Numbered from the stretch's first letter, positions 1 to 64,000 are shown. The stretch is 64,000 nt of DNA from an uncultured Nitrospira sp. (GCA_902500805.1 CABVSA010000006.1:1-64000); one strand, 5' to 3'. Notes: generated from the sequence alone by a model not told the origin. Program-made: numbers and translations.

Positions 1-252
1 AACGCCGGGAATACCAGGCAACCGCTTCTCTTGATGAAATCGTTAGTGCCTATCAGTAACTACAGGCTTAGCTATAGGAAAATCTTCTCTGTTATGCCGC
101 CTTGCTCCCAACAAACATCGCGGCATCCCAGAGAAGCGGCATCAGGCGTGTGGAATACGCGATCTTGCATGAGACCCAATATGGTGAGTATGCTCCACAT
201 AGCGTCGGATATATAAAAGACTCACCACAGAACGTGAGGATGGAACGAACTC

Positions 253-627
253 GTGGATTCACTGGTCACCTGGACCAAAGTTGTATACGCCCTACACGCA
301 TTCAGCCTGCTGACCGGCATCATTGGCACAGCCACAGTGGTTGGCGCATTTCTCACCGGCTGGCCCTCGATCATCGCGGTTATGCTCAACTACATCAAGC
401 GAAGCGAAGTACGCGGCACTTGGTTGGAGTCCCACTTTCGCTGGCAGATTCGAACATTCTGGTTTGGACTGCTGTGGATGTCCCTTTGCGTGGTCTTCAT
501 CATTGCGACATTTTGGATCGGCCTGCTCTTCATGTGGCTGCCGATCACCCTCGTTGGACTCTGGTTCGTATACCGGATCATCCGCGGTTGGGTGACTCTG
601 AGCGACAGTCGACCAATGGACGTGTGA
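253..627 (+). CDS. DUF4870-like small integral membrane protein
   Basis: A 124-residue protein with three hydrophobic segments (about residues 10-35, 68-90 and 92-112) and almost no soluble part. The pattern SHFRWQIRTFW, between the first and second segments, resembles the conserved polar loop of the DUF4870 family, small membrane proteins of unknown function. The start is a GTG at 253; no strong ribosome binding site is visible. It stands alone in front of a long gene-poor stretch, so context gives no role. The family assignment is by pattern only. Confidence 0.7.
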   Translation: MDSLVTWTKVVYALHAFSLLTGIIGTATVVGAFLTGWPSIIAVMLNYIKRSEVRGTWLESHFRWQIRTFWFGLLWMSLCVVFIIATFWIGLLFMWLPITLVGLWFVYRIIRGWVTLSDSRPMDV

Positions 628-1209
628 GCGTCACGGCCATAGCCCTGTGCGGGCACTCCGACGAACCAGCCGTGCTAGACATCCCGCCTGGACGGCTCCA
701 TCGCCGTCCTTAACCTTGGCCGGAAGCTTCCTGTTCTACGTTCATCTGCACACGAATCATCCTGTCGCGCCAAGATCGACCTTCATCATGCAGGGCTGGG
801 AACCGTGGGTGTTATTGCGGACCTGTCCAAAGGACTAGCATCCTGGCTACCTGGTACAGCGCCTTTCGTGAGGCAACGGTTGGAGACCGCCTGGGGGAGG
901 GGGACGCGTAGTTCTCTCTGGTCTTCTGCTGGTCGTCTATTCTGAATAGGGTGGATTGAGAAGTGAGGCAGTGCGCATGGATACGTGAGCGTTGGGGAAT
1001 ATTAAGAGAGGGGTGGACAAACAGGCTTACTCAGAAGACGGTAACTTGAACAACAAATTGATGCGAAAAGGCCTTGTTTTATAGCGCTGCGCACTGACAG
1101 GTGTTGTCTTAATTGCTGACTTCTGTGTAATGCCCGAGCGCGGAGAGGACTTGATTCCTCTCCGCGTGGCAGCCTCGCCTCTGGTCATTAGAGAAGAACG
1201 ACAGACTGT
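628..1209. other. gene-poor intergenic stretch
   Basis: About 580 bases with no convincing coding region. Short open frames here lack a ribosome binding site and read like no protein family. The only structure I see is the hairpin at 1139-1166. Confidence 0.6.
1139..1166 (-). terminator. hairpin downstream of the PEP-CTERM gene
   Basis: Perfect 11-bp inverted repeat, CGCGGAGAGGA at 1139-1149 and its complement at 1156-1166, with a 6-base loop. It lies 44 bases beyond the stop of the minus-strand PEP-CTERM gene, so it probably ends or protects that transcript. No T-run follows the stem on the minus strand, so it is not a textbook intrinsic terminator. Confidence 0.5.
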
Positions 1210-1704
1210 TCAGTCAACCCGCAAACGGGTCCGCCGCCACTCGTAGGCCAGTAATCCCAAGAGGCCGATCGTTAGCAGTCCAACGGTCGATGGCTCTGGA
1301 ACTGGATTGCCTGCCCCAGAGTCCAACCTAAAGCTGAAGGGACCTTCGGTTGCCGCGTCTATTGGAGGCGAAAAACGATCAGTTTGGAGTGTAGCCCTGA
1401 ACTCGTTTGTTACCCAATTAATAAGGATAGAAGAATTTAGAAAGGTCCCCGGTAACCCTCCCCCGATTAGCGTTGCAAAGATCTCATTGAAAAACGAGGT
1501 TTCATTATTACTCAGGGGTGAGAACGCAGAAAGCCATGGTATGTCGTTAATCGGATCGGTAAAATTCCACGAGGTTAGTTGGGTACCACTAGAAGTAAAC
1601 GTACCGGTTAAGCCGCTAGTGAACACATAATCCCCCGCACTGGGGATTGCCGACGCAGGTGTCGGATTAAGAATGTACGCAGACAGACAGAGCGCGAGAG
1701 CCAT
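1210..1704 (-). CDS. PEP-CTERM sorting-domain exported protein
   Basis: A 164-residue predicted exported protein. The C-terminus carries the tripartite PEP-CTERM signal: VPEPST, a hydrophobic helix (GLLTIGLLGLLAY) and a basic end (EWRRTRLR). Proteins of this class are recognised by exosortase and sent to the cell surface or exopolysaccharide matrix; no exosortase is in this window. The middle is a beta-rich, low-charge domain of no recognised family. The N-terminus has a signal-peptide core ending ASA, but the ATG at 1704 lacks a ribosome binding site. A strong AGGAGG followed by ATG lies about 40 bases upstream in a different frame, so the extreme 5' end may carry a one-base frameshift. Confidence 0.8.
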   Translation of the reverse strand: MALALCLSAYILNPTPASAIPSAGDYVFTSGLTGTFTSSGTQLTSWNFTDPINDIPWLSAFSPLSNNETSFFNEIFATLIGGGLPGTFLNSSILINWVTNEFRATLQTDRFSPPIDAATEGPFSFRLDSGAGNPVPEPSTVGLLTIGLLGLLAYEWRRTRLRVD

Positions 1705-2052
1705 AACAACAATTTAGGATGAAAGCATCCCATTGAAACACCTCCTCAAAAAGATGATTATGAACCGGTCCAAGCACTGACCTTCATTATGCGACAGCCA
1801 TGAGTCGACTCATTAACACGGCGTAAAGAAAAATTGCAAATTAAATCTAGCGATTATACGTAACATTTCCTTAACGGCTAATAGCCATCAAGTAGGGAGA
1901 CCCAAGCCCTTCTCCCAACAATTTTTGAAATTTACGATCAGGTTCTTGGACCGTGATTGACTTGGAGCTCCCACACTCACTAATAGCGCTTGTCCACTCG
2001 CGTTGAGTACAAGACTTCAATAACGAGCTCGTAGGCTGCGACAAGCATTGTA
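1705..2052. other. intergenic stretch upstream of the PEP-CTERM gene
   Basis: AT-richer than its surroundings. It holds the probable leader of the PEP-CTERM gene, with an AGGAGG-type ribosome binding site on the minus strand near 1740-1747. No other gene seen. Confidence 0.5.
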
Positions 2053-2128
2053 TGGAGCCGGCGACCCGGATTGAACGGGCGACCTGCGGTTTACGAAACC
2101 GCTGCTCTACCAACTGAGCTACGCCGGC
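2053..2128 (-). tRNA. tRNA-Thr (anticodon CGT)
   Basis: A 76-base cloverleaf read on the minus strand. It has a 7-bp acceptor beginning GCCGGCG, a D-arm with the usual AGCTCAGTTGG, anticodon stem GCGGT/ACCGC around the loop TTCGTAA (anticodon CGT, threonine), a T-arm with GTTCAATCC, and an encoded CCA end at 2053-2055. All stems pair. Confidence 0.97.
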
Positions 2129-2230
2129 ACCTTGGTGAGTCTGGATGATGACCTGACAGGTTAGTATTTCGGCATGATAACGGCCACCAACGTGGCTGTC
2201 AATTGCAGTCTGTCGTGCCGGCACAGCCCA

Positions 2231-4270
2231 TTAGGGCCCAACCTGCATGAGGGTGGGCGGTGTCGTTGAGACACCAGCCGGAGACTCCGGTACGCTCGGA
2301 ATCGGCACAGGCTTTGGATTATTTCCCCTGGCGATCGGATAGATCCGAGCCATGCCTCCACGACCGACCTGCGGCAAGCAGAGAGGCTCCTGCTTGCTTT
2401 TCAATTGGTCACGGGTGACCTGAATAACCTGAGTTCTCGCATAGGTGCAGAGTTCCCCAGCCGTCACGGTCTCATCACGGTTCAAATCTGCCACCCCTTG
2501 CAGGCCCCTCAGGAGATAGTAGGTGAACAACCCGTGTTTGCTGTGATCGTGCGCTTGGGCTTCCTGTAATTTCCGGTTACCCACCATCCACATCTCGACA
2601 TCTTTTCTCGCGTCACTGAACCCTGACTCCCAATCCGGTTGGGGGATTGTGGCAAGATCGGCACCCGGAACAGGATCCAATGAAACATCGAAGAAGAGCA
2701 CCGCCCGACGAAATGGAAGCCGTTGGATCGCCTCCTGCAGCTGATGGAGAGGATAGACCCCGGTTGGGCCACCCGGCACCCCATCATACGCCATCAACGA
2801 CACGGCCCCACTTCTGCCGTCAACCAGAGCACGACCTGAAAAAAACACGTAGAGATCGGTGGTTGCATCCGCTTTTTTTCGTAACCACCTTTCAAACGTC
2901 TCCTCTAAATCACTCAGCTGGGCTTGGCGATCGAGCAGCACTCGCATCCGTTCACGCGGCACATTCCCGATCGCATGAACGTATTCCGCCATCACCGCCG
3001 CATCGTGGCTCGCATGGCTGACCACCGGCACCTGCTCGTCGCGAAAATGTCCGACACCGATCGTCACGATCACGGCTTTCGGCTCCTTAAACGCCGTGAG
3101 CGTATTCGGCAACTGATCAACATCCTGAATCGTCATACTATCAGGCTGCTTGGGCTTCGCTCCAAATGCAAAGATCTTAGGAGGCGGCACAAGGCCCAAT
3201 GGACTTGCGGCCTTTAGGCTCAGCGAGAGCTCTCCGTGCCCGGTTGATTCGATGGCTGTGACATGTTTGGTGAACGTCGTTCGCCTGACTTCTCCCGGCT
3301 GAAGCGTCCCGACCACCACCTCACCAGGAAATAGACCGGCAAGTTCATCCTTCCCTTCCACCACTACGGCGACATCCTTGGCCTCAACCGTCCCTTCATT
3401 CTTGACCTCGACTTCGATCGTGAGGGATTCGTCAGGGTCCAGAAACTGGTCACGGTTTTCATCTCGAATAATCGCTCGAAAATTGACGTGCGCGGGCTGA
3501 ACGAGTTCGGAAGGAACCGTCTGGACAGGCTGAGTCAGTTCCGGGGCAGCAGGAGACGGCACTGCGGTAGTTCCAACGATCGGGGGTACTGGTTCAGATC
3601 TAAACTGACCCGCGATCGGCTTCCACGTGTCTTTCGTCGCCGCGTAGTCTTGTATCTGGGATGAGAGCGCCATCTGCTTCGCCAACCCGTCGGCGGCCGA
3701 GTCGATGGCCTCCTGGAGAATTGCTTCTAACCCATTAAGGACACAAGACTGTTCAGCAACAGCAACTGTCCCACGGCCAACCCCATCCAGTTTCTTACTG
3801 AAAAGTACCGTCCCGTTACGAGCCAAGAAGACCATTTCCATTCCCACAGTCGCCGTGGCCGGATAGCTCCCATGTCCTTGAGGTGGAATGGCAAAGTTGA
3901 TCCGTCTGACGCCAACACCGACTTCAATGGCCCCATCCGAGGCGAGAGGCTCCTCAGTCTGATTCGTCGTGGTTACCTGATTGAACGCGTTGTTCAATTG
4001 TTTTGGGATCGACGTGACCAGCACATCAGCCAGCGCCATCGTCTTCTTTTCACCGCAGGGGGCATCGTACGACACCTCAGCGGCAGTGACGCTGGGCGAA
4101 AACCAAACGGCTGGGGTGAGAGGAATCCTTTGAGGGCTCACGGTCGGCGACGTGCGGGTAAAAACAGAGCAGCCGACAACGAGGAGGATGAGGGCTGCTA
4201 TGCTACCGCAGCTAGCTAGACCACCCCACAGCTTCACACCCTGGATCTGAGGACTTTGAAGACTTTTCAC
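2231..4270 (-). CDS. caspase-fold lipoprotein, catalytically degenerate
   Basis: A 679-residue predicted lipoprotein. A basic N-terminus and hydrophobic stretch end in the lipobox LLVVGC near residue 34. A lipoprotein-like N-terminal region is followed by a proline-rich linker, a CARDB-like beta domain (about 260-375, including LTIEVEVKNEGTVEAKDV) and a caspase/peptidase C14-like domain from about residue 395 (AVIVTIGVGHFRD). In active members the strands end in SGHG and DxCxSG; here they read VFFSGRAL and LFFDVSLDP, so histidine is replaced by arginine and cysteine by serine. It is therefore probably a pseudo-enzyme. The EF-hand-like DLNRDETVTAGEL lies near residue 600. The start is a GTG without a clear ribosome binding site. 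Confidence 0.8.
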   Translation of the reverse strand: MKSLQSPQIQGVKLWGGLASCGSIAALILLVVGCSVFTRTSPTVSPQRIPLTPAVWFSPSVTAAEVSYDAPCGEKKTMALADVLVTSIPKQLNNAFNQVTTTNQTEEPLASDGAIEVGVGVRRINFAIPPQGHGSYPATATVGMEMVFLARNGTVLFSKKLDGVGRGTVAVAEQSCVLNGLEAILQEAIDSAADGLAKQMALSSQIQDYAATKDTWKPIAGQFRSEPVPPIVGTTAVPSPAAPELTQPVQTVPSELVQPAHVNFRAIIRDENRDQFLDPDESLTIEVEVKNEGTVEAKDVAVVVEGKDELAGLFPGEVVVGTLQPGEVRRTTFTKHVTAIESTGHGELSLSLKAASPLGLVPPPKIFAFGAKPKQPDSMTIQDVDQLPNTLTAFKEPKAVIVTIGVGHFRDEQVPVVSHASHDAAVMAEYVHAIGNVPRERMRVLLDRQAQLSDLEETFERWLRKKADATTDLYVFFSGRALVDGRSGAVSLMAYDGVPGGPTGVYPLHQLQEAIQRLPFRRAVLFFDVSLDPVPGADLATIPQPDWESGFSDARKDVEMWMVGNRKLQEAQAHDHSKHGLFTYYLLRGLQGVADLNRDETVTAGELCTYARTQVIQVTRDQLKSKQEPLCLPQVGRGGMARIYPIARGNNPKPVPIPSVPESPAGVSTTPPTLMQVGP

Positions 4271-4354
4271 AGACTGGTTATACAGACTTCATCGTGGCGT
4301 CACAACCGGTCAAGGCCCGTTGACAGCCAATTTTCGCTGGGCTAAGGTCGCAGA

Positions 4355-5248
4355 ATGTCCGCTCCAGCAGCTTCCTCATCGGCGACTTCTTCTATCACTC
4401 CCTGGTCTGCTCTTGCCAGATTGATCCGTTTACCCAACCAAACGGGCACCTATTTGTTGCTCTTACCCACCTTGTGGGCATTGGTCCTCGCAGCGCGAGG
4501 GATCCCGCCCTTGAAGCTACTCGTGGTTTTTATCGGTGGCGCATTCGTCATGCGGAGCGCCGGTGTCATCATGAACGATTTGGCCGATCAGGCCTTTGAT
4601 CGACAAGTGAGCCGCACCAAGACCCGCCCACTGGCATCCGGAGAATTGTCGCGCCGTCAAGCCTATATGCTGCTCGGCCTGTTGCTGATGGTTGCGGCTG
4701 GCCTGCTGTTTGCGCTACCCCCATTGGTTGCCTGGCTCTCCCCCATTGCCGTCGGTTTGGCGGCTTTGTATCCCTTCATGAAACGATGGATCCATATCCC
4801 TCAGGCTATGCTCGGGATTGCATTTGGCTGGGGAGCCATCATGGCCTGGGCGGCGGTCCGGGAGCATATAGAAGTCTCTGCTTGGCTTCTCTTTAGCGCC
4901 ACCGCCGTGTGGGCCATCGCCTACGACACGATCTATGCCGTACAAGACTTAGAAGATGATCGGAGAGTGGGGGTGAAATCCGCTGCACTCTACCTCGGCC
5001 CATCACTCCACCACGGGGTAGGCCTTGCGCTCGTGACCATGCTGGTCCTGTTCACCATCGCCGGATGGCTTAACCAGCTGCAATGGCCTTTCTACTGTAC
5101 GCTGGTGGGTGTGGGACTCTTTTTCATGAACCAGGTGAGACTCTTACAACAACCAGTCTCGCCGGCCGACGCCTTCGCCATGTTCCGGAGTCATATTTGG
5201 GCTGGCGTCGCACTCCTTTTTGGATTGCTGGCAGGTGTATCAGTCTAA
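4355..5248 (+). CDS. ubiA: UbiA-family prenyltransferase (4-hydroxybenzoate polyprenyltransferase-like)
   Basis: A 297-residue membrane enzyme with about eight or nine hydrophobic segments. Both aspartate-rich prenyl-diphosphate motifs of the UbiA superfamily are present: NDLADQAFDRQVSRTKTRPL (about residues 73-92) and YDTIYAVQDLEDD (about 190-202). Its length and the TRPLASG motif fit 4-hydroxybenzoate prenyltransferases, which attach a polyprenyl chain to an aromatic ring in quinone synthesis; the menaquinone enzyme MqnP is a close relative and cannot be excluded by eye. It is a single plus-strand gene between minus-strand genes. A weak AAGGT ribosome binding site precedes the ATG. Confidence 0.88.
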   Translation: MSAPAASSSATSSITPWSALARLIRLPNQTGTYLLLLPTLWALVLAARGIPPLKLLVVFIGGAFVMRSAGVIMNDLADQAFDRQVSRTKTRPLASGELSRRQAYMLLGLLLMVAAGLLFALPPLVAWLSPIAVGLAALYPFMKRWIHIPQAMLGIAFGWGAIMAWAAVREHIEVSAWLLFSATAVWAIAYDTIYAVQDLEDDRRVGVKSAALYLGPSLHHGVGLALVTMLVLFTIAGWLNQLQWPFYCTLVGVGLFFMNQVRLLQQPVSPADAFAMFRSHIWAGVALLFGLLAGVSV

Positions 5249-5359
5249 CAGAGCACCAGCTCTCGGATCATGATGACCAGGGCAAGGATTCCTCCTGGGT
5301 GGGTATGAGCGAGTAGCCTGAGGTCTACATCATGACGACCTGGCCGGTGCCTCAACCTG

Positions 5360-6385
5360 CTAAGGTTTCTCAACCGGCTTCACAACGGTCGGTTCCTCCT
5401 TCGGAGCTCGGAGCGTGGATACATAGATGGTGACGGCCTTTGCATCCGCATCATTGAGACCCAAGGCTGGCATACGCGTATGTGCATCCATGGCCTGCGG
5501 ATTCTTCAACCAGCGGTAGATCCATGTGGCATTCAGTCGAAACCCAGCCCGATCAAGCGCAGGACCAATTTTTCCGCCTTCACCTGCCAGATTATGACAC
5601 CCATTACACCCATACTTGTTTTCGTAGAGTTGTTTCCCGCGGTCGACCAATTTTGCCGTTTCCGCTGGCTTGACAGTCAAGTCTGGCCTGGGAACACTCA
5701 CCCCTTTGCCCGGTCTGGTCGAGAAATTATTCAGTGCAATCTGTGCGACATCCATTTCTTTCTTAGCCTGCACCATCGCGGCTTGTTCAGCCGCATAGGC
5801 AGACTCATCGACATCCACATCCTTCTTCAGCTGCTCACTCTTTCGCTCAGCTTCGTCACTGGCTTTCTTTTCCGCAGCCTCATAAGCCTGCTTCGCTTGT
5901 TCGAACTTGGCCTGTGTGGTCTTCAGTCCTTCTTCCAGCGAGGTCTTGCGTGCCGCGACATTGAACTCCATCTTCATACCATGCAACGTGCGGACATGAC
6001 CGACGATCGCCCACACCTCATCCTCTGACAGAGTATACTTAAACGTGGGCATGGTCGGTACTGCAAAATCATCGTCTCCAATCGGATCACCGCCTTCTTC
6101 AGTCGTGTCCAACATATCGCGTGAGATTGTCGCGAAGAGCTCCTCATCCTTGAACGTCCCCATCTCGGACTTATTCGACAGATCCTTTGGTTTTGGATCC
6201 GGCATCGATGACCAATTGAATCCTTCGTTCTGCTTACCGCTTTCACCATGACAATCACTGCAGTAGTGGGTATAGAGCTCATGACCTCGCTTCTCTTGCT
6301 CGTTGGCGCACCCCCCAGCGAGCAACACCGCGCCGCCGATCATTCCTACCGCGAATCCAATGACACCCAGCCGTGCCGCCTTCAT
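5360..6385 (-). CDS. dihaem c-type cytochrome lipoprotein with coiled-coil insert
   Basis: A predicted periplasmic lipoprotein (LLAGGC near residue 27) with two cytochrome c domains, each with one haem motif: CSDCHG near residue 42 and CNGCHN near residue 258. Between them lies a long charged alpha-helical stretch rich in Glu, Lys and Ala (about residues 145-225), probably a coiled coil that spaces the two haems. I start at the ATG at 6385, which gives the lipoprotein signal; a longer frame upstream overlaps the preceding gene and does not look like protein. Its ATGA overlaps the stop of the NxrC-like gene, so the two are translationally coupled. It ends the respiratory operon and probably passes electrons in the periplasm. 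Confidence 0.85.
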   Translation of the reverse strand: MKAARLGVIGFAVGMIGGAVLLAGGCANEQEKRGHELYTHYCSDCHGESGKQNEGFNWSSMPDPKPKDLSNKSEMGTFKDEELFATISRDMLDTTEEGGDPIGDDDFAVPTMPTFKYTLSEDEVWAIVGHVRTLHGMKMEFNVAARKTSLEEGLKTTQAKFEQAKQAYEAAEKKASDEAERKSEQLKKDVDVDESAYAAEQAAMVQAKKEMDVAQIALNNFSTRPGKGVSVPRPDLTVKPAETAKLVDRGKQLYENKYGCNGCHNLAGEGGKIGPALDRAGFRLNATWIYRWLKNPQAMDAHTRMPALGLNDADAKAVTIYVSTLRAPKEEPTVVKPVEKP

Positions 6386-7215
6386 GCTGACTGTCCTTTC
6401 TTGAGTTTTCGGATCAGGACAAACTGAAATCCCAAGGCCAATGCGGCAGCAATCGCTGCATACATGTAGCCGGAATAATCCGGCGGGGCATCGGCTCGGA
6501 AATACCACCAGGAGGAGACAGCCTTTTGTGACCCCTTCTCGACCAAATCCCCGGCGCCATCTTTTCGACCATCCCAGACCGCAAAGGCGATACTGATGAA
6601 TTGCCCCGGTGTAATTTGGACATCCTCTTCCGCATGGCCAGTCGACAAATCACGTGAAAACACGACCTTCCAGGTCCCGTTCGAATAGATGCCCTTGGCT
6701 TTCACATCCTGATGCTCTTGGGCCTTCAAGGTACCGAAGCCTTTCGCATTCATATCAACGGCCTTGGCCGTCTTGTTCTTCCAGAACCAGATATTAACCG
6801 GGCCGCCTTCAACCTGCAGCATCGGCTGACCATGGGCAAAGTGCGCTTTCTTATCACCCACCATAAACTCAAGCGCGGCTGCATCATCCGGATCCTGAGT
6901 CGGATCGGCATATTCAACAAGCACAGCCACTTGTTTCCCGTCGTGTAGAGCACGAACGATCACATCCTTCACCGTCACTTCCTGGATACGATTCTGCCAA
7001 TGTACTTGTGGGGACATGGGAAACGTGGCAGGCGGCGCACTGCTCCAGGCTGCCGCGTTTGGATCGTCCACGGGGACTCCCCCTGTCATCAGCGTGGCTC
7101 GAACTGAGACGCTCTCTTGGGCAAAACCAATCGTTACGCCCCCAACCATGATAGCCGTGAGCACGCCGATCCCAACACGCAGAACCTGTCCTATAATCTG
7201 ATTCGCCGGTTTCAT
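6382..7215 (-). CDS. NxrC-like / ethylbenzene dehydrogenase gamma-type haem b protein
   Basis: About 277 residues: a signal peptide (ending GFAQ), a beta-sandwich domain of the type II DMSO-reductase gamma-subunit kind (relatives EbdC, DdhC, ClrC and Nitrospira NxrC) and a single C-terminal membrane helix followed by basic residues. Patterns consistent with the family are WSSAPPATFPM near the start, HFAHGQPMLQVEGGPVNIWF in the centre (a candidate methionine haem ligand) and the WDGRKDGAGD loop. The family binds one haem b and links a molybdopterin enzyme to the electron chain. No nxrA or nxrB is in this window, so it may instead serve the neighbouring cytochrome complex. Start chosen at ATG 7215, preceded by GAGGGC; a GTG at 7239 is the alternative. 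Confidence 0.75.
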   Translation of the reverse strand: MKPANQIIGQVLRVGIGVLTAIMVGGVTIGFAQESVSVRATLMTGGVPVDDPNAAAWSSAPPATFPMSPQVHWQNRIQEVTVKDVIVRALHDGKQVAVLVEYADPTQDPDDAAALEFMVGDKKAHFAHGQPMLQVEGGPVNIWFWKNKTAKAVDMNAKGFGTLKAQEHQDVKAKGIYSNGTWKVVFSRDLSTGHAEEDVQITPGQFISIAFAVWDGRKDGAGDLVEKGSQKAVSSWWYFRADAPPDYSGYMYAAIAAALALGFQFVLIRKLKKGQSA

Positions 7216-7267
7216 GCTGCCCTCATTCTCCCTAGACACCTATGTCCATCCACACTCTATTGCTCCC

Positions 7268-7984
7268 CTATTCCCAGGTTCGTGGGGACTGGTGGGCTCC
7301 GTCATACTCTCCCATGATAATCTTCCAAATCCATTCGTCTGGTAACTCGACTTCCCAGCGCGGCATTGCAGACTTCCATGGTGCTCCTTCGATTGGAAGG
7401 CCGACACCACCTTTTTTAATTCGCCAGAAAAGATAACTTTCTTGCAACATGGCAATCGTCGTGGGATCGGCAAAATTGGCAGGTGCTGGAATATACCCAC
7501 GAGCAGCCGGTCCCTTTCCATCAAAGTTTCCACCATGACAGGGTGAACAATAGGCTGCATAAAAGCCCTTGCCCTGCATGATATTTTCAGGAGTCTTAGG
7601 GACGGGGTTTGAGAGGCCCGTGTATTCCCCTGGCGGTGCCGGATGAATCGTCCGGCTTTCCGTCGGCGGGAGATCGCTTACCGCCGTACTCCCGTATGTC
7701 TGCCACCCCACCAGCAACGGGAATAGGATGAAAACACCGTAGCGCAGTGATTGGAGACCGCCGATGTTCTCGCCGGTCAAAAACCGTTGGATCGGCCCCC
7801 AGAAGGCATCCTTCGACTCTCCACTGAGCGTTTCAAAAATTACGATCCCAGACGCCGTCAGGAGAAGATAGAGAAAAATCAAGCTGGATGGCAGTGGAGC
7901 GGATCCTGGTATATTCGGCAATACAAACTTCAGAAACGCATACATGCCCACCATGAGAATGATTGGCTTCCCTAACGCCCCCAT
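7268..7984 (-). CDS. membrane-anchored monohaem cytochrome c
   Basis: A 238-residue protein with hydrophobic segments near residues 7-25, 32-52 and 85-102, then a periplasmic cytochrome c domain with one haem motif (CSPCHGG, near residue 145) and the distal region SAMPRWEV supplying a likely methionine ligand. It lies 9 bases from the next upstream cytochrome gene and probably shares its transcript. Such membrane-tethered cytochromes typically take electrons from a complex III-like unit. The exact partner is inferred from position. Confidence 0.85.
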   Translation of the reverse strand: MGALGKPIILMVGMYAFLKFVLPNIPGSAPLPSSLIFLYLLLTASGIVIFETLSGESKDAFWGPIQRFLTGENIGGLQSLRYGVFILFPLLVGWQTYGSTAVSDLPPTESRTIHPAPPGEYTGLSNPVPKTPENIMQGKGFYAAYCSPCHGGNFDGKGPAARGYIPAPANFADPTTIAMLQESYLFWRIKKGGVGLPIEGAPWKSAMPRWEVELPDEWIWKIIMGEYDGAHQSPRTWE

Positions 7985-7993
7985 ACATCCCTC

Positions 7994-8617
7994 CTAATTC
8001 GTGTGTGCGTCGGCCACAAGTGCTGCTCCCGCTGCCTTCACAGGTGCAGACGGCGTTTTACCAGGAATTTCAAGTTCTGAGACGCTGACGGAGATCGGCT
8101 CACCGCTCATTTGTTGAAGAAACGCGATGATCGCTAAAATTTCGTTCTTCGAGAGCCCGATTGGATCCTTATTGATCGCAGGCATAGTGGCTGGATATTC
8201 CTTCGGCACACCACCATGTCGATAATCCTGATACACGAATGCTTGTGGATCCGTTAAACTTTCATAGAGAAAATCCTTACTGAGCTTGGCACCAATGCCC
8301 TTCAAATCCGGGCATCGTGCGGATTCGCTGGGTCCGATCGAATGGCACAGAGCGCATTGACCTTTGCTGAAGAAGACCGTCTGTCCGATCGCAGCAATGT
8401 CGGTTGGTGTTTTGATGCTGCTGATATCGATTTTCTCTTCGGCCGGTGGCAAGGAGGCTAGCTGAGGTACTGCCAGGGACATCAACGAAAATAGCCCCAA
8501 TACGATGAAGACAAAGCCCGTGACCCGAATAAAGACGGCCTTGATGAAGAGGAGGATGAGAATTCCGACCCCTACAATCGACAGTGCGATCAGCTGTAAT
8601 TGCGCAACTTCACTCAT
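7994..8617 (-). CDS. membrane-anchored monohaem cytochrome c
   Basis: A 207-residue protein with two N-terminal membrane helices (about 7-26 and 29-50), then a periplasmic cytochrome c domain with the haem motif CALCHS near residue 88 and a candidate methionine ligand in YPATMPAINKD. An Ala/Val/Pro-rich tail follows the domain. It sits between a bd-like subunit gene and another cytochrome c in the same direction. About 90 bases separate it from the bd-like gene, so a secondary promoter or processing site is possible there. Confidence 0.85.
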   Translation of the reverse strand: MSEVAQLQLIALSIVGVGILILLFIKAVFIRVTGFVFIVLGLFSLMSLAVPQLASLPPAEEKIDISSIKTPTDIAAIGQTVFFSKGQCALCHSIGPSESARCPDLKGIGAKLSKDFLYESLTDPQAFVYQDYRHGGVPKEYPATMPAINKDPIGLSKNEILAIIAFLQQMSGEPISVSVSELEIPGKTPSAPVKAAGAALVADAHTN

Positions 8618-8710
8618 ATGCCCTCTAATTTGTAGTGCTGAACCACCTGTGTTGAGCTCTTCGTCACCAACTCAACACGTATAATTCACAACTCGCAACT
8701 CTCTATCAGT

Positions 8711-10561
8711 CTATTGCCGTTCCTCTGGTGCGCCCCCAGCCATGGCGGGAATGCCATGTGGAAGCTCTCCTTTTCCAGCTCCGCCTGCCGCTTTGTATTT
8801 ATCACCCATGGTCGCGACCCAAAAGATAAACGCCACGAGGATGCAGAAGAAAAACGTACAGAACGCCATAATCAATGAGGCACTACCGAGTGCCGGCGAA
8901 TAGGCATAGGGCGACGTATCCCGCATGACTCCGTACACATGCCAATGAACCCGGGAAGACGACCGTGCATAGCCCATCAACGTCATCAACAAAATCACCA
9001 TCACGGCATTGAGCACCAGCGCATACCCTGCGCGAGGGGGCATGCTGCCCCATACCATCTCCGTCGTCGTCTTTGCACTCTTGAGCAAGAGCGCCGTCAA
9101 CGGCGTGATCGTCAGAATAACAAAACCTACGATCGCCACTTGAGACGTTGAAAAATAGTTGATACGGACGATGGCCGGCACAAAATAGCCCCATATGCCG
9201 AGGACGATGACAGCCACGCTGGCTAACACCAGAACAGCGCCCATCACCGCCTTTCCCAGCTTTGCCCACCCTGCCGTATCTTGTTTTCCTGCCCGCCAAT
9301 ACATGACGAAACTCATGAACGTAATGAGAATCATGAGGTTGGACACCGTCATCTTGGCCGACATGACGCCCAGCACACCAAGCAGAGGATGGTGTGCGCC
9401 ACCCATTTTTTGAGCTTCTTCGATGCTGGCGACGAGTGAATGTGGCGTCATCCAAACGGCAAGACACAGCAGTAAACTGATGAGCATCATCAGCATCGCC
9501 CGTCGATACTTCGCCTCCGAACCTGGAATACGGTAGGTAATTCCCAGCCAGAAGTAATAATTGGACCCAAGAAATAAGACGCCGATCAGCATGGCTTGAA
9601 TGATAAAGAGCCAGGACAAAAATCCACCCATCAAGGTAATGCCCATCTGCTGGTTGTATTGATAGATCTCTCGCATGAGCCAGTAGCCGGCGAACGGCAG
9701 CGCCAGGAGCCCGAACACCCCGATAAAGTTACCGACGTAACCCATCCAATCGTAATGCTCCCGATCTTCGGTGCTTTTCACCGACAAGTAGCGGACCCCG
9801 GCATAGGCGCCGCAGATATACCCACCTAGCACCACGTTGGCAATCAACCGATGAATATTGATCGGCCACCAGGTGGGGTTCCACGTCGCGGCCCAGGCAC
9901 GCTCGAACGCCGTCCCGTCAGCGATCACGACTGGGCTTGACTGGAACGTCGCCCAGGCATTCGGTACGATCATGATGAATAGAGCAAAGAAATTCAGCAA
10001 GAACCCAAGGAACACGTGGAGGGTTTTCTTCCGCCCATATTGCATCGCATCCCAACCGTACCAATAGAGATAGAGCGTCGCGGTTTCCAGGAGAAAGAGC
10101 AGACAGTACAGAAGGAAAGACGGGAAAAAGACGTCCGTCAGGTAATTCATGAGCTTCGGATAGAAGGCGACCAAGAGGAATAGAAGAATTCCACCGAACA
10201 ATGCGGTGGTGGCATAGGCCGAAGTCAGAAGCTTGGTAAACTCCTTGGCCAGTTTGTCGTACCGCTTTTCGCCGCCCCGCCATGCAATGACTTCGCATAG
10301 CCACGCAAAAATTGGCACACCCAGCACGAAACCCGCAAGCAGGAGGTGGAGCTGAGCAACAATCCAGACAAGATTCCTACTGCCGATGTAGGGAATATCC
10401 CTGTACTCAGTCGGTCCGGCAGTGGTTCCCTCGGCCGCAAGCCCCATGGAAGGGAGGAGAAACCAACCCGCCGTGAACAAGAGACCGAGAAGCCATCGCT
10501 CTTGACCACGCATGGCCCGGAGAGCCCGTTGAACTGTTTCGACCTCCCGTATAGCACTCAC
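8711..10561 (-). CDS. divergent cytochrome bd-like membrane protein (CydA-related), copy 2
   Basis: About 616 residues with roughly 14 hydrophobic segments. The N-terminal half resembles CydA of cytochrome bd oxidases: an early histidine (WIVAQLHLLLAG), an invariant glutamate in LLETATLYLYWYGWD, and a second histidine in NIHRLIANVVLGGY matching the haem b558 ligand, with a methionine candidate in IQAMLIG. The quinol-binding Q-loop with GRQPW is absent, so quinol oxidation is doubtful; transfer from cytochrome c or proton translocation are alternatives. I place the start at GTG 10561, preceded by AGGTGA and just past the upstream gene; ATG 10513 is also possible. No CydB partner is nearby. Confidence 0.78.
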   Translation of the reverse strand: MSAIREVETVQRALRAMRGQERWLLGLLFTAGWFLLPSMGLAAEGTTAGPTEYRDIPYIGSRNLVWIVAQLHLLLAGFVLGVPIFAWLCEVIAWRGGEKRYDKLAKEFTKLLTSAYATTALFGGILLFLLVAFYPKLMNYLTDVFFPSFLLYCLLFLLETATLYLYWYGWDAMQYGRKKTLHVFLGFLLNFFALFIMIVPNAWATFQSSPVVIADGTAFERAWAATWNPTWWPINIHRLIANVVLGGYICGAYAGVRYLSVKSTEDREHYDWMGYVGNFIGVFGLLALPFAGYWLMREIYQYNQQMGITLMGGFLSWLFIIQAMLIGVLFLGSNYYFWLGITYRIPGSEAKYRRAMLMMLISLLLCLAVWMTPHSLVASIEEAQKMGGAHHPLLGVLGVMSAKMTVSNLMILITFMSFVMYWRAGKQDTAGWAKLGKAVMGAVLVLASVAVIVLGIWGYFVPAIVRINYFSTSQVAIVGFVILTITPLTALLLKSAKTTTEMVWGSMPPRAGYALVLNAVMVILLMTLMGYARSSSRVHWHVYGVMRDTSPYAYSPALGSASLIMAFCTFFFCILVAFIFWVATMGDKYKAAGGAGKGELPHGIPAMAGGAPEERQ

Positions 10562-10577
10562 CACATCACCTCGCAAG

Positions 10578-11573
10578 TTACGGTTTCGAATTGTCAGAGG
10601 ATGCTGCCCCTGCCGGCTTCCCCTTGCCCTTCTCTTTTTGCCCTTTGGTTTCCGATTTCTGCTTTTCCATCGCCTCAACTTGTGCGGCCACTGCAGCAAG
10701 CCGCTGGGTGTTCTTATTCAATGCCTCGACTGGCTTATACACCGGCTCTACTTGAACTTCCTGTTTCGCACAACACTCATGAGGATGAGGAGTTGTCACA
10801 GGAAGGATGGTCCAGAAGACAAGCGAGAACACCACTCCGGCTCCGGCCAGCGAGGTCAACAGCAACCCTTGGTCGTTCGGCACACGCATCAAGTCCCAGC
10901 GGGTAACAAGTCCCTGATAGCTTTCAGGTGCCTGACGGCAATCCTCCGCAATACGCCGAATGGCTTGGCCTAGGACGGACACGCCGATCACCGACAGGAT
11001 GAAGAGAACAGCCGAAGAAATTGATCCCCATACTGTCAGTTCAAGACCAATGCGCTCTGCAACCGGCAATCCCGTATCATAGATATGCCGTAAGGCTTCC
11101 ATATCCGCGAGTGAATGCGAGGCGCTGATGGCCGTCTCTGTCACTTTACTGACGACTCCCCACAGAATCGGCATGATCAACGTGCCGATAAGGGCGGTTC
11201 TCCACCATATGGCAAATCCAAGCCCGTCGTGAGGGGGCTCTTTCTTCAGGCGCTCCAGAAAGAAGGTTCGACCGACGAGACCGAGCGCCCAGATATCAAT
11301 AGGAATGGAAGCTCCAAAGATGAGTGGAAGACCGATCCCCTCACCAAAATGAGTGTCATAGATCGCCATGATCGCCGGGGCTGCAAACACAGTAACCGGA
11401 CTGGCGAGCAACATGAGGAATGCAAGCCCGAATCTTCCCTCGAAATGAACGAGACCCAGGGTCATCGCCATCACAGCAAACACGGCTTTGATAGGAATAC
11501 CGGTCCAGCAGGCTGACCAGAGGATGCCGAATCCGATCTTGGTAGGGGACATTGAATCGCGTTCTTCAGCCAT
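10578..11573 (-). CDS. multi-pass membrane protein of the cytochrome cluster, unknown function
   Basis: A 331-residue protein with about seven or eight hydrophobic segments over residues 10-270 and a hydrophilic C-terminal tail with a short coiled coil (LAAVAAQVEAMEKQKSET) that ends in a Lys/Gly/Ala-rich stretch. I see no haem-binding CxxCH and no known family motif; a HECC motif near residue 265 could bind a metal. It lies between cytochrome b and the bd-like gene, 24 and 17 bases away, so it is probably a structural subunit of the same complex. Function unknown. Confidence 0.7.
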   Translation of the reverse strand: MAEERDSMSPTKIGFGILWSACWTGIPIKAVFAVMAMTLGLVHFEGRFGLAFLMLLASPVTVFAAPAIMAIYDTHFGEGIGLPLIFGASIPIDIWALGLVGRTFFLERLKKEPPHDGLGFAIWWRTALIGTLIMPILWGVVSKVTETAISASHSLADMEALRHIYDTGLPVAERIGLELTVWGSISSAVLFILSVIGVSVLGQAIRRIAEDCRQAPESYQGLVTRWDLMRVPNDQGLLLTSLAGAGVVFSLVFWTILPVTTPHPHECCAKQEVQVEPVYKPVEALNKNTQRLAAVAAQVEAMEKQKSETKGQKEKGKGKPAGAASSDNSKP

Positions 11574-11597
11574 ATGTTCAGTTCGTATGAATGGTCG

Positions 11598-12725
11598 TTA
11601 GTCGAGGAACTCTCGATTGATCACCGCTGCCACCGTAAAGAGCGCAATCACAGCCATGATCACGATCCAACTGATCAGCGCAATGGGCCGCTTAAAAATA
11701 TTCCGCTCAGGATCCTTATCGAAAAATGGAAGTGCGACCATCAGCCCCATGAATATGACCGGCAGTGCGACGGCCCCCATGAACTGGCCGAACTGTCCGG
11801 CGAAGAGCTTCAGTCGCAACAGCTGGAAGTAGAAAAGAAAATACCATTCCGGTTCTGGGTGGTACTCCCCAGGATCTGGAGTCGCCTTGTCGAGCAACAC
11901 AACCGGTTCCCAGAGGGCTAAGGCGCAAAGGCCGACGAAGACGAAGGCCATCCCAACGATATCCTTCCAAATTTGACGGGGGAAGAAATAATCGGTTTTC
12001 GCCTTAATCTCTTCCGTTGTCCCTTTAAAGGGACCAGCTGGAGCGGCCACCCGAAACAAGAAGATGTGGAGCCCTGCCAACGCCATCAACGCCGCGGGGA
12101 GAATCATCACATGAAGTACAAAGAAGCGGCTCAATGTCATCTGCCCAGGACTGGCACCGCCCTTTAAAAATCTCGCGATAAAATCGCCGACGATCGGCGT
12201 TTTATCTAAAATCTCGACACCCACGAGCGTCGCCCAGAATGCGCGTTGATCCCAAGGGAGGAGATAGCCGGTAAAGCCGAAGGTAATGACGATCCCGAAG
12301 AGAGCGAGTCCGACCAACCAGAGCAACTCTCGAGGTTTTTTGTACGCCCCCCAGAGAAAGACTTGCGACATATGCGCAAACACACAGACGACCATGGCAC
12401 TGGATCCCCAGAAATGGTAGCTGAGCAAGAACCAGCCGTAGTCGACGTCGTGGATAATATACTGCGTGCTATCGTACGCGTGGTCCGCAGTCGGCACATA
12501 GTAGAACATGAGCATGGTGCCGGTGACCGCTTGCATGGCAAAGATGAACAACAAGATCGAGCCGAACACGTAGGCCCAACGCGAGCCTCCAGGAATCGGC
12601 TCATTGAGCATCTTCGCCTGCATTTCCTTGAGCCCAAGCCGTTCATCAAGAAAGGCAAGAACCTTTTCGCTGGTGCTGGGCTGATGCTCGGGGATCACGG
12701 CAGGCGATGAGTGTTTCATATCCAT
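11598..12725 (-). CDS. cytochrome b of a Rieske/cytochrome b complex
   Basis: A 375-residue single-chain cytochrome b with both halves: a four-helix haem domain (about 1-220) and a C-terminal quinol-site part containing PEWY (in HPEPEWYFLF). The first haem-ligand histidine pair is 14 apart (HFWGSSAMVVCVFAH) and the second 15 apart (HVMILPAALMALAGLH); the 15-residue step is the b6f-type spacing. The cysteine that carries extra haem c in cytochrome b6 is replaced by valine (YVFGS). It would oxidise quinol and reduce the Rieske protein, or run in reverse in a nitrite oxidiser. It is directly followed in the operon by the Rieske gene upstream of it. Confidence 0.93.
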   Translation of the reverse strand: MDMKHSSPAVIPEHQPSTSEKVLAFLDERLGLKEMQAKMLNEPIPGGSRWAYVFGSILLFIFAMQAVTGTMLMFYYVPTADHAYDSTQYIIHDVDYGWFLLSYHFWGSSAMVVCVFAHMSQVFLWGAYKKPRELLWLVGLALFGIVITFGFTGYLLPWDQRAFWATLVGVEILDKTPIVGDFIARFLKGGASPGQMTLSRFFVLHVMILPAALMALAGLHIFLFRVAAPAGPFKGTTEEIKAKTDYFFPRQIWKDIVGMAFVFVGLCALALWEPVVLLDKATPDPGEYHPEPEWYFLFYFQLLRLKLFAGQFGQFMGAVALPVIFMGLMVALPFFDKDPERNIFKRPIALISWIVIMAVIALFTVAAVINREFLD

Positions 12726-12737
12726 GATGCTACGCGC

Positions 12738-13673
12738 TCACACAATCCGAATTTGTGACTTCGTGCCGGCCTTGAATTCCATATCGATGACCTCAACCTC
12801 ACCGGAAGGTGAGACCTTCACCGGCAAGGCATCCAAACCACGGGGCGCTGGTCCATCAAGAACTTTCCCACCGGCATCATAGATACTCAAATGGCACGGG
12901 CAGAGAAACACCTGGCCCAACGCCTTATGCTGGCGCCACTTGAAGCCACAGCCAAGATGGGGACACTTACCGGAAAATGCGAGATAGGGAACATCTTTTT
13001 TGTTGGTCCAGATGGCCTTCCCCTTGGCATCGTGGAATTCGACATCTTTCCCCTGATATACCCTCTCCAGCAGGTCGGGAGTCGCCCGGAGCACCCAGAC
13101 GTTCTTCTCAACTTCGTACTCAGGCATGTACGCCTCTTTGACTTGCTTCTTGTACTTAAATTGCGTCCCGACATCCTCTTGCTTAATTTTGCTGACGTTA
13201 CCGACCTTGAGCCAGGCGTTATCAAAATCGGCATACATGGGCTTCATCAAAAATCGAAGGATGGGGTAGGCGAGAGGGAGTCCGATCAAAAACCCAATGA
13301 CATGGGTAAAGTTCATGAAAAATGTTCGACGTTTGACGTTCTTTTCCAGATCTGGAAGAGGGACCAAGACCTCGCCGGGCGTGACATGAATATTGTCTTC
13401 CAGATGGGAGATCTCCACCTCGTGCGTCGTGACATAGTCTTCGCGTTTGAAGGGAGGCAACGCCAAGATATCCGCAGAAGGAGCCCGTAGCTGTACTGCA
13501 TCCTCCGTGACGTCCTGGATCTGGGTCATCATGATCTGCCGTTCTCCACTGCCGTTCATGGAGACGACAATATGACTGATTTCATGGGACAGCGGGTCGA
13601 GCACTACCCGAGTGACTTCCCCGATATCGTGGTCCGTACACCGGACCTTGGACTTCAACTTTGGTTGCAGCAT
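12738..13673 (-). CDS. Rieske iron-sulfur protein with N-terminal PRC-barrel-like domain
   Basis: A 311-residue protein. The C-terminal half has the Rieske cluster motifs CPHLGC and CPCH with the GPAPR loop, and a membrane anchor lies near residues 120-145 (THVIGFLIGLPLAYPILRF). The first ~110 residues are unusual: the segment with IGEVTRVVLDPLSHEISHIV resembles a PRC-barrel domain and should lie in the cytoplasm. Fused PRC-barrel and Rieske domains are not part of the standard bc1 or b6f protein. The gene begins exactly at the stop of the upstream cytochrome c gene (TAATG overlap), indicating translational coupling. Confidence 0.92.
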   Translation of the reverse strand: MLQPKLKSKVRCTDHDIGEVTRVVLDPLSHEISHIVVSMNGSGERQIMMTQIQDVTEDAVQLRAPSADILALPPFKREDYVTTHEVEISHLEDNIHVTPGEVLVPLPDLEKNVKRRTFFMNFTHVIGFLIGLPLAYPILRFLMKPMYADFDNAWLKVGNVSKIKQEDVGTQFKYKKQVKEAYMPEYEVEKNVWVLRATPDLLERVYQGKDVEFHDAKGKAIWTNKKDVPYLAFSGKCPHLGCGFKWRQHKALGQVFLCPCHLSIYDAGGKVLDGPAPRGLDALPVKVSPSGEVEVIDMEFKAGTKSQIRIV

Positions 13674-14482
13674 TAGTTTTTCTTGATGGGCTTGGGAGTA
13701 GTGACTGCAGTATTCTTGAATGAACCTAACCAGGTGGCAAGGGCCAGCATTTCCTTGGGATCCATGAGATCCTTGAACTTGTTAGGCATGATGCCTTTCT
13801 GCCATTCCTTGTCATACCCCTCGGCCATAAAACTCTTGGGGTCCGAGATTTTCTGTTCAATTTCCTCAATCGTCATTAAGGTGCCGATGTTATCTAATTC
13901 GGGACCGCGCTTCTTTCCACCTTCACCCCTGAGCTTATGGCAGTTGTAGCATTCTTGCAGTTGCCACTGCTCTTCTCCAATTTTCATGATGTCACCGGAA
14001 GCGGCGCCACCGGCAGAGGCAGGCTTTTCTCCAGAGGAAGGAACTTGAACCGCAGCTACGGCCTGTCCACCTCCAACCCCCTTGAGGCGATCTTCCAACG
14101 CTTTCACTTGCGCGTCGAGCGCCTTCGCACGAGCGATCAGCTCTTCCGTCTTCCCCTGGGCCGACTGCTTTCGCTCCTTATCGAGAAGTTTGCCGATCTT
14201 CACCTTTTCATCCTCAGGGTCAAACTGCGGCAAGAATGATGCACCGGCGACGCACACCGAGATGAGAAAGACCCAGAACACGGTCACGGTGAGGAATGAC
14301 ATCCCGCCGCTCATCACGTTCATGGCCTTCGCATCAAGGAGTGCAAAGGTCACGGCCCCGATCAGCGAGACGAGAAAGAATAAAATCTGAAAACTCACAG
14401 GTACTTCTTGGGAATTAGCAATGGCGACCAATGCGCCGCCTACGACTAAGCCGACTCCAAGCTTTTTAAATAAATTCCACAT
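13673..14482 (-). CDS. membrane-anchored cytochrome c of the Rieske/b complex
   Basis: A 269-residue protein with three hydrophobic segments in the first ~95 residues, a charged helical linker likely to form a coiled coil (about 110-145, ELIARAKALDAQVKALEDRL), a low-complexity stretch, and a C-terminal monohaem cytochrome c domain (CYNCHK near residue 183, candidate methionine in KGIMPNKF). In this position it is the natural electron acceptor of the Rieske protein, equivalent to cytochrome c1 or f but unrelated in architecture. Its TAA overlaps the ATG of the Rieske gene. Confidence 0.9.
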   Translation of the reverse strand: MWNLFKKLGVGLVVGGALVAIANSQEVPVSFQILFFLVSLIGAVTFALLDAKAMNVMSGGMSFLTVTVFWVFLISVCVAGASFLPQFDPEDEKVKIGKLLDKERKQSAQGKTEELIARAKALDAQVKALEDRLKGVGGGQAVAAVQVPSSGEKPASAGGAASGDIMKIGEEQWQLQECYNCHKLRGEGGKKRGPELDNIGTLMTIEEIEQKISDPKSFMAEGYDKEWQKGIMPNKFKDLMDPKEMLALATWLGSFKNTAVTTPKPIKKN

Positions 14483-14521
14483 GTGATTTCTCGCTACCTC
14501 AGTAGACGTCCCACAAAGTGA

Positions 14522-16234
14522 TCACTTGACCGGAACTGGAACAGGTCCCCCCTCAGGCTCCTTGGCCTGCACCACAGACGGCCGAATGGCAATCAGTGCC
14601 GCAACTGTCACCACAGCAATAAAAAATACCGTGATCGCGGTAATCCATCCGGCGGAATACGAAAGCGTCGGAGTAAACGACTCCGGACTGAGATCCGACA
14701 CCAGACTGTAGGTATGGAAATACTTTTTCAAAAGCGACCGCACAGCACCCATGAGCCCCATAATCCAGGTGGACGTGAAGGCCAGGAAGATCAAGACAAA
14801 CTGAGCGGCGAAATCAATTTTTCCCCAAAGGATGGTCCCTTGCTTAATGGCACGGTTGTACAAGACAAAATTGACGATCGTCACAAATACCAACGTCAAG
14901 ATGGCTGAGAGCTTCGCCGGCATCGACGACAAATAGTCCCATCCTTCCGGCAGCTTCAACTCATCAGGCATATCCGTACCCGTCGCCACAAATCCAGCAG
15001 GAGTGAGCCAGACGGCATCACTGATGAGCATGATGATAAAACCTATCTTGATGACGGTTCGCGCGGAGACCGTCACAGGGACAAACCGACCCAGGAGAAA
15101 GGGAGACAGTGTCAGCGGCAGGAGAATCGCCAATGACATGGGGTCAGGAATCCACCAGTTGTTCATGACCCACATGGTCACCGGGAGCAACGCGATCAAG
15201 ACAATCGGGGCCAGGATACTCATCCGAACATTATCGGCGCCCTCAATACGCTTGACACTCAGCCAACTATAATAATTGATCCCCAAAAAGAGCAGCCCGA
15301 TCATGATGCCTTGCATTTCAAAAAACATCGAAAGCTGGTCAGCCATCATGTAGGGGCAGAACGAGAAATCGTAGTCGCACATCTCATAAGCCAATAACAG
15401 CCCCGTGAATGGTTGCAACAGCGATCCGCCGACCGCGATCCAAATCGCGACGAATCCCATCCAATCGTAATACGCCCGCTCTTCCTTCGTCTTGGCCGCC
15501 ATGTACATATAGGCAGCAATCATCCCGGCAATGAAACCACCAAATGCCACGTTTCCGTCGATTCGATGGAGACTCAGCGGAAACCAACTTTGGTTGGCAA
15601 TTTTATCCCACAAGGTCGCCGCCGCGATGAAGTCTTGCGGCGAAACACCTTCGGCCTTAGGTGGGGTGTTCATGAACGACGTAGGTCCGTTGATCACGAA
15701 CAGAATCAGCAGACACACCAGGTTCAAGAGAACGCCCAGTGCAATATGGCGCCCCTTCTTCTCACCCTTCCAAATATCCCATGTATAAAGATAGGCATAC
15801 ATGAGGATCGTCTCGGCGATAAACAGCGCCGGATACAAAATCGCAAAGACGACATAGAATTGATTGATAAAGGACGTGGTGAATTGCGGGTAGGCGGCGA
15901 GAAGAACAAAGATGAACAATCCCCCGGTCACCGCCGTCATGCTAAAAAGAATCACCGTCACCTTGGTCACTTCTTTTGCAAGACGATCATATCGAGGATC
16001 CTGCTTCCGGTAGCCTAACCATTCCGAGATCACGACAAAGATCGGAGCACCAAGAATGAAGGCCGCGAACAGGATATGCAGCTGCGCAACGATCCAAACA
16101 GCCGTTCTGTTTCCGGTGTACGGGAAGTCCACAGAAGACGTTCCGGCCTCCTGGGCGAATACATCCGAAACACCAAATCCAAATAACAGCGCCAGCAGAG
16201 TGAGAGCCAGGAGACTGCTCGAATGTGTTTTCAC
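14522..16234 (-). CDS. divergent cytochrome bd-like membrane protein (CydA-related), copy 1
   Basis: About 570 residues with a signal peptide (ending VFAQ) and about 14 membrane segments. CydA-like signatures are the first histidine in WIVAQLHILFAAF, the glutamate in FIAETILMYAYLYTWD, NGPTSFMNTP (compare NGWMQNPVG in CydA), the haem b558 histidine in SLHRIDGNVAFGGF and a methionine in MQGIMIG. As in copy 2, the GRQPW Q-loop is missing, and a second CydA glutamate position (eight residues before the retained one) is leucine. I start at GTG 16234, preceded by GAGGCACC; a longer frame to 16312 lacks such a site. It opens the complex III-like part of the operon. Confidence 0.82.
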   Translation of the reverse strand: MKTHSSSLLALTLLALLFGFGVSDVFAQEAGTSSVDFPYTGNRTAVWIVAQLHILFAAFILGAPIFVVISEWLGYRKQDPRYDRLAKEVTKVTVILFSMTAVTGGLFIFVLLAAYPQFTTSFINQFYVVFAILYPALFIAETILMYAYLYTWDIWKGEKKGRHIALGVLLNLVCLLILFVINGPTSFMNTPPKAEGVSPQDFIAAATLWDKIANQSWFPLSLHRIDGNVAFGGFIAGMIAAYMYMAAKTKEERAYYDWMGFVAIWIAVGGSLLQPFTGLLLAYEMCDYDFSFCPYMMADQLSMFFEMQGIMIGLLFLGINYYSWLSVKRIEGADNVRMSILAPIVLIALLPVTMWVMNNWWIPDPMSLAILLPLTLSPFLLGRFVPVTVSARTVIKIGFIIMLISDAVWLTPAGFVATGTDMPDELKLPEGWDYLSSMPAKLSAILTLVFVTIVNFVLYNRAIKQGTILWGKIDFAAQFVLIFLAFTSTWIMGLMGAVRSLLKKYFHTYSLVSDLSPESFTPTLSYSAGWITAITVFFIAVVTVAALIAIRPSVVQAKEPEGGPVPVPVK

Positions 16235-16613
16235 GGTGCCTCGATGCCCCCTATCCTTATTTATATGAGATCCAACACTGAGGAGCCTATGACTCACGAC
16301 CGCCCCTGCCATTTCTAAGCCATCGCATTTCTACAATGCCAGAGACCCACCGAATCAATACCTACCATGAGATGAACCAGACCGCCCAGAAACCACGAAA
16401 GCCGAGCCAGATAGCTCCCAATGATCATCAAAAAACCGACGAGAGCATCTCACATTCGTCGGCACTGAAGGAATAAGTGCCCCCTGAATACCTCTCACGA
16501 ACCACACAGGACTTCTCACCTCGCTTGAGCAGCAAGGAGAAAACCCATCACCTTATCACGCTGCAACGCACGGTAACCTGCGATAAGCATGAGGTCTTGC
16601 ATCGGACGAATCG
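16235..16613. other. intergenic stretch inside the respiratory block
   Basis: About 380 bases between the bd-like gene and the upstream cytochrome c gene. No protein-like frame or RNA gene seen. It is a plausible place for a second promoter, but no clear -35/-10 pair can be picked by eye. Confidence 0.45.
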
Positions 16614-17096
16614 TTACTTGGCGCCCGCATCAACCCATTGATTCGTTTCCACACTCCAAATTTTTCCAGACAGGCCAAAACTTCGCTCAAACAACACCAG
16701 CTTCCATCGATCATCGTCCGAAAGCTTACTTTTCCAGCCCTTCATTTTGGTATTCGGCACACCCTCGGAAATCCGCCAAAACCACACAGTATCTGAATAG
16801 AGCTTCATTCGCTCGGGATTTCTAAAATCTGTAGCCCCCGCCTTGACCGGCTTCCCATCTCTTCCATGACAGCTCGCACAATTGACATCCGGATTTGCTT
16901 CGCCCACGAAAAGCTTGCGCCCTTCTTCCAACTTCTGGGCGTCCCCCCACCAACCCGCAGGCATGTGCTTCTCTGCGTATTCAGGAGGAGCCGGCGGTGG
17001 AGGCACTATAGGCCCCTCCCCCTGGTCACCACCACTACACGCAACCAGCAAACCCAAGCTCAGAATGATCGGAGCACAGAAAACTGGGTACCGCAT
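16614..17096 (-). CDS. small monohaem cytochrome c lipoprotein
   Basis: A 160-residue predicted lipoprotein: a signal peptide ending in the lipobox LLVACSGG, a short proline-rich linker (PIVPPPPAPP), and one cytochrome c domain with CASCHG near residue 75 and a candidate methionine ligand in NTKMKGW. I start at ATG 17096, which gives a clean lipoprotein signal; a longer frame to 17153 would bury it. It precedes the bd-like/complex III genes and may shuttle electrons for them. Confidence 0.85.
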   Translation of the reverse strand: MRYPVFCAPIILSLGLLVACSGGDQGEGPIVPPPPAPPEYAEKHMPAGWWGDAQKLEEGRKLFVGEANPDVNCASCHGRDGKPVKAGATDFRNPERMKLYSDTVWFWRISEGVPNTKMKGWKSKLSDDDRWKLVLFERSFGLSGKIWSVETNQWVDAGAK

Positions 17097-17162
17097 ACAG
17101 ATGACCTTTGACCCCCTAGAGGTCGATCGGGAAATCAAACTCCAAACGACCATGGACCGCCG

Positions 17163-17696
17163 TCAGCGATGATCTCGCTTCTTACCTTGCGACTTGCCCT
17201 TCGCCTTTCCCCTACCAGAACTCAGAAACCGCATCCCAATAGCACCACCAGCCGCCACAAGAGCCGCCCCACCTCCCCACCAAACCCAAGACGGCGAGCT
17301 CCCTCGGCTGCATGTGACCCCAAAATCAACGCGGACCTTCCGATCACTTTCAAGATCTTTAGGGTCGAATTCAATTTTCAGATTTTTCTGCTCTCCCCTC
17401 GCCTCAATGAGCAGCGGATCACCAAGATTGTCATTATGAAGATGGAACATGGCTTTATAGTAACCATCCCCATTTGTCTTCACGACCTGCCCATAAGAGA
17501 CTCTGGTATCCTTAACAAGCACGTCAACATTTGAGGTACCAACTCCGCCCTCCTCACAGACATACCCTTCGACCATGAAGCGATGATCCGCCTCATGCGT
17601 CGCGGAGGTTATGGAAGGAAAGCCGATACTCAGCACAAGGCAACCTACAACGACGAGCAGCCGTCCCGGCGCGCTCTTGCCAAGCTTTACATTCAA
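17163..17696 (-). CDS. exported carboxypeptidase-regulatory-like protein with C-terminal anchor
   Basis: A 177-residue protein: signal peptide (about 1-32), a beta-sandwich domain with GYVCEEGGVGTSNVDVLVKD and TNGDGYYKAMFHLH resembling carboxypeptidase regulatory-like repeats, then a glycine/tryptophan-rich membrane helix (WVWWGGGAALVAAGGAIGM) and a strongly basic tail. It is the first gene of the minus-strand respiratory block. It carries no haem motif; an assembly or structural role is possible but unproven. Confidence 0.7.
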   Translation of the reverse strand: MNVKLGKSAPGRLLVVVGCLVLSIGFPSITSATHEADHRFMVEGYVCEEGGVGTSNVDVLVKDTRVSYGQVVKTNGDGYYKAMFHLHNDNLGDPLLIEARGEQKNLKIEFDPKDLESDRKVRVDFGVTCSRGSSPSWVWWGGGAALVAAGGAIGMRFLSSGRGKAKGKSQGKKRDHR

Positions 17697-18153
17697 TTAC
17701 GAACTCGTCGCTCCTTTAAAAAGTACGGACGACTGGAGCCCAAGCGTGCCGCATTAGGGCACGGGTTTCTAGCATAGCAACTGGTCTTTGTCAATGAAAA
17801 GACAGGCCTTCCGAGAGGGACATGGACGGCCAGGGCCGTCGTTCGTTAGGATCTAAAATACACGCATAGAAGATAACGTGAGCAAGGACACGAAAGCCTA
17901 TCGGTCTTGTTCACCCTTCCGTCCGCACTCGACGGTGGAGGCTTGGACTCTTCAGGGATCAAGAGAACGATCCTTGGCAGCTGTGTTATCTCCCTCGACT
18001 CAGGCAGGTTCTACTTTTTGGTGCACCACACGGATGGGGATGGTGCGAAGAAAATGCGATGACGAAATCTATTTTGTCCGAATAACGAAGAAAACTGAGC
18101 CCCATCGATCAAGGGCTCCGTCGGTCACGCGCGGCTTCGCCTTTCACGGTTCG
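17697..18153. other. intergenic stretch upstream of the respiratory block
   Basis: About 450 bases with no supported gene; it should contain the promoter for the respiratory block (minus strand). A short inverted repeat GACGGC/GCCGTC lies near 17824-17839, with no T-run. Open frames on the plus strand here have no family resemblance. Confidence 0.5.
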
Positions 18154-18546
18154 CTAGAGGTAGCCCCGCGTGCGTGCATCCGCTTCCATCCTTGCGGCTT
18201 CTGCTTGCCGCTCGGATTCCTTTTTGGATACCCACGTCTCCCATGATTTTCCGTTTGCCGTATCCTCTCCGGTGAACGCGATCATGGCAATCTCGACATA
18301 GGGAATCCGTCGGGAGTCTGGCTGGTCGGCTGGAAATAGCTCAAGATAGGAATCACTATCCAAGCTGTGGCGGTTGTAGATATAACCAGCGACAGATTCG
18401 CCTGAGCGCAGCATGACCGTGACGTCCCCACGATAGTCGAAGGCAAGTTCGACAGCTTCTGCTGCTTCAGTAACAGAGTGCGGGGTGAATACGCGGCCCT
18501 CAAGGGAACCGTTACTCACAGCAATATGATCCTTGGTATCGGTCAT
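18154..18546 (-). CDS. conserved small protein of unknown function
   Basis: A 130-residue soluble protein with no signal peptide or membrane segment. The core (about 30-90) is beta-rich, with FDYRGDVTVMLRSGESVAGY, NRHSLDSDSYLELF and RRIPYVEIAMIAFTGEDTA, a pattern that recalls small beta-barrel or Sm-like folds. A charged helical tail ends the protein. It lies about 100 bases downstream of hpnH in the same direction and could share its transcript. No family identified. Confidence 0.6.
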   Translation of the reverse strand: MTDTKDHIAVSNGSLEGRVFTPHSVTEAAEAVELAFDYRGDVTVMLRSGESVAGYIYNRHSLDSDSYLELFPADQPDSRRIPYVEIAMIAFTGEDTANGKSWETWVSKKESERQAEAARMEADARTRGYL

Positions 18547-18649
18547 GGCTAAGAATAGTCACTGGCCATTGGTGGATGGTCATTCATATATTGTCTTGAA
18601 AACCTGCGCTGTTTGACGTGACCATTGACGATTGACCGATGACCGGCAT

Positions 18650-19666
18650 CTATCGCGAAGTAGGCGACAACGTCAATTTTGCCGTCCGCACAAATCCAGA
18701 AGCCGTACTAAAGGTATCTTCAACTGCTGACGCCTCATAGCCGCAATGGACCATACAATCAGCGCACTTTTCGTTTCGGCCGGTCCCATACTTCTCCCAC
18801 TCCGTCAACTCCATCAACTCCTGAAAAGTTTTGGTATACCCTTCCTGGAGTAAATAGCAGGGTTTCTGCCATCCAAAGACGTTGTAGGTTGGATTCCCCC
18901 AGGGTGTGCATTGATATTCGCGGCGCCCCATCAAGAAGTCCAAGAACAGAGGAGATTGATTAAAGTGCCATCCCGGTTTGGGACGGGCCAGAATTTTAGA
19001 AAACAGCTCCTGGGTTCGTGACCGCTTCAAGAAATGCTGCTGATCCGGAGCCTTTTGATAACTATACCCTGGTGATATCGTCATTCCCTCGACACCAAGG
19101 GCCATCATGTCATCGAAAAACGTTCTGACTCGTTCTGGGTTGGCATCATCAAACAACGTCGTATTGGTCGTGACTCGGTGCCCACGTTTGACTGCCGCCT
19201 TGATCGCCTTCACGGCTACGTCATAGACCCCATCACGACAGACGGCCAAATCGTGCTCGTCCTTGAGTCCATCCATATGGATGCTAAAGGTCAAATATTT
19301 AGAAGGCGTAAACTCATCAAGCTTTCGTTCCAAGAGGATGGCATTCGTACAGAGATAAATGTACTTCCTCCGCTCTACCAAGCCTTGGACGATTTTCGTG
19401 ATTTCAGGATGAATGAGCGGCTCCCCTCCTGGAATACTCACCATCGGAGCTCCACATTCTTCTGCGGCAGCCCAACACTGCTCAGGAGTCAACCGTTTAT
19501 CAAGAACATGATCGGGATACTGAATCTTCCCGCATCCCGCACAGGCAAGATTGCAGCGAAAGAGTGGTTCCAGCATAAGAACTAAGGGATATCGCTTCAC
19601 TCCCTTGAACTTCTGGGAGAGGACATACGTCGCCACAGTACACATCTGGGAAATCGGAACAGCCAT
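18650..19666 (-). CDS. hpnH: hopanoid C35 side-chain radical SAM enzyme HpnH
   Basis: A 338-residue radical SAM protein. The cluster motif CNLACAGC lies near residue 38, followed by GGEPLIHPEI, and a C-terminal cysteine set (CADCMVHCGYE) is typical of the HpnH family. HpnH adds 5'-deoxyadenosine to diploptene to form adenosylhopane, the first step of extended hopanoid synthesis. The ATG is preceded by AAGGAG at good spacing. Squalene-hopene cyclase and HpnG lie about 24 kb away in the same window, completing the early pathway. An inverted repeat at 19717-19741 lies just upstream and may be an operator. Confidence 0.93.
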   Translation of the reverse strand: MAVPISQMCTVATYVLSQKFKGVKRYPLVLMLEPLFRCNLACAGCGKIQYPDHVLDKRLTPEQCWAAAEECGAPMVSIPGGEPLIHPEITKIVQGLVERRKYIYLCTNAILLERKLDEFTPSKYLTFSIHMDGLKDEHDLAVCRDGVYDVAVKAIKAAVKRGHRVTTNTTLFDDANPERVRTFFDDMMALGVEGMTISPGYSYQKAPDQQHFLKRSRTQELFSKILARPKPGWHFNQSPLFLDFLMGRREYQCTPWGNPTYNVFGWQKPCYLLQEGYTKTFQELMELTEWEKYGTGRNEKCADCMVHCGYEASAVEDTFSTASGFVRTAKLTLSPTSR

Positions 19667-19716
19667 TCCGCTCTCCTTTACCTAACTGATTGTATTTTAA
19701 AACGCCCTATATATCT

Positions 19717-19741
19717 GTACAGCTACATCGTATAGCTGTAC
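19717..19741. promoter_or_regulatory. inverted repeat in the hpnH upstream region
   Basis: Perfect 9-bp arms, GTACAGCTA at 19717-19725 and TAGCTGTAC at 19733-19741, with a 7-base centre. It lies 50-75 bases upstream of the hpnH start, where a repressor or activator dimer would bind. A TATA-rich stretch (CCTATATATC) adjoins it. Function inferred from position only. Confidence 0.4.
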
Positions 19742-20102
19742 TTGGAGGCACAAGAATGTTCGGGATTGTAGCATCTCACCTAAGCCCCGTCAATTTCCTG
19801 AAGCTCCTCATGCGACTCGCCTACGCTAAGACAAGTCCGAATGGATACCGTGTATGTGCGTAGAGCGCCGCGATTGAGAATACACTCTACACCCGCTACA
19901 ACCTCCCTGTTCAAATCCGTCGCTGGGAAACACATTTCTAACCGGTGGTTCTCCCCCCTCAGGGCTGATTTCAAGAATCTGTCCCGCCAACACGACGATG
20001 GAAACACCTCATCTCCACCGCTGTTCAACTACATAGGATGGATGCAACGAATCCCAAATCCAACCAGCCAATTGCCTATTCGCCACGACCGATAAGCTCA
20101 GA

Positions 20103-20132
20103 CCCATGCACAGACTGAACGCTGTGCATGGG
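20103..20132. promoter_or_regulatory. inverted repeat upstream of the peptide cassette
   Basis: Perfect 11-bp arms, CCCATGCACAG and CTGTGCATGGG, around an 8-base loop. No T-run follows, so it is either a non-classical terminator or a protein-binding site. It lies about 350 bases before the first cassette gene. Confidence 0.4.
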
Positions 20133-20480
20133 CGACCATGACCGTGAATCTCCGGACTCCATCCATTCAGAACACATCAAAAACAGAACGCTGTCTGCAG
20201 ATGAATCTAATTCGATTCACAACGTTATCTGTTCGGATACATATCTATTCGAGACATCAAATCACTTCCATTCTGTTCGCTCACGATGCAGAACTGAATC
20301 GTTCAATCTTTCCAATGTTTATATCAGTATTAATCCAATCGACAGCTGCTGGCACGCAACGTGATAGACGGAGAGGCAGATGCGATTGTGAGAAAGATAT
20401 CAAACAAAAAACATGGGGCTCGGCGAGGAGCCATTACCGTGTTGCACATAGATGCCGCATAAAGAGCGAGGTAACCCACG

Positions 20481-22385
20481 ATGAATCGATCAACGCACGA
20501 TCAAATGAGTCTTGTAGAAGAGTCCACACCGCCTGCAGTTGACGGGTGCCCCGCGAGTGGGATGCCGTTAACGGAAGACACGACGCTTCTTTTTCTTCAG
20601 CACCGACGCCTGTTCGTCGAGTATTCGACGGCCGCGTCCGGCGAGCGGGAACTCCATCTGTACTATGGCGACAAGGAAATATCTTTCGATGATCCGGAAC
20701 TCTTTGCCTTCGGCGAGGGGCTCGCCAAACATGAGCAATTTCAGGCCAGGGAGGCGATAGCTTGGGGAACCGGATATGAGTGGACGCGTGTGCAACCGCT
20801 ACTGGAGCAATTGATTGAGGAGGGATTTCTTATCCCGGCAGATTCCAGTGCATCACGCACAGACTCCCGTCCACGCGGCACCTGCCCGTCACCTCTTTCT
20901 CCAGCAAAGAACCAGGCCGCGCGCAGCTGGTTCGACAGCGAGGCGATTTTTCGTGAGCTGACCGGTCATTCACTCGAAGTCGGGTACTTGGAGGCGGTGA
21001 TTCCAGTCTCTCACGTGGCACACATGGCCCTGGATACCGAGGGACGGCAAATGGGAGAAGCGAACGTGTTTCCGCCGCAGTTGCGCGTGGAGATCCCGAC
21101 GGAGTGGCGTACCTGTCCTCATGCCGGCACCCGGTATTTAGATGAGAAGCCGATGAACGCCACGGCGCTCAAGAGTATGCGCCACCATTGGCCACAGATC
21201 ATCGCGGTGCTCCTCCATGTGCGCGAGGCATTTCTCCACCGTTTTCCAAAAGTCCGGCAGGGCTGGACCGTGGGGGACTTACTACGGCTGGCGACGGTCG
21301 TTATGGCGATTCCCGGATACCTCGTCATGCGCACAAGAGATCGTGTCGGGAACGGCCAGGTACACCCCGTCCTTTCGGGTATGGTCCGCGTCACTGATGG
21401 CATCAGGATGACCACGTCGGAGATGCTGTATACCTCAGAAAGTTACGAACCCAACCGCGCGCCTGATGCGCCGCTTACCGGAGCCGACATCTACACCTAC
21501 GCCGAGCGCAACTATCTGCTCCATTCAATGCATGGAGTATGTGCAGGTCCTCAAGCCATGATTAATGAATTCTTGAGCGTGCTGGTCGATGGGCACTCGC
21601 CCAAGAGTGGTGCGGCCGTCGTCCTGGAGCCGGCACTCCAGAGCGTGTTCAACGAACTGGATGAGGCGTTTGATTATGGCCTCTACGGCCTCCAATCCTA
21701 CGCCATCGTGTACTCGCTCTGGCCCGCGATGCGCCGCAGTTATGAACGGCTCATCACGCTCGTTACTGCCTGGCCGGACGAGCGATCCGACGTACTGAAC
21801 GCATTCACGGAACGCCTACTGGAAAGCGCGCAGTACCTGGAATCCCTCACCCGTATGACCGTGTCTCAGTACAGCGCTACGCTCGGTCGAGTATATGCAG
21901 ACATGTATGAGCACGCAACGAGCGGACTCGGCTGTCACTCCCCGGGATCCACCTATACCGAATGCATGACCCCTACGTGTGCTCCACAGCATACGGATGC
22001 GGCCAGGCAACTCCGGGCCTTATTGAGCCAACGCACCAGCGACCACGCGAATGCTGACACCGGGGCCTTGGACGGCCTTGTGGCCTGCGTTATGGACTAT
22101 TGCCGGCAAGAACAGGCAGTCGTTCAAGCGGTCAATGAGAGCCAACAGAGCATCAATCGACTGCTGGAGCGCTCGACACCCAAGCAACCACTGACGGCGG
22201 CAGATCTGCATCTCTTTCAGAAACTGCGCGGAGGCAGTCAGCGTCAGCCCTATTTACCAGATGACATCGAGGACATGCTGGGGATCCACATCTCAGTTAC
22301 TCAGAACGAGATCCTGATTCTTGATCGATCGACAGGCGAGCCGACTGCTGGACAGTCGGGACAACTACCCGGGAGCCGGCAATAG
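20481..22385 (+). CDS. large protein of unknown family, first gene of the peptide cassette
   Basis: A 634-residue soluble protein without signal peptide or membrane helix. Residues about 30-115 look like a winged-helix domain: a beta-rich start (RRLFVEYST, ELHLYYGDKEISF) and a closing helix (VQPLLEQLIEEGFLIPAD) that matches the VxxFLxxLxxxGLL pattern of PqqD/RRE peptide-binding domains. The remainder is mostly helical; it has His/Glu-rich segments and cysteines near residues 490-505 (CHSPGSTYTECMTPTC), but no motif I recognise. Its stop lies 55 bases before the first small peptide gene. I infer a precursor-binding or modifying role; that is a guess from position and the RRE-like fold. The start follows GAGGT. 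Confidence 0.75.
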   Translation: MNRSTHDQMSLVEESTPPAVDGCPASGMPLTEDTTLLFLQHRRLFVEYSTAASGERELHLYYGDKEISFDDPELFAFGEGLAKHEQFQAREAIAWGTGYEWTRVQPLLEQLIEEGFLIPADSSASRTDSRPRGTCPSPLSPAKNQAARSWFDSEAIFRELTGHSLEVGYLEAVIPVSHVAHMALDTEGRQMGEANVFPPQLRVEIPTEWRTCPHAGTRYLDEKPMNATALKSMRHHWPQIIAVLLHVREAFLHRFPKVRQGWTVGDLLRLATVVMAIPGYLVMRTRDRVGNGQVHPVLSGMVRVTDGIRMTTSEMLYTSESYEPNRAPDAPLTGADIYTYAERNYLLHSMHGVCAGPQAMINEFLSVLVDGHSPKSGAAVVLEPALQSVFNELDEAFDYGLYGLQSYAIVYSLWPAMRRSYERLITLVTAWPDERSDVLNAFTERLLESAQYLESLTRMTVSQYSATLGRVYADMYEHATSGLGCHSPGSTYTECMTPTCAPQHTDAARQLRALLSQRTSDHANADTGALDGLVACVMDYCRQEQAVVQAVNESQQSINRLLERSTPKQPLTAADLHLFQKLRGGSQRQPYLPDDIEDMLGIHISVTQNEILILDRSTGEPTAGQSGQLPGSRQ

Positions 22386-22389
22386 GGCC

Positions 22390-22468
22390 GGCAGATCTAC
22401 GTGCGATGGGCACGGAACGAGCGAGCAAAGGAGTACACCATGAAGGTGAAATCCAATGTGCGTGCAGG
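22390..22468 (+). repeat. 79-bp direct repeat, copy 1
   Basis: Matches 22863-22941 at 74 of 79 positions. The unit spans the leader region, the ribosome binding site AAAGGAG and the first nine to ten codons of the small peptide gene; sequence identity stops inside the peptide gene. This points to duplication of a precursor gene with its translation signal. Confidence 0.95.
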
Positions 22469-22562
22469 GCTGGTAGCGACGGCGGTGCGAGGCACCTGCC
22501 GTAGTCTGACCACGCCCGTGCTGCCAAAGTTCGGCTGCCGAGTTCTCTATGCCGCCTACTAA
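22440..22562 (+). CDS. putative modified-peptide precursor 1 (40 residues)
   Basis: A very short gene with an excellent ribosome binding site (AAAGGAG, 6 bases before ATG). It starts MKVKSNVRAG, the same as the second small gene apart from S/T at position 5. The C-terminal half contains two Cys-Arg units, RGTCRSLTTP and GCRVLYAAY, and ends in tyrosine. It lies between a possible RRE protein and genes for a C39-peptidase exporter, so it is most simply read as a RiPP precursor with a short leader and a Cys/Arg/Tyr core. No known precursor family recognised. A 14-bp hairpin follows the stop. Confidence 0.7.
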   Translation: MKVKSNVRAGLVATAVRGTCRSLTTPVLPKFGCRVLYAAY

Positions 22563-22575
22563 GAGGTAGGAGTGG

Positions 22576-22608
22576 AGTAGAGGGGAGGATGCTGTCCTCC
22601 CCTCTACT
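22576..22608 (+). terminator. hairpin after peptide gene 1
   Basis: Perfect 14-bp stem (22576-22589 with 22595-22608) with loop TGCTG, starting 14 bases after the stop of peptide gene 1. The core GGGGAGG/CCTCCCC recurs after peptide gene 2. No T-run follows, so it may act as an attenuator or mRNA stabiliser, letting the precursor be made in excess of downstream genes. Confidence 0.7.
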
Positions 22609-22701
22609 AACCGCCTCACGGCTTGCGGTATCGCACAGGTGAGAAATATCGATCCTGTGTTGTTCCGAACGCAGCACCTACGACTCAGAAAAAAGAGCCG
22701 A

Positions 22702-22977
22702 ATGAACACGATCCTTTTGGGCCATGACTGGGCAACGGTCTGCGTCGACGAGTGTAGGGCACGCGCGGCCCTTGCCATCCAGGACGCCCTGCAACCAGCT
22801 CTACGAAGCGTGAGCGCCCCGACCGGAGATCAATGGGATCCCCTCCTCGCCAGTATGACGCTGGCAGATCTACGTGCGATGGGCACGGAACAAGCGAGCA
22901 AAGGAGCACATCATGAAGGTGAAAACCAATGTGCGCGCAGGAGCGAGAGGCGGCTGTCGTTCCATCGTGTTGGCTAA
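22702..22977 (+). CDS. possible small protein overlapping peptide gene 2
   Basis: A 91-residue frame beginning MNTILLGHDW, with an amphipathic helical part (ECRARAALAIQDALQPALRS) and a weak AAAGAG ribosome binding site. Its last ~22 codons overlap peptide gene 2 in another frame. The 79-bp repeat also carries part of this frame (ADLRAMGTE) upstream of peptide gene 1, where it has no full-length counterpart. It may be a real leader-like or immunity protein, or only an open frame. No family recognised. Confidence 0.35.
   Translation: MNTILLGHDWATVCVDECRARAALAIQDALQPALRSVSAPTGDQWDPLLASMTLADLRAMGTEQASKGAHHEGENQCARRSERRLSFHRVG
22863..22941 (+). repeat. 79-bp direct repeat, copy 2
   Basis: Second copy of the unit at 22390-22468, with five substitutions and no gaps. 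It places ribosome binding site and start codon of peptide gene 2 exactly as in copy 1. Two of the five changes fall in the coding part: one gives S to T, the other is silent. Confidence 0.95.
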
Positions 22978-22984
22978 CTACTAA
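22913..22984 (+). CDS. putative modified-peptide precursor 2 (23 residues)
   Basis: Twenty-three codons with ribosome binding site AAAGGAG. It begins MKVKTNVRAG like peptide 1, then ARGG directly before CRSIVLANY. A Gly-Gly just ahead of a Cys is the kind of site cut by C39 peptidases, and such a peptidase domain is encoded 4 kb downstream. The end shares Cys-Arg, a hydrophobic run and terminal Ala-x-Tyr with peptide 1. I read it as a second precursor whose core could be as short as nine residues. A hairpin follows 10 bases after the stop. Confidence 0.68.
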   Translation: MKVKTNVRAGARGGCRSIVLANY

Positions 22985-22994
22985 GCCTGTGAGT

Positions 22995-23019
22995 GAGGGG
23001 AGGCCGATAGCCTCCCCTC
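22995..23019 (+). terminator. hairpin after peptide gene 2
   Basis: Perfect 10-bp stem GAGGGGAGGC/GCCTCCCCTC with loop CGATA. The stem core is the same as in the hairpin after peptide gene 1, although the surrounding sequence differs. No T-run follows. Confidence 0.7.
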
Positions 23020-23155
23020 CTCGACAATCAAGGTACACGCGTCAGAAGTGACGGTACTGCAAGCCCGGCTGATGCACTCATCGGACTGGCGACCACAATC
23101 ACTAGGTAAGGGCGCAAATTCTCCGCTCCAGCAAGAGAGCCTTAAAGGAGGGCAT

Positions 23156-25504
23156 ATGAAAGGGACAAAGCGTGCACAGCCGGCAACTGTTCGACTGAAT
23201 TTAGGGCTGCTATCGGGGGCCCTCGCGTTAGTGTTTGGAGCAGCCATTCTGCCCACCAACTTTCTTTTCGCTCAATCGAATATCGAGGTCCGCGAGCAGG
23301 AAGACGACGGCCAGACTATAGAAGCAGAAACACAACGCCATGGAGGGCACCGACAGTCCCGCCATCAGCATGCTGGCCACATCCTGCATCCTGGCGATGC
23401 GCGTGCCCTGGGCTTGGAGTCTTTACGGCGCGCTATTCAAACCGATGGCGGCGTCCCCTTACCCTCAAACCTTGACGAATATGTCGCCGATCGACGAGCA
23501 GCCATTCAACTGGGCAAGGCGCTGTTCTGGGACATGCAGCTTGGCAGCGACGGGGTGCAGGCCTGTGCCAGTTGTCACTTCCATGCAGGGGCCGATGATC
23601 GCTCGAAAAATACTCTCAATCCTCGTGAAGGCATACTGGACGAACAACAAGGGCCGATCAAGGGATACTTCTTCGCTGGAGCCAATCCCGATCGACACTT
23701 CGAAACCACGCAGCCGAATGGGACACTCACGCGCGCAGACTTTCCACTCATCAAAAATATCCAAGATGTGAATCGAACCGCCGATGGAAATGTGGTGCCC
23801 AGCTATGGAAACAGCAACGACATTGTCGGGTCTATGGGTACATTCTTCACCCAGTTTGACGGTACCCAGCCCGGCAAGCGTCTCGATTTGGGAACACCCC
23901 AACCGGACCCGACGTTCAATCTTGGCGGTCACACGAACGTGCGACAAGTGGGGCACTTCAACGCACCGACGGTGATTAACGCAGTCTTCAATTTCACCAA
24001 CAACTGGAACGGCACGGCCAGTCCCCATTTCAATGGGCGGGATGTGTTCGGCGACGGGAACCCCGCCGCCATGATCTTTATCAATCAACCAGGCATGGGA
24101 TTAGTTCTCGAGCACATTTCGTTGGCCAATGCCAGCTTAGCGTCACAGGCCATGAACCCACCGAACAATCCACGAGAGATGGCCTTCGGAGACCCATCGA
24201 CCGGCAATGCCCGACGGTTTTCTCAGATTGGGATCAAGCTGCTTCGTCCGTCGCCAGAAGCAGGAACACCCTTGACTCCCTTGGGTCTCCAACAGGTCCA
24301 TCCGCAGGACTCGGTGCTCGGCCCACTGGCGCAGGGGCGATTGCGAGGATTGGCAACGACCTATGAAGCCATGATCAAGAAGGCCTTCGTTGCGAAGTAC
24401 TGGAACTCAACGGTTTCATTGCCTACACCGATCGGCGATCTGACCCATCTGGAGGCCAACTTTGGTTTCTTCTTTGGTCTTGCTGTGGGGTTGTACGAGA
24501 CCACGCTGGTCGCTGACGAAACACCATTCGACCGCTGGATGGAAACCGGATCTTTCCAGGAAGGCTTCGGCAAGTCGGAACTTGCCGGATTGAATCTCTT
24601 CGTTGGAGAGGGGCGCTGCATCCAGTGTCACGCCGGTCCTGAGTTGACAACGGCCTCCGTACGCAATGCCAAAGGGGGCGAGGAGGTCATTGGCGCCAAG
24701 GCCATGAAAAGGGGCGTCGCCTTATATGATAAGGGGTTTTTTAATATTGGAGTCACGCCGACCACCGACGAACTCGGCCGAGGGGACCTGGGTGTGCCGC
24801 CCGATGCTCCCGTCGCCTTTTCCCGACAGGCCCTGTTTACACGACTCGCAGATCGGCTCCCCGGAGTAAGTCCCATTCCCTTTCCTATTCTGGGGAACGA
24901 TCGCATTCCTGCCCGGGATGAAGATTTTGGGCTACCCGTCTGCCGCGATAAGAACGGCAATGGATTTTGCGATCCTGATGAACCTCTCCGACGTCGGTTT
25001 CACCGCGTCGCCGTGGATGGAGCCTTCAAGACTCCTGGATTGCGCAATGTCGAGCTGACAGGCCCCTACTTCCATAACGGCGGTATGGCCACCTTGCGGC
25101 AAGTCGTAGAATTCTATGACCGCGGAGGGAACTTCTGCAGCTTCAATTTCGATGATATCGATCCCGCCATCGCTCCAATCGGACTACGAGAACGCGAAGA
25201 AGCCCAGCTTGTTGACTTTCTGATATCCCTTACCGACCGACGCGTGAAGTATGAGCAGGCTCCATTTGATCATCCTGAAATTCGACTCCCGCAGGATGGT
25301 CGAGACACGGATGGAACCCGTGTGCTTCCTGCGGTCGGCGCGCAAGGAGCCCCGACTCCATTGACGACGTTTTTACAGCTAGACCCTCACGACGCCGTCT
25401 TTACACCACAAGGGCAGTGCTATGCCACTGATCTCGCAAAGAGACCGACTGCACAGAATGGATCTTCTCTGCGCCCAGGCCATTATCCACGTTCTAAAGA
25501 ATAG
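23156..25504 (+). CDS. large MauG / cytochrome c peroxidase-family dihaem protein
   Basis: A 782-residue exported protein: a signal peptide (residues 1 to about 40, ending LFAQS) after the ribosome binding site AAAGGAGG. Two haem c motifs, CASCH near residue 137 and CIQCH near residue 488, and the late signature FKTPGLRNVELTGPYFHNGG place it in the MauG/bacterial cytochrome c peroxidase superfamily. It is about twice the usual length, with a long insertion between the two haem domains and a C-terminal extension. Relatives oxidise peroxide or modify tryptophan in partner proteins (MauG, MbnH). Because it lies between precursor and export genes, it may oxidise the exported peptide; a simple peroxidase role is the alternative. 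Confidence 0.85.
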   Translation: MKGTKRAQPATVRLNLGLLSGALALVFGAAILPTNFLFAQSNIEVREQEDDGQTIEAETQRHGGHRQSRHQHAGHILHPGDARALGLESLRRAIQTDGGVPLPSNLDEYVADRRAAIQLGKALFWDMQLGSDGVQACASCHFHAGADDRSKNTLNPREGILDEQQGPIKGYFFAGANPDRHFETTQPNGTLTRADFPLIKNIQDVNRTADGNVVPSYGNSNDIVGSMGTFFTQFDGTQPGKRLDLGTPQPDPTFNLGGHTNVRQVGHFNAPTVINAVFNFTNNWNGTASPHFNGRDVFGDGNPAAMIFINQPGMGLVLEHISLANASLASQAMNPPNNPREMAFGDPSTGNARRFSQIGIKLLRPSPEAGTPLTPLGLQQVHPQDSVLGPLAQGRLRGLATTYEAMIKKAFVAKYWNSTVSLPTPIGDLTHLEANFGFFFGLAVGLYETTLVADETPFDRWMETGSFQEGFGKSELAGLNLFVGEGRCIQCHAGPELTTASVRNAKGGEEVIGAKAMKRGVALYDKGFFNIGVTPTTDELGRGDLGVPPDAPVAFSRQALFTRLADRLPGVSPIPFPILGNDRIPARDEDFGLPVCRDKNGNGFCDPDEPLRRRFHRVAVDGAFKTPGLRNVELTGPYFHNGGMATLRQVVEFYDRGGNFCSFNFDDIDPAIAPIGLREREEAQLVDFLISLTDRRVKYEQAPFDHPEIRLPQDGRDTDGTRVLPAVGAQGAPTPLTTFLQLDPHDAVFTPQGQCYATDLAKRPTAQNGSSLRPGHYPRSKE

Positions 25505-25554
25505 TGCCGGTGTGACACGGCAGCACTCCATCTTCGACAGAGAGTACGACTATC

Positions 25555-26745
25555 ATGGCGACGCCATTTTCACGCACGGTTCGCTCGTTGGCCCATGACA
25601 CATCACAGTTTGCACTGTTCATCTGGGGGCTCGTGGCACTGCTGTTTGGTGCCTGGTTCAGCTGGTTTACGTTGGTGCATGTCACGCTGTACGAAGTTTC
25701 GCAAAGCAGTCGGGTGGAAGTAGAACAGGCTGCGCATACGGTCACCACCTCTCTCGCGGGGAAGGTGGTGGCCACATCCATGAAACTCGGCAAGTCCGTT
25801 GAAGCTGGCGAGAGCTTGATGGAGCTGGATGCACGGATCGAACGTCTCCGCTTGCAAGAAGAAGAGGCGCGGCTCGCGGCGATCCCGCCGCAATTAGCAG
25901 CACTCACACGACAACTGGAGGATGGTGCCCACGCTGTGGAGCGGGAGCAGGTAGCTACGATAAGTAGCCTGCAGCATGCCCAGGCACGCCATCACGAAGC
26001 CCTGGCAGCCGCATCGTTCGCCAACGACCATGCGCAGCGGATGGCGCAGCTGCTGAGGGCCCAGATGATTCCGGAGGTGGATTTCCTTCGCGCAAAAGTG
26101 GACGCGGAGAAAACGCAGGCGTCGGCCGAGGCCTTCTCGCACGAAATCACACGGTTAACAGCCGAGGCCTCCGGTAAACGCCATGATAAGCACGCCACCT
26201 TGGAAGCCTTGCGGCGCGAGGTCGCCGCGCTCGGGGGCCAGCGTGAGCTCTCCCTTGCCACGATTGCCCGACTCAATCAGGACATTGAAAAGCATGTGAT
26301 TCGCGCACCGGTTTCAGGAGTGCTGGGAGAAGTTGCGGCTCTCCATCCTGGCGCCTTTGTTGAGACGGGAGGCGTGGTCGGCAGTATCATTCCTCAAGGT
26401 AATCTAAGAATCGTGGCGGAGTTTTCGCCTGCGCGAGTGCTCGGACGCATGCATCCTGGCCAAATGGCACGTGTGCGCCTCGACGGCTATTCGTGGGTCC
26501 AATACGGCAGTCTTGCGGCCACCGTCACACGCGTGGCCAGCGAGATTCGCGCGGGAAAGGTCCGTGTTGAACTCGCGCCCACAACCCAGACACCCCTTGC
26601 CCTTCCGCTTCAACACGGCTTGCCAGGGACGGTTGAAGTTGAAGTCGACCACATCACCCCATTGACGCTAACCCTGCGCACAGTGGGGCAACTCCTGACT
26701 AACCCTGCGCAACCATCCCACCTCAGAGCGGAATCTTCCCCATGA
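25555..26745 (+). CDS. HlyD-family membrane fusion protein
   Basis: A 396-residue periplasmic adaptor: one N-terminal membrane helix (about 22-45), a lipoyl/biotinyl-like half (VEQAAHTVTTSLAGKVVA, GKSVEAGESLMELDA), a long alpha-helical hairpin (about 90-240), the second lipoyl half (VIRAPVSGVLGEVAALHPGA) and a beta-barrel domain. Such proteins bridge an inner-membrane exporter and a TolC-like channel. Its stop overlaps the start of the C39-ABC gene (ATGA at 26742), so the two are coupled. It corresponds in position to the HlyD component of NHLM-type peptide export. Confidence 0.93.
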   Translation: MATPFSRTVRSLAHDTSQFALFIWGLVALLFGAWFSWFTLVHVTLYEVSQSSRVEVEQAAHTVTTSLAGKVVATSMKLGKSVEAGESLMELDARIERLRLQEEEARLAAIPPQLAALTRQLEDGAHAVEREQVATISSLQHAQARHHEALAAASFANDHAQRMAQLLRAQMIPEVDFLRAKVDAEKTQASAEAFSHEITRLTAEASGKRHDKHATLEALRREVAALGGQRELSLATIARLNQDIEKHVIRAPVSGVLGEVAALHPGAFVETGGVVGSIIPQGNLRIVAEFSPARVLGRMHPGQMARVRLDGYSWVQYGSLAATVTRVASEIRAGKVRVELAPTTQTPLALPLQHGLPGTVEVEVDHITPLTLTLRTVGQLLTNPAQPSHLRAESSP

Positions 26746-29549
26746 TGCGACCAATGGGTGCCATCCAAACACGTCGGTGGTGGGTGCCTGAGCTTGTACA
26801 GACATCGGCGATGGACTGCGGACCCGCCGCGCTGACCTGCTTGCTGGAAGGGTTCTATATCCCAGCCAGCTACGGCCGTCTTCGCGAAGCCTGTCAAACC
26901 ACTGTGGATGGGACATCGATTGATGTCATGGAGGATGTCGCGCGACAGCTTGGGTTAGATGCTGAACAGGTCATGTTGCCGCCGAATGACCTCTGGATTC
27001 CCGAGGCAAAGGCCCTACCTGCCTTAGTCGTTGTCCAGCAGGCCAGCGGACTCTTGCATTTTGTCATCGTGTGGCGGCGAGTTGGACGCTGGCTCCAACT
27101 GATGGATCCAGGGGTTGGCCGTCGGTGGGTGAACCAGGACCAATTCACACGCGAGCTTCATCTTCATAGTCTGCCGGTCGAGACCACCGAGTGGTACACC
27201 TGGGCCACGTCCAATGAAGCCGTTGACATCCTTCTTGCCCGATTGCGTCGCCTCGGTGGATCGGAGGTGGATGCAACTCGGCTGGTTCGACAGGCCACGG
27301 ATGAGGGAACTTGGCAAGCCATGGCTGGGCTGGACGCAGCAGTACGAATGGTTGAACGACTCACATCCGCTAAGAGCCTGCCGAAAGGAAAGCAGGCGAT
27401 ACGGCTCCTCGAGAGCCTTAGCCCACAAACTCTCGCACAACCGGTCAACTCCTGTCTTGCCATTCCAGCTCACTATTGGGCGGTAACCCAGGCCAATATC
27501 CAAGGTGATGTCAGTAGACTCATCCTGCGCGGCGCGGTTCTCCTCCGCATCCGGGGGCGATCGTCAGAAGCCGGCCCCTCAACAACCAAAACGATACCCG
27601 GGGCAGAGCTCGCGCCGGAACTCGCTGCGGCCTTGCGTGAGAAGCCGGTGCACCCAGTACGAAAACTCCTAGACCTTATGCGCAGCGAGGGTGCCCTCAC
27701 CCCGCTCGCCCTCCTGGGCGCGATCGGTCTCGGCGTGGGAGCCGTGCTAATCGAATCGATCTTATTTCGAGGTCTCTTTGAGCTCGCGACGGTGTTTGCC
27801 GTCGCCAGTCAGCGTCTGTTTGCGCTCGGGGCGCTTGTTTCGTTTCTTCTGTTGCTCTGGGCCTGCGAACTGCCCATTCTCAGTGAATCCTTGCGGTTGG
27901 GACGGCATCTTGAAACTCGCTTACGAGTCGCCCTACTTCAGAAGCTTCCCACACTCCATGATCGGTATTTGCATAGTCGTCCGATCTCCGACATGGCCGA
28001 TCGAAGCCATAGTCTGGCATTGGTGCGCGGCCTGCCCGCATTGGCTGTCCACATCGTCCAATCTTGCTGGGAAATAGTATTTACATTGGTGGGAATCGGG
28101 CTCATTGCTCCACACAGCCTCCCGCTTGCCGTACTACTCGTCGGGCTGTCGCTCGGACTTGCCCTCCTAGCACAGCGGCCAATGCGTGAAGGCGACCTAC
28201 GATTGCGCGGTCACGCGGCAGCCTTGTACGGATTCTCCTTGGATGTACTGCGTGGAAATGCACCGATCCAGATACATGCTGCCGAGCGCGCGATTCGCCG
28301 AGAGCATGAAGGTTTGTTGGCTGAGTGGGTGCGTGCCTCTCGGCGACTGCTGAACCTTTCACTCATCGTGCACAGCAGCCTCTCACTCATCGCCACCGGG
28401 CTGATCGGAGTGCTGATCTTGCATCACTTACAGACGGTTGGGATGACAGGGAGCCTCCTGCTACTGGTCTATTGGGCCATCAAGTTGCCAGCGTTAGGGA
28501 AAGGGTTGGCAACGATGGCCCTACAATATCCAGCTCACCACAACATCGTCATGAGGTTGCTCGAGCCGCTCAATGCACCGAGCGAAACGGCCACGGCATC
28601 CCAACGGGATCCCACCGATTCATCTGAGAGTCGCACGAAACAGAACGACCTTGTCCCAAAGATCCGACCTCTCTCAGGCGTGGCCATCGAGTTTCGTGAC
28701 ATCACGGTGGTTGCGGCAGGACATACCATCTTGCACGACCTCACGCTGCATATTCAGCCGGGAGAGCATGTGGCGATTGTGGGACCATCAGGCTCGGGAA
28801 AGTCCAGCGCGCTGGGACTGTTACTCGGGTGGCACCGTGCCGCTACCGGTACGGTCTTGGTTGACCGAGAGCCCCTCACCGCGGTTCGACTGTGCACATT
28901 GCGTCGTGCAACGGCCTGGGTCGATCCATCAATTCAGCTCTGGAATCGAACACTGCTGGAGAATATATCCTACAGTCACACGACTGGACACCTGTCTGAA
29001 TTGGGCGACTTGCTGGAACGAACCGATCTCACGAACGTCATCGCGCATCTGCCGAACGGGCTCCAAAGTTCATTAGGTGAAGGAGGTGCGCACCTCTCAG
29101 GGGGTGAAGGCCAGCGAATTCGCCTCGCCCGTGCCATGTGGCAGAGCGCCGTTCGCCTGGTATTGCTAGATGAACCATTTCGTGGCCTCGATCGTGAGCG
29201 CCGCCATCGGCATCTTGACCAAGCACGCGCCTCATGGAAAGACGCTACCTTACTCTGTGTCACTCATGATGTAGCTGAGACTCAAACATTCGACCGAGTC
29301 TTGGTGATGGAGAATGGAGGCATCGTTGAAGATGGTGCACCCGAACATCTCGCAGCTACGCCGACCTCTCGATATCGCACCCTTCTGGATGCCGAGATGA
29401 CAGCCCGCCATGCCTTGTGGTCTGGAGCACAATGGCGTCATCTCCGATTGGATCGTGGACAAATACAGGAATCACCGCCCCCCAGTGAAACCTCCTCCAC
29501 CTGGAGTAGCGCCCCCACCACTGTCTGGAGGGCTGGCAGCCATGCATGA
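26742..29549 (+). CDS. C39 peptidase-containing ABC exporter (NHLM-like)
   Basis: A 935-residue bacteriocin-type exporter. The N-terminal C39 domain has all expected residues: Gln20, Cys26 in TSAMDCGPAAL, His106 in LLHFVIVW and Asp122 in LMDPG. A ~170-residue linker precedes the six-helix transmembrane domain (about 320-600) and an ATPase domain with Walker A GPSGSGKSS, signature LSGGEGQ, Walker B LVLLDEP and the histidine of VTHD. It should cut the leader from a peptide and export the core. The start overlaps the HlyD gene; the stop overlaps the next ABC gene by 8 bases. Confidence 0.95.
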   Translation: MMRPMGAIQTRRWWVPELVQTSAMDCGPAALTCLLEGFYIPASYGRLREACQTTVDGTSIDVMEDVARQLGLDAEQVMLPPNDLWIPEAKALPALVVVQQASGLLHFVIVWRRVGRWLQLMDPGVGRRWVNQDQFTRELHLHSLPVETTEWYTWATSNEAVDILLARLRRLGGSEVDATRLVRQATDEGTWQAMAGLDAAVRMVERLTSAKSLPKGKQAIRLLESLSPQTLAQPVNSCLAIPAHYWAVTQANIQGDVSRLILRGAVLLRIRGRSSEAGPSTTKTIPGAELAPELAAALREKPVHPVRKLLDLMRSEGALTPLALLGAIGLGVGAVLIESILFRGLFELATVFAVASQRLFALGALVSFLLLLWACELPILSESLRLGRHLETRLRVALLQKLPTLHDRYLHSRPISDMADRSHSLALVRGLPALAVHIVQSCWEIVFTLVGIGLIAPHSLPLAVLLVGLSLGLALLAQRPMREGDLRLRGHAAALYGFSLDVLRGNAPIQIHAAERAIRREHEGLLAEWVRASRRLLNLSLIVHSSLSLIATGLIGVLILHHLQTVGMTGSLLLLVYWAIKLPALGKGLATMALQYPAHHNIVMRLLEPLNAPSETATASQRDPTDSSESRTKQNDLVPKIRPLSGVAIEFRDITVVAAGHTILHDLTLHIQPGEHVAIVGPSGSGKSSALGLLLGWHRAATGTVLVDREPLTAVRLCTLRRATAWVDPSIQLWNRTLLENISYSHTTGHLSELGDLLERTDLTNVIAHLPNGLQSSLGEGGAHLSGGEGQRIRLARAMWQSAVRLVLLDEPFRGLDRERRHRHLDQARASWKDATLLCVTHDVAETQTFDRVLVMENGGIVEDGAPEHLAATPTSRYRTLLDAEMTARHALWSGAQWRHLRLDRGQIQESPPPSETSSTWSSAPTTVWRAGSHA

Positions 29550-31683
29550 TGCGATCGCCACAATCGCGTGGCCTACCGCACGGTTACCGGAAGCCATCGA
29601 AGTCTTGGCACGACGCGCGGGGTTGCGCCCCAATACGACCGGGACAACGCTGCCTCCATGTCTGCCCAACCTGGCAGATCGCAGAGAGTTCGAACCCTGG
29701 TTGGAGTGGTTCTGCACACGTATCGACATTGAAATGGAATCCGTCGAGTCAACCGTCTCCGACTACACAAACCTGCTCCGAGGCGCCGGTCCAGCAGTAC
29801 TGCACTATCAACATGTTGGTGAATCGTCTGTCCTATTGCTCTTGAGGGCCACGACTCGACACGTACAGTTCATCGGCCCCGATCTGCGAGTGAGACGATA
29901 TCCGCTGAGTCATATTCGTGCTGCCCTCTGCGACGAAGTGGAACGGCCCGTGAGGGCTGCGGTGGAAGCGCTGCTCCCACACGCAAACATCCCCGTCAAG
30001 AACCGAGCTGACGTCATTCAACTCCTTGTGCAGGAGCAGGTGGCTGGCAAGCGCATGGACGCATGCTGGACGCTCCGTATGCCTCCGACGCGATCGTTTT
30101 GGTTACAGATGCAATGGCAGCGTATGCCAGGCCGCGCGGCAGCCATGTTGACGGTCTTCATCGGGTTGTATGTGACTGAGATTCTAGGCTGGATGGTGAT
30201 CGGCCGAGGAGCATTGGAGGGACGCCTCGATGACGGTTGGCTCGTCGCCTGGGTGCTGCTGTTACTGCTCCTCATCCCCATACAACTGGTGGGCACCTGG
30301 CTGCAGGGCCTGTTTGCGATCGACTTCGGAACATTGTTGAAGCAGCGACTGCTGTCGGGTGCGTTGCACATGAAGATCGACGAGGTCCGTCGAACCGGCA
30401 TCGGTCAGTTAGTGGGGAAGGTGATGGAATCTCAGGCATTGGAGTCGCTGGCGTTCAATGGCGGATTCTCGGTTATGGTTGCCTCGATTGAATTGATTGT
30501 GGCGGCCTGGGTGCTCATCTGGGGAGCCGGTGGATCCTGGCATGTCCTGACTCTCCTCCTGTGGGTGCTCGGCACGCTGACCGCCTGCTGGTGGTATTTT
30601 CGACACCTGCGTCAATGGGTTCACGCAAGGATTGATCTCACACATGAGTTGATTGAGCAGATGGTGGGCCATCGCACTCGGTTAGCCCAGGAGGCTTTGG
30701 AACAGCGACACCTACGCGAAGATCGCTGTCTCGAACGATTCCTCCAAGTGTCAGCTGACTTTGACAGGACTCTGGTTCCATTGTCGTGGGGGATCTCGCG
30801 TGGATGGTTGATTGTCGGCGTGTTGGGACTTGTCCCTGCCCTGACCTGGGGGCAAGTGGACCTGATGGGCCTCGCCGTGAGTTTAGGAGGCGTGTCGTTG
30901 GCACAGCGGGCATTCGGGGAAATTGGCTCAAGCCTGGCTTCACTGGCACGTGCTGCGGTAGCCTGGGAACTCATACAACCGTTATTTGTGGCTGCCCACC
31001 GCTCGAAGACCGAGTGCCTCACCTCACCCAGTGCGCATCGCCCACTGGAGAATCAGGACCTCTATAAAGCCAAACACGTCTGCGTCCAGGCTCGTGATGT
31101 TGTGTATCACTATGAACGGACAGGTGATCCCGTACTCAATCGATGCACGTTTACTCTCTACCATGGTGATCACGTCTTGCTGGAAGGCCAATCAGGCAGT
31201 GGTAAATCGACGCTGACAGCATTGCTCGTGGGATTACGTCAGCCAGACTCCGGCCTGTTGATGCTCAACGGACTGGATCGAGCTACCTTGGGGCAAAGAT
31301 GGCAGCAGTTGAGTACGGCGGCATCGCAATTCCATGAAAATCATGTATTCACCGGCACAGTAGCCTTCAATCTGCTCATGGGCTGCCATTGGCCACCAAC
31401 CGCCGCCGACCTGGCTGAGGCTAAGCAACTGTGTGAAGAGCTCGGCCTGGGTGACCTTCTCAACCGTATGCCGTCGGGAATGATGCAGATGGTGGGCGAG
31501 ACAGGATGGCAGCTCTCTCATGGTGAGCGGAGTCGCTTGTTCCTTGCCCGCACATTACTTCAAAAAGCCGAACTTGTGGTCTTGGACGAAAGCTTCGCCG
31601 CGCTGGATCCCGAGACCTTAACCAAATGTCTTCAATGCGTCCGGACGAGAGCACATACCTTAGTGGTCATCGCACATCCATGA
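29542..31683 (+). CDS. second ABC exporter without peptidase (NHLM-like)
   Basis: A 713-residue ABC transporter. The first ~190 residues are not an active C39 domain: I see no Cys/His/Asp triad, although a beta-rich part (AVLHYQHVGESSVLLLLRA) recalls a degenerate one. Transmembrane segments lie at about 210-480 and the ATPase domain has Walker A EGQSGSGKST, signature LSHGERSR and Walker B LVVLDES. The protein stops right after the H-loop (VVIAHP), lacking the usual last 30-40 residues. It pairs with the preceding exporter, as in NHLM clusters where two ABC genes follow each other. ATG 29542 follows GGAGGG. Confidence 0.9.
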   Translation: MHDAIATIAWPTARLPEAIEVLARRAGLRPNTTGTTLPPCLPNLADRREFEPWLEWFCTRIDIEMESVESTVSDYTNLLRGAGPAVLHYQHVGESSVLLLLRATTRHVQFIGPDLRVRRYPLSHIRAALCDEVERPVRAAVEALLPHANIPVKNRADVIQLLVQEQVAGKRMDACWTLRMPPTRSFWLQMQWQRMPGRAAAMLTVFIGLYVTEILGWMVIGRGALEGRLDDGWLVAWVLLLLLLIPIQLVGTWLQGLFAIDFGTLLKQRLLSGALHMKIDEVRRTGIGQLVGKVMESQALESLAFNGGFSVMVASIELIVAAWVLIWGAGGSWHVLTLLLWVLGTLTACWWYFRHLRQWVHARIDLTHELIEQMVGHRTRLAQEALEQRHLREDRCLERFLQVSADFDRTLVPLSWGISRGWLIVGVLGLVPALTWGQVDLMGLAVSLGGVSLAQRAFGEIGSSLASLARAAVAWELIQPLFVAAHRSKTECLTSPSAHRPLENQDLYKAKHVCVQARDVVYHYERTGDPVLNRCTFTLYHGDHVLLEGQSGSGKSTLTALLVGLRQPDSGLLMLNGLDRATLGQRWQQLSTAASQFHENHVFTGTVAFNLLMGCHWPPTAADLAEAKQLCEELGLGDLLNRMPSGMMQMVGETGWQLSHGERSRLFLARTLLQKAELVVLDESFAALDPETLTKCLQCVRTRAHTLVVIAHP

Positions 31684-33647
31684 TACCCCCCACGACCAAG
31701 ATTCAAACCTCAGCGTATCTCTCACCTCTGTCGGATGGACAGGGCCGGTCGTGCCCGGCAACCCACTACTGGGGCGACGTGTGCACAAGCAGCCCTCAGC
31801 ACCACGCGATCATCACGTTTGGCGATCACGTGCCTGCACTCTCCCGAATATCAGCAATCTCTGGGGGTCTGCTGACAAAATCCGCCAGCGAGGTTCTCGC
31901 GCAGCTCAGAGGTTCAACGTATGGGAAAGTGCACGATTCGCCTGTTCGTGCGTTGCTGGCTTGCTGGAGGGCCCTTCTGAACAGCCTGTACAGCATCCAG
32001 ATTTTGGCAATCACCGTACGCACCGATTTTGATCTGCGGCGGCGCAGGGTTTGTCAACACATTGCTCGTAGTTCAAACAGTACTACAGGTGGCAGACCTT
32101 GGGTTCACTGCAGACGCGCAACCATTTTGATCACCGGGCTATGGGGAGTTCTCTCCCCCTCCTACAGTTGGAGTCTGGATGTCGCTCACTCAACTCCCCT
32201 CGAACGTCAAGAAACAATTTCATTAGCGGATGCAGCAGTTCAGGCGCTCCAGAACAATCTCGATATCAGCATCAGCCGTCACATTAAAACGAACCGACTG
32301 TCAGATATTGACATCGAGCACGCAAAATTCGACCCCACAGTGAGTATGAGCGGACGATATAATAGGACAGTTGATCCGCTCAATCGTCCTGTCTTCGGAG
32401 CCACCGGTGTCCAGCTTGACCAGATCACTACGTTCGACCAGCGTAATCATTCACTGACCCTTGATGCCTCGACAAACCTCATCACCGGTGGCAATTTCGA
32501 TGTGAGCTATAGTCCAACAAGAAACAGTGTGAATCAGGATCTTGCAACAGGCTTTCTGTTCAATCCTGCCTGGACCGGCGGCCTCGCCGTCAACTTGACC
32601 CAGCCGTTACTCAGAAACGCCGGGATCTCAGTCAACACCACCTTCATTAAAGTGGCCAAAAATAATGCGGTTGTCGAGCAGCATGTATTTCGCGACCAAG
32701 TCTTGACCGTGCTCGCCTCAGTCGAGGCAAATTATTGGGAGCTTGTGTTTGCGAGGGAACAGCTGAAGGTCGCCCAAGCGGCACTCAAGGCCGCCGAGGA
32801 ACTATTGGCGGCCAACCGTGTCAAAACCAAAGCGGGTGTGATGTCGGTCGTCGATGTGCTTCAAGCCGAAGCTGCCGTCGCATCCAGAGTGGAGCAAATC
32901 TTGGTGGCTGACAAAGCCATTCGAGATGAGGAAGATCAACTCCGGACTCTCCTGAATCCAGGCGAAGCTGAGCTCAGGCAGACAGTACGCCTTACTCCCC
33001 TCGATGCTCCGATTACCTATCTTGAGATCCCCAGCCCCGAAGACGCCATCGATACAGCATTGGAACAGCGTCCGGAAATCTTTCAAGCCAAGAAGCATGT
33101 TGAATCCAGCGAGTTGAATAAACAATTTGCGCGTAACCAGTTACTTCCTACACTTTCGCTTCAAGGCACAATCGGCGTGTCCGGATTAGGGAGTGACTAC
33201 GGCAGCGCGTTCACCAGAAACTTCGGTGGTGACTTTTATAACTATGGGGTGGGAGTGGTGCTCAGCTATCCGCTCGGCAACCGCTCTGCCATCAGTACGT
33301 ACAACAAGCGGCAATTGGAGACCAGGAATGCCGAGATATCCCTTGCGCGAGCGCGTCATCAAATCATTCTCGGTGTGCGCGAGGCGGTCCGCCGTGTGCA
33401 GACCGATTTCACGCGTATCGAGACCACGCGTTCAGCGCGGGCATTAGCCGAGAAGCAACTGCAAACAGAGCAAGAACGATTAAAGGCAGGACTCAGCACC
33501 ACTCGCTTTGTACTCGACTTCCAACGTGATCTTGCGATCGCGCAGGGGAACGAATTGCGAGCCATTATTGATTACAATAAGGCACGCTCGAACCTCTCCC
33601 GTCATATGGCTACCACCTTGGACCTTTATCACCTCGAACTATCCTAG
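31680..33647 (+). CDS. TolC-family outer membrane efflux protein
   Basis: The C-terminal ~480 residues are a clear TolC-type protein: two repeats with coiled-coil helices (AALKAAEELLAANRVKTKAG, LQAEAAVASRVEQIL; later ALAEKQLQTEQERLKAGLST) and the NYWELVFA and ISLADAAVQALQNN signatures. The first ~150 residues from ATG 31680 do not look like TolC or a signal peptide. A hydrophobic run (ILITGLWGVLSPSYSWS) near 32130 is the better signal peptide, so the real start may be a non-ATG codon close to 32120. It forms the outer-membrane exit for the HlyD/ABC system. The ATG at 31680 overlaps the ABC stop. Confidence 0.88.
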   Translation: MIPPTTKIQTSAYLSPLSDGQGRSCPATHYWGDVCTSSPQHHAIITFGDHVPALSRISAISGGLLTKSASEVLAQLRGSTYGKVHDSPVRALLACWRALLNSLYSIQILAITVRTDFDLRRRRVCQHIARSSNSTTGGRPWVHCRRATILITGLWGVLSPSYSWSLDVAHSTPLERQETISLADAAVQALQNNLDISISRHIKTNRLSDIDIEHAKFDPTVSMSGRYNRTVDPLNRPVFGATGVQLDQITTFDQRNHSLTLDASTNLITGGNFDVSYSPTRNSVNQDLATGFLFNPAWTGGLAVNLTQPLLRNAGISVNTTFIKVAKNNAVVEQHVFRDQVLTVLASVEANYWELVFAREQLKVAQAALKAAEELLAANRVKTKAGVMSVVDVLQAEAAVASRVEQILVADKAIRDEEDQLRTLLNPGEAELRQTVRLTPLDAPITYLEIPSPEDAIDTALEQRPEIFQAKKHVESSELNKQFARNQLLPTLSLQGTIGVSGLGSDYGSAFTRNFGGDFYNYGVGVVLSYPLGNRSAISTYNKRQLETRNAEISLARARHQIILGVREAVRRVQTDFTRIETTRSARALAEKQLQTEQERLKAGLSTTRFVLDFQRDLAIAQGNELRAIIDYNKARSNLSRHMATTLDLYHLELS

Positions 33648-33913
33648 TCGTCTATCCCCGACTCGCTCACGCACATGTAGAATCTAAGGGAAGCCGACGG
33701 AGTGTTCTCACCGATGCTTGTCACGAGAACCCAAGGGGGTCAGCTTTCCCCATACGAAGAAGGAAACAAGCGAGGAAGTATGATCCCGTTGCCAACAATT
33801 GCGCCTCTCGTCGTTACGTTGAACAAGCAATCGGACCACTTGAGAGTTTGGGGGGGCTGACAGTTCTTACGATAAGATGGCTATGGAACCCAAACTGCAC
33901 GTGAAGTGCGGTT
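33648..33913. other. intergenic stretch after tolC
   Basis: About 270 bases between the TolC gene and tRNA-Cys. Apart from a 26-codon frame at 33780-33860, nothing is seen. Confidence 0.45.
33780..33860 (+). CDS. possible 26-residue small ORF
   Basis: A 26-residue frame starting MIPLPTIAPL and ending RVWGG, with GAGG four bases before ATG. It lies at the end of the peptide cassette. It has no similarity to the two MKVK peptides. It may be chance. Confidence 0.2.
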   Translation: MIPLPTIAPLVVTLNKQSDHLRVWGG

Positions 33914-33988
33914 TGGAGGCGCCGAGCGGGTTCGAACCGCTGCATCGCAGTTTTGCAGACTGCTCCCTTACCACTTGGGTACGGCGCC
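33914..33988 (-). tRNA. tRNA-Cys (anticodon GCA)
   Basis: A 75-base cloverleaf on the minus strand: acceptor GGCGCCG/CGGCGCC, D-arm with CCCAAGTGGTAAGG, anticodon stem GCAGT/ACTGC around CTGCAAA (anticodon GCA, cysteine), T-arm with GGTTCGAACC, and an encoded CCA at 33914-33916. Confidence 0.97.
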
Positions 33989-34050
33989 CCGGGATCGGCA
34001 TTATAATCGTTTCGTTTTCCAGAACTCAAGGCAAGAACGACACAAGCACA

Positions 34051-35397
34051 TTAGAGCTCATTTGCAATTCGAGGAGAGGAAGGGATCATCGGTTCGGACC
34101 GGATGGTCGTGGAAGCCTCGCTATCCTTTGTACTGAGAAGCAAACCATACAAGATGAGCATGGCGATACCGAGGTGATGATAACTTTTTAAGGCTTCCCA
34201 TCTGACTCTCCCCACGACTTCATAATTCAGGACCATCGTCAGGACCACATACACCGCGAGCATCGTGTATCCTGTGCGGCTCAACGCTCCGCTCATCTTT
34301 GTTGCGGCAGCGACGACGATACAGGCCGCCGGTATCATCCAGACAAGATGCTGATCCCACGTGATAGGCGAAAGAAACAGTGCCAAGAGAAGGACTCCCG
34401 CGCACTCTCGCCCCCATTCCGAATCTCCAGGCCCTTGAAATGTTCGCCGACTAGACCAGGCGAATAGTCCCACGACAGCGATTACAGCCACCCCAACAAT
34501 GGCATTCGCCAGCGGTCCAGGAAGATCCAACACCGGCTTGTAACTCTCATCGACTTGCCGCAATCGATGAGTTGGGGGATACGTCACCAGATACCGCAGC
34601 ATGGTATGGCGGAGCGAAAGGTTGGCCTTCTGGAGCTCATTTTCTTGCCGCCCCTCCACCTGTCGATCAAGTACCGATAACACCGCATTCTTCGTCCATT
34701 CCATGTGATGGTCCCACCAACTCACCGGCCCCATATAGAGAACGGGCAGCAGAATCCAAAGAACGGTCGCGAGGACCGTGTACGAGGCTAGGCGCCACTG
34801 CCGCTTCCAGAGAAACAACAGCACGAAGAGCGCAGGCGTAATCTTCAGGACGATGCTGAACCCCATCAAGGCAGCTCCCAGGCATTCCCGACCGACCCAT
34901 ATGGCATAGATTCCCCCGGCGATAATGCCTAGCAGCATGAGATGTGGACCGCCGTCATCAAGATCATTCAAGATAAACTGGAGTGTTAAGGCTCCTGCGC
35001 CGACTCCTACCAGCAATCGACTCCACGGTTGCGCTCCGGAAGAACCAGACACCATCCGGTGAAAGAATATGACCGTCATGACTAAACATCCGATAGCCAC
35101 AGCATACCGCAGGGCCAAACTTGGATTTCTCTCCAGCATGAGCAGTGGAGCAAAATAAATCCCCGTGGTGGGCAAATACATATAGCAGTAGTCGTTGGCG
35201 TAGAGATATTCACCGGTGAGAAAGCGCCGTCCGATCTCGCGATGGATATCGATGTCGCGGAAGTGATACGACCGCCCGAAGGAAATAATGTAGCCGTGTA
35301 CGACCGCAGCAATGGTAAGGCCGAGTCTTGCTAGTCGGATAAAGAACGGAGTTTGGGCGAGATCACAAATCCAATGGATGATCGATTGCAATTGCAT
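34051..35397 (-). CDS. GT87 (DUF2029) integral membrane glycosyltransferase
   Basis: A 448-residue membrane protein with about ten hydrophobic segments. The early loop with HFRDIDIHREIGRRFLTGEY and YCYMYLPTTGIYFAPL is characteristic of the GT87/DUF2029 family, polyprenyl-phosphate-mannose-dependent mannosyltransferases that act on the outer face of the inner membrane. An aspartate in the first loop (RDID) is the likely catalytic residue. The substrate cannot be told. No clear ribosome binding site; I use ATG 35397, with GTG 35409 the alternative. Confidence 0.8.
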   Translation of the reverse strand: MQLQSIIHWICDLAQTPFFIRLARLGLTIAAVVHGYIISFGRSYHFRDIDIHREIGRRFLTGEYLYANDYCYMYLPTTGIYFAPLLMLERNPSLALRYAVAIGCLVMTVIFFHRMVSGSSGAQPWSRLLVGVGAGALTLQFILNDLDDGGPHLMLLGIIAGGIYAIWVGRECLGAALMGFSIVLKITPALFVLLFLWKRQWRLASYTVLATVLWILLPVLYMGPVSWWDHHMEWTKNAVLSVLDRQVEGRQENELQKANLSLRHTMLRYLVTYPPTHRLRQVDESYKPVLDLPGPLANAIVGVAVIAVVGLFAWSSRRTFQGPGDSEWGRECAGVLLLALFLSPITWDQHLVWMIPAACIVVAAATKMSGALSRTGYTMLAVYVVLTMVLNYEVVGRVRWEALKSYHHLGIAMLILYGLLLSTKDSEASTTIRSEPMIPSSPRIANEL

Positions 35398-35507
35398 GCT
35401 GCTACGCACAGTGACATGCGCCAGAACGACACGTCAATTGTTTCTTTGATGAGCCATGTCCAGAAGGAAGCTGAAGAGGCGCGAACCGCCGTAGTGCGAG
35501 AGTTGAA

Positions 35508-36692
35508 TTACCTGTGGGGCAAGACTGGAATTTCTCTACCGAGAGTTGAGGGCTGATCGCCCTGAGGAATAAGAGGTTCCCATGCGCTCGCAGCACCGGA
35601 AGCAGCTGACCCAGCATTCCCTTCCGCTTCTTTCTCCTTCGCGAGCTGCTCCACTTCCACAATCAGCGTGTCCATCAGTTCTTCCATCGGGACCTTGCGA
35701 ACAAGCTTCCCCTTCTTGAACAAAATACCTTTCCCTTCGCCGCCGGCAATCCCAATATCGGCCTCTTTTCCTTCTCCGATCCCATTCACAACACATCCGA
35801 GCACGGATACATTCAACGGCGTCTTAATATGACCGAGCTTCTTCTCAAGTTCGTTCGCCATACGGACGACGTCGATTTCAACTCTTCCGCAAGTCGGACA
35901 GGCAATGACATTGATTCCCCGATGGCGCAGCTCAAGCGACTTCAGAATCTCGTAGCCGACCTTCACTTCTTCGACCGGATCGGCGGCAAGCGACACCCGC
36001 AACGTATCGCCGATGCCTTGCGAGAGAAGATATCCAAGGCCCATGGCCGACTTCACAGCTCCGGTCATCGCCGTGCCAGCTTCGGTAATGCCGATATGCA
36101 ACGGGTAGTTCGACTGCATCGCAAAGAGATAGTAGGCATCGATCGCGTGGTGCACATCGGATGCCTTGAGCGACACCTTCATATTGGTGAAGCCGACATC
36201 CTCGAGCGAACGAACCGCGTTCAACGCCGACTCGGCCAATGCTTCTGGGGAGGGCCAGCCGTATTTCTCCAGCAAGTGCCGCTCGAGCGACCCGCCGTTC
36301 ACCCCGACACGGATGGGAATGCCGTTGTCGTTGACCGCCTTAATAACTTCTTCGACTTTCCACCAGGCGCCGATATTGCCTGGATTGATACGGACGCAAT
36401 CGACGATCTTTGCCGCTTGCAATGCGAGACGATGATCGAAGTGAATATCCGCAATCAACGGTACCGTCATTGCGGCTTTGATCTTCGGCAGGGCGGCCGC
36501 CGCTTCTTCGTCCGGCACGGCCACGCGAATGATTTCGCAGCCGACTTCTTCAAGTCTACGGATCTCCTCAATGGTCGCATTGGTATCACGCGTATCGGTC
36601 GAGCACATCGACTGGACCGATACCGGTGCTTCACCACCGATCTTCACCGTGCCGACTTGAATCTGCCGAGTCTTTCGCCGCGTAATATGCAT
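35508..36692 (-). CDS. ispG: 4-hydroxy-3-methylbut-2-enyl diphosphate synthase (IspG/GcpE)
   Basis: A 394-residue iron-sulfur enzyme of the MEP pathway that converts methylerythritol cyclodiphosphate to HMBPP. The TIM-barrel part carries VQSMCSTDTRD and ADIHFDHRLAL, and RINPGNIG; the C-terminal cluster domain has CPTCGR and GCVVNGIGEG, together the three cluster cysteines. The length fits the bacterial short form. A ~40-residue Ala/Ser/Pro-rich extension follows the family end. The dxs gene lies 37 bases upstream in the same direction, and ispH is 15 kb away. Confidence 0.96.
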   Translation of the reverse strand: MHITRRKTRQIQVGTVKIGGEAPVSVQSMCSTDTRDTNATIEEIRRLEEVGCEIIRVAVPDEEAAAALPKIKAAMTVPLIADIHFDHRLALQAAKIVDCVRINPGNIGAWWKVEEVIKAVNDNGIPIRVGVNGGSLERHLLEKYGWPSPEALAESALNAVRSLEDVGFTNMKVSLKASDVHHAIDAYYLFAMQSNYPLHIGITEAGTAMTGAVKSAMGLGYLLSQGIGDTLRVSLAADPVEEVKVGYEILKSLELRHRGINVIACPTCGRVEIDVVRMANELEKKLGHIKTPLNVSVLGCVVNGIGEGKEADIGIAGGEGKGILFKKGKLVRKVPMEELMDTLIVEVEQLAKEKEAEGNAGSAASGAASAWEPLIPQGDQPSTLGREIPVLPHR

Positions 36693-36729
36693 CTAGTGGC
36701 TCGCCTTACCCTTTACCCCTCACGTTCCT

Positions 36730-38676
36730 TTAACTACCTTGTTCATCACCATGTGGAAGATGACCGGCATGGACAGTCCCCGCGAATTGTGATTTTTCTG
36801 ACGGTGCCTTCCCGAGGAGCTCTTTGACACTTTGATAAATGCCTTCTGCCGTCAGCCCATATCGCTCCCGCAGCAAATCTTGCGGCCCCTGCTCAATGTA
36901 CCAATCAGGCAAACCAAGCACCTTGGTCCTCACACCAGAGACACCCGCCTCCGCCAACGTCTCGAGCACCGCAGACCCGAACCCGCCCATCTTACAGCCT
37001 TCTTCAACCGTCACGACATACCGAACCCGCTTTGCGACATCCACGACCAATTCCTGATCGAGCGGCTTCACAAACCGGCCATTGACGACCGCCGTAGAGA
37101 CGCCTTCTTCGCTGAGTCGCTGAGCAGCCTCCATCGCTTGCCACACGGATACACCGATCGCCATGATCGCCACGTCCGTTCCATCCTTCAACAACTCACC
37201 TTTCCCGATGGGCAACGTATGCGGAGCCGTGTCCATCTTGACGCCCAGACTCACTCCGCGCGGATACCGCACTGAAATCGGGCCATTATATTCCAGAGAG
37301 GTTTTCATCATATGCTGAAGCTCGTTCTCATCTTTTGGCGCCATCACAACCATATTAGGAACATGACGCAAGAAGGCGTAGTCAAACGCACCGTGGTGAG
37401 TGGTTCCATCCTCAGCCACGAGACCGCCACGATCGATGCAGAATGCCACAGGAAGATTCTGTGTCGCCACGTCGTGCACAACTTGATCATAGGCCCGTTG
37501 GAGAAACGTCGCATACATCGCGACGACCGGTTTCAGCCCTTGCGCCGCAAGCCCTGCGGCAAAGGTCACGGCATGTTGCTCAGCAATTCCAACGTCGTAG
37601 AGACGATCGGGGAATTCTTTCTCGAACGCCGTCAGGCCTGTCCCCTCACACATGGCTGCCGTGATGGCAACAATGCGTTTATCCTCACGGGCTAATTTTA
37701 CCAGCGTATCCATTGCGAATGCCGTGTATGAAGGGCGCGCGGCTTTTTTCGCAGGGGCACCCGTCTCGCGAACAAACGGCGGGCAGGCATGAAACCACAC
37801 CGGATTCTTCATGGCCGGCTCATACCCAAGCCCCTTCTTCGTAATGATATGGAGAAGGACCGGTCCCTTCATTTTCAGCACGTTCTCGAGTGTTGGAAGG
37901 AGATGTTCGAAATTGTGCCCATCGATAGGACCGCTGTATTGAAACCCAAGCTCCTCGAACAGTAATCCAGGGAGGATCACGCCTTTCGCGAGCTCTTCGG
38001 CACGACGAGCGAGCTTTTGCATATCACTGCCGATATGGGGGATCTTGCCCAGCAGCTGCCCCGTTTCTTCACGCATCTTCCCGTAAAACTCACCCGTAAT
38101 TGTTCGGCTCAAATACGCGGAGATCGCCCCGACATTTTTCGAGATCGACATCTGATTGTCATTGAGGATAACGAGGAAATCTTTTCCAAGCCCTCCGGCG
38201 TGATGCAGACCTTCGAGCGTCATGCCGGCCGTCATCGCCCCATCACCGACGACACACACGACTTTATGTTTTTGCTTCAGCTGCTCACGGCCTTCTACCA
38301 TACCAAAAGCAGCCGACACCCCAGTCCCGGCATGTCCAGCATTGAATGTGTCGTATTCACTTTCTTCCCGCTTGCAGAACCCGCTCAGCCCTCCGTACTG
38401 GCGAAGCGTATGGAACTGTTCGCGGCGACCGGTCAGGAGTTTATGCGTATAGGACTGGTTACTGGTGTCCCAGACAATCTTGTCGGTCGGCGTATCGAGG
38501 AGATACTGCAGGGCAACCGTGAGCTCAACCACACCCAAATTTGAGGCCAAGTGTCCACCGACATTGGAGACTGCGCCGATGATCTGCTCACGAATCTCTT
38601 GGCACAGCGCCGGAAACCGGTCTGGAGATAGTCGTTTCAGATCAGCAGGGCTATGGATCTTTTTCAAGATGGACAT
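36730..38676 (-). CDS. dxs: 1-deoxy-D-xylulose-5-phosphate synthase
   Basis: A 648-residue thiamine-diphosphate enzyme, the first step of the MEP pathway (pyruvate plus glyceraldehyde 3-phosphate to DXP). Signatures are HLASNLGVVELTVALQYL, the ThDP motif GDGAMTAGMTLEGLHHAG, SIDRGGLV-like VAFCIDRGGLVAEDG with THHGAFDYAFLR, and the C-terminal transketolase domain. I choose ATG 38676, preceded by AGGAGAG; a frame start at 38703 adds nine residues without support. It is transcribed toward ispG. Confidence 0.96.
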   Translation of the reverse strand: MSILKKIHSPADLKRLSPDRFPALCQEIREQIIGAVSNVGGHLASNLGVVELTVALQYLLDTPTDKIVWDTSNQSYTHKLLTGRREQFHTLRQYGGLSGFCKREESEYDTFNAGHAGTGVSAAFGMVEGREQLKQKHKVVCVVGDGAMTAGMTLEGLHHAGGLGKDFLVILNDNQMSISKNVGAISAYLSRTITGEFYGKMREETGQLLGKIPHIGSDMQKLARRAEELAKGVILPGLLFEELGFQYSGPIDGHNFEHLLPTLENVLKMKGPVLLHIITKKGLGYEPAMKNPVWFHACPPFVRETGAPAKKAARPSYTAFAMDTLVKLAREDKRIVAITAAMCEGTGLTAFEKEFPDRLYDVGIAEQHAVTFAAGLAAQGLKPVVAMYATFLQRAYDQVVHDVATQNLPVAFCIDRGGLVAEDGTTHHGAFDYAFLRHVPNMVVMAPKDENELQHMMKTSLEYNGPISVRYPRGVSLGVKMDTAPHTLPIGKGELLKDGTDVAIMAIGVSVWQAMEAAQRLSEEGVSTAVVNGRFVKPLDQELVVDVAKRVRYVVTVEEGCKMGGFGSAVLETLAEAGVSGVRTKVLGLPDWYIEQGPQDLLRERYGLTAEGIYQSVKELLGKAPSEKSQFAGTVHAGHLPHGDEQGS

Positions 38677-39101
38677 GGATGCTCTCCTTCGTTTGTCTAC
38701 CATGGACGCTCACCGCCTTTGGCAGGAATGCGCGACCTCTCACCTAATCCAGGAGCGAATTTTGCTGAAGTTTCACACAGGAATCACATGAAGTCAAGTA
38801 CTTACGGAAGGCACACCGACGTCAGAAACCACTCACACGGCACGTGGTACGAACGTTCACGCAGTCGTCAGCCCCTGTCAGCTCATCCGCAGGCAGGAGG
38901 CCCGAAGATACTCGAGCTCTGTACTCCCTCAGTTCAGAGGTTCAGGAGGCTCTACGGCTCATACAGAGATTGCACCGCATCTCTACCGGCTGGAACCTTG
39001 CCAGACGCCACCTTGAGCGTCGAAAGGCCCTTCAGATTCAGCCTCGCGCACACTGAGGTCGCACCTGTTCATGGGAACAGGAAGAGTTTGGTACCGGCTT
39101 A
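38677..39101. other. intergenic stretch between dxs and the Omp85-type gene
   Basis: About 420 bases. It contains the dxs upstream region and one weak plus-strand frame at 38844-39056; otherwise nothing. Confidence 0.45.
38844..39056 (+). CDS. possible small hypothetical protein
   Basis: A 70-residue frame with GTG start and a basic amphipathic helix (SEVQEALRLIQRLHRIS). It lacks a ribosome binding site and runs opposite to its neighbours. Weakly supported. Confidence 0.25.
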   Translation: MVRTFTQSSAPVSSSAGRRPEDTRALYSLSSEVQEALRLIQRLHRISTGWNLARRHLERRKALQIQPRAH

Positions 39102-40310
39102 CTAATATGGGAAATCCAATCCAGCAAAAATAGCTCCCCCTTCCTTACTGAAACCATAGTCGATCCGTCCCACCACGTTGGGGCGAATGATCCCTCGAAA
39201 TCCAATGCCTGGCGTAATGCGATAGTCTTTGAAGCTGACATTTTTGAACGAGTTGAACACTTGGCCAGTGTCGATAAACGGCGCAATTTCGAAATCTGCC
39301 ATAACTCCCGCAAGACGTGCCCGCAGGATGTGGATCCGCTCTTCGACACTGAAGGCAATCATCTGTTTGTCGATGTATCGATCCACGCCAAAACCACGCA
39401 ACGTATTTTGTCCACCGAGCGAGCTCTGTTCAAAAAACGGCACGTCCGTGCCAATCGTGGCTTGCAGTTCCCCGTGAACCACTAAAATGGCCCGTTTGGA
39501 CTCACTGGCAAACATTTTCTTCACATCAAGCCCATACCGTGAATAGAGCGGATGATCGCCGTTCTTGAAATCGTAGTTCAGCTCAGCATAGGCCGTCACC
39601 GCCATTCCATCAGTCGGTGTCACGAGATTATTCCGAGTATCGTAGTGGAAGCTGATCCGCTGGCCGAGGACTGTCGCGCCGTCGACACCTGGTGCGTTCG
39701 GGAAATTCGTACCTGAGAACGGGAGGTCCGTTGCGCCTTCCTGAATCGATTGCATATGGCGAAGTCGTTGACTCACCGCAATCTGCGTCACTTCATTGGC
39801 ATAGACGCCGAATTTCCAATTCAGTCTCGTCTCGGACGCCGTATAGTTTGTCTCATCATCCTTGTGCGTTGTGGGTCCCAGCCCGAAAAACCGTACCGTC
39901 GCATTCTTGAAATGCATCGCACTGAACCCAATACTGTATCGGCCGTTACTAAAACCTGGGTCCACATAGCTCAATAAAAACTTTCTCTCGATCCGCTCAG
40001 TCCATGATGCGATCCCTCGCAGCTCCTTTCCACCCGGCTCATAGCGAAATAAATTGACGGTGCCTCGCGTCCCCACGATGGAGTTGTAGACCACCATCGG
40101 TGCGACCAAATACTTCAGATCGCCATCCGGCCCAGTAAAGAGGGCCGGCACAATCAGTCCGATATCGTTGCCGTCGTTCTTGCTGCTGCTGATGGCAGGG
40201 ATTGGGAACAGCTTGACCTCAGCCTGAACCTCGTTGAGAGGCGCAAGACAAACGGTCACGCACGAGATAAAGACAAAGCCAATCGCAAGGCTACGCATAC
40301 ACGTCGTCAT
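39102..40310 (-). CDS. Omp85-family outer membrane beta-barrel (surface antigen D15-like)
   Basis: About 402 residues: a signal peptide (ending VQA) and a beta-barrel of the bacterial surface antigen/Omp85 type, without POTRA domains at the N-terminus. Supporting patterns are the late strands FLGGQNTLRGFG-like SSLGGQNTLRGFGVDRYID, ITPGIGFRGIIRPNVVGRID and a terminal aromatic (GLDFPY). Related short barrels act in lipid or protein insertion. It lies 16 bases from mlaC in the same direction, so a role linked with lipid transport to the outer membrane is attractive. Start at ATG 40310; a longer frame overlaps mlaC. Confidence 0.82.
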   Translation of the reverse strand: MTTCMRSLAIGFVFISCVTVCLAPLNEVQAEVKLFPIPAISSSKNDGNDIGLIVPALFTGPDGDLKYLVAPMVVYNSIVGTRGTVNLFRYEPGGKELRGIASWTERIERKFLLSYVDPGFSNGRYSIGFSAMHFKNATVRFFGLGPTTHKDDETNYTASETRLNWKFGVYANEVTQIAVSQRLRHMQSIQEGATDLPFSGTNFPNAPGVDGATVLGQRISFHYDTRNNLVTPTDGMAVTAYAELNYDFKNGDHPLYSRYGLDVKKMFASESKRAILVVHGELQATIGTDVPFFEQSSLGGQNTLRGFGVDRYIDKQMIAFSVEERIHILRARLAGVMADFEIAPFIDTGQVFNSFKNVSFKDYRITPGIGFRGIIRPNVVGRIDYGFSKEGGAIFAGLDFPY

Positions 40311-40326
40311 CACTTCAGAACCGGCG

Positions 40327-40968
40327 CTATGGTGCCTTGAGCTTGTCGGATTTCTTGCGGAGCTGGTCAACGAGATCCGTGTACGAAGAGGCACGAAGAA
40401 TCTTCGTAAACTGTCCACGGTAGTTATTCACCAAACTAACATTGTCCACGACGACATCATAGACCCGCCACTCGTCGGCTTTGTTGATCAGTCGATAATC
40501 GAGAGGAATTTCCGTTTTCCCGGAAAGCACTTTCGTCCGGACCTCGGCATACTCTTTCTCTGTGCGTTCATTCAGATACTCTACGCCTTCGCCGGAATAG
40601 GTCTCGATCTTATCCGCATACGAATTCGTCAACAACGTGCGAAACAGATCGACGAACTCCTGCTTCTGTTGGTCTGTCAGTTGGTTCCAGGGAGCTCCAA
40701 GAGCTCGCCGAGACATTTCAGCATAGTCAAATCGTCCCGACACCACCGTTTCAAGCATGTGTCGGCGCGCATCCGCTTTCGCCGGCTGCTTGAGTTCTTT
40801 ATCCCGTACGATCCGGAGCACTTCATCAATGGTTGCCTTCATCGCTACCGTGGGCTCCCCTGCAACACTTGGGATAGGCGTACTCACACTGACCACCGTC
40901 ATGAGCAACAACACCACGATGGGCCAACGAGACACTTCTCCCCTGCTCCACCACGTCCTCATTGCCAT
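40327..40968 (-). CDS. mlaC: periplasmic phospholipid-binding protein MlaC
   Basis: About 213 residues: a signal peptide (ending SVAG), then the MlaC/Ttg2D fold with ARRHMLETVVSGRFDYAEMSRRALG, WNQLTDQQKQEFVDLFRTLL and the conserved WRVYDVVVDNVSLVNNYRGQ. MlaC carries phospholipid between the inner-membrane MlaFED complex and the outer membrane. The gene order mlaE-mlaF-mlaD-mlaC is intact in this window. Start at ATG 40968, with an in-frame ATG six bases later as the alternative; a GAGG lies just upstream of both. Confidence 0.93.
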   Translation of the reverse strand: MAMRTWWSRGEVSRWPIVVLLLMTVVSVSTPIPSVAGEPTVAMKATIDEVLRIVRDKELKQPAKADARRHMLETVVSGRFDYAEMSRRALGAPWNQLTDQQKQEFVDLFRTLLTNSYADKIETYSGEGVEYLNERTEKEYAEVRTKVLSGKTEIPLDYRLINKADEWRVYDVVVDNVSLVNNYRGQFTKILRASSYTDLVDQLRKKSDKLKAP

Positions 40969-41030
40969 ATCCTCACCTACTCCCTTGATCCAATAGCTCA
41001 TTTCTTCGCGCATGATTCCATGCGTTCAAA

Positions 41031-41477
41031 TTAATTGACTTTGCCGTGCACATATTGGCTCACCAATTCCTCCAAGTCGAGACCGGACTCGGTATCTCGA
41101 ATGGTCTCACCCGGCTTCAAGGGATCGCCCCCTCCGCCCGGCGACAGCGCCAGGTACTTTTCACCGATGATCCCTCTTGTCTTGATCGATGCAATGGTAT
41201 CAGAATAGAGCTTCGTCCCATTGTGCAACCCTAGTCGGACGAGAGCCCGATCCTCCTTCAGGCTGATGGTCTTGACGCGACCCACTTCAACGCCGGCGAT
41301 TTCCACAGCTGCCCCAGATTTCAATCCGGTCGCGGAGTTGAACAACGCATCGATCTCATAGAGATCTCCACCGATCAGTTCCAATTTCCCAAGCTTGACT
41401 GAGAGATACCCCAACGAGATGACCCCGATCAGCACAAATACACCGACAATCATCTCCAGCTTGGCTTTCTCCATCAC
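41031..41477 (-). CDS. mlaD: MCE-domain protein MlaD
   Basis: A 148-residue protein: one N-terminal membrane helix (about 8-26) and one MCE domain with ATGLKSGAAVEIAGVEVGRV, LGLHNGTKLYSD and IIGEKYLALSPGG. MlaD forms the hexameric lipid channel of the MlaFEDB transporter. Length and single-domain form fit the short MlaD type. Confidence 0.94.
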   Translation of the reverse strand: MMEKAKLEMIVGVFVLIGVISLGYLSVKLGKLELIGGDLYEIDALFNSATGLKSGAAVEIAGVEVGRVKTISLKEDRALVRLGLHNGTKLYSDTIASIKTRGIIGEKYLALSPGGGGDPLKPGETIRDTESGLDLEELVSQYVHGKVN

Positions 41478-41486
41478 GACACTCCT

Positions 41487-42245
41487 TTAGCTTGCGGACC
41501 CGGGGCTTGCCATCAAAACCGTCCCTCCCACCGAAATGAATTCCTTGATCTCCGGATCAGTAGTTCGTTGGAATTCAGACGGCTCGGCCATCGCTGCGAT
41601 CTTCCCGTGCTTCAACATCGCCACATAATCGGAAATTCCGAAGATTTCCGGGATTTCATGGCTCACCATCACCGCGGTAAACCCGAACTTCCGCTGCATA
41701 CTCGTAATCAGATCATGAATCGACTTGGCCATGAGCGGGTCAAGCCCCGTGGTCGGCTCATCGAAGAGCATGATCTCCGGCTGCATGACCAACGCGCGTG
41801 CCAAGCCTGCACGCTTACGCATCCCTCCGCTCAACTCTGCTGGAAATTTATGTCCCATCCCGGTCAAACCGACCTGATCAAGTTTTTCCTCGACCCGGCT
41901 GGCCACCTCGGATCCTTTCAATCGGAGCTTTTCCCGAAGGGGGAACGCGACATTTTCAAACACCGTCAGCGAGTCGAACAACGCCGCCCCCTGGAACAAC
42001 ATCGCAAACCGCTTGCGCACTTCATTCAGCGCATGCCCTCGAAGCCGCGAAATCTCGACGTCATCGACCCACACCTCCCCAGAATCAGGCTGGAGCAAAC
42101 CGATCATATGTTTCAGCAAGACGCTCTTGCCTTCTCCACTGCGCCCAATGATCGTCGTGAGTTTCCCTTCCGGCACTGCGAGATCGACGCCTCTCAATAC
42201 CTGCTGCCCACCCAAAGTCTTCGTCACCCCGACAAGCTTCAACAT
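41487..42245 (-). CDS. mlaF: lipid-transport ABC ATPase MlaF
   Basis: A 252-residue ABC ATPase with Walker A GRSGEGKSVLL, Q-loop, signature ELSGGMRKRAGLARAL and Walker B IMLFDEPTTGLDP; KSVLLKHMIGLL and the GGMRKR signature are typical of MlaF/Mkl proteins. It energises lipid movement by MlaE. It lies 9 bases from mlaD and directly after mlaE. Confidence 0.95.
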   Translation of the reverse strand: MLKLVGVTKTLGGQQVLRGVDLAVPEGKLTTIIGRSGEGKSVLLKHMIGLLQPDSGEVWVDDVEISRLRGHALNEVRKRFAMLFQGAALFDSLTVFENVAFPLREKLRLKGSEVASRVEEKLDQVGLTGMGHKFPAELSGGMRKRAGLARALVMQPEIMLFDEPTTGLDPLMAKSIHDLITSMQRKFGFTAVMVSHEIPEIFGISDYVAMLKHGKIAAMAEPSEFQRTTDPEIKEFISVGGTVLMASPGSAS

Positions 42246-42247
42246 GA

Positions 42248-43021
42248 TTACAGATTAAAGAGGAGAGCGGTCAAGAAATAGTCCCACACGAGAATCAGGA
42301 CCGACGACAGTACGACCGCCTCAGTCGTGGCGTTGCCCAGACCCTCGGCACTCATTTTGGTAAAGAACCCCTTATAACAACAAATCCAGCTGATAATCAG
42401 CCCAAAACTGATGGATTTCAGGATGCCCCCATAGACATCTTTCCACTCAACCGCAGACTCTATGGAATTCCAATAGGTCCCGGCATTCACCCCAAGCAGC
42501 TCAACTCCCACAACATGGCCACCGTAAATTCCCACGACATCAAATATAGCGACCAAGAGTGGCACGCCGATCAATCCCGCGACCAATTTGGGCGCGATCA
42601 GGTATTGGAGCGGATTGACGGCCATGGTATCGAGGGCATCAATCTGTTCCGTGATCCGCATGATTCCGATCTCCGCCGTCATGGCTGACCCCGCTCTCGC
42701 CGTCACCATCAGTGCGGCCAAGACCGGCCCCAGCTCGCGAATCATACTGACCGCCACGGCTGCTCCAAGCAACCCTTCCGATCCAAACTTCCGCAACGTA
42801 TGATAGCCTTGCAACGCCAGCACCATACCCGTGAAGGTCGCCGTCAGCACGACGACAAACGTCGATTTATAGCCGATAAAATGGAGTTGTTTGACGGTTT
42901 GAATGGCTCGAAACGGGGGACGTGCCAACCAGCCAAAGGCCGACAGCACGAAGATCAGCATGCGACCCATTTCGGCCACGTAAAAAAGAGCCCATCGGCC
43001 TAGTGCTTCAAGAAAGTTCAT
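42248..43021 (-). CDS. mlaE: lipid-transport permease MlaE
   Basis: A 257-residue inner-membrane permease with about five or six hydrophobic segments and the family patterns FTGMVLALQGYHTLRKFG, RELGPVLAALMVTARAGSAM and EIGIMRITEQIDALDTMAVN. ATG 43021 matches the family N-terminus; a frame to 43192 overlaps hpnG and is not protein-like. The start is two bases from the stop of hpnG, which suggests one transcript from shc through mlaC. Confidence 0.95.
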   Translation of the reverse strand: MNFLEALGRWALFYVAEMGRMLIFVLSAFGWLARPPFRAIQTVKQLHFIGYKSTFVVVLTATFTGMVLALQGYHTLRKFGSEGLLGAAVAVSMIRELGPVLAALMVTARAGSAMTAEIGIMRITEQIDALDTMAVNPLQYLIAPKLVAGLIGVPLLVAIFDVVGIYGGHVVGVELLGVNAGTYWNSIESAVEWKDVYGGILKSISFGLIISWICCYKGFFTKMSAEGLGNATTEAVVLSSVLILVWDYFLTALLFNL

Positions 43022-43023
43022 GG

Positions 43024-43851
43024 TCACACGGATGATGAGGCACTCTTCTGTCTGAGATGAGCCATTGCCGCGACATATTGCCGAAAAAATACCGTCAACG
43101 CGTCTGCCGCAATCATACTCTGCCGACGCAGCCGACCGAGCCCCAAGAGAGACGACGGAGCAGCCAGAATACTCCCGATCCCTTTGAGCCACCCAGTGGG
43201 CCTGAGAAAGAGATTGAAGTCAAGCGGAAGATCTTCATCGAGCAGATCCGAGACCGTTCGAATAATGATAAATGGCGTATGAGCCCGATGTGCTTCCACA
43301 GCCAAGGCTTCGCTCTCCATATCAAGGCCGATTGCTTGCATCTTCTCTGCAATGGCTCGTTTTTCCTGAGCACTCCCGATCACATGATCGGCCGAGACAA
43401 AGCGACCCATGGGCACCGCGGGCACTATGGCCTGAATGCACCTGACTAGACGATCCCGTGCTTCGCACGGGACATCAATAGGCGGTACGGGCTCCGTGCC
43501 CTGGCTGCCGCTATATACCACCTCATGACCGACTAAAAGCGCGCCGATACCTACTGCGATCAGTGCGCAGGCAAACCCTGTCGAGATGATGAGAGAGAAG
43601 GATTGGTGGTCAAGCAACCGGACAGCACATTGCCGTGCCTTTTCCGGACCGACACCGGTCTGAACCAGCCAATATTCTTGTCCCCTGTCAACATGCACAA
43701 GGATATGTATGCCATCGACGGTTCGTTCAACCACCGGATGGAAGGCCGACCGTATCGCCCTCATTTCCCATGGTGTCGCCGCGAAGACAGCGATGCGCGT
43801 ACTCGTCTGCCCATTCAAAGATAGCGGAGGAAGAAGACCGGCGGGGGTCAA
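43024..43851 (-). CDS. hpnG: hopanoid-associated nucleoside phosphorylase HpnG
   Basis: A 275-residue member of the purine nucleoside phosphorylase/MTA-SAH nucleosidase superfamily. Visible family residues are FAATPWEMRAI near the start, the ISTGFACAL glycine turn, DMESEALA, which binds the ribose, and RTVSDLLDED with the catalytic aspartate. HpnG removes adenine from adenosylhopane after HpnH, giving ribosylhopane. It lies next to squalene-hopene cyclase. The start appears to be TTG at 43851, overlapping the shc stop (TTGA). Confidence 0.88.
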   Translation of the reverse strand: MTPAGLLPPLSLNGQTSTRIAVFAATPWEMRAIRSAFHPVVERTVDGIHILVHVDRGQEYWLVQTGVGPEKARQCAVRLLDHQSFSLIISTGFACALIAVGIGALLVGHEVVYSGSQGTEPVPPIDVPCEARDRLVRCIQAIVPAVPMGRFVSADHVIGSAQEKRAIAEKMQAIGLDMESEALAVEAHRAHTPFIIIRTVSDLLDEDLPLDFNLFLRPTGWLKGIGSILAAPSSLLGLGRLRRQSMIAADALTVFFRQYVAAMAHLRQKSASSSV

Positions 43852-46031
43852 TGCTCGGCCCGAGAGAGATCAGTTCCTTTGAGATGGTGGCGAAGTTCGT
43901 CAGCCCGCGTTTTCCCACGAGAACGCAGGTTACGATACATCGCCAACGCCCACAAGGGGAAGTACTGGGAATACCAATGGTATCGAAGGTAAAAAACACG
44001 AGGGAATCCTGTACCGGTGTGGGCAATCTCTTGCCAAGATCCATCCTTCGTTTGCTGCCGGAGGAGGAACTGGACACCCCGTGCGACACTGAAGGAGTCG
44101 ATCGCTCCGGCCGACATCAGGCCCATGAGCGCCCATGCGGTTTGGGATGGTGTGCTCTCCCCTATTCCATGATAATCGCCATCGTCGCGATAGGAGAGGC
44201 AGGACTCGCCCCATCCGCCGTCAGGATTCTGTTTTGATTCCAGCCAGGACACGGCACGGCGAATATAGGGAGCCGAAAGATCTTCCCCAATAGCACGCAG
44301 ACCGGCTAACACGGACCATGTCCCGTAGATATAGTTGACACCCCATCGCCCATACCAGCTCCCGTCTCGCTCCTGCTCTTTCTTGAGAAAGGCGAGCGCC
44401 GGTCCGGCTGACGGGTGGCTCTGGTCATAGCCTAGCGCACCGAGCATTTCCAAACACCGTCCGGCAAGATCAGCCGTGCTGGGGTCCAACAGCGCCTTGT
44501 GGTCGGCAAACGGAATATAGTTGAAGACAACTCGATTATTGTCCTTGTCATAGGCGCCCCAACCGCCGTCGGAACCCTGCATAGCCAGGACCCATTGCAT
44601 ACCGCGGCGCATAGACTCATCCAGCTCACCTTCTTGATCGGGGATCTTCAATTTAGAGAGGGCCATGATGACGACGGCAGAATCGTCGACATCCGGATAG
44701 AGCTCATTCTCAAACTGGAAATACCATCCACCCGGCTTTGCGTTCGGCGAGGAGATGATCCAGTCCCCTACCGTCTTAGTTTGGCGGGACATCAGGTAGC
44801 GGCCTGCCTTTTGGAGCGATGGGTGATCCTGCGACACACCAGCCTCGATCAATGCATTGGTCAACAACGCGGTATCCCAGATCGGCGAAGAGCAGGGTTG
44901 CAAATGCACCGTGGACACGGACTCGCCGTCCATCATCACTGACTCATAGACTTCCAGGTCCTCGATCTCGCGCAGGGCTTTGACGACGAGCGGATCATCG
45001 GCCTTATATCCCAAACATTCGAGCGCCATGATGGAATTCGCCATCGCCGGATAGATCGCGCCGAGCCCCCCAGATCCCTTGATGTGTTCCACCATCCAGG
45101 AGGCGGCCTTGTGCAGTGCCTTCTCTCGCAACGCCCGCATCGGCATCCGGTCATACAACTTCAACATGAAATCCAAGGCGACAAAAAAGTTGTGAGGAGT
45201 AAACCAGGCCTGATCCTTGTTGAACGGAGGATACTTCCAGTACCGCACCTCCTCGCGTGGGATTGGGTACAACTCGTCGATCCCCTGATCGCGGGGAATC
45301 CGACAGACTGGCCGGTGAGCGAAAACGATCAGTAATGGAATCAAGACCGCCCTTGACCAATAGGAAATCGCATAGATACTGAAATAGAATTTCTTGGGAA
45401 GCAGCATGATCTCCACAGGCATGTGGGGGACCCCTTCCCAATCATACTGATCGAACAAGGCCAGCGTGATTTTCGTGAACACATTGGCCTGAAGGACTCC
45501 TCCCATGGCCAAGATGCGGTCCTTCGCTCGAACCATACACGGTTCATCCGCAGGCACCCCGCTCAGCTTCAACGCAAAATAGGCCTTGACTGAAGCACTA
45601 ATCTCCGACGGTCCTCCATAGTAAATGGGCCATCCGCCATCAGGAAGCTGCATCGACTTGAGATATCGAACCGCCATCACCTCTCGTGCTGGATCCACCC
45701 GATCAAGGAATCGGCGAAGCATCAGATATTCGGATGTGAGGGTGGTATCGGCTTCCAATTCGGCAACCCAGTACCCCTCCGCATGTTGGCGGGTAAAGAA
45801 CCACGATTGGCTCCGCTTGATCGCATCATCAACTGAATCCGGCTGCCCCACCGCATGTCCAATCGGACGACGGCCTGTGGCCGCATCTAACGCAGGAAGT
45901 ACGACTGGCTTCTCCGACACCAGACGAAGCGATGCTACGGGGTTGAACTCCGTTGCATGGTCAAGCCTTCCCGGTGTCCCAGAGAGCAAACTGTCAGAGA
46001 GACGATTAAAGAGCGCCTTAATGAGGTTCAT
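43848..46031 (-). CDS. shc: squalene-hopene cyclase
   Basis: A 727-residue terpene cyclase that folds squalene into hopene. It has the catalytic acid motif DVDDSAV near residue 447 (DXDD) and many QW repeats (QLPDGGWPIYYGG, QGSDGGWGAYD, QNPDGGWGES, QTKDGSWQE). The full length and both alpha-barrel domains are present. N-terminal ~60 residues are variable. With HpnG, HpnH and the MEP genes in the window it indicates hopanoid production. The stop overlaps the TTG start of hpnG. Confidence 0.96.
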   Translation of the reverse strand: MNLIKALFNRLSDSLLSGTPGRLDHATEFNPVASLRLVSEKPVVLPALDAATGRRPIGHAVGQPDSVDDAIKRSQSWFFTRQHAEGYWVAELEADTTLTSEYLMLRRFLDRVDPAREVMAVRYLKSMQLPDGGWPIYYGGPSEISASVKAYFALKLSGVPADEPCMVRAKDRILAMGGVLQANVFTKITLALFDQYDWEGVPHMPVEIMLLPKKFYFSIYAISYWSRAVLIPLLIVFAHRPVCRIPRDQGIDELYPIPREEVRYWKYPPFNKDQAWFTPHNFFVALDFMLKLYDRMPMRALREKALHKAASWMVEHIKGSGGLGAIYPAMANSIMALECLGYKADDPLVVKALREIEDLEVYESVMMDGESVSTVHLQPCSSPIWDTALLTNALIEAGVSQDHPSLQKAGRYLMSRQTKTVGDWIISSPNAKPGGWYFQFENELYPDVDDSAVVIMALSKLKIPDQEGELDESMRRGMQWVLAMQGSDGGWGAYDKDNNRVVFNYIPFADHKALLDPSTADLAGRCLEMLGALGYDQSHPSAGPALAFLKKEQERDGSWYGRWGVNYIYGTWSVLAGLRAIGEDLSAPYIRRAVSWLESKQNPDGGWGESCLSYRDDGDYHGIGESTPSQTAWALMGLMSAGAIDSFSVARGVQFLLRQQTKDGSWQEIAHTGTGFPRVFYLRYHWYSQYFPLWALAMYRNLRSRGKTRADELRHHLKGTDLSRAEH

Positions 46032-46472
46032 GAATGGTTAGGACTCAAAACAACAACGAGCGGCAGGTAAGAAACCGTCATCTACAACAGGTCTCCCCGT
46101 ATGTGTCCGAAAAAACCTACACAAGCACTGCTGCGTTATAACAGACACCCAAAATCGAGTCAAGCGTGAGCGATGCAGAAGTGCCTGATGTACCTACCAG
46201 ATTCAGATCCTGTAGATAATTGAAATCAGTATGGCTCCTACAGTAATGAGAACTCAGCCGGTGGAAAACTACATCGAGGCACAACGTGGAAACTTTCCGG
46301 ACCGTGCAGGCAAACTCACGCGAGTCTCACCGCATGCGGATTGGCGGTGTGAGAGATCCGGCACGTCCCGCCATCGCGATGAATGGACAGAAGCCCAAGT
46401 GGGATGCGACAAGAAATCCGATAAGGAACTCTCTTTACAGCCGTGATGTCAGACCGCTGAAGGGGAAGCCAA
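46032..46472. other. intergenic stretch upstream of shc
   Basis: About 440 bases; likely holds the promoter of the shc-hpnG-mla transcript. A plus-strand frame at 46231-46446 exists but has no ribosome binding site or family pattern. Confidence 0.45.
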
Positions 46473-46730
46473 TCACCATATCAACATGACACTCAGGAGA
46501 ATAACGCCCCAGAGGGCAAGCGACAACCGCAGTCCATTGAGAATCCCCATTGCGGGATCCAACGGATGATCACCTCGTTCCTCCAGCCTCTCCTTACCCT
46601 CCCGGTTGACACAGGCTCCATCAATTTTTGCACCAGAAGTGTAGAGGGTCTCCACAATCACCTGCGCACGGGCAAGATCGTCTACCGATTGCAGATACAG
46701 GTGTCTGACTGGTCCATGGACAGGTGTCAT
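46473..46730 (-). CDS. small membrane-anchored protein of unknown function
   Basis: An 85-residue protein with ATG 46730 following an ideal AGGAGG site. The N-terminal part is soluble (VRHLYLQSVDDLARAQVIVE) and a single membrane helix ends the protein (LRLSLALWGVILLSVMLIW). No family recognised. The longer frame to 46808 lacks a start signal. Confidence 0.65.
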   Translation of the reverse strand: MTPVHGPVRHLYLQSVDDLARAQVIVETLYTSGAKIDGACVNREGKERLEERGDHPLDPAMGILNGLRLSLALWGVILLSVMLIW

Positions 46731-46856
46731 GCGTACCTCCTGGATAGCGGTAACATCTCCCTGTTGCTGCACCCACAGAATACCCGAGCCTATCCTCTTC
46801 CTATACAAAAACCAGCTTTCCGGCTAAGGACTTAACGGACTTCACTGACGAACTTC

Positions 46857-47310
46857 GTGTATCACATAGGCATGTTTACCTTCGAGATCGCCCGTGCTCC
46901 ATTGGACGCTCCCGTCGTCAGGGAAAATCTCCAGACCCTTGACGGCCTCTCGGTCACAGAGGCGATTCGACTAGGACACGTGAAAACCGCTCCCTATACC
47001 GTCAAAGCTTGCCGCTATACCCCGACGCCGGTCGCCAGCGCACACACCTCCGCAGAAACAGACTTAGCCTCATGGTATGGAGAAGCAACAAGACGACTGC
47101 CGGAAGCGCCGTGACGGCCAACGGCGAGCTGTTCAACCTCAGACTGCTGACGGCAGCTCATCACTATTTACCACCCCCGACTCACGGGCAGATCGCAAAC
47201 TTGAGAACGGACGGTCGATCATCGTCAGAGTAGAGCCCCACGGCTTGACAGCGGTGGCCCCTTTCCAAGCCAGCACAACCTCGACTCCGACACACGAATC
47301 AGTGACGTAA
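46857..47310 (+). pseudogene. RlpA-like septal lytic transglycosylase remnant
   Basis: Parts of an RlpA/double-psi beta-barrel domain are spread over three reading frames: ASWYGEA near 47070-47090, TTAGSAVTANGELFN then LLTAAHHYLP at about 47090-47175, and KLENGRSIIVRVEPHG at about 47200-47250. In intact RlpA these occur in this order in one frame (SWYG, TASGE, LTAAH, NGRSVVVRV). At least two frameshifts therefore separate them, and the upstream part has no signal peptide. I call it a decayed gene. Confidence 0.72.
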
Positions 47311-47496
47311 GCAAGAGAGCCGTCGGACAACTTGGGTCCGCCGAACTGGGTATCGCCCGAGTCCACGTGGAAAGGATTCACCTGGAAGAATGACAGCCGA
47401 CGACACGACCGTTCGTTCAAGTTGGTCGACGTACATCCATGGTGTCACGACATGAGAGACGCCCAGACGAGGGACTCTCGCACAAAAACCAAATTT

Positions 47497-50400
47497 TCAG
47501 GCCGGTTGCAGATCCCCAAGCCGTACAGATACGAGCTTCGAGACACCGGGTTCTTCCATCGTCACACCGAAGAGCGAATCAGCGATGCTCATCGTACGTT
47601 TGTTGTGCGTAATGACGAGGAATTGGGCATTCTGCGCCAAGTCTTTCAGGACCGCCGTAAACCGCCCGATGTTTTCCTCATCCAGAGGTGCGTCGATTTC
47701 ATCCAACAAACAGAACGGAGTCGGCCGAATGAGAAAACTCGCAAACAACAGCGCCATCGCCGTCAAGGTTTTTTCTCCACCCGACAGCATCGTAATGCTT
47801 TTCAGCCGCTTGCCTGGCGGTTGTGCAACGATCTCAATACCAGGCTCTTGATTGCCGAGTGATTCGCCGTTTTCCAATGGTGGCTCCTCAATCAACTGCA
47901 GCTCAGCCCGTCCTCCCGGGAAAAACTGTCCGAATACCTCGGTGAACTTCTGCTGCAGTTCATCATAGGTCGCGGCAAACATCTCCTTCGTGGTCAGGTT
48001 GATACGCTGGATGATCTCCTTCAGAGAGGCGATCGAGTTCGAGAGATCTTGCTCTTGCGCCGACAAGAACGTGTGACGTTCCTCCAATTCCTGATGTTCG
48101 CTGATTGCAGCCAGATTGATGGGACCCATGCGATCCAGCCGATCACGAAGTTTCTGTAGCTGTTCTTTCAGCTCGACCTCCGAACGCTCGTCCGTCTCCT
48201 GCTGCACGGCCACATCCGTCTCTCCTGCCGACCCATCTGATTGAGGCGGGACAGCGACGAGTGTGAGCGAATCGATCTGATAGGTACCGGCCAACGTCCC
48301 CTCCACGGTCCCTAACTGCATACGCACCTCGGCACGGCGAACCTCCACGGTCATTCGGGCGTCCCGAACAGTCGACATCCCTCGCCGCACCTCCTCCAAG
48401 CCGACTTCAAGCGTGTGACTCGTGGCCATGTGCTGCGCCTGTTGTTCCTGGGCCGCAACCAATTCACCTTTGACCCGTCCGGCAGTCACACCGAAATCCT
48501 GACACAGCGTCTCCTGCCGAACTTGCTCCTCCCGGCTCTGTTCGATCAAGCCCTTCAAACTGTTCAGATGCTCACCCAAGGCTCGGCGCCGCTCTTCAGC
48601 CTCCTGGATCTGCTGCATGACACGAGCACGATTCAGCTGTTCGTGTTCCCGCTTACCGCGCAATCCTTCTACGGCCAACTTGGCCTGCGTGACGTGCTCT
48701 TGATGCCGATTCATGGTCTGATCAAGCACCCCTAGGCGTTCTCGTACTCCCGCCACTAACGCATCCTGTCCGTTTTTCTCTGCGATCCATTGCCCCAACT
48801 GGGCCTGCACCGATTGCGACTCCTCCTCCACCGACTCCCGCGCACTCAGGCCCTCGTGAATCTCTGCGTCCACGGCCTGCACACGTTGGTCGAGATCGGC
48901 CAGTACGTGCTGAAGTTGTTCCTCATCCTTGCGTAATGACAAATTCTGCATCTCCGCTTCACGCAGGGCATCACTGAGTTGGCGGTCACGCTGGGTCAGC
49001 AGTTGAATCTGTGTAAAGAGTATGTCCCGCTGTTGCTTACTCTGATCCAGCTCCGCCACGAACGACTGCCGTTTGGCTTCCAGATCGATCACCTCCCGAC
49101 GACGTTCGAGCAGACCAGGCGTGCTTTGCACCTGACCACCCGTCACGATACCCGAGGCATCTACGACTTCTCCGTCCAGCGTCACGAGGATCGGTCCGTC
49201 AGGAGCGCCCCATTCCTGTCCTGCCCACAGTTGCAGTGCCTGGTCCAAGGACCGAATGATCACCACGCGATCGAACAGAACATCACGAGCCGCTGTTCGA
49301 GCTGCATCGGTTTGAACCAGCTCAACCGCGCGCCCGACTACGCCGGGTTCCGCAGCGATCATCGGCCACCATGAGGGAGTCGTCGCCCTCTCCCATCGTG
49401 GATGCTGCGGGATAAAGGTACCTCGTCCGAGGGCCTCCTGCTGGAGAAACCGAATCAGCCGCTTGCCGACGGACGGCTCATCCACGAACCATCCGCGAAC
49501 ACGCTCCCCCAGCACCGCCTCGACCGCCCGTTCCATCCCGGAGGGAACGACCAGCCACTCGGCAACCGCATCCCGCACGCCTTCACACGACTTGAGAGCA
49601 GGTCCTTGGTGCTCGCCTTGTCGACCGTAGCCCATTTCTTCACGCACCACACCTTGGAGTGCCTCAAGGCGTGAGTCGACCCCGGCCAATTCCTCAGAAC
49701 GGCGTAGAATCACCTGATCCAGCGACTGCATGCCCCCCACAGCCTGCGCAGCCTCTTCCTGCACGGCTCGCAACTCCTCACGCAGTTCCGATACTCGCCG
49801 ATCGGCCTCTCCATACTCCTTCCGCAAGGACTCATGCCGATCGATCGCCACAGCACGCTGACCTCCAAGCTCCTCCCGCTCGGCAGTCAACCGCGCCCCG
49901 CGCCCCACAAGATCTTCCATGCGTCTCGCTAATTGCGAGATGGCCTGTTCGGTATTCGCAACGAGGACGGCCAACTGCAACACATCTTTGCGGCCTCGCT
50001 CCTCTTCCGCGACAGCCGCCGCCCGCTGACCGACCAATCGCATGAGTTCCTGCTCCAATTCCTCAAGCGTCTGAACCCGAAGCGTCATGTCCTCTTCGAC
50101 TGAGCGTAAAGACGCCTCAATCGTCTGCAGCGTTTCGGACACCTGCCCCTGTGAGCGAACCAGTTCCTCGAGTTCAGCCGACTCCTGCACCTGCTGTTGT
50201 CCGAACAAGAGCCCACGACTTCGTTCGACCTCCGCAGCGGTCAATGCCTGGGCTTGTTGCTGCTCGACCCCTGCCAACTCTTCACGAATCTTGCCGATCG
50301 CATCGGACATGCCGATCGCATCGAGCCGAGCCTGCTCAAGTTCCGTCGTGAGCCGGGCCTGCTCCGCTGCCTGTTCCGATTCTTGCTGATCAAGCGTGAG

Positions 50401-51177
50401 CACCTCACCCTCGACGTCCTGCAACGCCTGCCGCAAGGCCCGAAACTCTTTGGTCAGCAACGACACTTCGATCACGCGGACTTCCCCTTGCAGGGCCTGA
50501 TAGGTTCGCGCCTGGCGCGCTTGCCGCTCAAGAGAATTCAGCTGTTTTTTAACCTCGGCCACGATGTCTCGCACGCGGAGGAGATTCTGTTGCGTCGCGT
50601 CCAGCTTACGCAACGCTTCCGCCTTTTGTTTTTTGTAGCGCACGATTCCAGCTGTCTCCTCGATCAACTCTCGGCGGTCCTGAGGAGACGCGTTCAAGAT
50701 CTGATCGATCTGCCCCTGGGCGATCACCGTGTGCCCTTTGCTTCCCGCACGCGTATCGAGCAGCAAGCTGCGAATATCCTTGAGCCGACAATGGACTTTG
50801 TTGAGGAGGTACTCGCTTTCGCCGTTACGGTACAATCGGCGAGTAATCATCATCTCTTGCATTTCGGTCAACTCGCTGGGAAGGCTTGAGCTTCCGTCGA
50901 GCTTCATCATTGTGGGATCCAGCCCGCCGATGATCAGTGAGACTTCGGCCATTCCCAGAGGCTTTCGGAGCTCGGTCCCGTTGAAAATGACATCCTCCAT
51001 TTTTTCACTTCTGAGCGTCTTGGTGCTCTGTTCACCCAACACCCAGAGAATGGCATCCACGACGTTGCTTTTCCCGCTGCCATTGGGACCGACGATCGCA
51101 GTCACACCCTCGGGAAATTCGATCTTCGCCTCAGCAAACGACTTGAAGCCCATCATGTTCATGGTCTTTAAATGCAT
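47497..51177 (-). CDS. smc: chromosome segregation ATPase SMC
   Basis: A 1226-residue SMC protein of usual length. N-terminal Walker A VGPNGSGKSNVVDAI near residue 32, long coiled coils (about 170-500 and 690-1010), a hinge domain around 520-670 (with the glycine-rich VDASGIVTGG), and the C-terminal signature TMLSGGEKTLTAMALL with Walker B FCLLDEIDAPLDEEN. It condenses and separates sister chromosomes with ScpA/ScpB, which are not in this window. Confidence 0.97.
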   Translation of the reverse strand: MHLKTMNMMGFKSFAEAKIEFPEGVTAIVGPNGSGKSNVVDAILWVLGEQSTKTLRSEKMEDVIFNGTELRKPLGMAEVSLIIGGLDPTMMKLDGSSSLPSELTEMQEMMITRRLYRNGESEYLLNKVHCRLKDIRSLLLDTRAGSKGHTVIAQGQIDQILNASPQDRRELIEETAGIVRYKKQKAEALRKLDATQQNLLRVRDIVAEVKKQLNSLERQARQARTYQALQGEVRVIEVSLLTKEFRALRQALQDVEGEVLTLDQQESEQAAEQARLTTELEQARLDAIGMSDAIGKIREELAGVEQQQAQALTAAEVERSRGLLFGQQQVQESAELEELVRSQGQVSETLQTIEASLRSVEEDMTLRVQTLEELEQELMRLVGQRAAAVAEEERGRKDVLQLAVLVANTEQAISQLARRMEDLVGRGARLTAEREELGGQRAVAIDRHESLRKEYGEADRRVSELREELRAVQEEAAQAVGGMQSLDQVILRRSEELAGVDSRLEALQGVVREEMGYGRQGEHQGPALKSCEGVRDAVAEWLVVPSGMERAVEAVLGERVRGWFVDEPSVGKRLIRFLQQEALGRGTFIPQHPRWERATTPSWWPMIAAEPGVVGRAVELVQTDAARTAARDVLFDRVVIIRSLDQALQLWAGQEWGAPDGPILVTLDGEVVDASGIVTGGQVQSTPGLLERRREVIDLEAKRQSFVAELDQSKQQRDILFTQIQLLTQRDRQLSDALREAEMQNLSLRKDEEQLQHVLADLDQRVQAVDAEIHEGLSARESVEEESQSVQAQLGQWIAEKNGQDALVAGVRERLGVLDQTMNRHQEHVTQAKLAVEGLRGKREHEQLNRARVMQQIQEAEERRRALGEHLNSLKGLIEQSREEQVRQETLCQDFGVTAGRVKGELVAAQEQQAQHMATSHTLEVGLEEVRRGMSTVRDARMTVEVRRAEVRMQLGTVEGTLAGTYQIDSLTLVAVPPQSDGSAGETDVAVQQETDERSEVELKEQLQKLRDRLDRMGPINLAAISEHQELEERHTFLSAQEQDLSNSIASLKEIIQRINLTTKEMFAATYDELQQKFTEVFGQFFPGGRAELQLIEEPPLENGESLGNQEPGIEIVAQPPGKRLKSITMLSGGEKTLTAMALLFASFLIRPTPFCLLDEIDAPLDEENIGRFTAVLKDLAQNAQFLVITHNKRTMSIADSLFGVTMEEPGVSKLVSVRLGDLQPA

Positions 51178-51440
51178 CAGCTCACCCTAGTCATTACGTG
51201 AGATCCCACAAGGCCACACACCTCGGAAAAACGGAAAACTGCGGGACCTTGTACCATAGAGATCTGCGGAAATCAAAATCAAAACACCGCAGGTAGGGGA
51301 TGGCCATTGCACCCCCTACAATTTATAGATTTGGTTAGGAATAGATACTTGAAGAGAAACAGTCGCCCATCAGCTACCCGCAAACAATACCCCCCTCATG
51401 TGGAGGAACCGAACAGCGATCGCTGATTTCACGTTCTACA
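51178..51440. other. intergenic stretch between smc and ispH
   Basis: About 260 bases; AT-rich around 51280-51350. It should hold the smc promoter (minus strand). No gene seen. Confidence 0.4.
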
Positions 51441-52403
51441 CTATCGGGGAACACCGGCCATCGACTTCTTCGAGGACTCGATTTGAACCAGCTCCTTCGG
51501 CAGAAGGAACTCGACATCCTCCTCAATCACCGTTAACTCTTCCACTTCAAACGGCTCTGCCGCTCTCAAGAATGCGACCACTTCCGTGACCAGAATTTCC
51601 GGCGCTGACGCGCCAGCAGCAATACCGACGGCCTTCGCTCCTTCGAGCCAGACAGGATCGATGTCGGCAGCCGAGTCGATAAGGTAGGAGGGAATGCCGC
51701 ACTGCTCTCCCAATTCTCGTAACCGGTTCGAGTTGGAACTGTTCGGAGACCCGATGACGAGAATGACATCCACGAGACGTGACAACTCTTTGACCGCATT
51801 TTGTCGGTTCTGTGTGGCGTAGCAGATATCTTCCTGATGGGGCCCTTTGATGTTAGGAAACCGCTGATGCAGCGCGCCCACAATGTCTCGACATTCATCG
51901 ACGCTCAACGTGGTTTGCGTGACATACGAGAGGTTGACCGTATTGTCCACCTTCAGCTTTTCCACGTCTTCGACCGACGAGACCAAGTGAAACTTGTCGG
52001 GAACCTGTCCGAGTGTCCCGATGACTTCCGGATGTCCGGCGTGCCCAATGAGAATCAGTTCATAGCCCTGGGTATAGTCGCGGTTCACTTCGTTATGAAC
52101 CTTGATCACGAGTGGACAGGTCGCATCAATGACGTGCAGACGCCGCTGATTCGCTTCTTCCCAAACCGACTTTGCGACTCCATGGGCACTGAAAATCACG
52201 ACCGACCCTTCAGGGACTTCGTTCAACTCTTCCACGAAGACCGCGCCCTTCCGACGAAGGGTATTCACGACATGGCGGCTGTGCACGATTTCATGCCGAA
52301 CATAAATCGGCGCGCCGTATTTCTTAAGCGACAGATCCACGATATCGATCGCCCGATCGACACCGGCGCAAAACCCACGGGGATTGGCGAGATATATCTT
52401 CAT
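51441..52403 (-). CDS. ispH: 4-hydroxy-3-methylbut-2-enyl diphosphate reductase (IspH/LytB)
   Basis: A 320-residue iron-sulfur enzyme that makes IPP and DMAPP in the last step of the MEP pathway. The three cluster cysteines are visible in [11 protein letters not shown] (near residue 13), IDATCPLV and [10 protein letters not shown]; substrate-binding histidines lie in EIVHSRHVV and GHAGHPEV, and PNSSNSNRL is conserved. A short C-terminal tail extends past the family end. Confidence 0.97.
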
Positions 52404-53090
52404 GGTCGTCGTAGCTCCTTAGCTTAGGCTCTACAAGACAGTCTTTCAGACAGACACGATGGATTGCTCACGATACGTCAGATTCATAGGGTCCGTCAAC
52501 AGAATTGGCGGACAACATGGTGTGCGAATTCCAGCTGCATATTCGTCCGCTTGACTCATGTCCTCCTCCTCCGTAGGCTCAGCACTGAATGAGAGCCTTC
52601 CCAAGGACCGCTCAGTATGAAACAATATTCCTCTCCGCTGACGCCTTTGGCGACAACGCTGTAGTCATTCTAGTCCCGATTCTCCCCCTTTCAGTCGTAG
52701 GAGACGTTAGGAACTCTCCCTCCTACTGCTCCCTGTGACCGGCTTACTTTCTCCAGAAATACCATGCCATTGAAATAGTCACCCTCGATACCCTCGATCC
52801 AAGGCACTCAATTTGCTCCATTGTTCGTTCGAACCGCCCATGAGTGGTGATCCGAAGCTCACCTGGAACCAGATCTGCTTAGCAGTGGATTAGCTCAGTT
52901 GGAACGGCGTGGCCCACACGTAGCCATGACAAGCAAGAAATCTACCGCATCAGCTTGCTGGAGTCGTCAGGGGCTACCCCAGTTGCAATGACGGAAATGC
53001 GGTTCGTAGAATTTGAAGTGAGGAGTCTTCTGCTGATGATCGCGAAATTCATCCTGAGATGGGATAGAAGCGGCAGCGCAGGGTGATGAG
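52404..53090. other. intergenic stretch with a tRNA-like fragment
   Basis: About 690 bases without a supported gene. It contains the upstream region of ispH and, at 52885-52902, an isolated tRNA-like 5' piece. Confidence 0.5.
52885..52902 (+). other. tRNA-like 5' fragment
   Basis: GTGGATTAGCTCAGTTGG matches the start and D-arm of many bacterial tRNAs, but no anticodon arm, T-arm or acceptor partner follows. It may be a relic of a tRNA copy left by recombination or integration. Confidence 0.4.
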
Positions 53091-53438
53091 ATGATTGCCT
53101 TGGAAAGCCGGATGCTGCTGGTCAGTCTAGTCTTGTTGGGGATTTCCGGTTGCGCCTCTAGTCCATCGATCAATCTGGACTCTTTTGACCCGTCACACAA
53201 TCAGACGGAGATCGCCACCTACTATCGCAATCAAGCTGTTACGATGCGAGAGAAGGCCGACGCGCAAGCAACGGCTGCTGTGCGTTATGAAGCGCTCTTT
53301 GGACCGGAGGCCGACTTGGTTTCTGGTGCCAAGTCATTGGCTCGCTATTATGAGCAGACCGCACAAGAATTAGAACGAGTGGCCCAAGCCCATGAAACCG
53401 TTGATCGCAATAAACGAACACGCCCGGCTGTTCGGTAA
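53091..53438 (+). CDS. small lipoprotein with helical periplasmic domain
   Basis: A 115-residue predicted lipoprotein with lipobox GISGCASS near residue 21. The rest is mostly alpha-helical and charged (YYRNQAVTMREKADAQATAA, LARYYEQTAQELERVAQAHE). It lies 54 bases upstream of the SPFH-like lipoprotein gene in the same direction and probably shares its transcript. No family assigned. Confidence 0.72.
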   Translation: MIALESRMLLVSLVLLGISGCASSPSINLDSFDPSHNQTEIATYYRNQAVTMREKADAQATAAVRYEALFGPEADLVSGAKSLARYYEQTAQELERVAQAHETVDRNKRTRPAVR

Positions 53439-53492
53439 TCGGTAAATTGTGAGATTGGCTGGAATGCATACCACAAGAAAGAGGAGGGATCT

Positions 53493-54350
53493 ATGAAACA
53501 GTCTTCGATCGCCCGTCTTCTTTTCATACTGATTCCGTTACTGCTGACCATTCAGAGTTGCAGCAGCACTGTGAATCCAGGAAGTCGAGGGCTGCGATGG
53601 TCTCCCCTAACCAGCGGATTATCGAAAGAACCGCTCAAGGAAGGAATCTACTGGCGAGCGCCGTGGAATGACGTCCTGATCTACGACACGCGATGGAAAA
53701 GCTTCAGGGAAAAAGTCGACGCGCTGACCGCCGACGATCTTCCTGTCACCGTGTATGCCACCATCACCATGCGCCCCATGCCCGATGAGATCTACTTCTT
53801 GGCCCAAGAAGTCGGGCCTGAGTGGTACAAGCAACTCGTTCACCCTCAACTGTTGTCGGCCGTGCGTGGAGTGGTCGCGAACTACAGCATGGTGACCCTC
53901 CCGGAGCGCAGCAGCGAAATCGGCAATAAGATCGAAGCCGTCGTTGTCGAAACACTGAAAGGTCGCCATTTGGATGTCTACAACGTGGCGCTTTCCGAAA
54001 TGGAATTCTCCCAGATGGTTTTGCGAGCCATCGAACAGAAGCAGGCCAAGGAGCAGGAGAAAGAACAGAAGAACTTCGAAGTCGTCATTGCGGAACGTAA
54101 CGCTGAGATTGCCAGGATTCAGGCCAAGGGCGAAGGTGATTCGCTAAAGATTCGTGCGGAAGGTGAGGCCGACAGCATGAGGATCCGCGCGATTGGACAG
54201 TCGCAAGCTCAAGAAACCATTACTAAGACGCTGACACCGGACTATTTGAAATACAAGCTCTACGATAGCCCCAATGCCAAAACGATTATCGTGCCAGACA
54301 AGCTCAATGTTCCGCTGATACTCAACCCTGGTGGTGATCATTCAAAATAA
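53493..54350 (+). CDS. SPFH/prohibitin-family lipoprotein
   Basis: A 285-residue protein of the SPFH (band 7/prohibitin/HflC) family. The N-terminus is hydrophobic and ends LTIQSCSS, so lipid attachment is likely. The SPFH domain runs from about 45 to 200 (REKVDALTADDLPVTVYATI, LLSAVRGVVANYSM), followed by a charged helix (EQKQAKEQEKEQKNFEVVIA). SPFH proteins form large ring assemblies at membranes that often control proteases. GAGGAGGG precedes the ATG. Confidence 0.85.
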   Translation: MKQSSIARLLFILIPLLLTIQSCSSTVNPGSRGLRWSPLTSGLSKEPLKEGIYWRAPWNDVLIYDTRWKSFREKVDALTADDLPVTVYATITMRPMPDEIYFLAQEVGPEWYKQLVHPQLLSAVRGVVANYSMVTLPERSSEIGNKIEAVVVETLKGRHLDVYNVALSEMEFSQMVLRAIEQKQAKEQEKEQKNFEVVIAERNAEIARIQAKGEGDSLKIRAEGEADSMRIRAIGQSQAQETITKTLTPDYLKYKLYDSPNAKTIIVPDKLNVPLILNPGGDHSK

Positions 54351-54714
54351 GGGCATGCGGAGAACCCGACAGGGTTTCGGCATGTCTGTGCCACGAGATT
54401 CGAGGAGGAGTCGTAAGTTAAGCAAGGGGATAAGAACACCCACTTTACGGCTTTGATTTTGATTCGCCCATTGCAAGTCGCTCGCGCAACTTGACGACGA
54501 GCTGATCATCGGAGCTCTCCCGAATGATCCTCTAAAACTGGCTCCAGTAAGTGTTCATCAACCCCACGCCGTCGAAACTGCTGCCATAGGCAGCCCGTCG
54601 ACCATCATTGTGTCGTACTGAATCCTACTAAAGGCGATGTCCTCCAAGGCGCCTTCTGCAACCTACCCTCTCCTCTGAAGCGAGTGCGCTCTCGCCATAC
54701 ATCCTCGCACGTCG
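54351..54714. other. intergenic stretch between the SPFH gene and dodecin
   Basis: About 360 bases. It holds the hairpin at 54355-54385; nothing else found. Confidence 0.45.
54355..54385 (+). terminator. hairpin after the SPFH gene
   Basis: An imperfect stem, CATGCGGAGAACCC pairing with GGGTTTCGGCATG around loop GACA, five bases after the stop codon. Likely transcript end for the two lipoprotein genes; no clear T-run. Confidence 0.5.
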
Positions 54715-54915
54715 TCAATCCAACACGAATGTGAGCTTCAGATCCACGCGATACAAGACGACCTTCCCATCCTTAACCACGACATGTTGTTCCTTCACCC
54801 AGGCTGACTTGATCCCGTGAACCGTCTTGGATGCTTTGGCAATTCCTTGGGCGATGGCATCCTCAAAACTTGTCGGTGATTCAGCACTGATCTCAATGAT
54901 CTTGGCGACGGACAT
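54715..54915 (-). CDS. dodecin-family flavin-binding protein
   Basis: A 66-residue protein of exactly dodecin length. It has the pattern KIIEISAESPTSFEDAIAQG, then KTVHGIKSAWVKEQ (with the tryptophan that stacks on flavin) and the final strand YRVDLKLTFVLD. Dodecins form dodecamers that store or buffer flavins. GGGAGGG precedes the ATG. Confidence 0.92.
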   Translation of the reverse strand: MSVAKIIEISAESPTSFEDAIAQGIAKASKTVHGIKSAWVKEQHVVVKDGKVVLYRVDLKLTFVLD

Positions 54916-55347
54916 AAGACCCTCCCTTCAAGACAGACTCTTCTGCACAACGAAAATGATGTGATCACTCACGTACTCAGCAAAGCAGGTGCCAGAACTG
55001 ATCCGGTCTCCAAACGACATCCTTCCGTGAGATCACCGAGGGTTAGCCGCAGTACCGGAAAGGAAGATCATCGACATTGGGGAACAGTGCCACAGGATGG
55101 CCAGTGCGGTCTGTAGCAAAAGGAACCAACCGACACATACACGAACCAGCTCCTGACAAATCTAATTCACGAATCCTTTTTTGCGGCGTGGTCTCGCATA
55201 GGTAGAGAAACAAAATCGGAGACTTCGCAGAGATGGACCGATGCTTGCTTAGGACACTGTGGTGAACGGTCAGAATGTGGTCAACCGACCGACATGGGTG
55301 CAGTCGGACACCCACGGTCAGGTTCACCATCGAGAAAGAGAGCGCTT
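54916..55347. other. intergenic stretch before the tetrahaem cytochrome
   Basis: About 430 bases between divergent dodecin and cytochrome genes; holds both promoter regions. No gene supported. Confidence 0.45.
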
Positions 55348-56754
55348 ATGAATCTGCGGGAGGGAGTAGTCGTTGGATCCATGGTCTTCGCGTTGGTTGG
55401 GGTGCTCGCCCCACCGCCGCTTCTTCTTGCGAGCGATCACACGCGCGCCAAAGAACTGCTCCAGCAAACCTGTGTGCACTGCCATCGATTGGCAGGTACC
55501 GCAGAATCACGTTTTAAACTTCACGCCCCGGACTTGATTTGGGCCGGCAGCAAATATCAACGGTCCTGGCTCATCCGTTGGCTGACGGGCAAGGAAGCTC
55601 CACTCTACGTCAAGGGATATCTGTGGGACCTGACAAACGTTCCGACTAAGCACCCGATCGTCACGGAGGCCGAGGCGAACGCCCTTGCCGATTACTTCGC
55701 CGAACACAAGAAAGACCCACGTGTGACGGTTGGGGCGTTTGACCTGTCAAAGGTCACGAAGTTCGATGTGAAGTTCGGGGCGGCGGCCTATAAAGCCCAT
55801 GCCTGCCTGGGCTGCCACACGATCGAAGACAACGGCAAATTGATTGGAGGACCACAGAGCGCGGCGCTGCAGAATGCCGGACAGCGGTACAACCCGGACT
55901 GGGTGTATCGTTTCGGTCAGAACCCGCAAGACTTCACGGTGCACAACGGGGAATTTCTAGCCGATGCGACTGATCCGCAGTTGCGGGCGGTGATCGGCTA
56001 TCTGATGGTCCAAGGGGTACCAGACTTTCAGTATTATGAGCCGTGGACCAGTCCTGAGTTCAGCAAGGCCGACGTGGGACGCGGCAAAGTGTTGTATAGG
56101 GAATACTGTGCCCAGTGTCATGGTTTGACAGGCAAGGGCGACGGCCCTGCCGTATCGGGATTGGAACCCAAGCCCGCCATCCACGCCAATATGCCGTTCG
56201 ACAAACTGCCCATGGAATATCTCTACAACGTGATCAACCATGGTGGCATGGCCGTCGGCAAGTCACCGAACATGCCCTACTGGGGCCTCACGATCGGCCA
56301 GCAGGGCGTGGCGGATGTGATCGCGCATTTGAAAGTGACATTCAAGGGAATACCGGATGTTGCGTCTTCGGCGGGGAGTGAGCCCAGTGCGGCCTGTGTA
56401 CAACCGCGTAAGACGGCCACGGCCCCGAACGACCACCTGACCAGAACCAATCCGGTTCCTTCTTCTGCAGGGTCGGTTCGAACAGGCAAGGAATTATTTC
56501 TGAGAACAGCGCAGCCCATCGCCTGTGTGATGTGCCATGGAGAGCAAGGTGACGGCAAGGGGTTGATGGGTGCGGCGTTAGTGCCGCCGCCACGAAATTT
56601 TACCTGTGGAGCAATGATGCGAGAGATTCCGGATGGCCAGCTGTTCTGGATCATTAAGAATGGCTCTCCGGGGACTGGGATGATGTCGTTTGCGTCATTG
56701 CCGGACGAACAGGTGTGGCAACTGATCTACTACATCAGGAGTTTGGCAAAGTAA
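55348..56754 (+). CDS. tetrahaem cytochrome c (four CxxCH)
   Basis: A 468-residue exported protein: a signal peptide (about 1-28) and four c-type haem motifs in separate domains: CVHCHR near residue 42, CLGCHT near 155, CAQCHG near 255 and CVMCHG near 395. The first two domains resemble the SoxX/dihaem type and the last two are class I cytochrome c domains (GKGDGPAVSG, GDGKGLMGA). A Ser/Pro-rich linker precedes the last one. It stands at the head of a group with two cupredoxin-like genes, so it probably exchanges electrons with copper proteins in the periplasm. Confidence 0.88.
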   Translation: MNLREGVVVGSMVFALVGVLAPPPLLLASDHTRAKELLQQTCVHCHRLAGTAESRFKLHAPDLIWAGSKYQRSWLIRWLTGKEAPLYVKGYLWDLTNVPTKHPIVTEAEANALADYFAEHKKDPRVTVGAFDLSKVTKFDVKFGAAAYKAHACLGCHTIEDNGKLIGGPQSAALQNAGQRYNPDWVYRFGQNPQDFTVHNGEFLADATDPQLRAVIGYLMVQGVPDFQYYEPWTSPEFSKADVGRGKVLYREYCAQCHGLTGKGDGPAVSGLEPKPAIHANMPFDKLPMEYLYNVINHGGMAVGKSPNMPYWGLTIGQQGVADVIAHLKVTFKGIPDVASSAGSEPSAACVQPRKTATAPNDHLTRTNPVPSSAGSVRTGKELFLRTAQPIACVMCHGEQGDGKGLMGAALVPPPRNFTCGAMMREIPDGQLFWIIKNGSPGTGMMSFASLPDEQVWQLIYYIRSLAK

Positions 56755-56799
56755 TCGTGAGGAGGGTGCAGGTATCAATATCAAAAAAGGAGGCAGATT

Positions 56800-57294
56800 A
56801 TGAGGGTGCGTCGAGATGGGGCAGTGAAGTCAGCCGTGTGGTTTACCGTCGCTGTGTGGACGGTATTGGCCGGGAGCCATGATAGCGCCTATGCACAGGC
56901 TGCGGGGATGGGAGCACCGCCCTCCAAGGTGGAGATCACCATCAAGGACCGTCAGCACGGCTATGAGACCGCTGGATTCACGATGCCGTCGCAAGAGACG
57001 ATCATCGTTGTGAGAAACCAGGATGCCGTGACGCACGGGCTTGCATCAACGTTGTTCAAAAACATTCCCGTGAAGGTGGAGGGAGGGATTGAGGTACGGG
57101 GGAAACAGTTCAAATCGTTCCATGTCGATGCGGGAAAAACGATGACGCTTCGCTTCTCGACGGCTCCCTCAAACTTCGATCCGGCCACCGGTGGTGCTGA
57201 AAGTATTCGGCACGCCTTATGGTGTGATATCCATCCTGAGGTGAAAGGCGAGCTGTTCGTGATTGAAACTCGTGGAGACATCGGTGGCGGCTGA
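56800..57294 (+). CDS. cupredoxin-like exported protein 1
   Basis: A 164-residue protein: signal peptide (ending AYAQ) and a cupredoxin-like domain with VTHGLAS (likely first histidine ligand) and WCDIHPEVKGELF (cysteine and second histidine). The residue in the place of the axial methionine appears to be glycine, unlike plastocyanin or azurin. It starts behind a strong AAGGAGG. It lies 45 bases after the tetrahaem cytochrome. Confidence 0.78.
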   Translation: MRVRRDGAVKSAVWFTVAVWTVLAGSHDSAYAQAAGMGAPPSKVEITIKDRQHGYETAGFTMPSQETIIVVRNQDAVTHGLASTLFKNIPVKVEGGIEVRGKQFKSFHVDAGKTMTLRFSTAPSNFDPATGGAESIRHALWCDIHPEVKGELFVIETRGDIGGG

Positions 57295-57506
57295 ATCGTC
57301 GTTTGATCATGCTCTGAACCATGCCTCCACCCGCTATAGGAACTCAGCGAGTTTCATCGTGGGAATGGCCAGACGGTGAGGATTCCAGTTCCAGCCAGCG
57401 CGAAGTGAACGCGGAAGCGCAGCTGGGACTGGCCGTCCCGTCTCTCTAATGAGCGATGTGATACGAAGCCACCCTGCTATCCAATCGTGTCGCGGATGAA
57501 TAGACG

Positions 57507-57971
57507 ATGAGAGTTGCAAGACACTCCCTTCTTGCCGTGGGTGTATGGCTCGGATCGATACTCGGCAGCGGAATACCGACTGTGCCATCTGCCGGATGGG
57601 CGAAGGAAATTCTGTTTGTAGCTCGTGATCTCGAGGACCAGCAAGCCGTGTGGCTTCCCAGAACAATTATCCTGCGACCAAGCACAGATTTCACAGAGCC
57701 GTTGATCTTTCGGTTTCACAACCCAACTGCACGGACTCACGTATTTGAAGCACCAGGATTGTTGGAGTCTGTAGAGGAGAATGGTATTCAGATCACCAGA
57801 CCGGTTCGGATTACCATTGCGCCGGAAGAGAGCGAACAGATCCTCGTGGATAGAACTCAGATCACAACTGATGCCCGTGCCGGTACAGACGAGCCGGTTA
57901 GGTATCGTTTCTACTGCCCACTCCACCGAGCCGATGACGATACGGGGGGGACCATTATCATTGGACAGTAA
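57507..57971 (+). CDS. cupredoxin-like exported protein 2
   Basis: A 154-residue exported protein. Signal peptide ending SAGWAKE. The cupredoxin-like core shows RTHVFEAPGL (histidine) and YCPLHRADDDTGG (cysteine and second histidine), with aspartate where the axial methionine would be. It follows the first cupredoxin by 212 bases, and sequence similarity between the two is low. Confidence 0.72.
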   Translation: MRVARHSLLAVGVWLGSILGSGIPTVPSAGWAKEILFVARDLEDQQAVWLPRTIILRPSTDFTEPLIFRFHNPTARTHVFEAPGLLESVEENGIQITRPVRITIAPEESEQILVDRTQITTDARAGTDEPVRYRFYCPLHRADDDTGGTIIIGQ

Positions 57972-58261
57972 CCAGTCTGGTATAGTCGCGTGACATACTC
58001 ACTGCACTGATACTGCGTATCAGAACTTGGGCTGCCATGGCCTGCCGCAATTGAGTCTGGATCAATCCACAAGTCCATTTTCCATCATCGCCGATCACCA
58101 ATCCTCTGTTCTGCGTGGAACAATCGATCCGCTCAACTCATCATTGCTCAAGTTACCCCACGTGCGTGACGATCTCTCCTTTCCACAAATCAGTCCCAGA
58201 CTCCATGATCGAGCCTCCTCACTTGACACGCCCTCCCCTCCCCCGTACGCTGAGCACCATC

Positions 58262-58963
58262 ATGGAAGCTGCCGCCGGAAAGAAAATCCTGGTCGTTGAA
58301 GACGAGCAGGATATTGCGCAACTGGTCCAACACTATTTACAGAAGGACGGCTTTCGACCTGTCACGGCCATGAATGGGATCGAGGCCTTGAAGAAGGTCA
58401 AAGAAGAGAAGCCGGACTTGATTGTGCTCGATCTGATGTTGCCCGAGCTGGATGGACTTGAAGTCTGCAAGCGCGTGCGTTCCACACCGGATACCGCCAT
58501 GCTCCCGATTATCATGCTGACAGCCAAAGCCGAAGAATCCGACACGATCGTCGGCTTGGAATTGGGTGCCGACGACTACGTCACCAAACCCTTCAGCCCC
58601 AAAGCACTGGTCGCCCGCGTGAAAGCCCTCCTGCGTCGAATTGATCGTACTCCTGCCAACGGAGCGACGCACTATCGATACGGAGCACTGACCATGGATC
58701 CGACTCGGCATGAGGTCAACCTCAATGAGCAGGAGATCCCGTTGACGGCGAAAGAATTCGGCTTACTCGAACACCTACTTCGCCATCGCGGTCGGGTATT
58801 GACGCGAGAGGTGTTGCTCAACGCCGTCTGGGGGTATGACTACTATGGCACGACCCGAACAGTGGACGTCCATATCCGCCGACTGAAACAGAAACTGCCG
58901 CTCCTGGAGGACGCCATTCTGTCCGTGAAATCACTTGGGTATAAATTAAAGGATACCGACTGA
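58262..58963 (+). CDS. OmpR/PhoB-type response regulator
   Basis: A 233-residue regulator: receiver domain (KKILVVEDEQD, phosphate-accepting aspartate near 57 in IVLDLMLPELDG, lysine in DDYVTKPFSP) and an OmpR-type winged-helix DNA-binding domain (LTAKEFGLLEHLLRHRGRV, YGTTRTVDVHIRRLKQKL). I start at ATG 58262; a longer frame to 58115 adds residues unlike any receiver domain. The kinase gene starts 5 bases after its stop. PhoB-like, but the stimulus is unknown. Confidence 0.92.
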   Translation: MEAAAGKKILVVEDEQDIAQLVQHYLQKDGFRPVTAMNGIEALKKVKEEKPDLIVLDLMLPELDGLEVCKRVRSTPDTAMLPIIMLTAKAEESDTIVGLELGADDYVTKPFSPKALVARVKALLRRIDRTPANGATHYRYGALTMDPTRHEVNLNEQEIPLTAKEFGLLEHLLRHRGRVLTREVLLNAVWGYDYYGTTRTVDVHIRRLKQKLPLLEDAILSVKSLGYKLKDTD

Positions 58964-58968
58964 TCCCT

Positions 58969-60828
58969 ATGTCATGGTCGATTCGATGGAAAATCGCAGT
59001 AGGGATACTCGTCGCAGTAGCCTGCGGTCTGCTGATTGCAGGCTGGATGACGCTCCGCTCTCTTGAGCAGCGGTCGCTCACACAGTTCGGTGAGACGCTG
59101 GAGGCAAGAGCCAAGCTCGTCGAATATGTGGTTCAGTCGCTGTTTCACTCGTCCATTCCTTCCGTCACTCCGTCTCGCCTGCAAGATATCGCGCGTGATC
59201 TCGGAAGTCGATCCTCCGCGCGCGTCACGTTGATCGCGTCGGACGGCACCGTCCTGGCCGACAGTGCTGTCCGTGATGTCGACCTCCCAGCTCTGGAGAA
59301 TCATGCTTCCCGTCCCGAAGTAACGCAGGCGTTCGCGACCGGCCAGGGACAAGATGTTCGCCCCAGCCACACCACCGGCGAACGAATGATGTATCACGCC
59401 AGGCTTCTGCGGGTGCCACACGACAGAGCCCCCTGGGTGGTGCGTGTCGCACTTCCGCTCGCCCAAGTGGATCGCGCAAGCGACGAATTCAAGCACCAGC
59501 TTTTTCTTGGAGTCGGCGTAGCCTTTCTCCTTGCCGTCACACTGAGCATCTGGCTGGCCCACAGCATTACAAAACCCCTCTCAGAAATCGCCTCCGCTGC
59601 GCAGGCCTTGAGTACTGGAAACTCGATGATGCGCATCAAGACGACTGCGCAGGATGAGGTGGGACTCCTCGCCTCGGCTTTGAATCAGATGGCAGACCAG
59701 CTCCATACCAAAATCGAAGAACTCTCTGAAGACCGCGCACAACTCCTGGCCGTACTGACCTCAATGGTTGAAGGAGTCATGGTACTGGATATTCGCGGCC
59801 ACGTGCTGCAGATCAATCCCGCGCTCGAACGGATGTTCGGCATTTCACGTGTGGAGGCGCGCGGACGACCCTGCGCCGAACTGTTTCGTCATCAACAGCT
59901 CAACAACCTGGTGTCGACGATCCTGCAGGCTCGTACCCCTCATGAGGATGAGATCGTGCTCCCACTCAGCAGGCGACATCTCCATATTGAAGCCTCCCCC
60001 GCAGGAGGCGAGCGGGACAACGAGGCCTGTATCGTTCTGGTGTTCCACGATGTCACCGACTTGCGCAGATTGGAAAAGATTCGGAAAGACTTTGTGGCGA
60101 ATGTCTCTCATGAGCTGCGAACGCCGTTGACCTCGATCAAGGGATATGTGGAGGCGCTGCTGGACGGAGGCAAAGACGATCCATCGGTTGCCGGACGGTT
60201 CCTGGACATCATCCTCAAACAGAGCGATCGCCTGAATCTGATCATTGAGGACCTGCTCGAACTCTCCAAGATTGAATCGGGCCAGATCTCGCTCAGAGAA
60301 GAACCGATCGAGGTTCGAGCCTTAGTCGACCGAACCCTGTCCACCATCAAACCGATCGCCGACCGAAAAGGTCACCACCTCGTGACCGCGCTCGACCCTT
60401 CGCTGCCTCTGATTGCGGGTGATGACGACCGGCTTGTGCAAGTCCTCACAAATCTGCTCGATAATGCCATCAAATATACCCCCGGAGGCGGCACCATCAC
60501 GATCCGGGGCACACCATCCCCCTCACCACACACGGCTGAGCCGTCGCTCAATACGATCGATCTGATCGTCGCTGACACAGGTATCGGTATCCCCGAAAAG
60601 GATCGCCCCCGCATCTTTGAGCGGTTCTACCGCGTGGACAAGGCGCGCTCCCGAGACCTGGGTGGCACAGGGCTGGGACTCGCCATCGTGAAGCACCTCG
60701 TTGAGGGACACGGAGGCCAGGTATGGGTCGAAGCCAATTATCCGCAAGGCAGTCGCTTCGTCGTTCGATTACCGATCAAGGGCGGGAAGAGATCTCTTGC
60801 TCAGTGGAACCAGGACAGTACCGTATAA
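58969..60828 (+). CDS. PhoR-like membrane sensor histidine kinase
   Basis: A 619-residue kinase: membrane helix about 9-30, a periplasmic sensor domain up to about 180, a second helix about 183-203, HAMP (TKPLSEIASAAQALSTGN), PAS (about 262-370), dimerisation domain with His about 381 (VSHELRTPLTSIKGY) and an ATPase domain with N-box QVLTNLLDNAIKYTP, DTGIGIPEKDRPRIFERFYR and GGTGLGLAIVKHL. It forms a two-component pair with the preceding regulator. Resembles PhoR in domain order. Confidence 0.93.
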   Translation: MSWSIRWKIAVGILVAVACGLLIAGWMTLRSLEQRSLTQFGETLEARAKLVEYVVQSLFHSSIPSVTPSRLQDIARDLGSRSSARVTLIASDGTVLADSAVRDVDLPALENHASRPEVTQAFATGQGQDVRPSHTTGERMMYHARLLRVPHDRAPWVVRVALPLAQVDRASDEFKHQLFLGVGVAFLLAVTLSIWLAHSITKPLSEIASAAQALSTGNSMMRIKTTAQDEVGLLASALNQMADQLHTKIEELSEDRAQLLAVLTSMVEGVMVLDIRGHVLQINPALERMFGISRVEARGRPCAELFRHQQLNNLVSTILQARTPHEDEIVLPLSRRHLHIEASPAGGERDNEACIVLVFHDVTDLRRLEKIRKDFVANVSHELRTPLTSIKGYVEALLDGGKDDPSVAGRFLDIILKQSDRLNLIIEDLLELSKIESGQISLREEPIEVRALVDRTLSTIKPIADRKGHHLVTALDPSLPLIAGDDDRLVQVLTNLLDNAIKYTPGGGTITIRGTPSPSPHTAEPSLNTIDLIVADTGIGIPEKDRPRIFERFYRVDKARSRDLGGTGLGLAIVKHLVEGHGGQVWVEANYPQGSRFVVRLPIKGGKRSLAQWNQDSTV

Positions 60829-60924
60829 GCACCAGCTCCCGGCAAGGCCTCACCTGAGTAGGGTAAAGATCCCGGCTGAGCGTATTTTGAACAGATACCT
60901 GTCTGCCCCTCACGAGCATCGTCG

Positions 60925-61917
60925 TTACCACCGGACAAGGCTCGTTGCCCAGGTCAGTCCCCCTCCAAAACTTCCCAGGAGTACTACATCTCCCGGGGAA
61001 ATGTGTCCGCGACGGACGGCATCATCCAGCGCGATGGGGAGCGAGGCCGAGGAGGTATTGCCATACCGTTCAATGACCGATGCGATTCTCGACCGCTCGA
61101 TCCCTAACCGATGGGCGATCTGATCCAGTATCCGTCCATTCGCCTGATGCAGCACGACCTGCTTCAGATCATCCGAACGCATGCCGAACTCCTTCAGGAC
61201 GTCGTGCACGGCTTGCTCAACACGTCGAATCGCAACCCGAAAAAGCGACGCACCGCGCATGCGCAGCATATGCTCCCGCATTTTGACGGTGTCTGCCGAT
61301 GCAGGACTCCGTGACCCCCCACTGGGAATTCGAATGAGCCCATGCGACGCCCCGTCCGCATACAGCCTGATTCCGAGGATTCCTCGCCACTCCGGATTCG
61401 GATCAGGCTCCCCTCGAAGGATGACGGCCCCGGCCCCGTCTCCGAACAACAGCGCGGTCGCAGGATCTTGAAAGTCAAGCGTGCGAGACTTCACCTCGGC
61501 CGCCACAACCAGACAGGTCTTCACCTGACCGCTTTGAATCATGGCCTGTGCCATCGAGAGTCCATACAAGAATCCCGAACAGGAGGCAGAGACATCAAAA
61601 GCCCCCACCGGCCTGCAGCCCAACCCCCGTTGCACCAAGCAGGCCGTCGAGGGAAATGCCATGTCCGGGGACGTGGTAGAAAGTACAATCGCGTCAATAG
61701 CCGAGGCTTCACAACCAGCAGCCTCCAACGCTCGGCGCCCTGCAGCGATCGCGAGGTCTGATGCAGCTTCGTGCGCCCCCGCCCAGTGGCGCGATTGAAT
61801 GCCCGTCAGCCGTTGAATGTTGGCCGGGGATACCCCGACGACCTGGGCGATCTCCTCGTTCGGTACAACCCGAGCTGGGAGGTAACTGCCCGTTCCAATC
61901 ACTCGTGTTCGAATCAT
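60925..61917 (-). CDS. fabH: beta-ketoacyl-ACP synthase III (FabH-like)
   Basis: A 330-residue thiolase-fold enzyme with the catalytic Cys113 (DVSASCSGFLYG), His in VVLHQANGRI and Asn in RYGNTSSASLPIAL, the full FabH triad. FabH starts fatty-acid chains by condensing acetyl-CoA with malonyl-ACP. No fab genes lie nearby, so a role in a specialised lipid or quinone-like pathway remains possible. Start at ATG 61917, which gives the family N-terminus (RTRVIGTGSYLPARVV). Confidence 0.92.
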   Translation of the reverse strand: MIRTRVIGTGSYLPARVVPNEEIAQVVGVSPANIQRLTGIQSRHWAGAHEAASDLAIAAGRRALEAAGCEASAIDAIVLSTTSPDMAFPSTACLVQRGLGCRPVGAFDVSASCSGFLYGLSMAQAMIQSGQVKTCLVVAAEVKSRTLDFQDPATALLFGDGAGAVILRGEPDPNPEWRGILGIRLYADGASHGLIRIPSGGSRSPASADTVKMREHMLRMRGASLFRVAIRRVEQAVHDVLKEFGMRSDDLKQVVLHQANGRILDQIAHRLGIERSRIASVIERYGNTSSASLPIALDDAVRRGHISPGDVVLLGSFGGGLTWATSLVRW

Positions 61918-62067
61918 GGCCCTGCTCGAATTAACTCCTGAATCAGTCGGACAAACTCGGGTGAGACGCCCGATGTGGAGCGGGATTATAGGGACGGCAA
62001 GGAGGCAGGTCAACAAAACCACGCACCCAATTGCTTTTCACCCATATCCTTGCTATTTTTGTTAGTC

Positions 62068-63060
62068 ATGCAGATGCGTTTCGTGCAAGCAGGTGCTCCC
62101 GCTCGATTCAGACCGTCCGGTCCGTGCCTGGCGACCTGGCTGGGCCTCTACTGCCTTGTGTTCTCTTCCTGCGCCGGCGATTTTTCCCCCAGCGACGTCC
62201 GAAGTGGACTCAAAAAAGCCCTCAGTAATACGGACGAACAAATCTTTCTCGGGGACACGATCGATAACCATTACCACCCCAATGTGATCATGAAACGTGG
62301 CGAAGCCTATTTTGAGAAGGAAGAGTATTCGGAAGCGCTCGTCGAATATAAACATTTCCTAGAACTGCATCGAAATCACGTGCTCGCTCCCTATGCCGCC
62401 TTCAGGATTGGGGAGATTCATATCAAGATGGCAAAAACGATCGATCGCGACCCGGAACCGATGCAAAAGGCCATCGCCGCATTCGACCAGATGCGGAAAG
62501 AATTTCCCGGCAGCCGCTATGACACGCAAGCGCAGCAAAAACTCGAAGAGTGTCACGATTGGCTGGCGCAGATGCATCTGTTCGTGGGGCAATTCTACTA
62601 TCGAAGAGGCTCGTACCTGGCTGCGGCCCACCGATTCGAGCAAGTGCTCAAGACCTATCCGGACAAGCCTGTCGCCTCGGACGCGATGTACTTCCTCGCC
62701 AAGTCGTACCACGAGATGGGCGCCGATGATTGGGCAAGAGACCATCTCATTGTGCTGGCGGAGAAGCACCCAGACAGCAAGTTCGCCGGTGACGGGAAAC
62801 AGCTGCTCGCAAAGATCAGCGCGACTCAGCCCAAAACGTTACTGGCACAGCAGTCGGAATCGGTGTCGCTCTCGGATGCCGGACCAGGCCTCGTACGAAG
62901 CGGCCAATCCAGCTTCTCACCTCAGTCCCCTGCCGGCTCCTCCTCACTCCCTACGATGGGCACACTTGGCGTCGTGCCGTCGCTAGATGCGCTTGGTGCC
63001 ACAGCAACCCATTCACTGAAATCAGGGTTCACCGTCTGCCGCCTTGGCGCCTGGTGTTGA
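62068..63060 (+). CDS. bamD: BamD-like outer membrane lipoprotein with TPR repeats
   Basis: About 330 residues: a signal region and lipobox (LVFSSCAG), then TPR-like repeats: MKRGEAYFEKEEYSEALVEY, IAAFDQMRKEFPGSRY, YYRRGSYLAAAHRFEQVL and YFLAKSYHEMGADDWARDHL. BamD (YfiO) belongs to the BAM complex that inserts outer-membrane proteins. A Ser/Pro-rich tail of ~70 residues follows the family end. The gene runs divergent from fabH with about 150 bases between. Start ATG 62068 or 62074. Confidence 0.88.
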   Translation: MQMRFVQAGAPARFRPSGPCLATWLGLYCLVFSSCAGDFSPSDVRSGLKKALSNTDEQIFLGDTIDNHYHPNVIMKRGEAYFEKEEYSEALVEYKHFLELHRNHVLAPYAAFRIGEIHIKMAKTIDRDPEPMQKAIAAFDQMRKEFPGSRYDTQAQQKLEECHDWLAQMHLFVGQFYYRRGSYLAAAHRFEQVLKTYPDKPVASDAMYFLAKSYHEMGADDWARDHLIVLAEKHPDSKFAGDGKQLLAKISATQPKTLLAQQSESVSLSDAGPGLVRSGQSSFSPQSPAGSSSLPTMGTLGVVPSLDALGATATHSLKSGFTVCRLGAWC

Positions 63061-63155
63061 GATAGCTACCAGCACCGAGCCGTCGGCAAGAAATCGTTGA
63101 GGTAGTCTGTACGTGAATGCTGCCAGCTGAACGCTGACTGCCGAAGGCGAGCTAG

Positions 63156-63902
63156 CTACTGCCCCAGATACCAGCCGATCCCGTATCGCTCCAACAAACT
63201 GGTGATCATCGTCAACGAGTTGGCGTAGATCATCACACCGACGACGATCAGCATCACTCCGCTTACGGTCGACACACCCCACAAATAGGCCCGTAATTCC
63301 TTGAAGTAGGCTAAGAATCGATCGACGCCCAATGCCGTCAGAAACAACGGCAGCCCCAAGCCCAATGAGTAGAAAGCCAACAACACCACCCCACTGAACA
63401 GGGAATCGGTCGTACTCGCATACAATAGGATCGACCCCAAAACAGGCCCAACGCAGGGGGTCCATCCGGCCGCGAATGCCACACCGATCAAGAACGATCC
63501 CAGGTACCCAGCCGGTCGATTGCGAAACTGGTACCGATGTTCCATCTTGAGGAATGTGAGATTGAGGATCCCGAGCAGATACAGCCCAAATAGAATGATC
63601 ACCACCCCGCCGATGCGCCGAATAAGATCTTGATGACTAATCAGAATCTGTCCTAAAAAACTCGCGGAAGCACCGAACGCGATGAACACCGATGAAAACC
63701 CGCCGATGAAGAGCAGGGAGTTGACGATGATCGCCTTCTTGAACTTTTCACGTTCAGAGGCATCAGTGAGTTGTTCAACCGAGAGTCCGGTGATATAGGA
63801 AATATAGCTCGGCACCAGCGGCAAGACACATGGAGACACGAACGAAAGAAGCCCGGCGGAAAAGGCCGCGATCAGCGAAATCTGTGGGATGGATTGCGTC
63901 AT
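63156..63902 (-). CDS. ccdA: cytochrome c biogenesis protein CcdA
   Basis: A 248-residue membrane protein with six hydrophobic segments. The pair of redox cysteines is present in SFVSPCVLPLVPSYISY and WTPCVGPVLGSIL, as in CcdA/DsbD. It moves reducing power to the periplasm to keep haem-binding cysteines of cytochromes c reduced, which suits the many c-type cytochromes in this window. It probably shares a transcript with the gene entering from the right edge. Confidence 0.94.
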   Translation of the reverse strand: MTQSIPQISLIAAFSAGLLSFVSPCVLPLVPSYISYITGLSVEQLTDASEREKFKKAIIVNSLLFIGGFSSVFIAFGASASFLGQILISHQDLIRRIGGVVIILFGLYLLGILNLTFLKMEHRYQFRNRPAGYLGSFLIGVAFAAGWTPCVGPVLGSILLYASTTDSLFSGVVLLAFYSLGLGLPLFLTALGVDRFLAYFKELRAYLWGVSTVSGVMLIVVGVMIYANSLTMITSLLERYGIGWYLGQ

Positions 63903-63918
63903 CGCATGCCTACTTTAT

Positions 63919-64000
63919 TCATAACGGTTTGTACCCCTTCGGCTCGACCAGGCTCGGCGCAGCGGCCTGTCGGTCATTGCAGTCGACGTGTTCATCAAGA
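63919..64000 (-). CDS. 3' end of a gene cut by the window edge
   Basis: A minus-strand frame enters at 64000 and ends with a stop at 63919, 16 bases before ccdA; the visible C-terminus ends EPKGYKPL. Too short to name; position suggests another cytochrome c assembly factor. Confidence 0.45.
   Translation of the reverse strand, partial: LDEHVDCNDRQAAAPSLVEPKGYKPL

Follow-up and report, generated by a model that had tools for sequence, protein, structure and literature searches.

A candidate RiPP-type cassette in Nitrospira with tiny precursor genes, an RRE-like fusion protein and a MauG-like dihaem protein

Introduction

It is the maturases that define a RiPP class. A survey of RREs found many of them fused to uncharacterised domains (PMC12710340), and MbnH/MbnP and SACCP/MopE offer precedents for the pairing of a MauG-like enzyme with a partner that is modified and, in those cases, is a protein (PMC3621798). 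Nitrospira, which are key nitrite oxidisers of wastewater treatment, have secondary metabolites of unknown function, and their genomes carry several RiPP clusters (PMC9765116). Apart from methanobactin mining, searches of the open full-text literature brought up no work that links MauG to RiPPs, and no description of the Nitrospira system presented below.

Here we analyse a 64-kb window, the whole stretch of DNA examined, which is part of a Nitrospira genome (G000:C6). A first-pass annotation of this window had proposed a RiPP system with tiny precursors beginning MKVK, a haem maturase and NHLM-like export.

Results

A cassette on a genomic island

All the genes named in that annotation are found in the window on the plus strand, in the order E634 (a protein of 634 residues), precursor A, precursor B, MauG-like protein, HlyD, C39-ABC, ABC2 and TolC (Table 1); the genes further downstream lie close together or overlap, which fits a single operon. 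The real unit, however, extends beyond the genes first outlined and is an island of ~14.1 kb between hpnH and tRNA-Cys. Empty sites of four cassette-less relatives (G006, G018, G023 and G015), aligned to the window, break at 19797-19799 and resume at 33903-33911, and in these genomes tRNA-Cys, a GT87 gene and ispG come next after hpnH, with HpnH of G006 being 99% identical. The hopanoid gene hpnH is itself a radical SAM gene that lies nearby, outside the island. In G036 the island occupies the same genomic place as in the window, and the nearest cassette-bearing named record, Nitrospira sp. KAN-bin2 (sole match of a contig scan), has the same locus as G036. The short element TTCGGATACATAT might conceivably be a promoter or operator, as it recurs upstream of first genes in other cassettes.

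Table 1. Positions of the island, its genes and its repeated elements in the window
Feature	Position	Strand	Remarks
hpnH	18650-19666	minus	upstream flank, outside island
Whole island	19800..33910		approximate ends; absent at hpnH/tRNA-Cys site of four cassette-less Nitrospira
TTCGGATACATAT	20232..20244	+	also upstream of first gene in G011 and G040; variant in G036
E634, 634 aa	20481..22385	+	RRE-like N-terminal domain and mostly helical domain; no Pfam match
27-nt element, copy 1, upstream of precursor A	22392..22418	+	identical in G011, one mismatch in G036
Precursor A, 40 aa, MKVKSNVRAGLVATAVRGTCRSLTTPVLPKFGCRVLYAAY	22440..22562	+	leader pattern; orthologue in G036
Hairpin 3' of precursor A	22576..22608	+	14-bp perfect stem, no T-run, z -4.1
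27-nt element, copy 2, upstream of precursor B	22865..22891	+	inside 82-nt direct repeat
Precursor B, 23 aa, MKVKTNVRAGARGGCRSIVLANY	22913..22984	+	leader pattern
Hairpin 3' of precursor B	22995..23019	+	z -4.7
MauG-like dihaem protein, 782 aa	23156..25504	+	ORF open from 23048; two CxxCH
HlyD-type adaptor	25555..26745	+	follows MauG-like gene
C39 peptidase-ABC exporter	26742..29549	+	active-site Gln/Cys/His/Asp conserved
ABC2, second ABC exporter	29542..31683	+	likely start 29542, not 29410; overlaps C39-ABC stop
TolC-type outer-membrane protein ORF	31626..33647	+	homology from residue ~160
tRNA-Cys	33914..33988	minus	bounds island

E634 was detected in 5 of the 79 genus genomes: that of the window (G000), G036, G011, G040, where it is cut at a contig end, and G017, which retains a remnant; searches of 175 family and 396 phylum genomes returned nothing convincing outside the genus. 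The G011 cassette lies at another locus in the order MauG-E634-precursor-HlyD-ABC1-ABC2 and has no adjacent TolC, so that TolC, counted as a cassette member in the first-pass annotation, is one in the window and not in cassettes of the G011 type. In G040 the genes are split between two contig ends, one with MauG and E634 and the other with ABC1/ABC2; in G030, ABC2 lies at the edge of a contig. Codons 45-98 of E634 are fused to ABC2 668-756 in G017, with the downstream flank as in G011, and we read this junction as a deletion scar. Leaving aside the G017 remnant, E634 and a close MauG orthologue have an identical distribution, four of the 79 genomes, and ABC2 is present in those four plus G030; the chance of identical four-genome sets is 7e-7, in a calculation that ignores shared ancestry. 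The patchy presence of the cassette indicates that it is dispensable.

Tiny genes with a constant leader and a variable core

Between the E634 and MauG-like genes, precursors A and B share the leader MKVK[S/T]NVRAG, and several lines of evidence support these small reading frames as genes for a leader and a core.

First, together with the precursors of G036 (MKVKSNVRAGVLATTVRGTCRSLTTVLAPKIGTCRTLYAAF) and G011 (MKVKSKVRAGRPNYCSPIGLPKLPGGGPVYAF), they make up a set of four from three genomes, 23-41 aa in length, in which a 10-residue leader, MKVK[ST][NK]VRAG, precedes a variable core, as is asked of RiPP precursors. The core differs in length and sequence among them; each keeps at least one Cys and an aromatic C-terminal residue (Tyr/Phe).

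Second, a degenerate leader pattern allowing up to two mismatches was found in 3 of the 79 genus genomes, at four places, every one of them in a cassette beside E634, and the reversed pattern, searched as a control in the same 79 genomes, gave zero matches; this restriction argues that the small reading frames are not chance occurrences. In two genomic settings that differ in gene order, the leader is found next to E634. Recurrence of the small genes beside E634 in relatives, the point on which the first-pass annotation had staked its proposal, is thus seen in G036 and G011, the intact precursor-bearing genomes being three in all and within one genus.

Third, leader codons have a pN of 0.04 against a pS of 0.29-0.56, and the ten-codon leaders of paralogues or distant copies differ by two to four synonymous changes and one non-synonymous change. 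The core of the G000/G036 pair is more permissive than the leader (pN 0.19 versus pS 0.29), on small numbers. This substitution pattern appears to be that of a RiPP leader and core, and the strict conservation through VRAG, with variability beyond, suggests cleavage after AG. Every small gene also has a Shine-Dalgarno sequence, AAAGGAG, before it.

Each precursor is further preceded by a nearly invariant 27-nt element, CAGATCTACGTGCGATGGGCACGGAAC, which is confined to the same four places as the leader pattern among the 79 genus genomes (expected number of chance matches in the window, 0) and is identical in G011 despite E634 there being just 48% identical. Shortly after the stop of every precursor comes a strong hairpin (z -3.0 to -4.7), the sequence of which varies between copies. 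Having no T-run after it, this hairpin is not a canonical terminator; it could plausibly act as a partial attenuator or as an mRNA-end stabiliser that raises precursor dosage. An 82-nt direct repeat (22387-22468 and 22860-22941) is 93% identical between its copies, and precursor B is thus probably a duplicate whose core has since changed. An ORF that overlaps precursor B (22702-22974) was not taken as a gene because, beyond itself, it matches the repeated element only. A likeness of the leader to 'VKTNIKAGG...NHNQ' peptides was also considered and dropped, there being no match in plasmids or 296 Nitrospirota genomes, in searches that are insensitive at this length; precursor A gave a match of E=10 at best in plasmids.

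E634 as a candidate maturase

Residues ~31-125 of E634, modelled with AlphaFold on four sequences (pLDDT 77, pTM 0.65), are predicted to form a winged helix with the order beta-beta-beta-beta-alpha-beta-alpha-alpha-beta. The top Foldseek matches of this segment include TruD, LynD, the PbtF RRE, ThcOx, TigE, MccB and McbB, and also ROX enzymes, with E values of 0.02-0.5 for the matches of RRE-like fold. VIA Z scores were 5.7-7.2 against the leader-binding domains of ThcOx, McbB, TigE, TbiB1, MccB, PbtF, LynD, TruD and PqqD; closest in structure come the winged helices at the C-terminus of ribosomal oxygenases (VIA Z 9.5 for MINA53), and non-RiPP winged helices (ROX, PKMT and GdmN) equal or exceed the RRE-like scores. 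Since the assignment draws on fold plus context, and some unrelated winged helices score similarly, the N-terminal domain of E634 is likely, rather than proven, to be an RRE.

Past residue 125, the AlphaFold model of whole E634 (four sequences) is mostly of pLDDT 22-40, and no Pfam family matches this part of ~500 residues. The sole distant relative found is a 470-aa protein of Burkholderia arboris (L018:14872-16284; 25% identity over 204 aa), which is without the RRE-like part and whose gene has a Cupin_8 hydroxylase gene on one side and NRPS genes on the other. Invariant E634 positions include D185, R189, E193, E208, C212, R218, H236 and a VCAGP motif with C354. E634 may therefore be a natural-product tailoring enzyme that was recruited to a ribosomal peptide through fusion to a leader-binding domain. 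Two other assignments were set aside: a weak match to anthranilate synthase component II (NCBIfam, 21.8 versus 265 bits; GVCAGPQ, GATase-like) is present in one of five members only and was taken as chance, and a P450 or IDO/TDO-type identity for the C-terminal domain found no sequence support.

Because its RRE-like domain is fused to a ~500-aa domain whose sole other relative is in an NRPS cluster, E634 is a likelier primary maturase than the MauG-like protein. The first-pass annotation, which listed a possible RRE protein and assigned the chemistry to a large MauG-like maturase, was borne out on the modelled fold and on the MauG-like features given below; its account was incomplete in passing over the candidate maturase domain of E634.

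The MauG-like protein and the exporters

The dihaem protein is MauG-like, as first described: it passes the gathering score of CCP_MauG PF03150 (68.4 versus 25.6), and has two haem motifs, CASCH at 137 and CIQCH at 488. Its Tyr654, conserved in four proteins, aligns with a Met of 1iqc that we take to be an axial haem ligand, and a Tyr at this position would be a MauG-type trait, as opposed to cytochrome c peroxidase. By inspection, the N-terminus resembles a signal peptide. The best NCBIfam models, TIGR04039 (MbnH) and TIGR03791 (MauG), both score below cut-off, the MauG equivalog reaching 77.7 against 443.85.

On the export side, the C39 active site, reported as intact in the first-pass annotation, consists of Gln20, Cys26, His106 and Asp122, conserved in four genomes; the profile scores (PF03412, 67.3 versus 22; ABC_tran, 80 versus 25) are those of a C39 bacteriocin exporter, and the ABC motif sets are intact in both exporters. 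As homology begins at residue ~160 of the TolC-type ORF, its true start is probably downstream of 31626. Membership of the NHLM export family, by contrast, fails: all three proteins score far below the NHLM/NHLP cut-offs (TIGR03796, 191.5 versus 853; TIGR03797, 102.6 versus 709 for ABC2; TIGR03794, 21.3 versus 156).

Pfam and NCBIfam searches of the cassette proteins found no LanB/LanC/LanM, YcaO or radical SAM maturase in the island, in line with the earlier reading that lanthionine synthetases, radical SAM and YcaO enzymes are missing, and no member of the methanobactin set (MNIO (DUF692) MbnB, MbnC or Mbn precursor). With known maturases absent from the island and no described class found to fit, the placement of the cassette outside the RiPP classes that can be named still stands.

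Discussion

We judge it fairly probable that this is a RiPP-type cassette working as follows. The N-terminal winged helix of E634 would bind the precursor leader, and its helical domain would modify the core in the cytosol. C39-ABC, with ABC2 and HlyD, would then export the core and cut off its leader, the probable site being just behind the invariant AG; the MauG-like dihaem enzyme might oxidise the core further, either in the periplasm or on the cell surface. The product would most likely be a secreted bioactive or metal-binding peptide, perhaps serving as a bacteriocin, a metallophore or a signal. Oxidation by the MauG-like protein, which would then act on a peptide, is the weakest of these steps, since HlyD and TolC as a rule make up a direct conduit that bypasses the periplasm; the G011-type cassette, having no adjacent TolC, leaves room for periplasmic release there. 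The stronger claim of a new RiPP class, in which an RRE-fused enzyme of uncharacterised fold puts a new modification on Cys/Tyr cores before a periplasmic MauG-type oxidative step (for example, a Tyr/Cys crosslink or hydroxylation), we put forward tentatively, as possible rather than probable.

That same conduit, which would lead past the compartment where MauG must sit, gives some weight to the idea that the MauG-like protein is no maturase at all, being a hitch-hiker or a separate redox enzyme, with E634 alone modifying the peptide; dihaem paralogues of 43-48% identity in many Nitrospira without the cassette point the same way. We nonetheless regard it as unlikely, given that orthologues at least 58% identical occur, among the 79 genus genomes, only in the four with E634 beyond a remnant, close beside E634 in both gene orders, and that the Tyr ligand position is typical of MauG-type oxidases.

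Less probable still, and to our minds a poor fit, is that the small genes encode unmodified exported peptides, class-II-bacteriocin-like or signals, with E634 as an immunity protein, regulator or chaperone. C39-ABC/HlyD/TolC would suffice for unmodified peptides of the double-glycine type, and the cassette proteins include no known RiPP enzyme, but the leader is much shorter than usual double-glycine leaders, E634 carries an RRE-like domain and a conserved, catalytic-looking domain related to an NRPS-cluster protein, and the MauG-like oxidase is co-conserved. Very improbable is a purely regulatory reading, in which the MKVK ORFs yield no product and the conserved units that separate E634 from the export genes are regulatory RNAs or attenuator leader ORFs: the ORFs are tiny, the 27-nt element is conserved at the nucleotide level and 3' hairpins recur, yet the leader codons diverge synonymously while the amino acids are held, the core keeps Cys and a terminal Tyr/Phe while its length and sequence change, the unit is duplicated in the window with a different core, and no Rfam family matches the precursor units.

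If the RiPP-type reading is right, the cassette gives Nitrospira a secreted product open to testing. E634 joins a leader-recognition-like domain to an enzyme family without a Pfam entry, with the tiny precursor as a defined candidate substrate, and if a MauG-type enzyme does act on a short peptide after export, the step would be without precedent in the open literature searched.

Comparison with known systems

Like the His-Xaa-Ser system (TIGR03981), the cassette places a MauG-like protein beside small-protein maturation; the idea is common to both, but the model scores 46 against 340 here, and the cassette lacks both radical SAM enzymes and an HXS repeat peptide. NHLM (NHLP) bacteriocin export likewise sets HlyD, C39-ABC and a second ABC in series, a likeness in layout only; unlike in those systems, the cassette leader is not of NHLP or Nif11 type, in keeping with the earlier remark that the precursors do not resemble nitrile-hydratase-like leaders. 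The cassette protein shares with MauG and MbnH two CxxCH motifs and a Tyr at the usual Met-ligand position, and differs from them in its model scores (TIGR04039, 100 versus 363; TIGR03791, 78 versus 444), in its size (782 aa, with large insertions) and in a setting without methylamine dehydrogenase or methanobactin genes.

For E634, the two points of comparison are the Burkholderia arboris protein and the RRE-fused maturases. The former, unlike E634, has no RRE-like domain, no precursor peptide and a non-ribosomal setting, and has the D/R/E/C/H and VCAGP positions in common with the C-terminal region. The latter (TruD/LynD, ThcOx, McbB, MccB and TigE) have catalytic domains that the rest of E634, which belongs to no Pfam family, does not match; what E634 shares with them is a ~90-residue N-terminal winged helix on a larger enzyme whose gene lies next to short precursor genes.

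Insertion, loss and probable duplication

The cassette forms an inserted island with hpnH on one side and tRNA-Cys on the other, at a site that is empty in four relatives; no integrase is evident within the island. Cassette loss is shown in another Nitrospira genome, G017, because a deletion scar there joins remnants of E634 (the 634-aa protein with an RRE-like N-terminal domain) and ABC2 (the second ABC exporter), fusing codons 45–98 of the former to codons 668–756 of the latter. The 82-nt repeat points to a probable duplication of the precursor in which the core was exchanged.

Coordinates of the features described
Feature	Location	Content
Cassette island	window 19800–33910	cassette, flanked by hpnH and tRNA-Cys
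TTCGGATACATAT	window 20232–20244
82-nt repeat	window 22387–22468 and 22860–22941	27-nt upstream element, Shine-Dalgarno, leader codons
Deletion scar	G017 L010:9487–9917	E634–ABC2 fusion
MauG-like dihaem genes	G000:C1:194773–201213 (L068)	two genes
NRPS cluster	Burkholderia arboris plasmid pla_2, L018:12458–16284	E634-related protein

Related genes and shared upstream motif

In the B. arboris NRPS cluster, a 470-aa relative of E634, from a family with no Pfam entry, has a Cupin_8 hydroxylase and an MBL-fold protein as neighbours. Two more MauG-like dihaem genes share one locus in the genome of the window, and similar pairs are present in several cassette-less Nitrospira. Elsewhere in the genus (L064, L065 and L066, from genomes G025, G038 and G056), MauG-like dihaem genes occur in other contexts, near twin-arginine-signal-like or repeat-rich proteins.

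TTCGGATACATAT, whole or as its first 11–13 bases, also lies upstream of MauG in two comparison loci, L008 and L009. It precedes the first gene in both cassette arrangements, E634-first and MauG-first, and is possibly their common promoter or operator.
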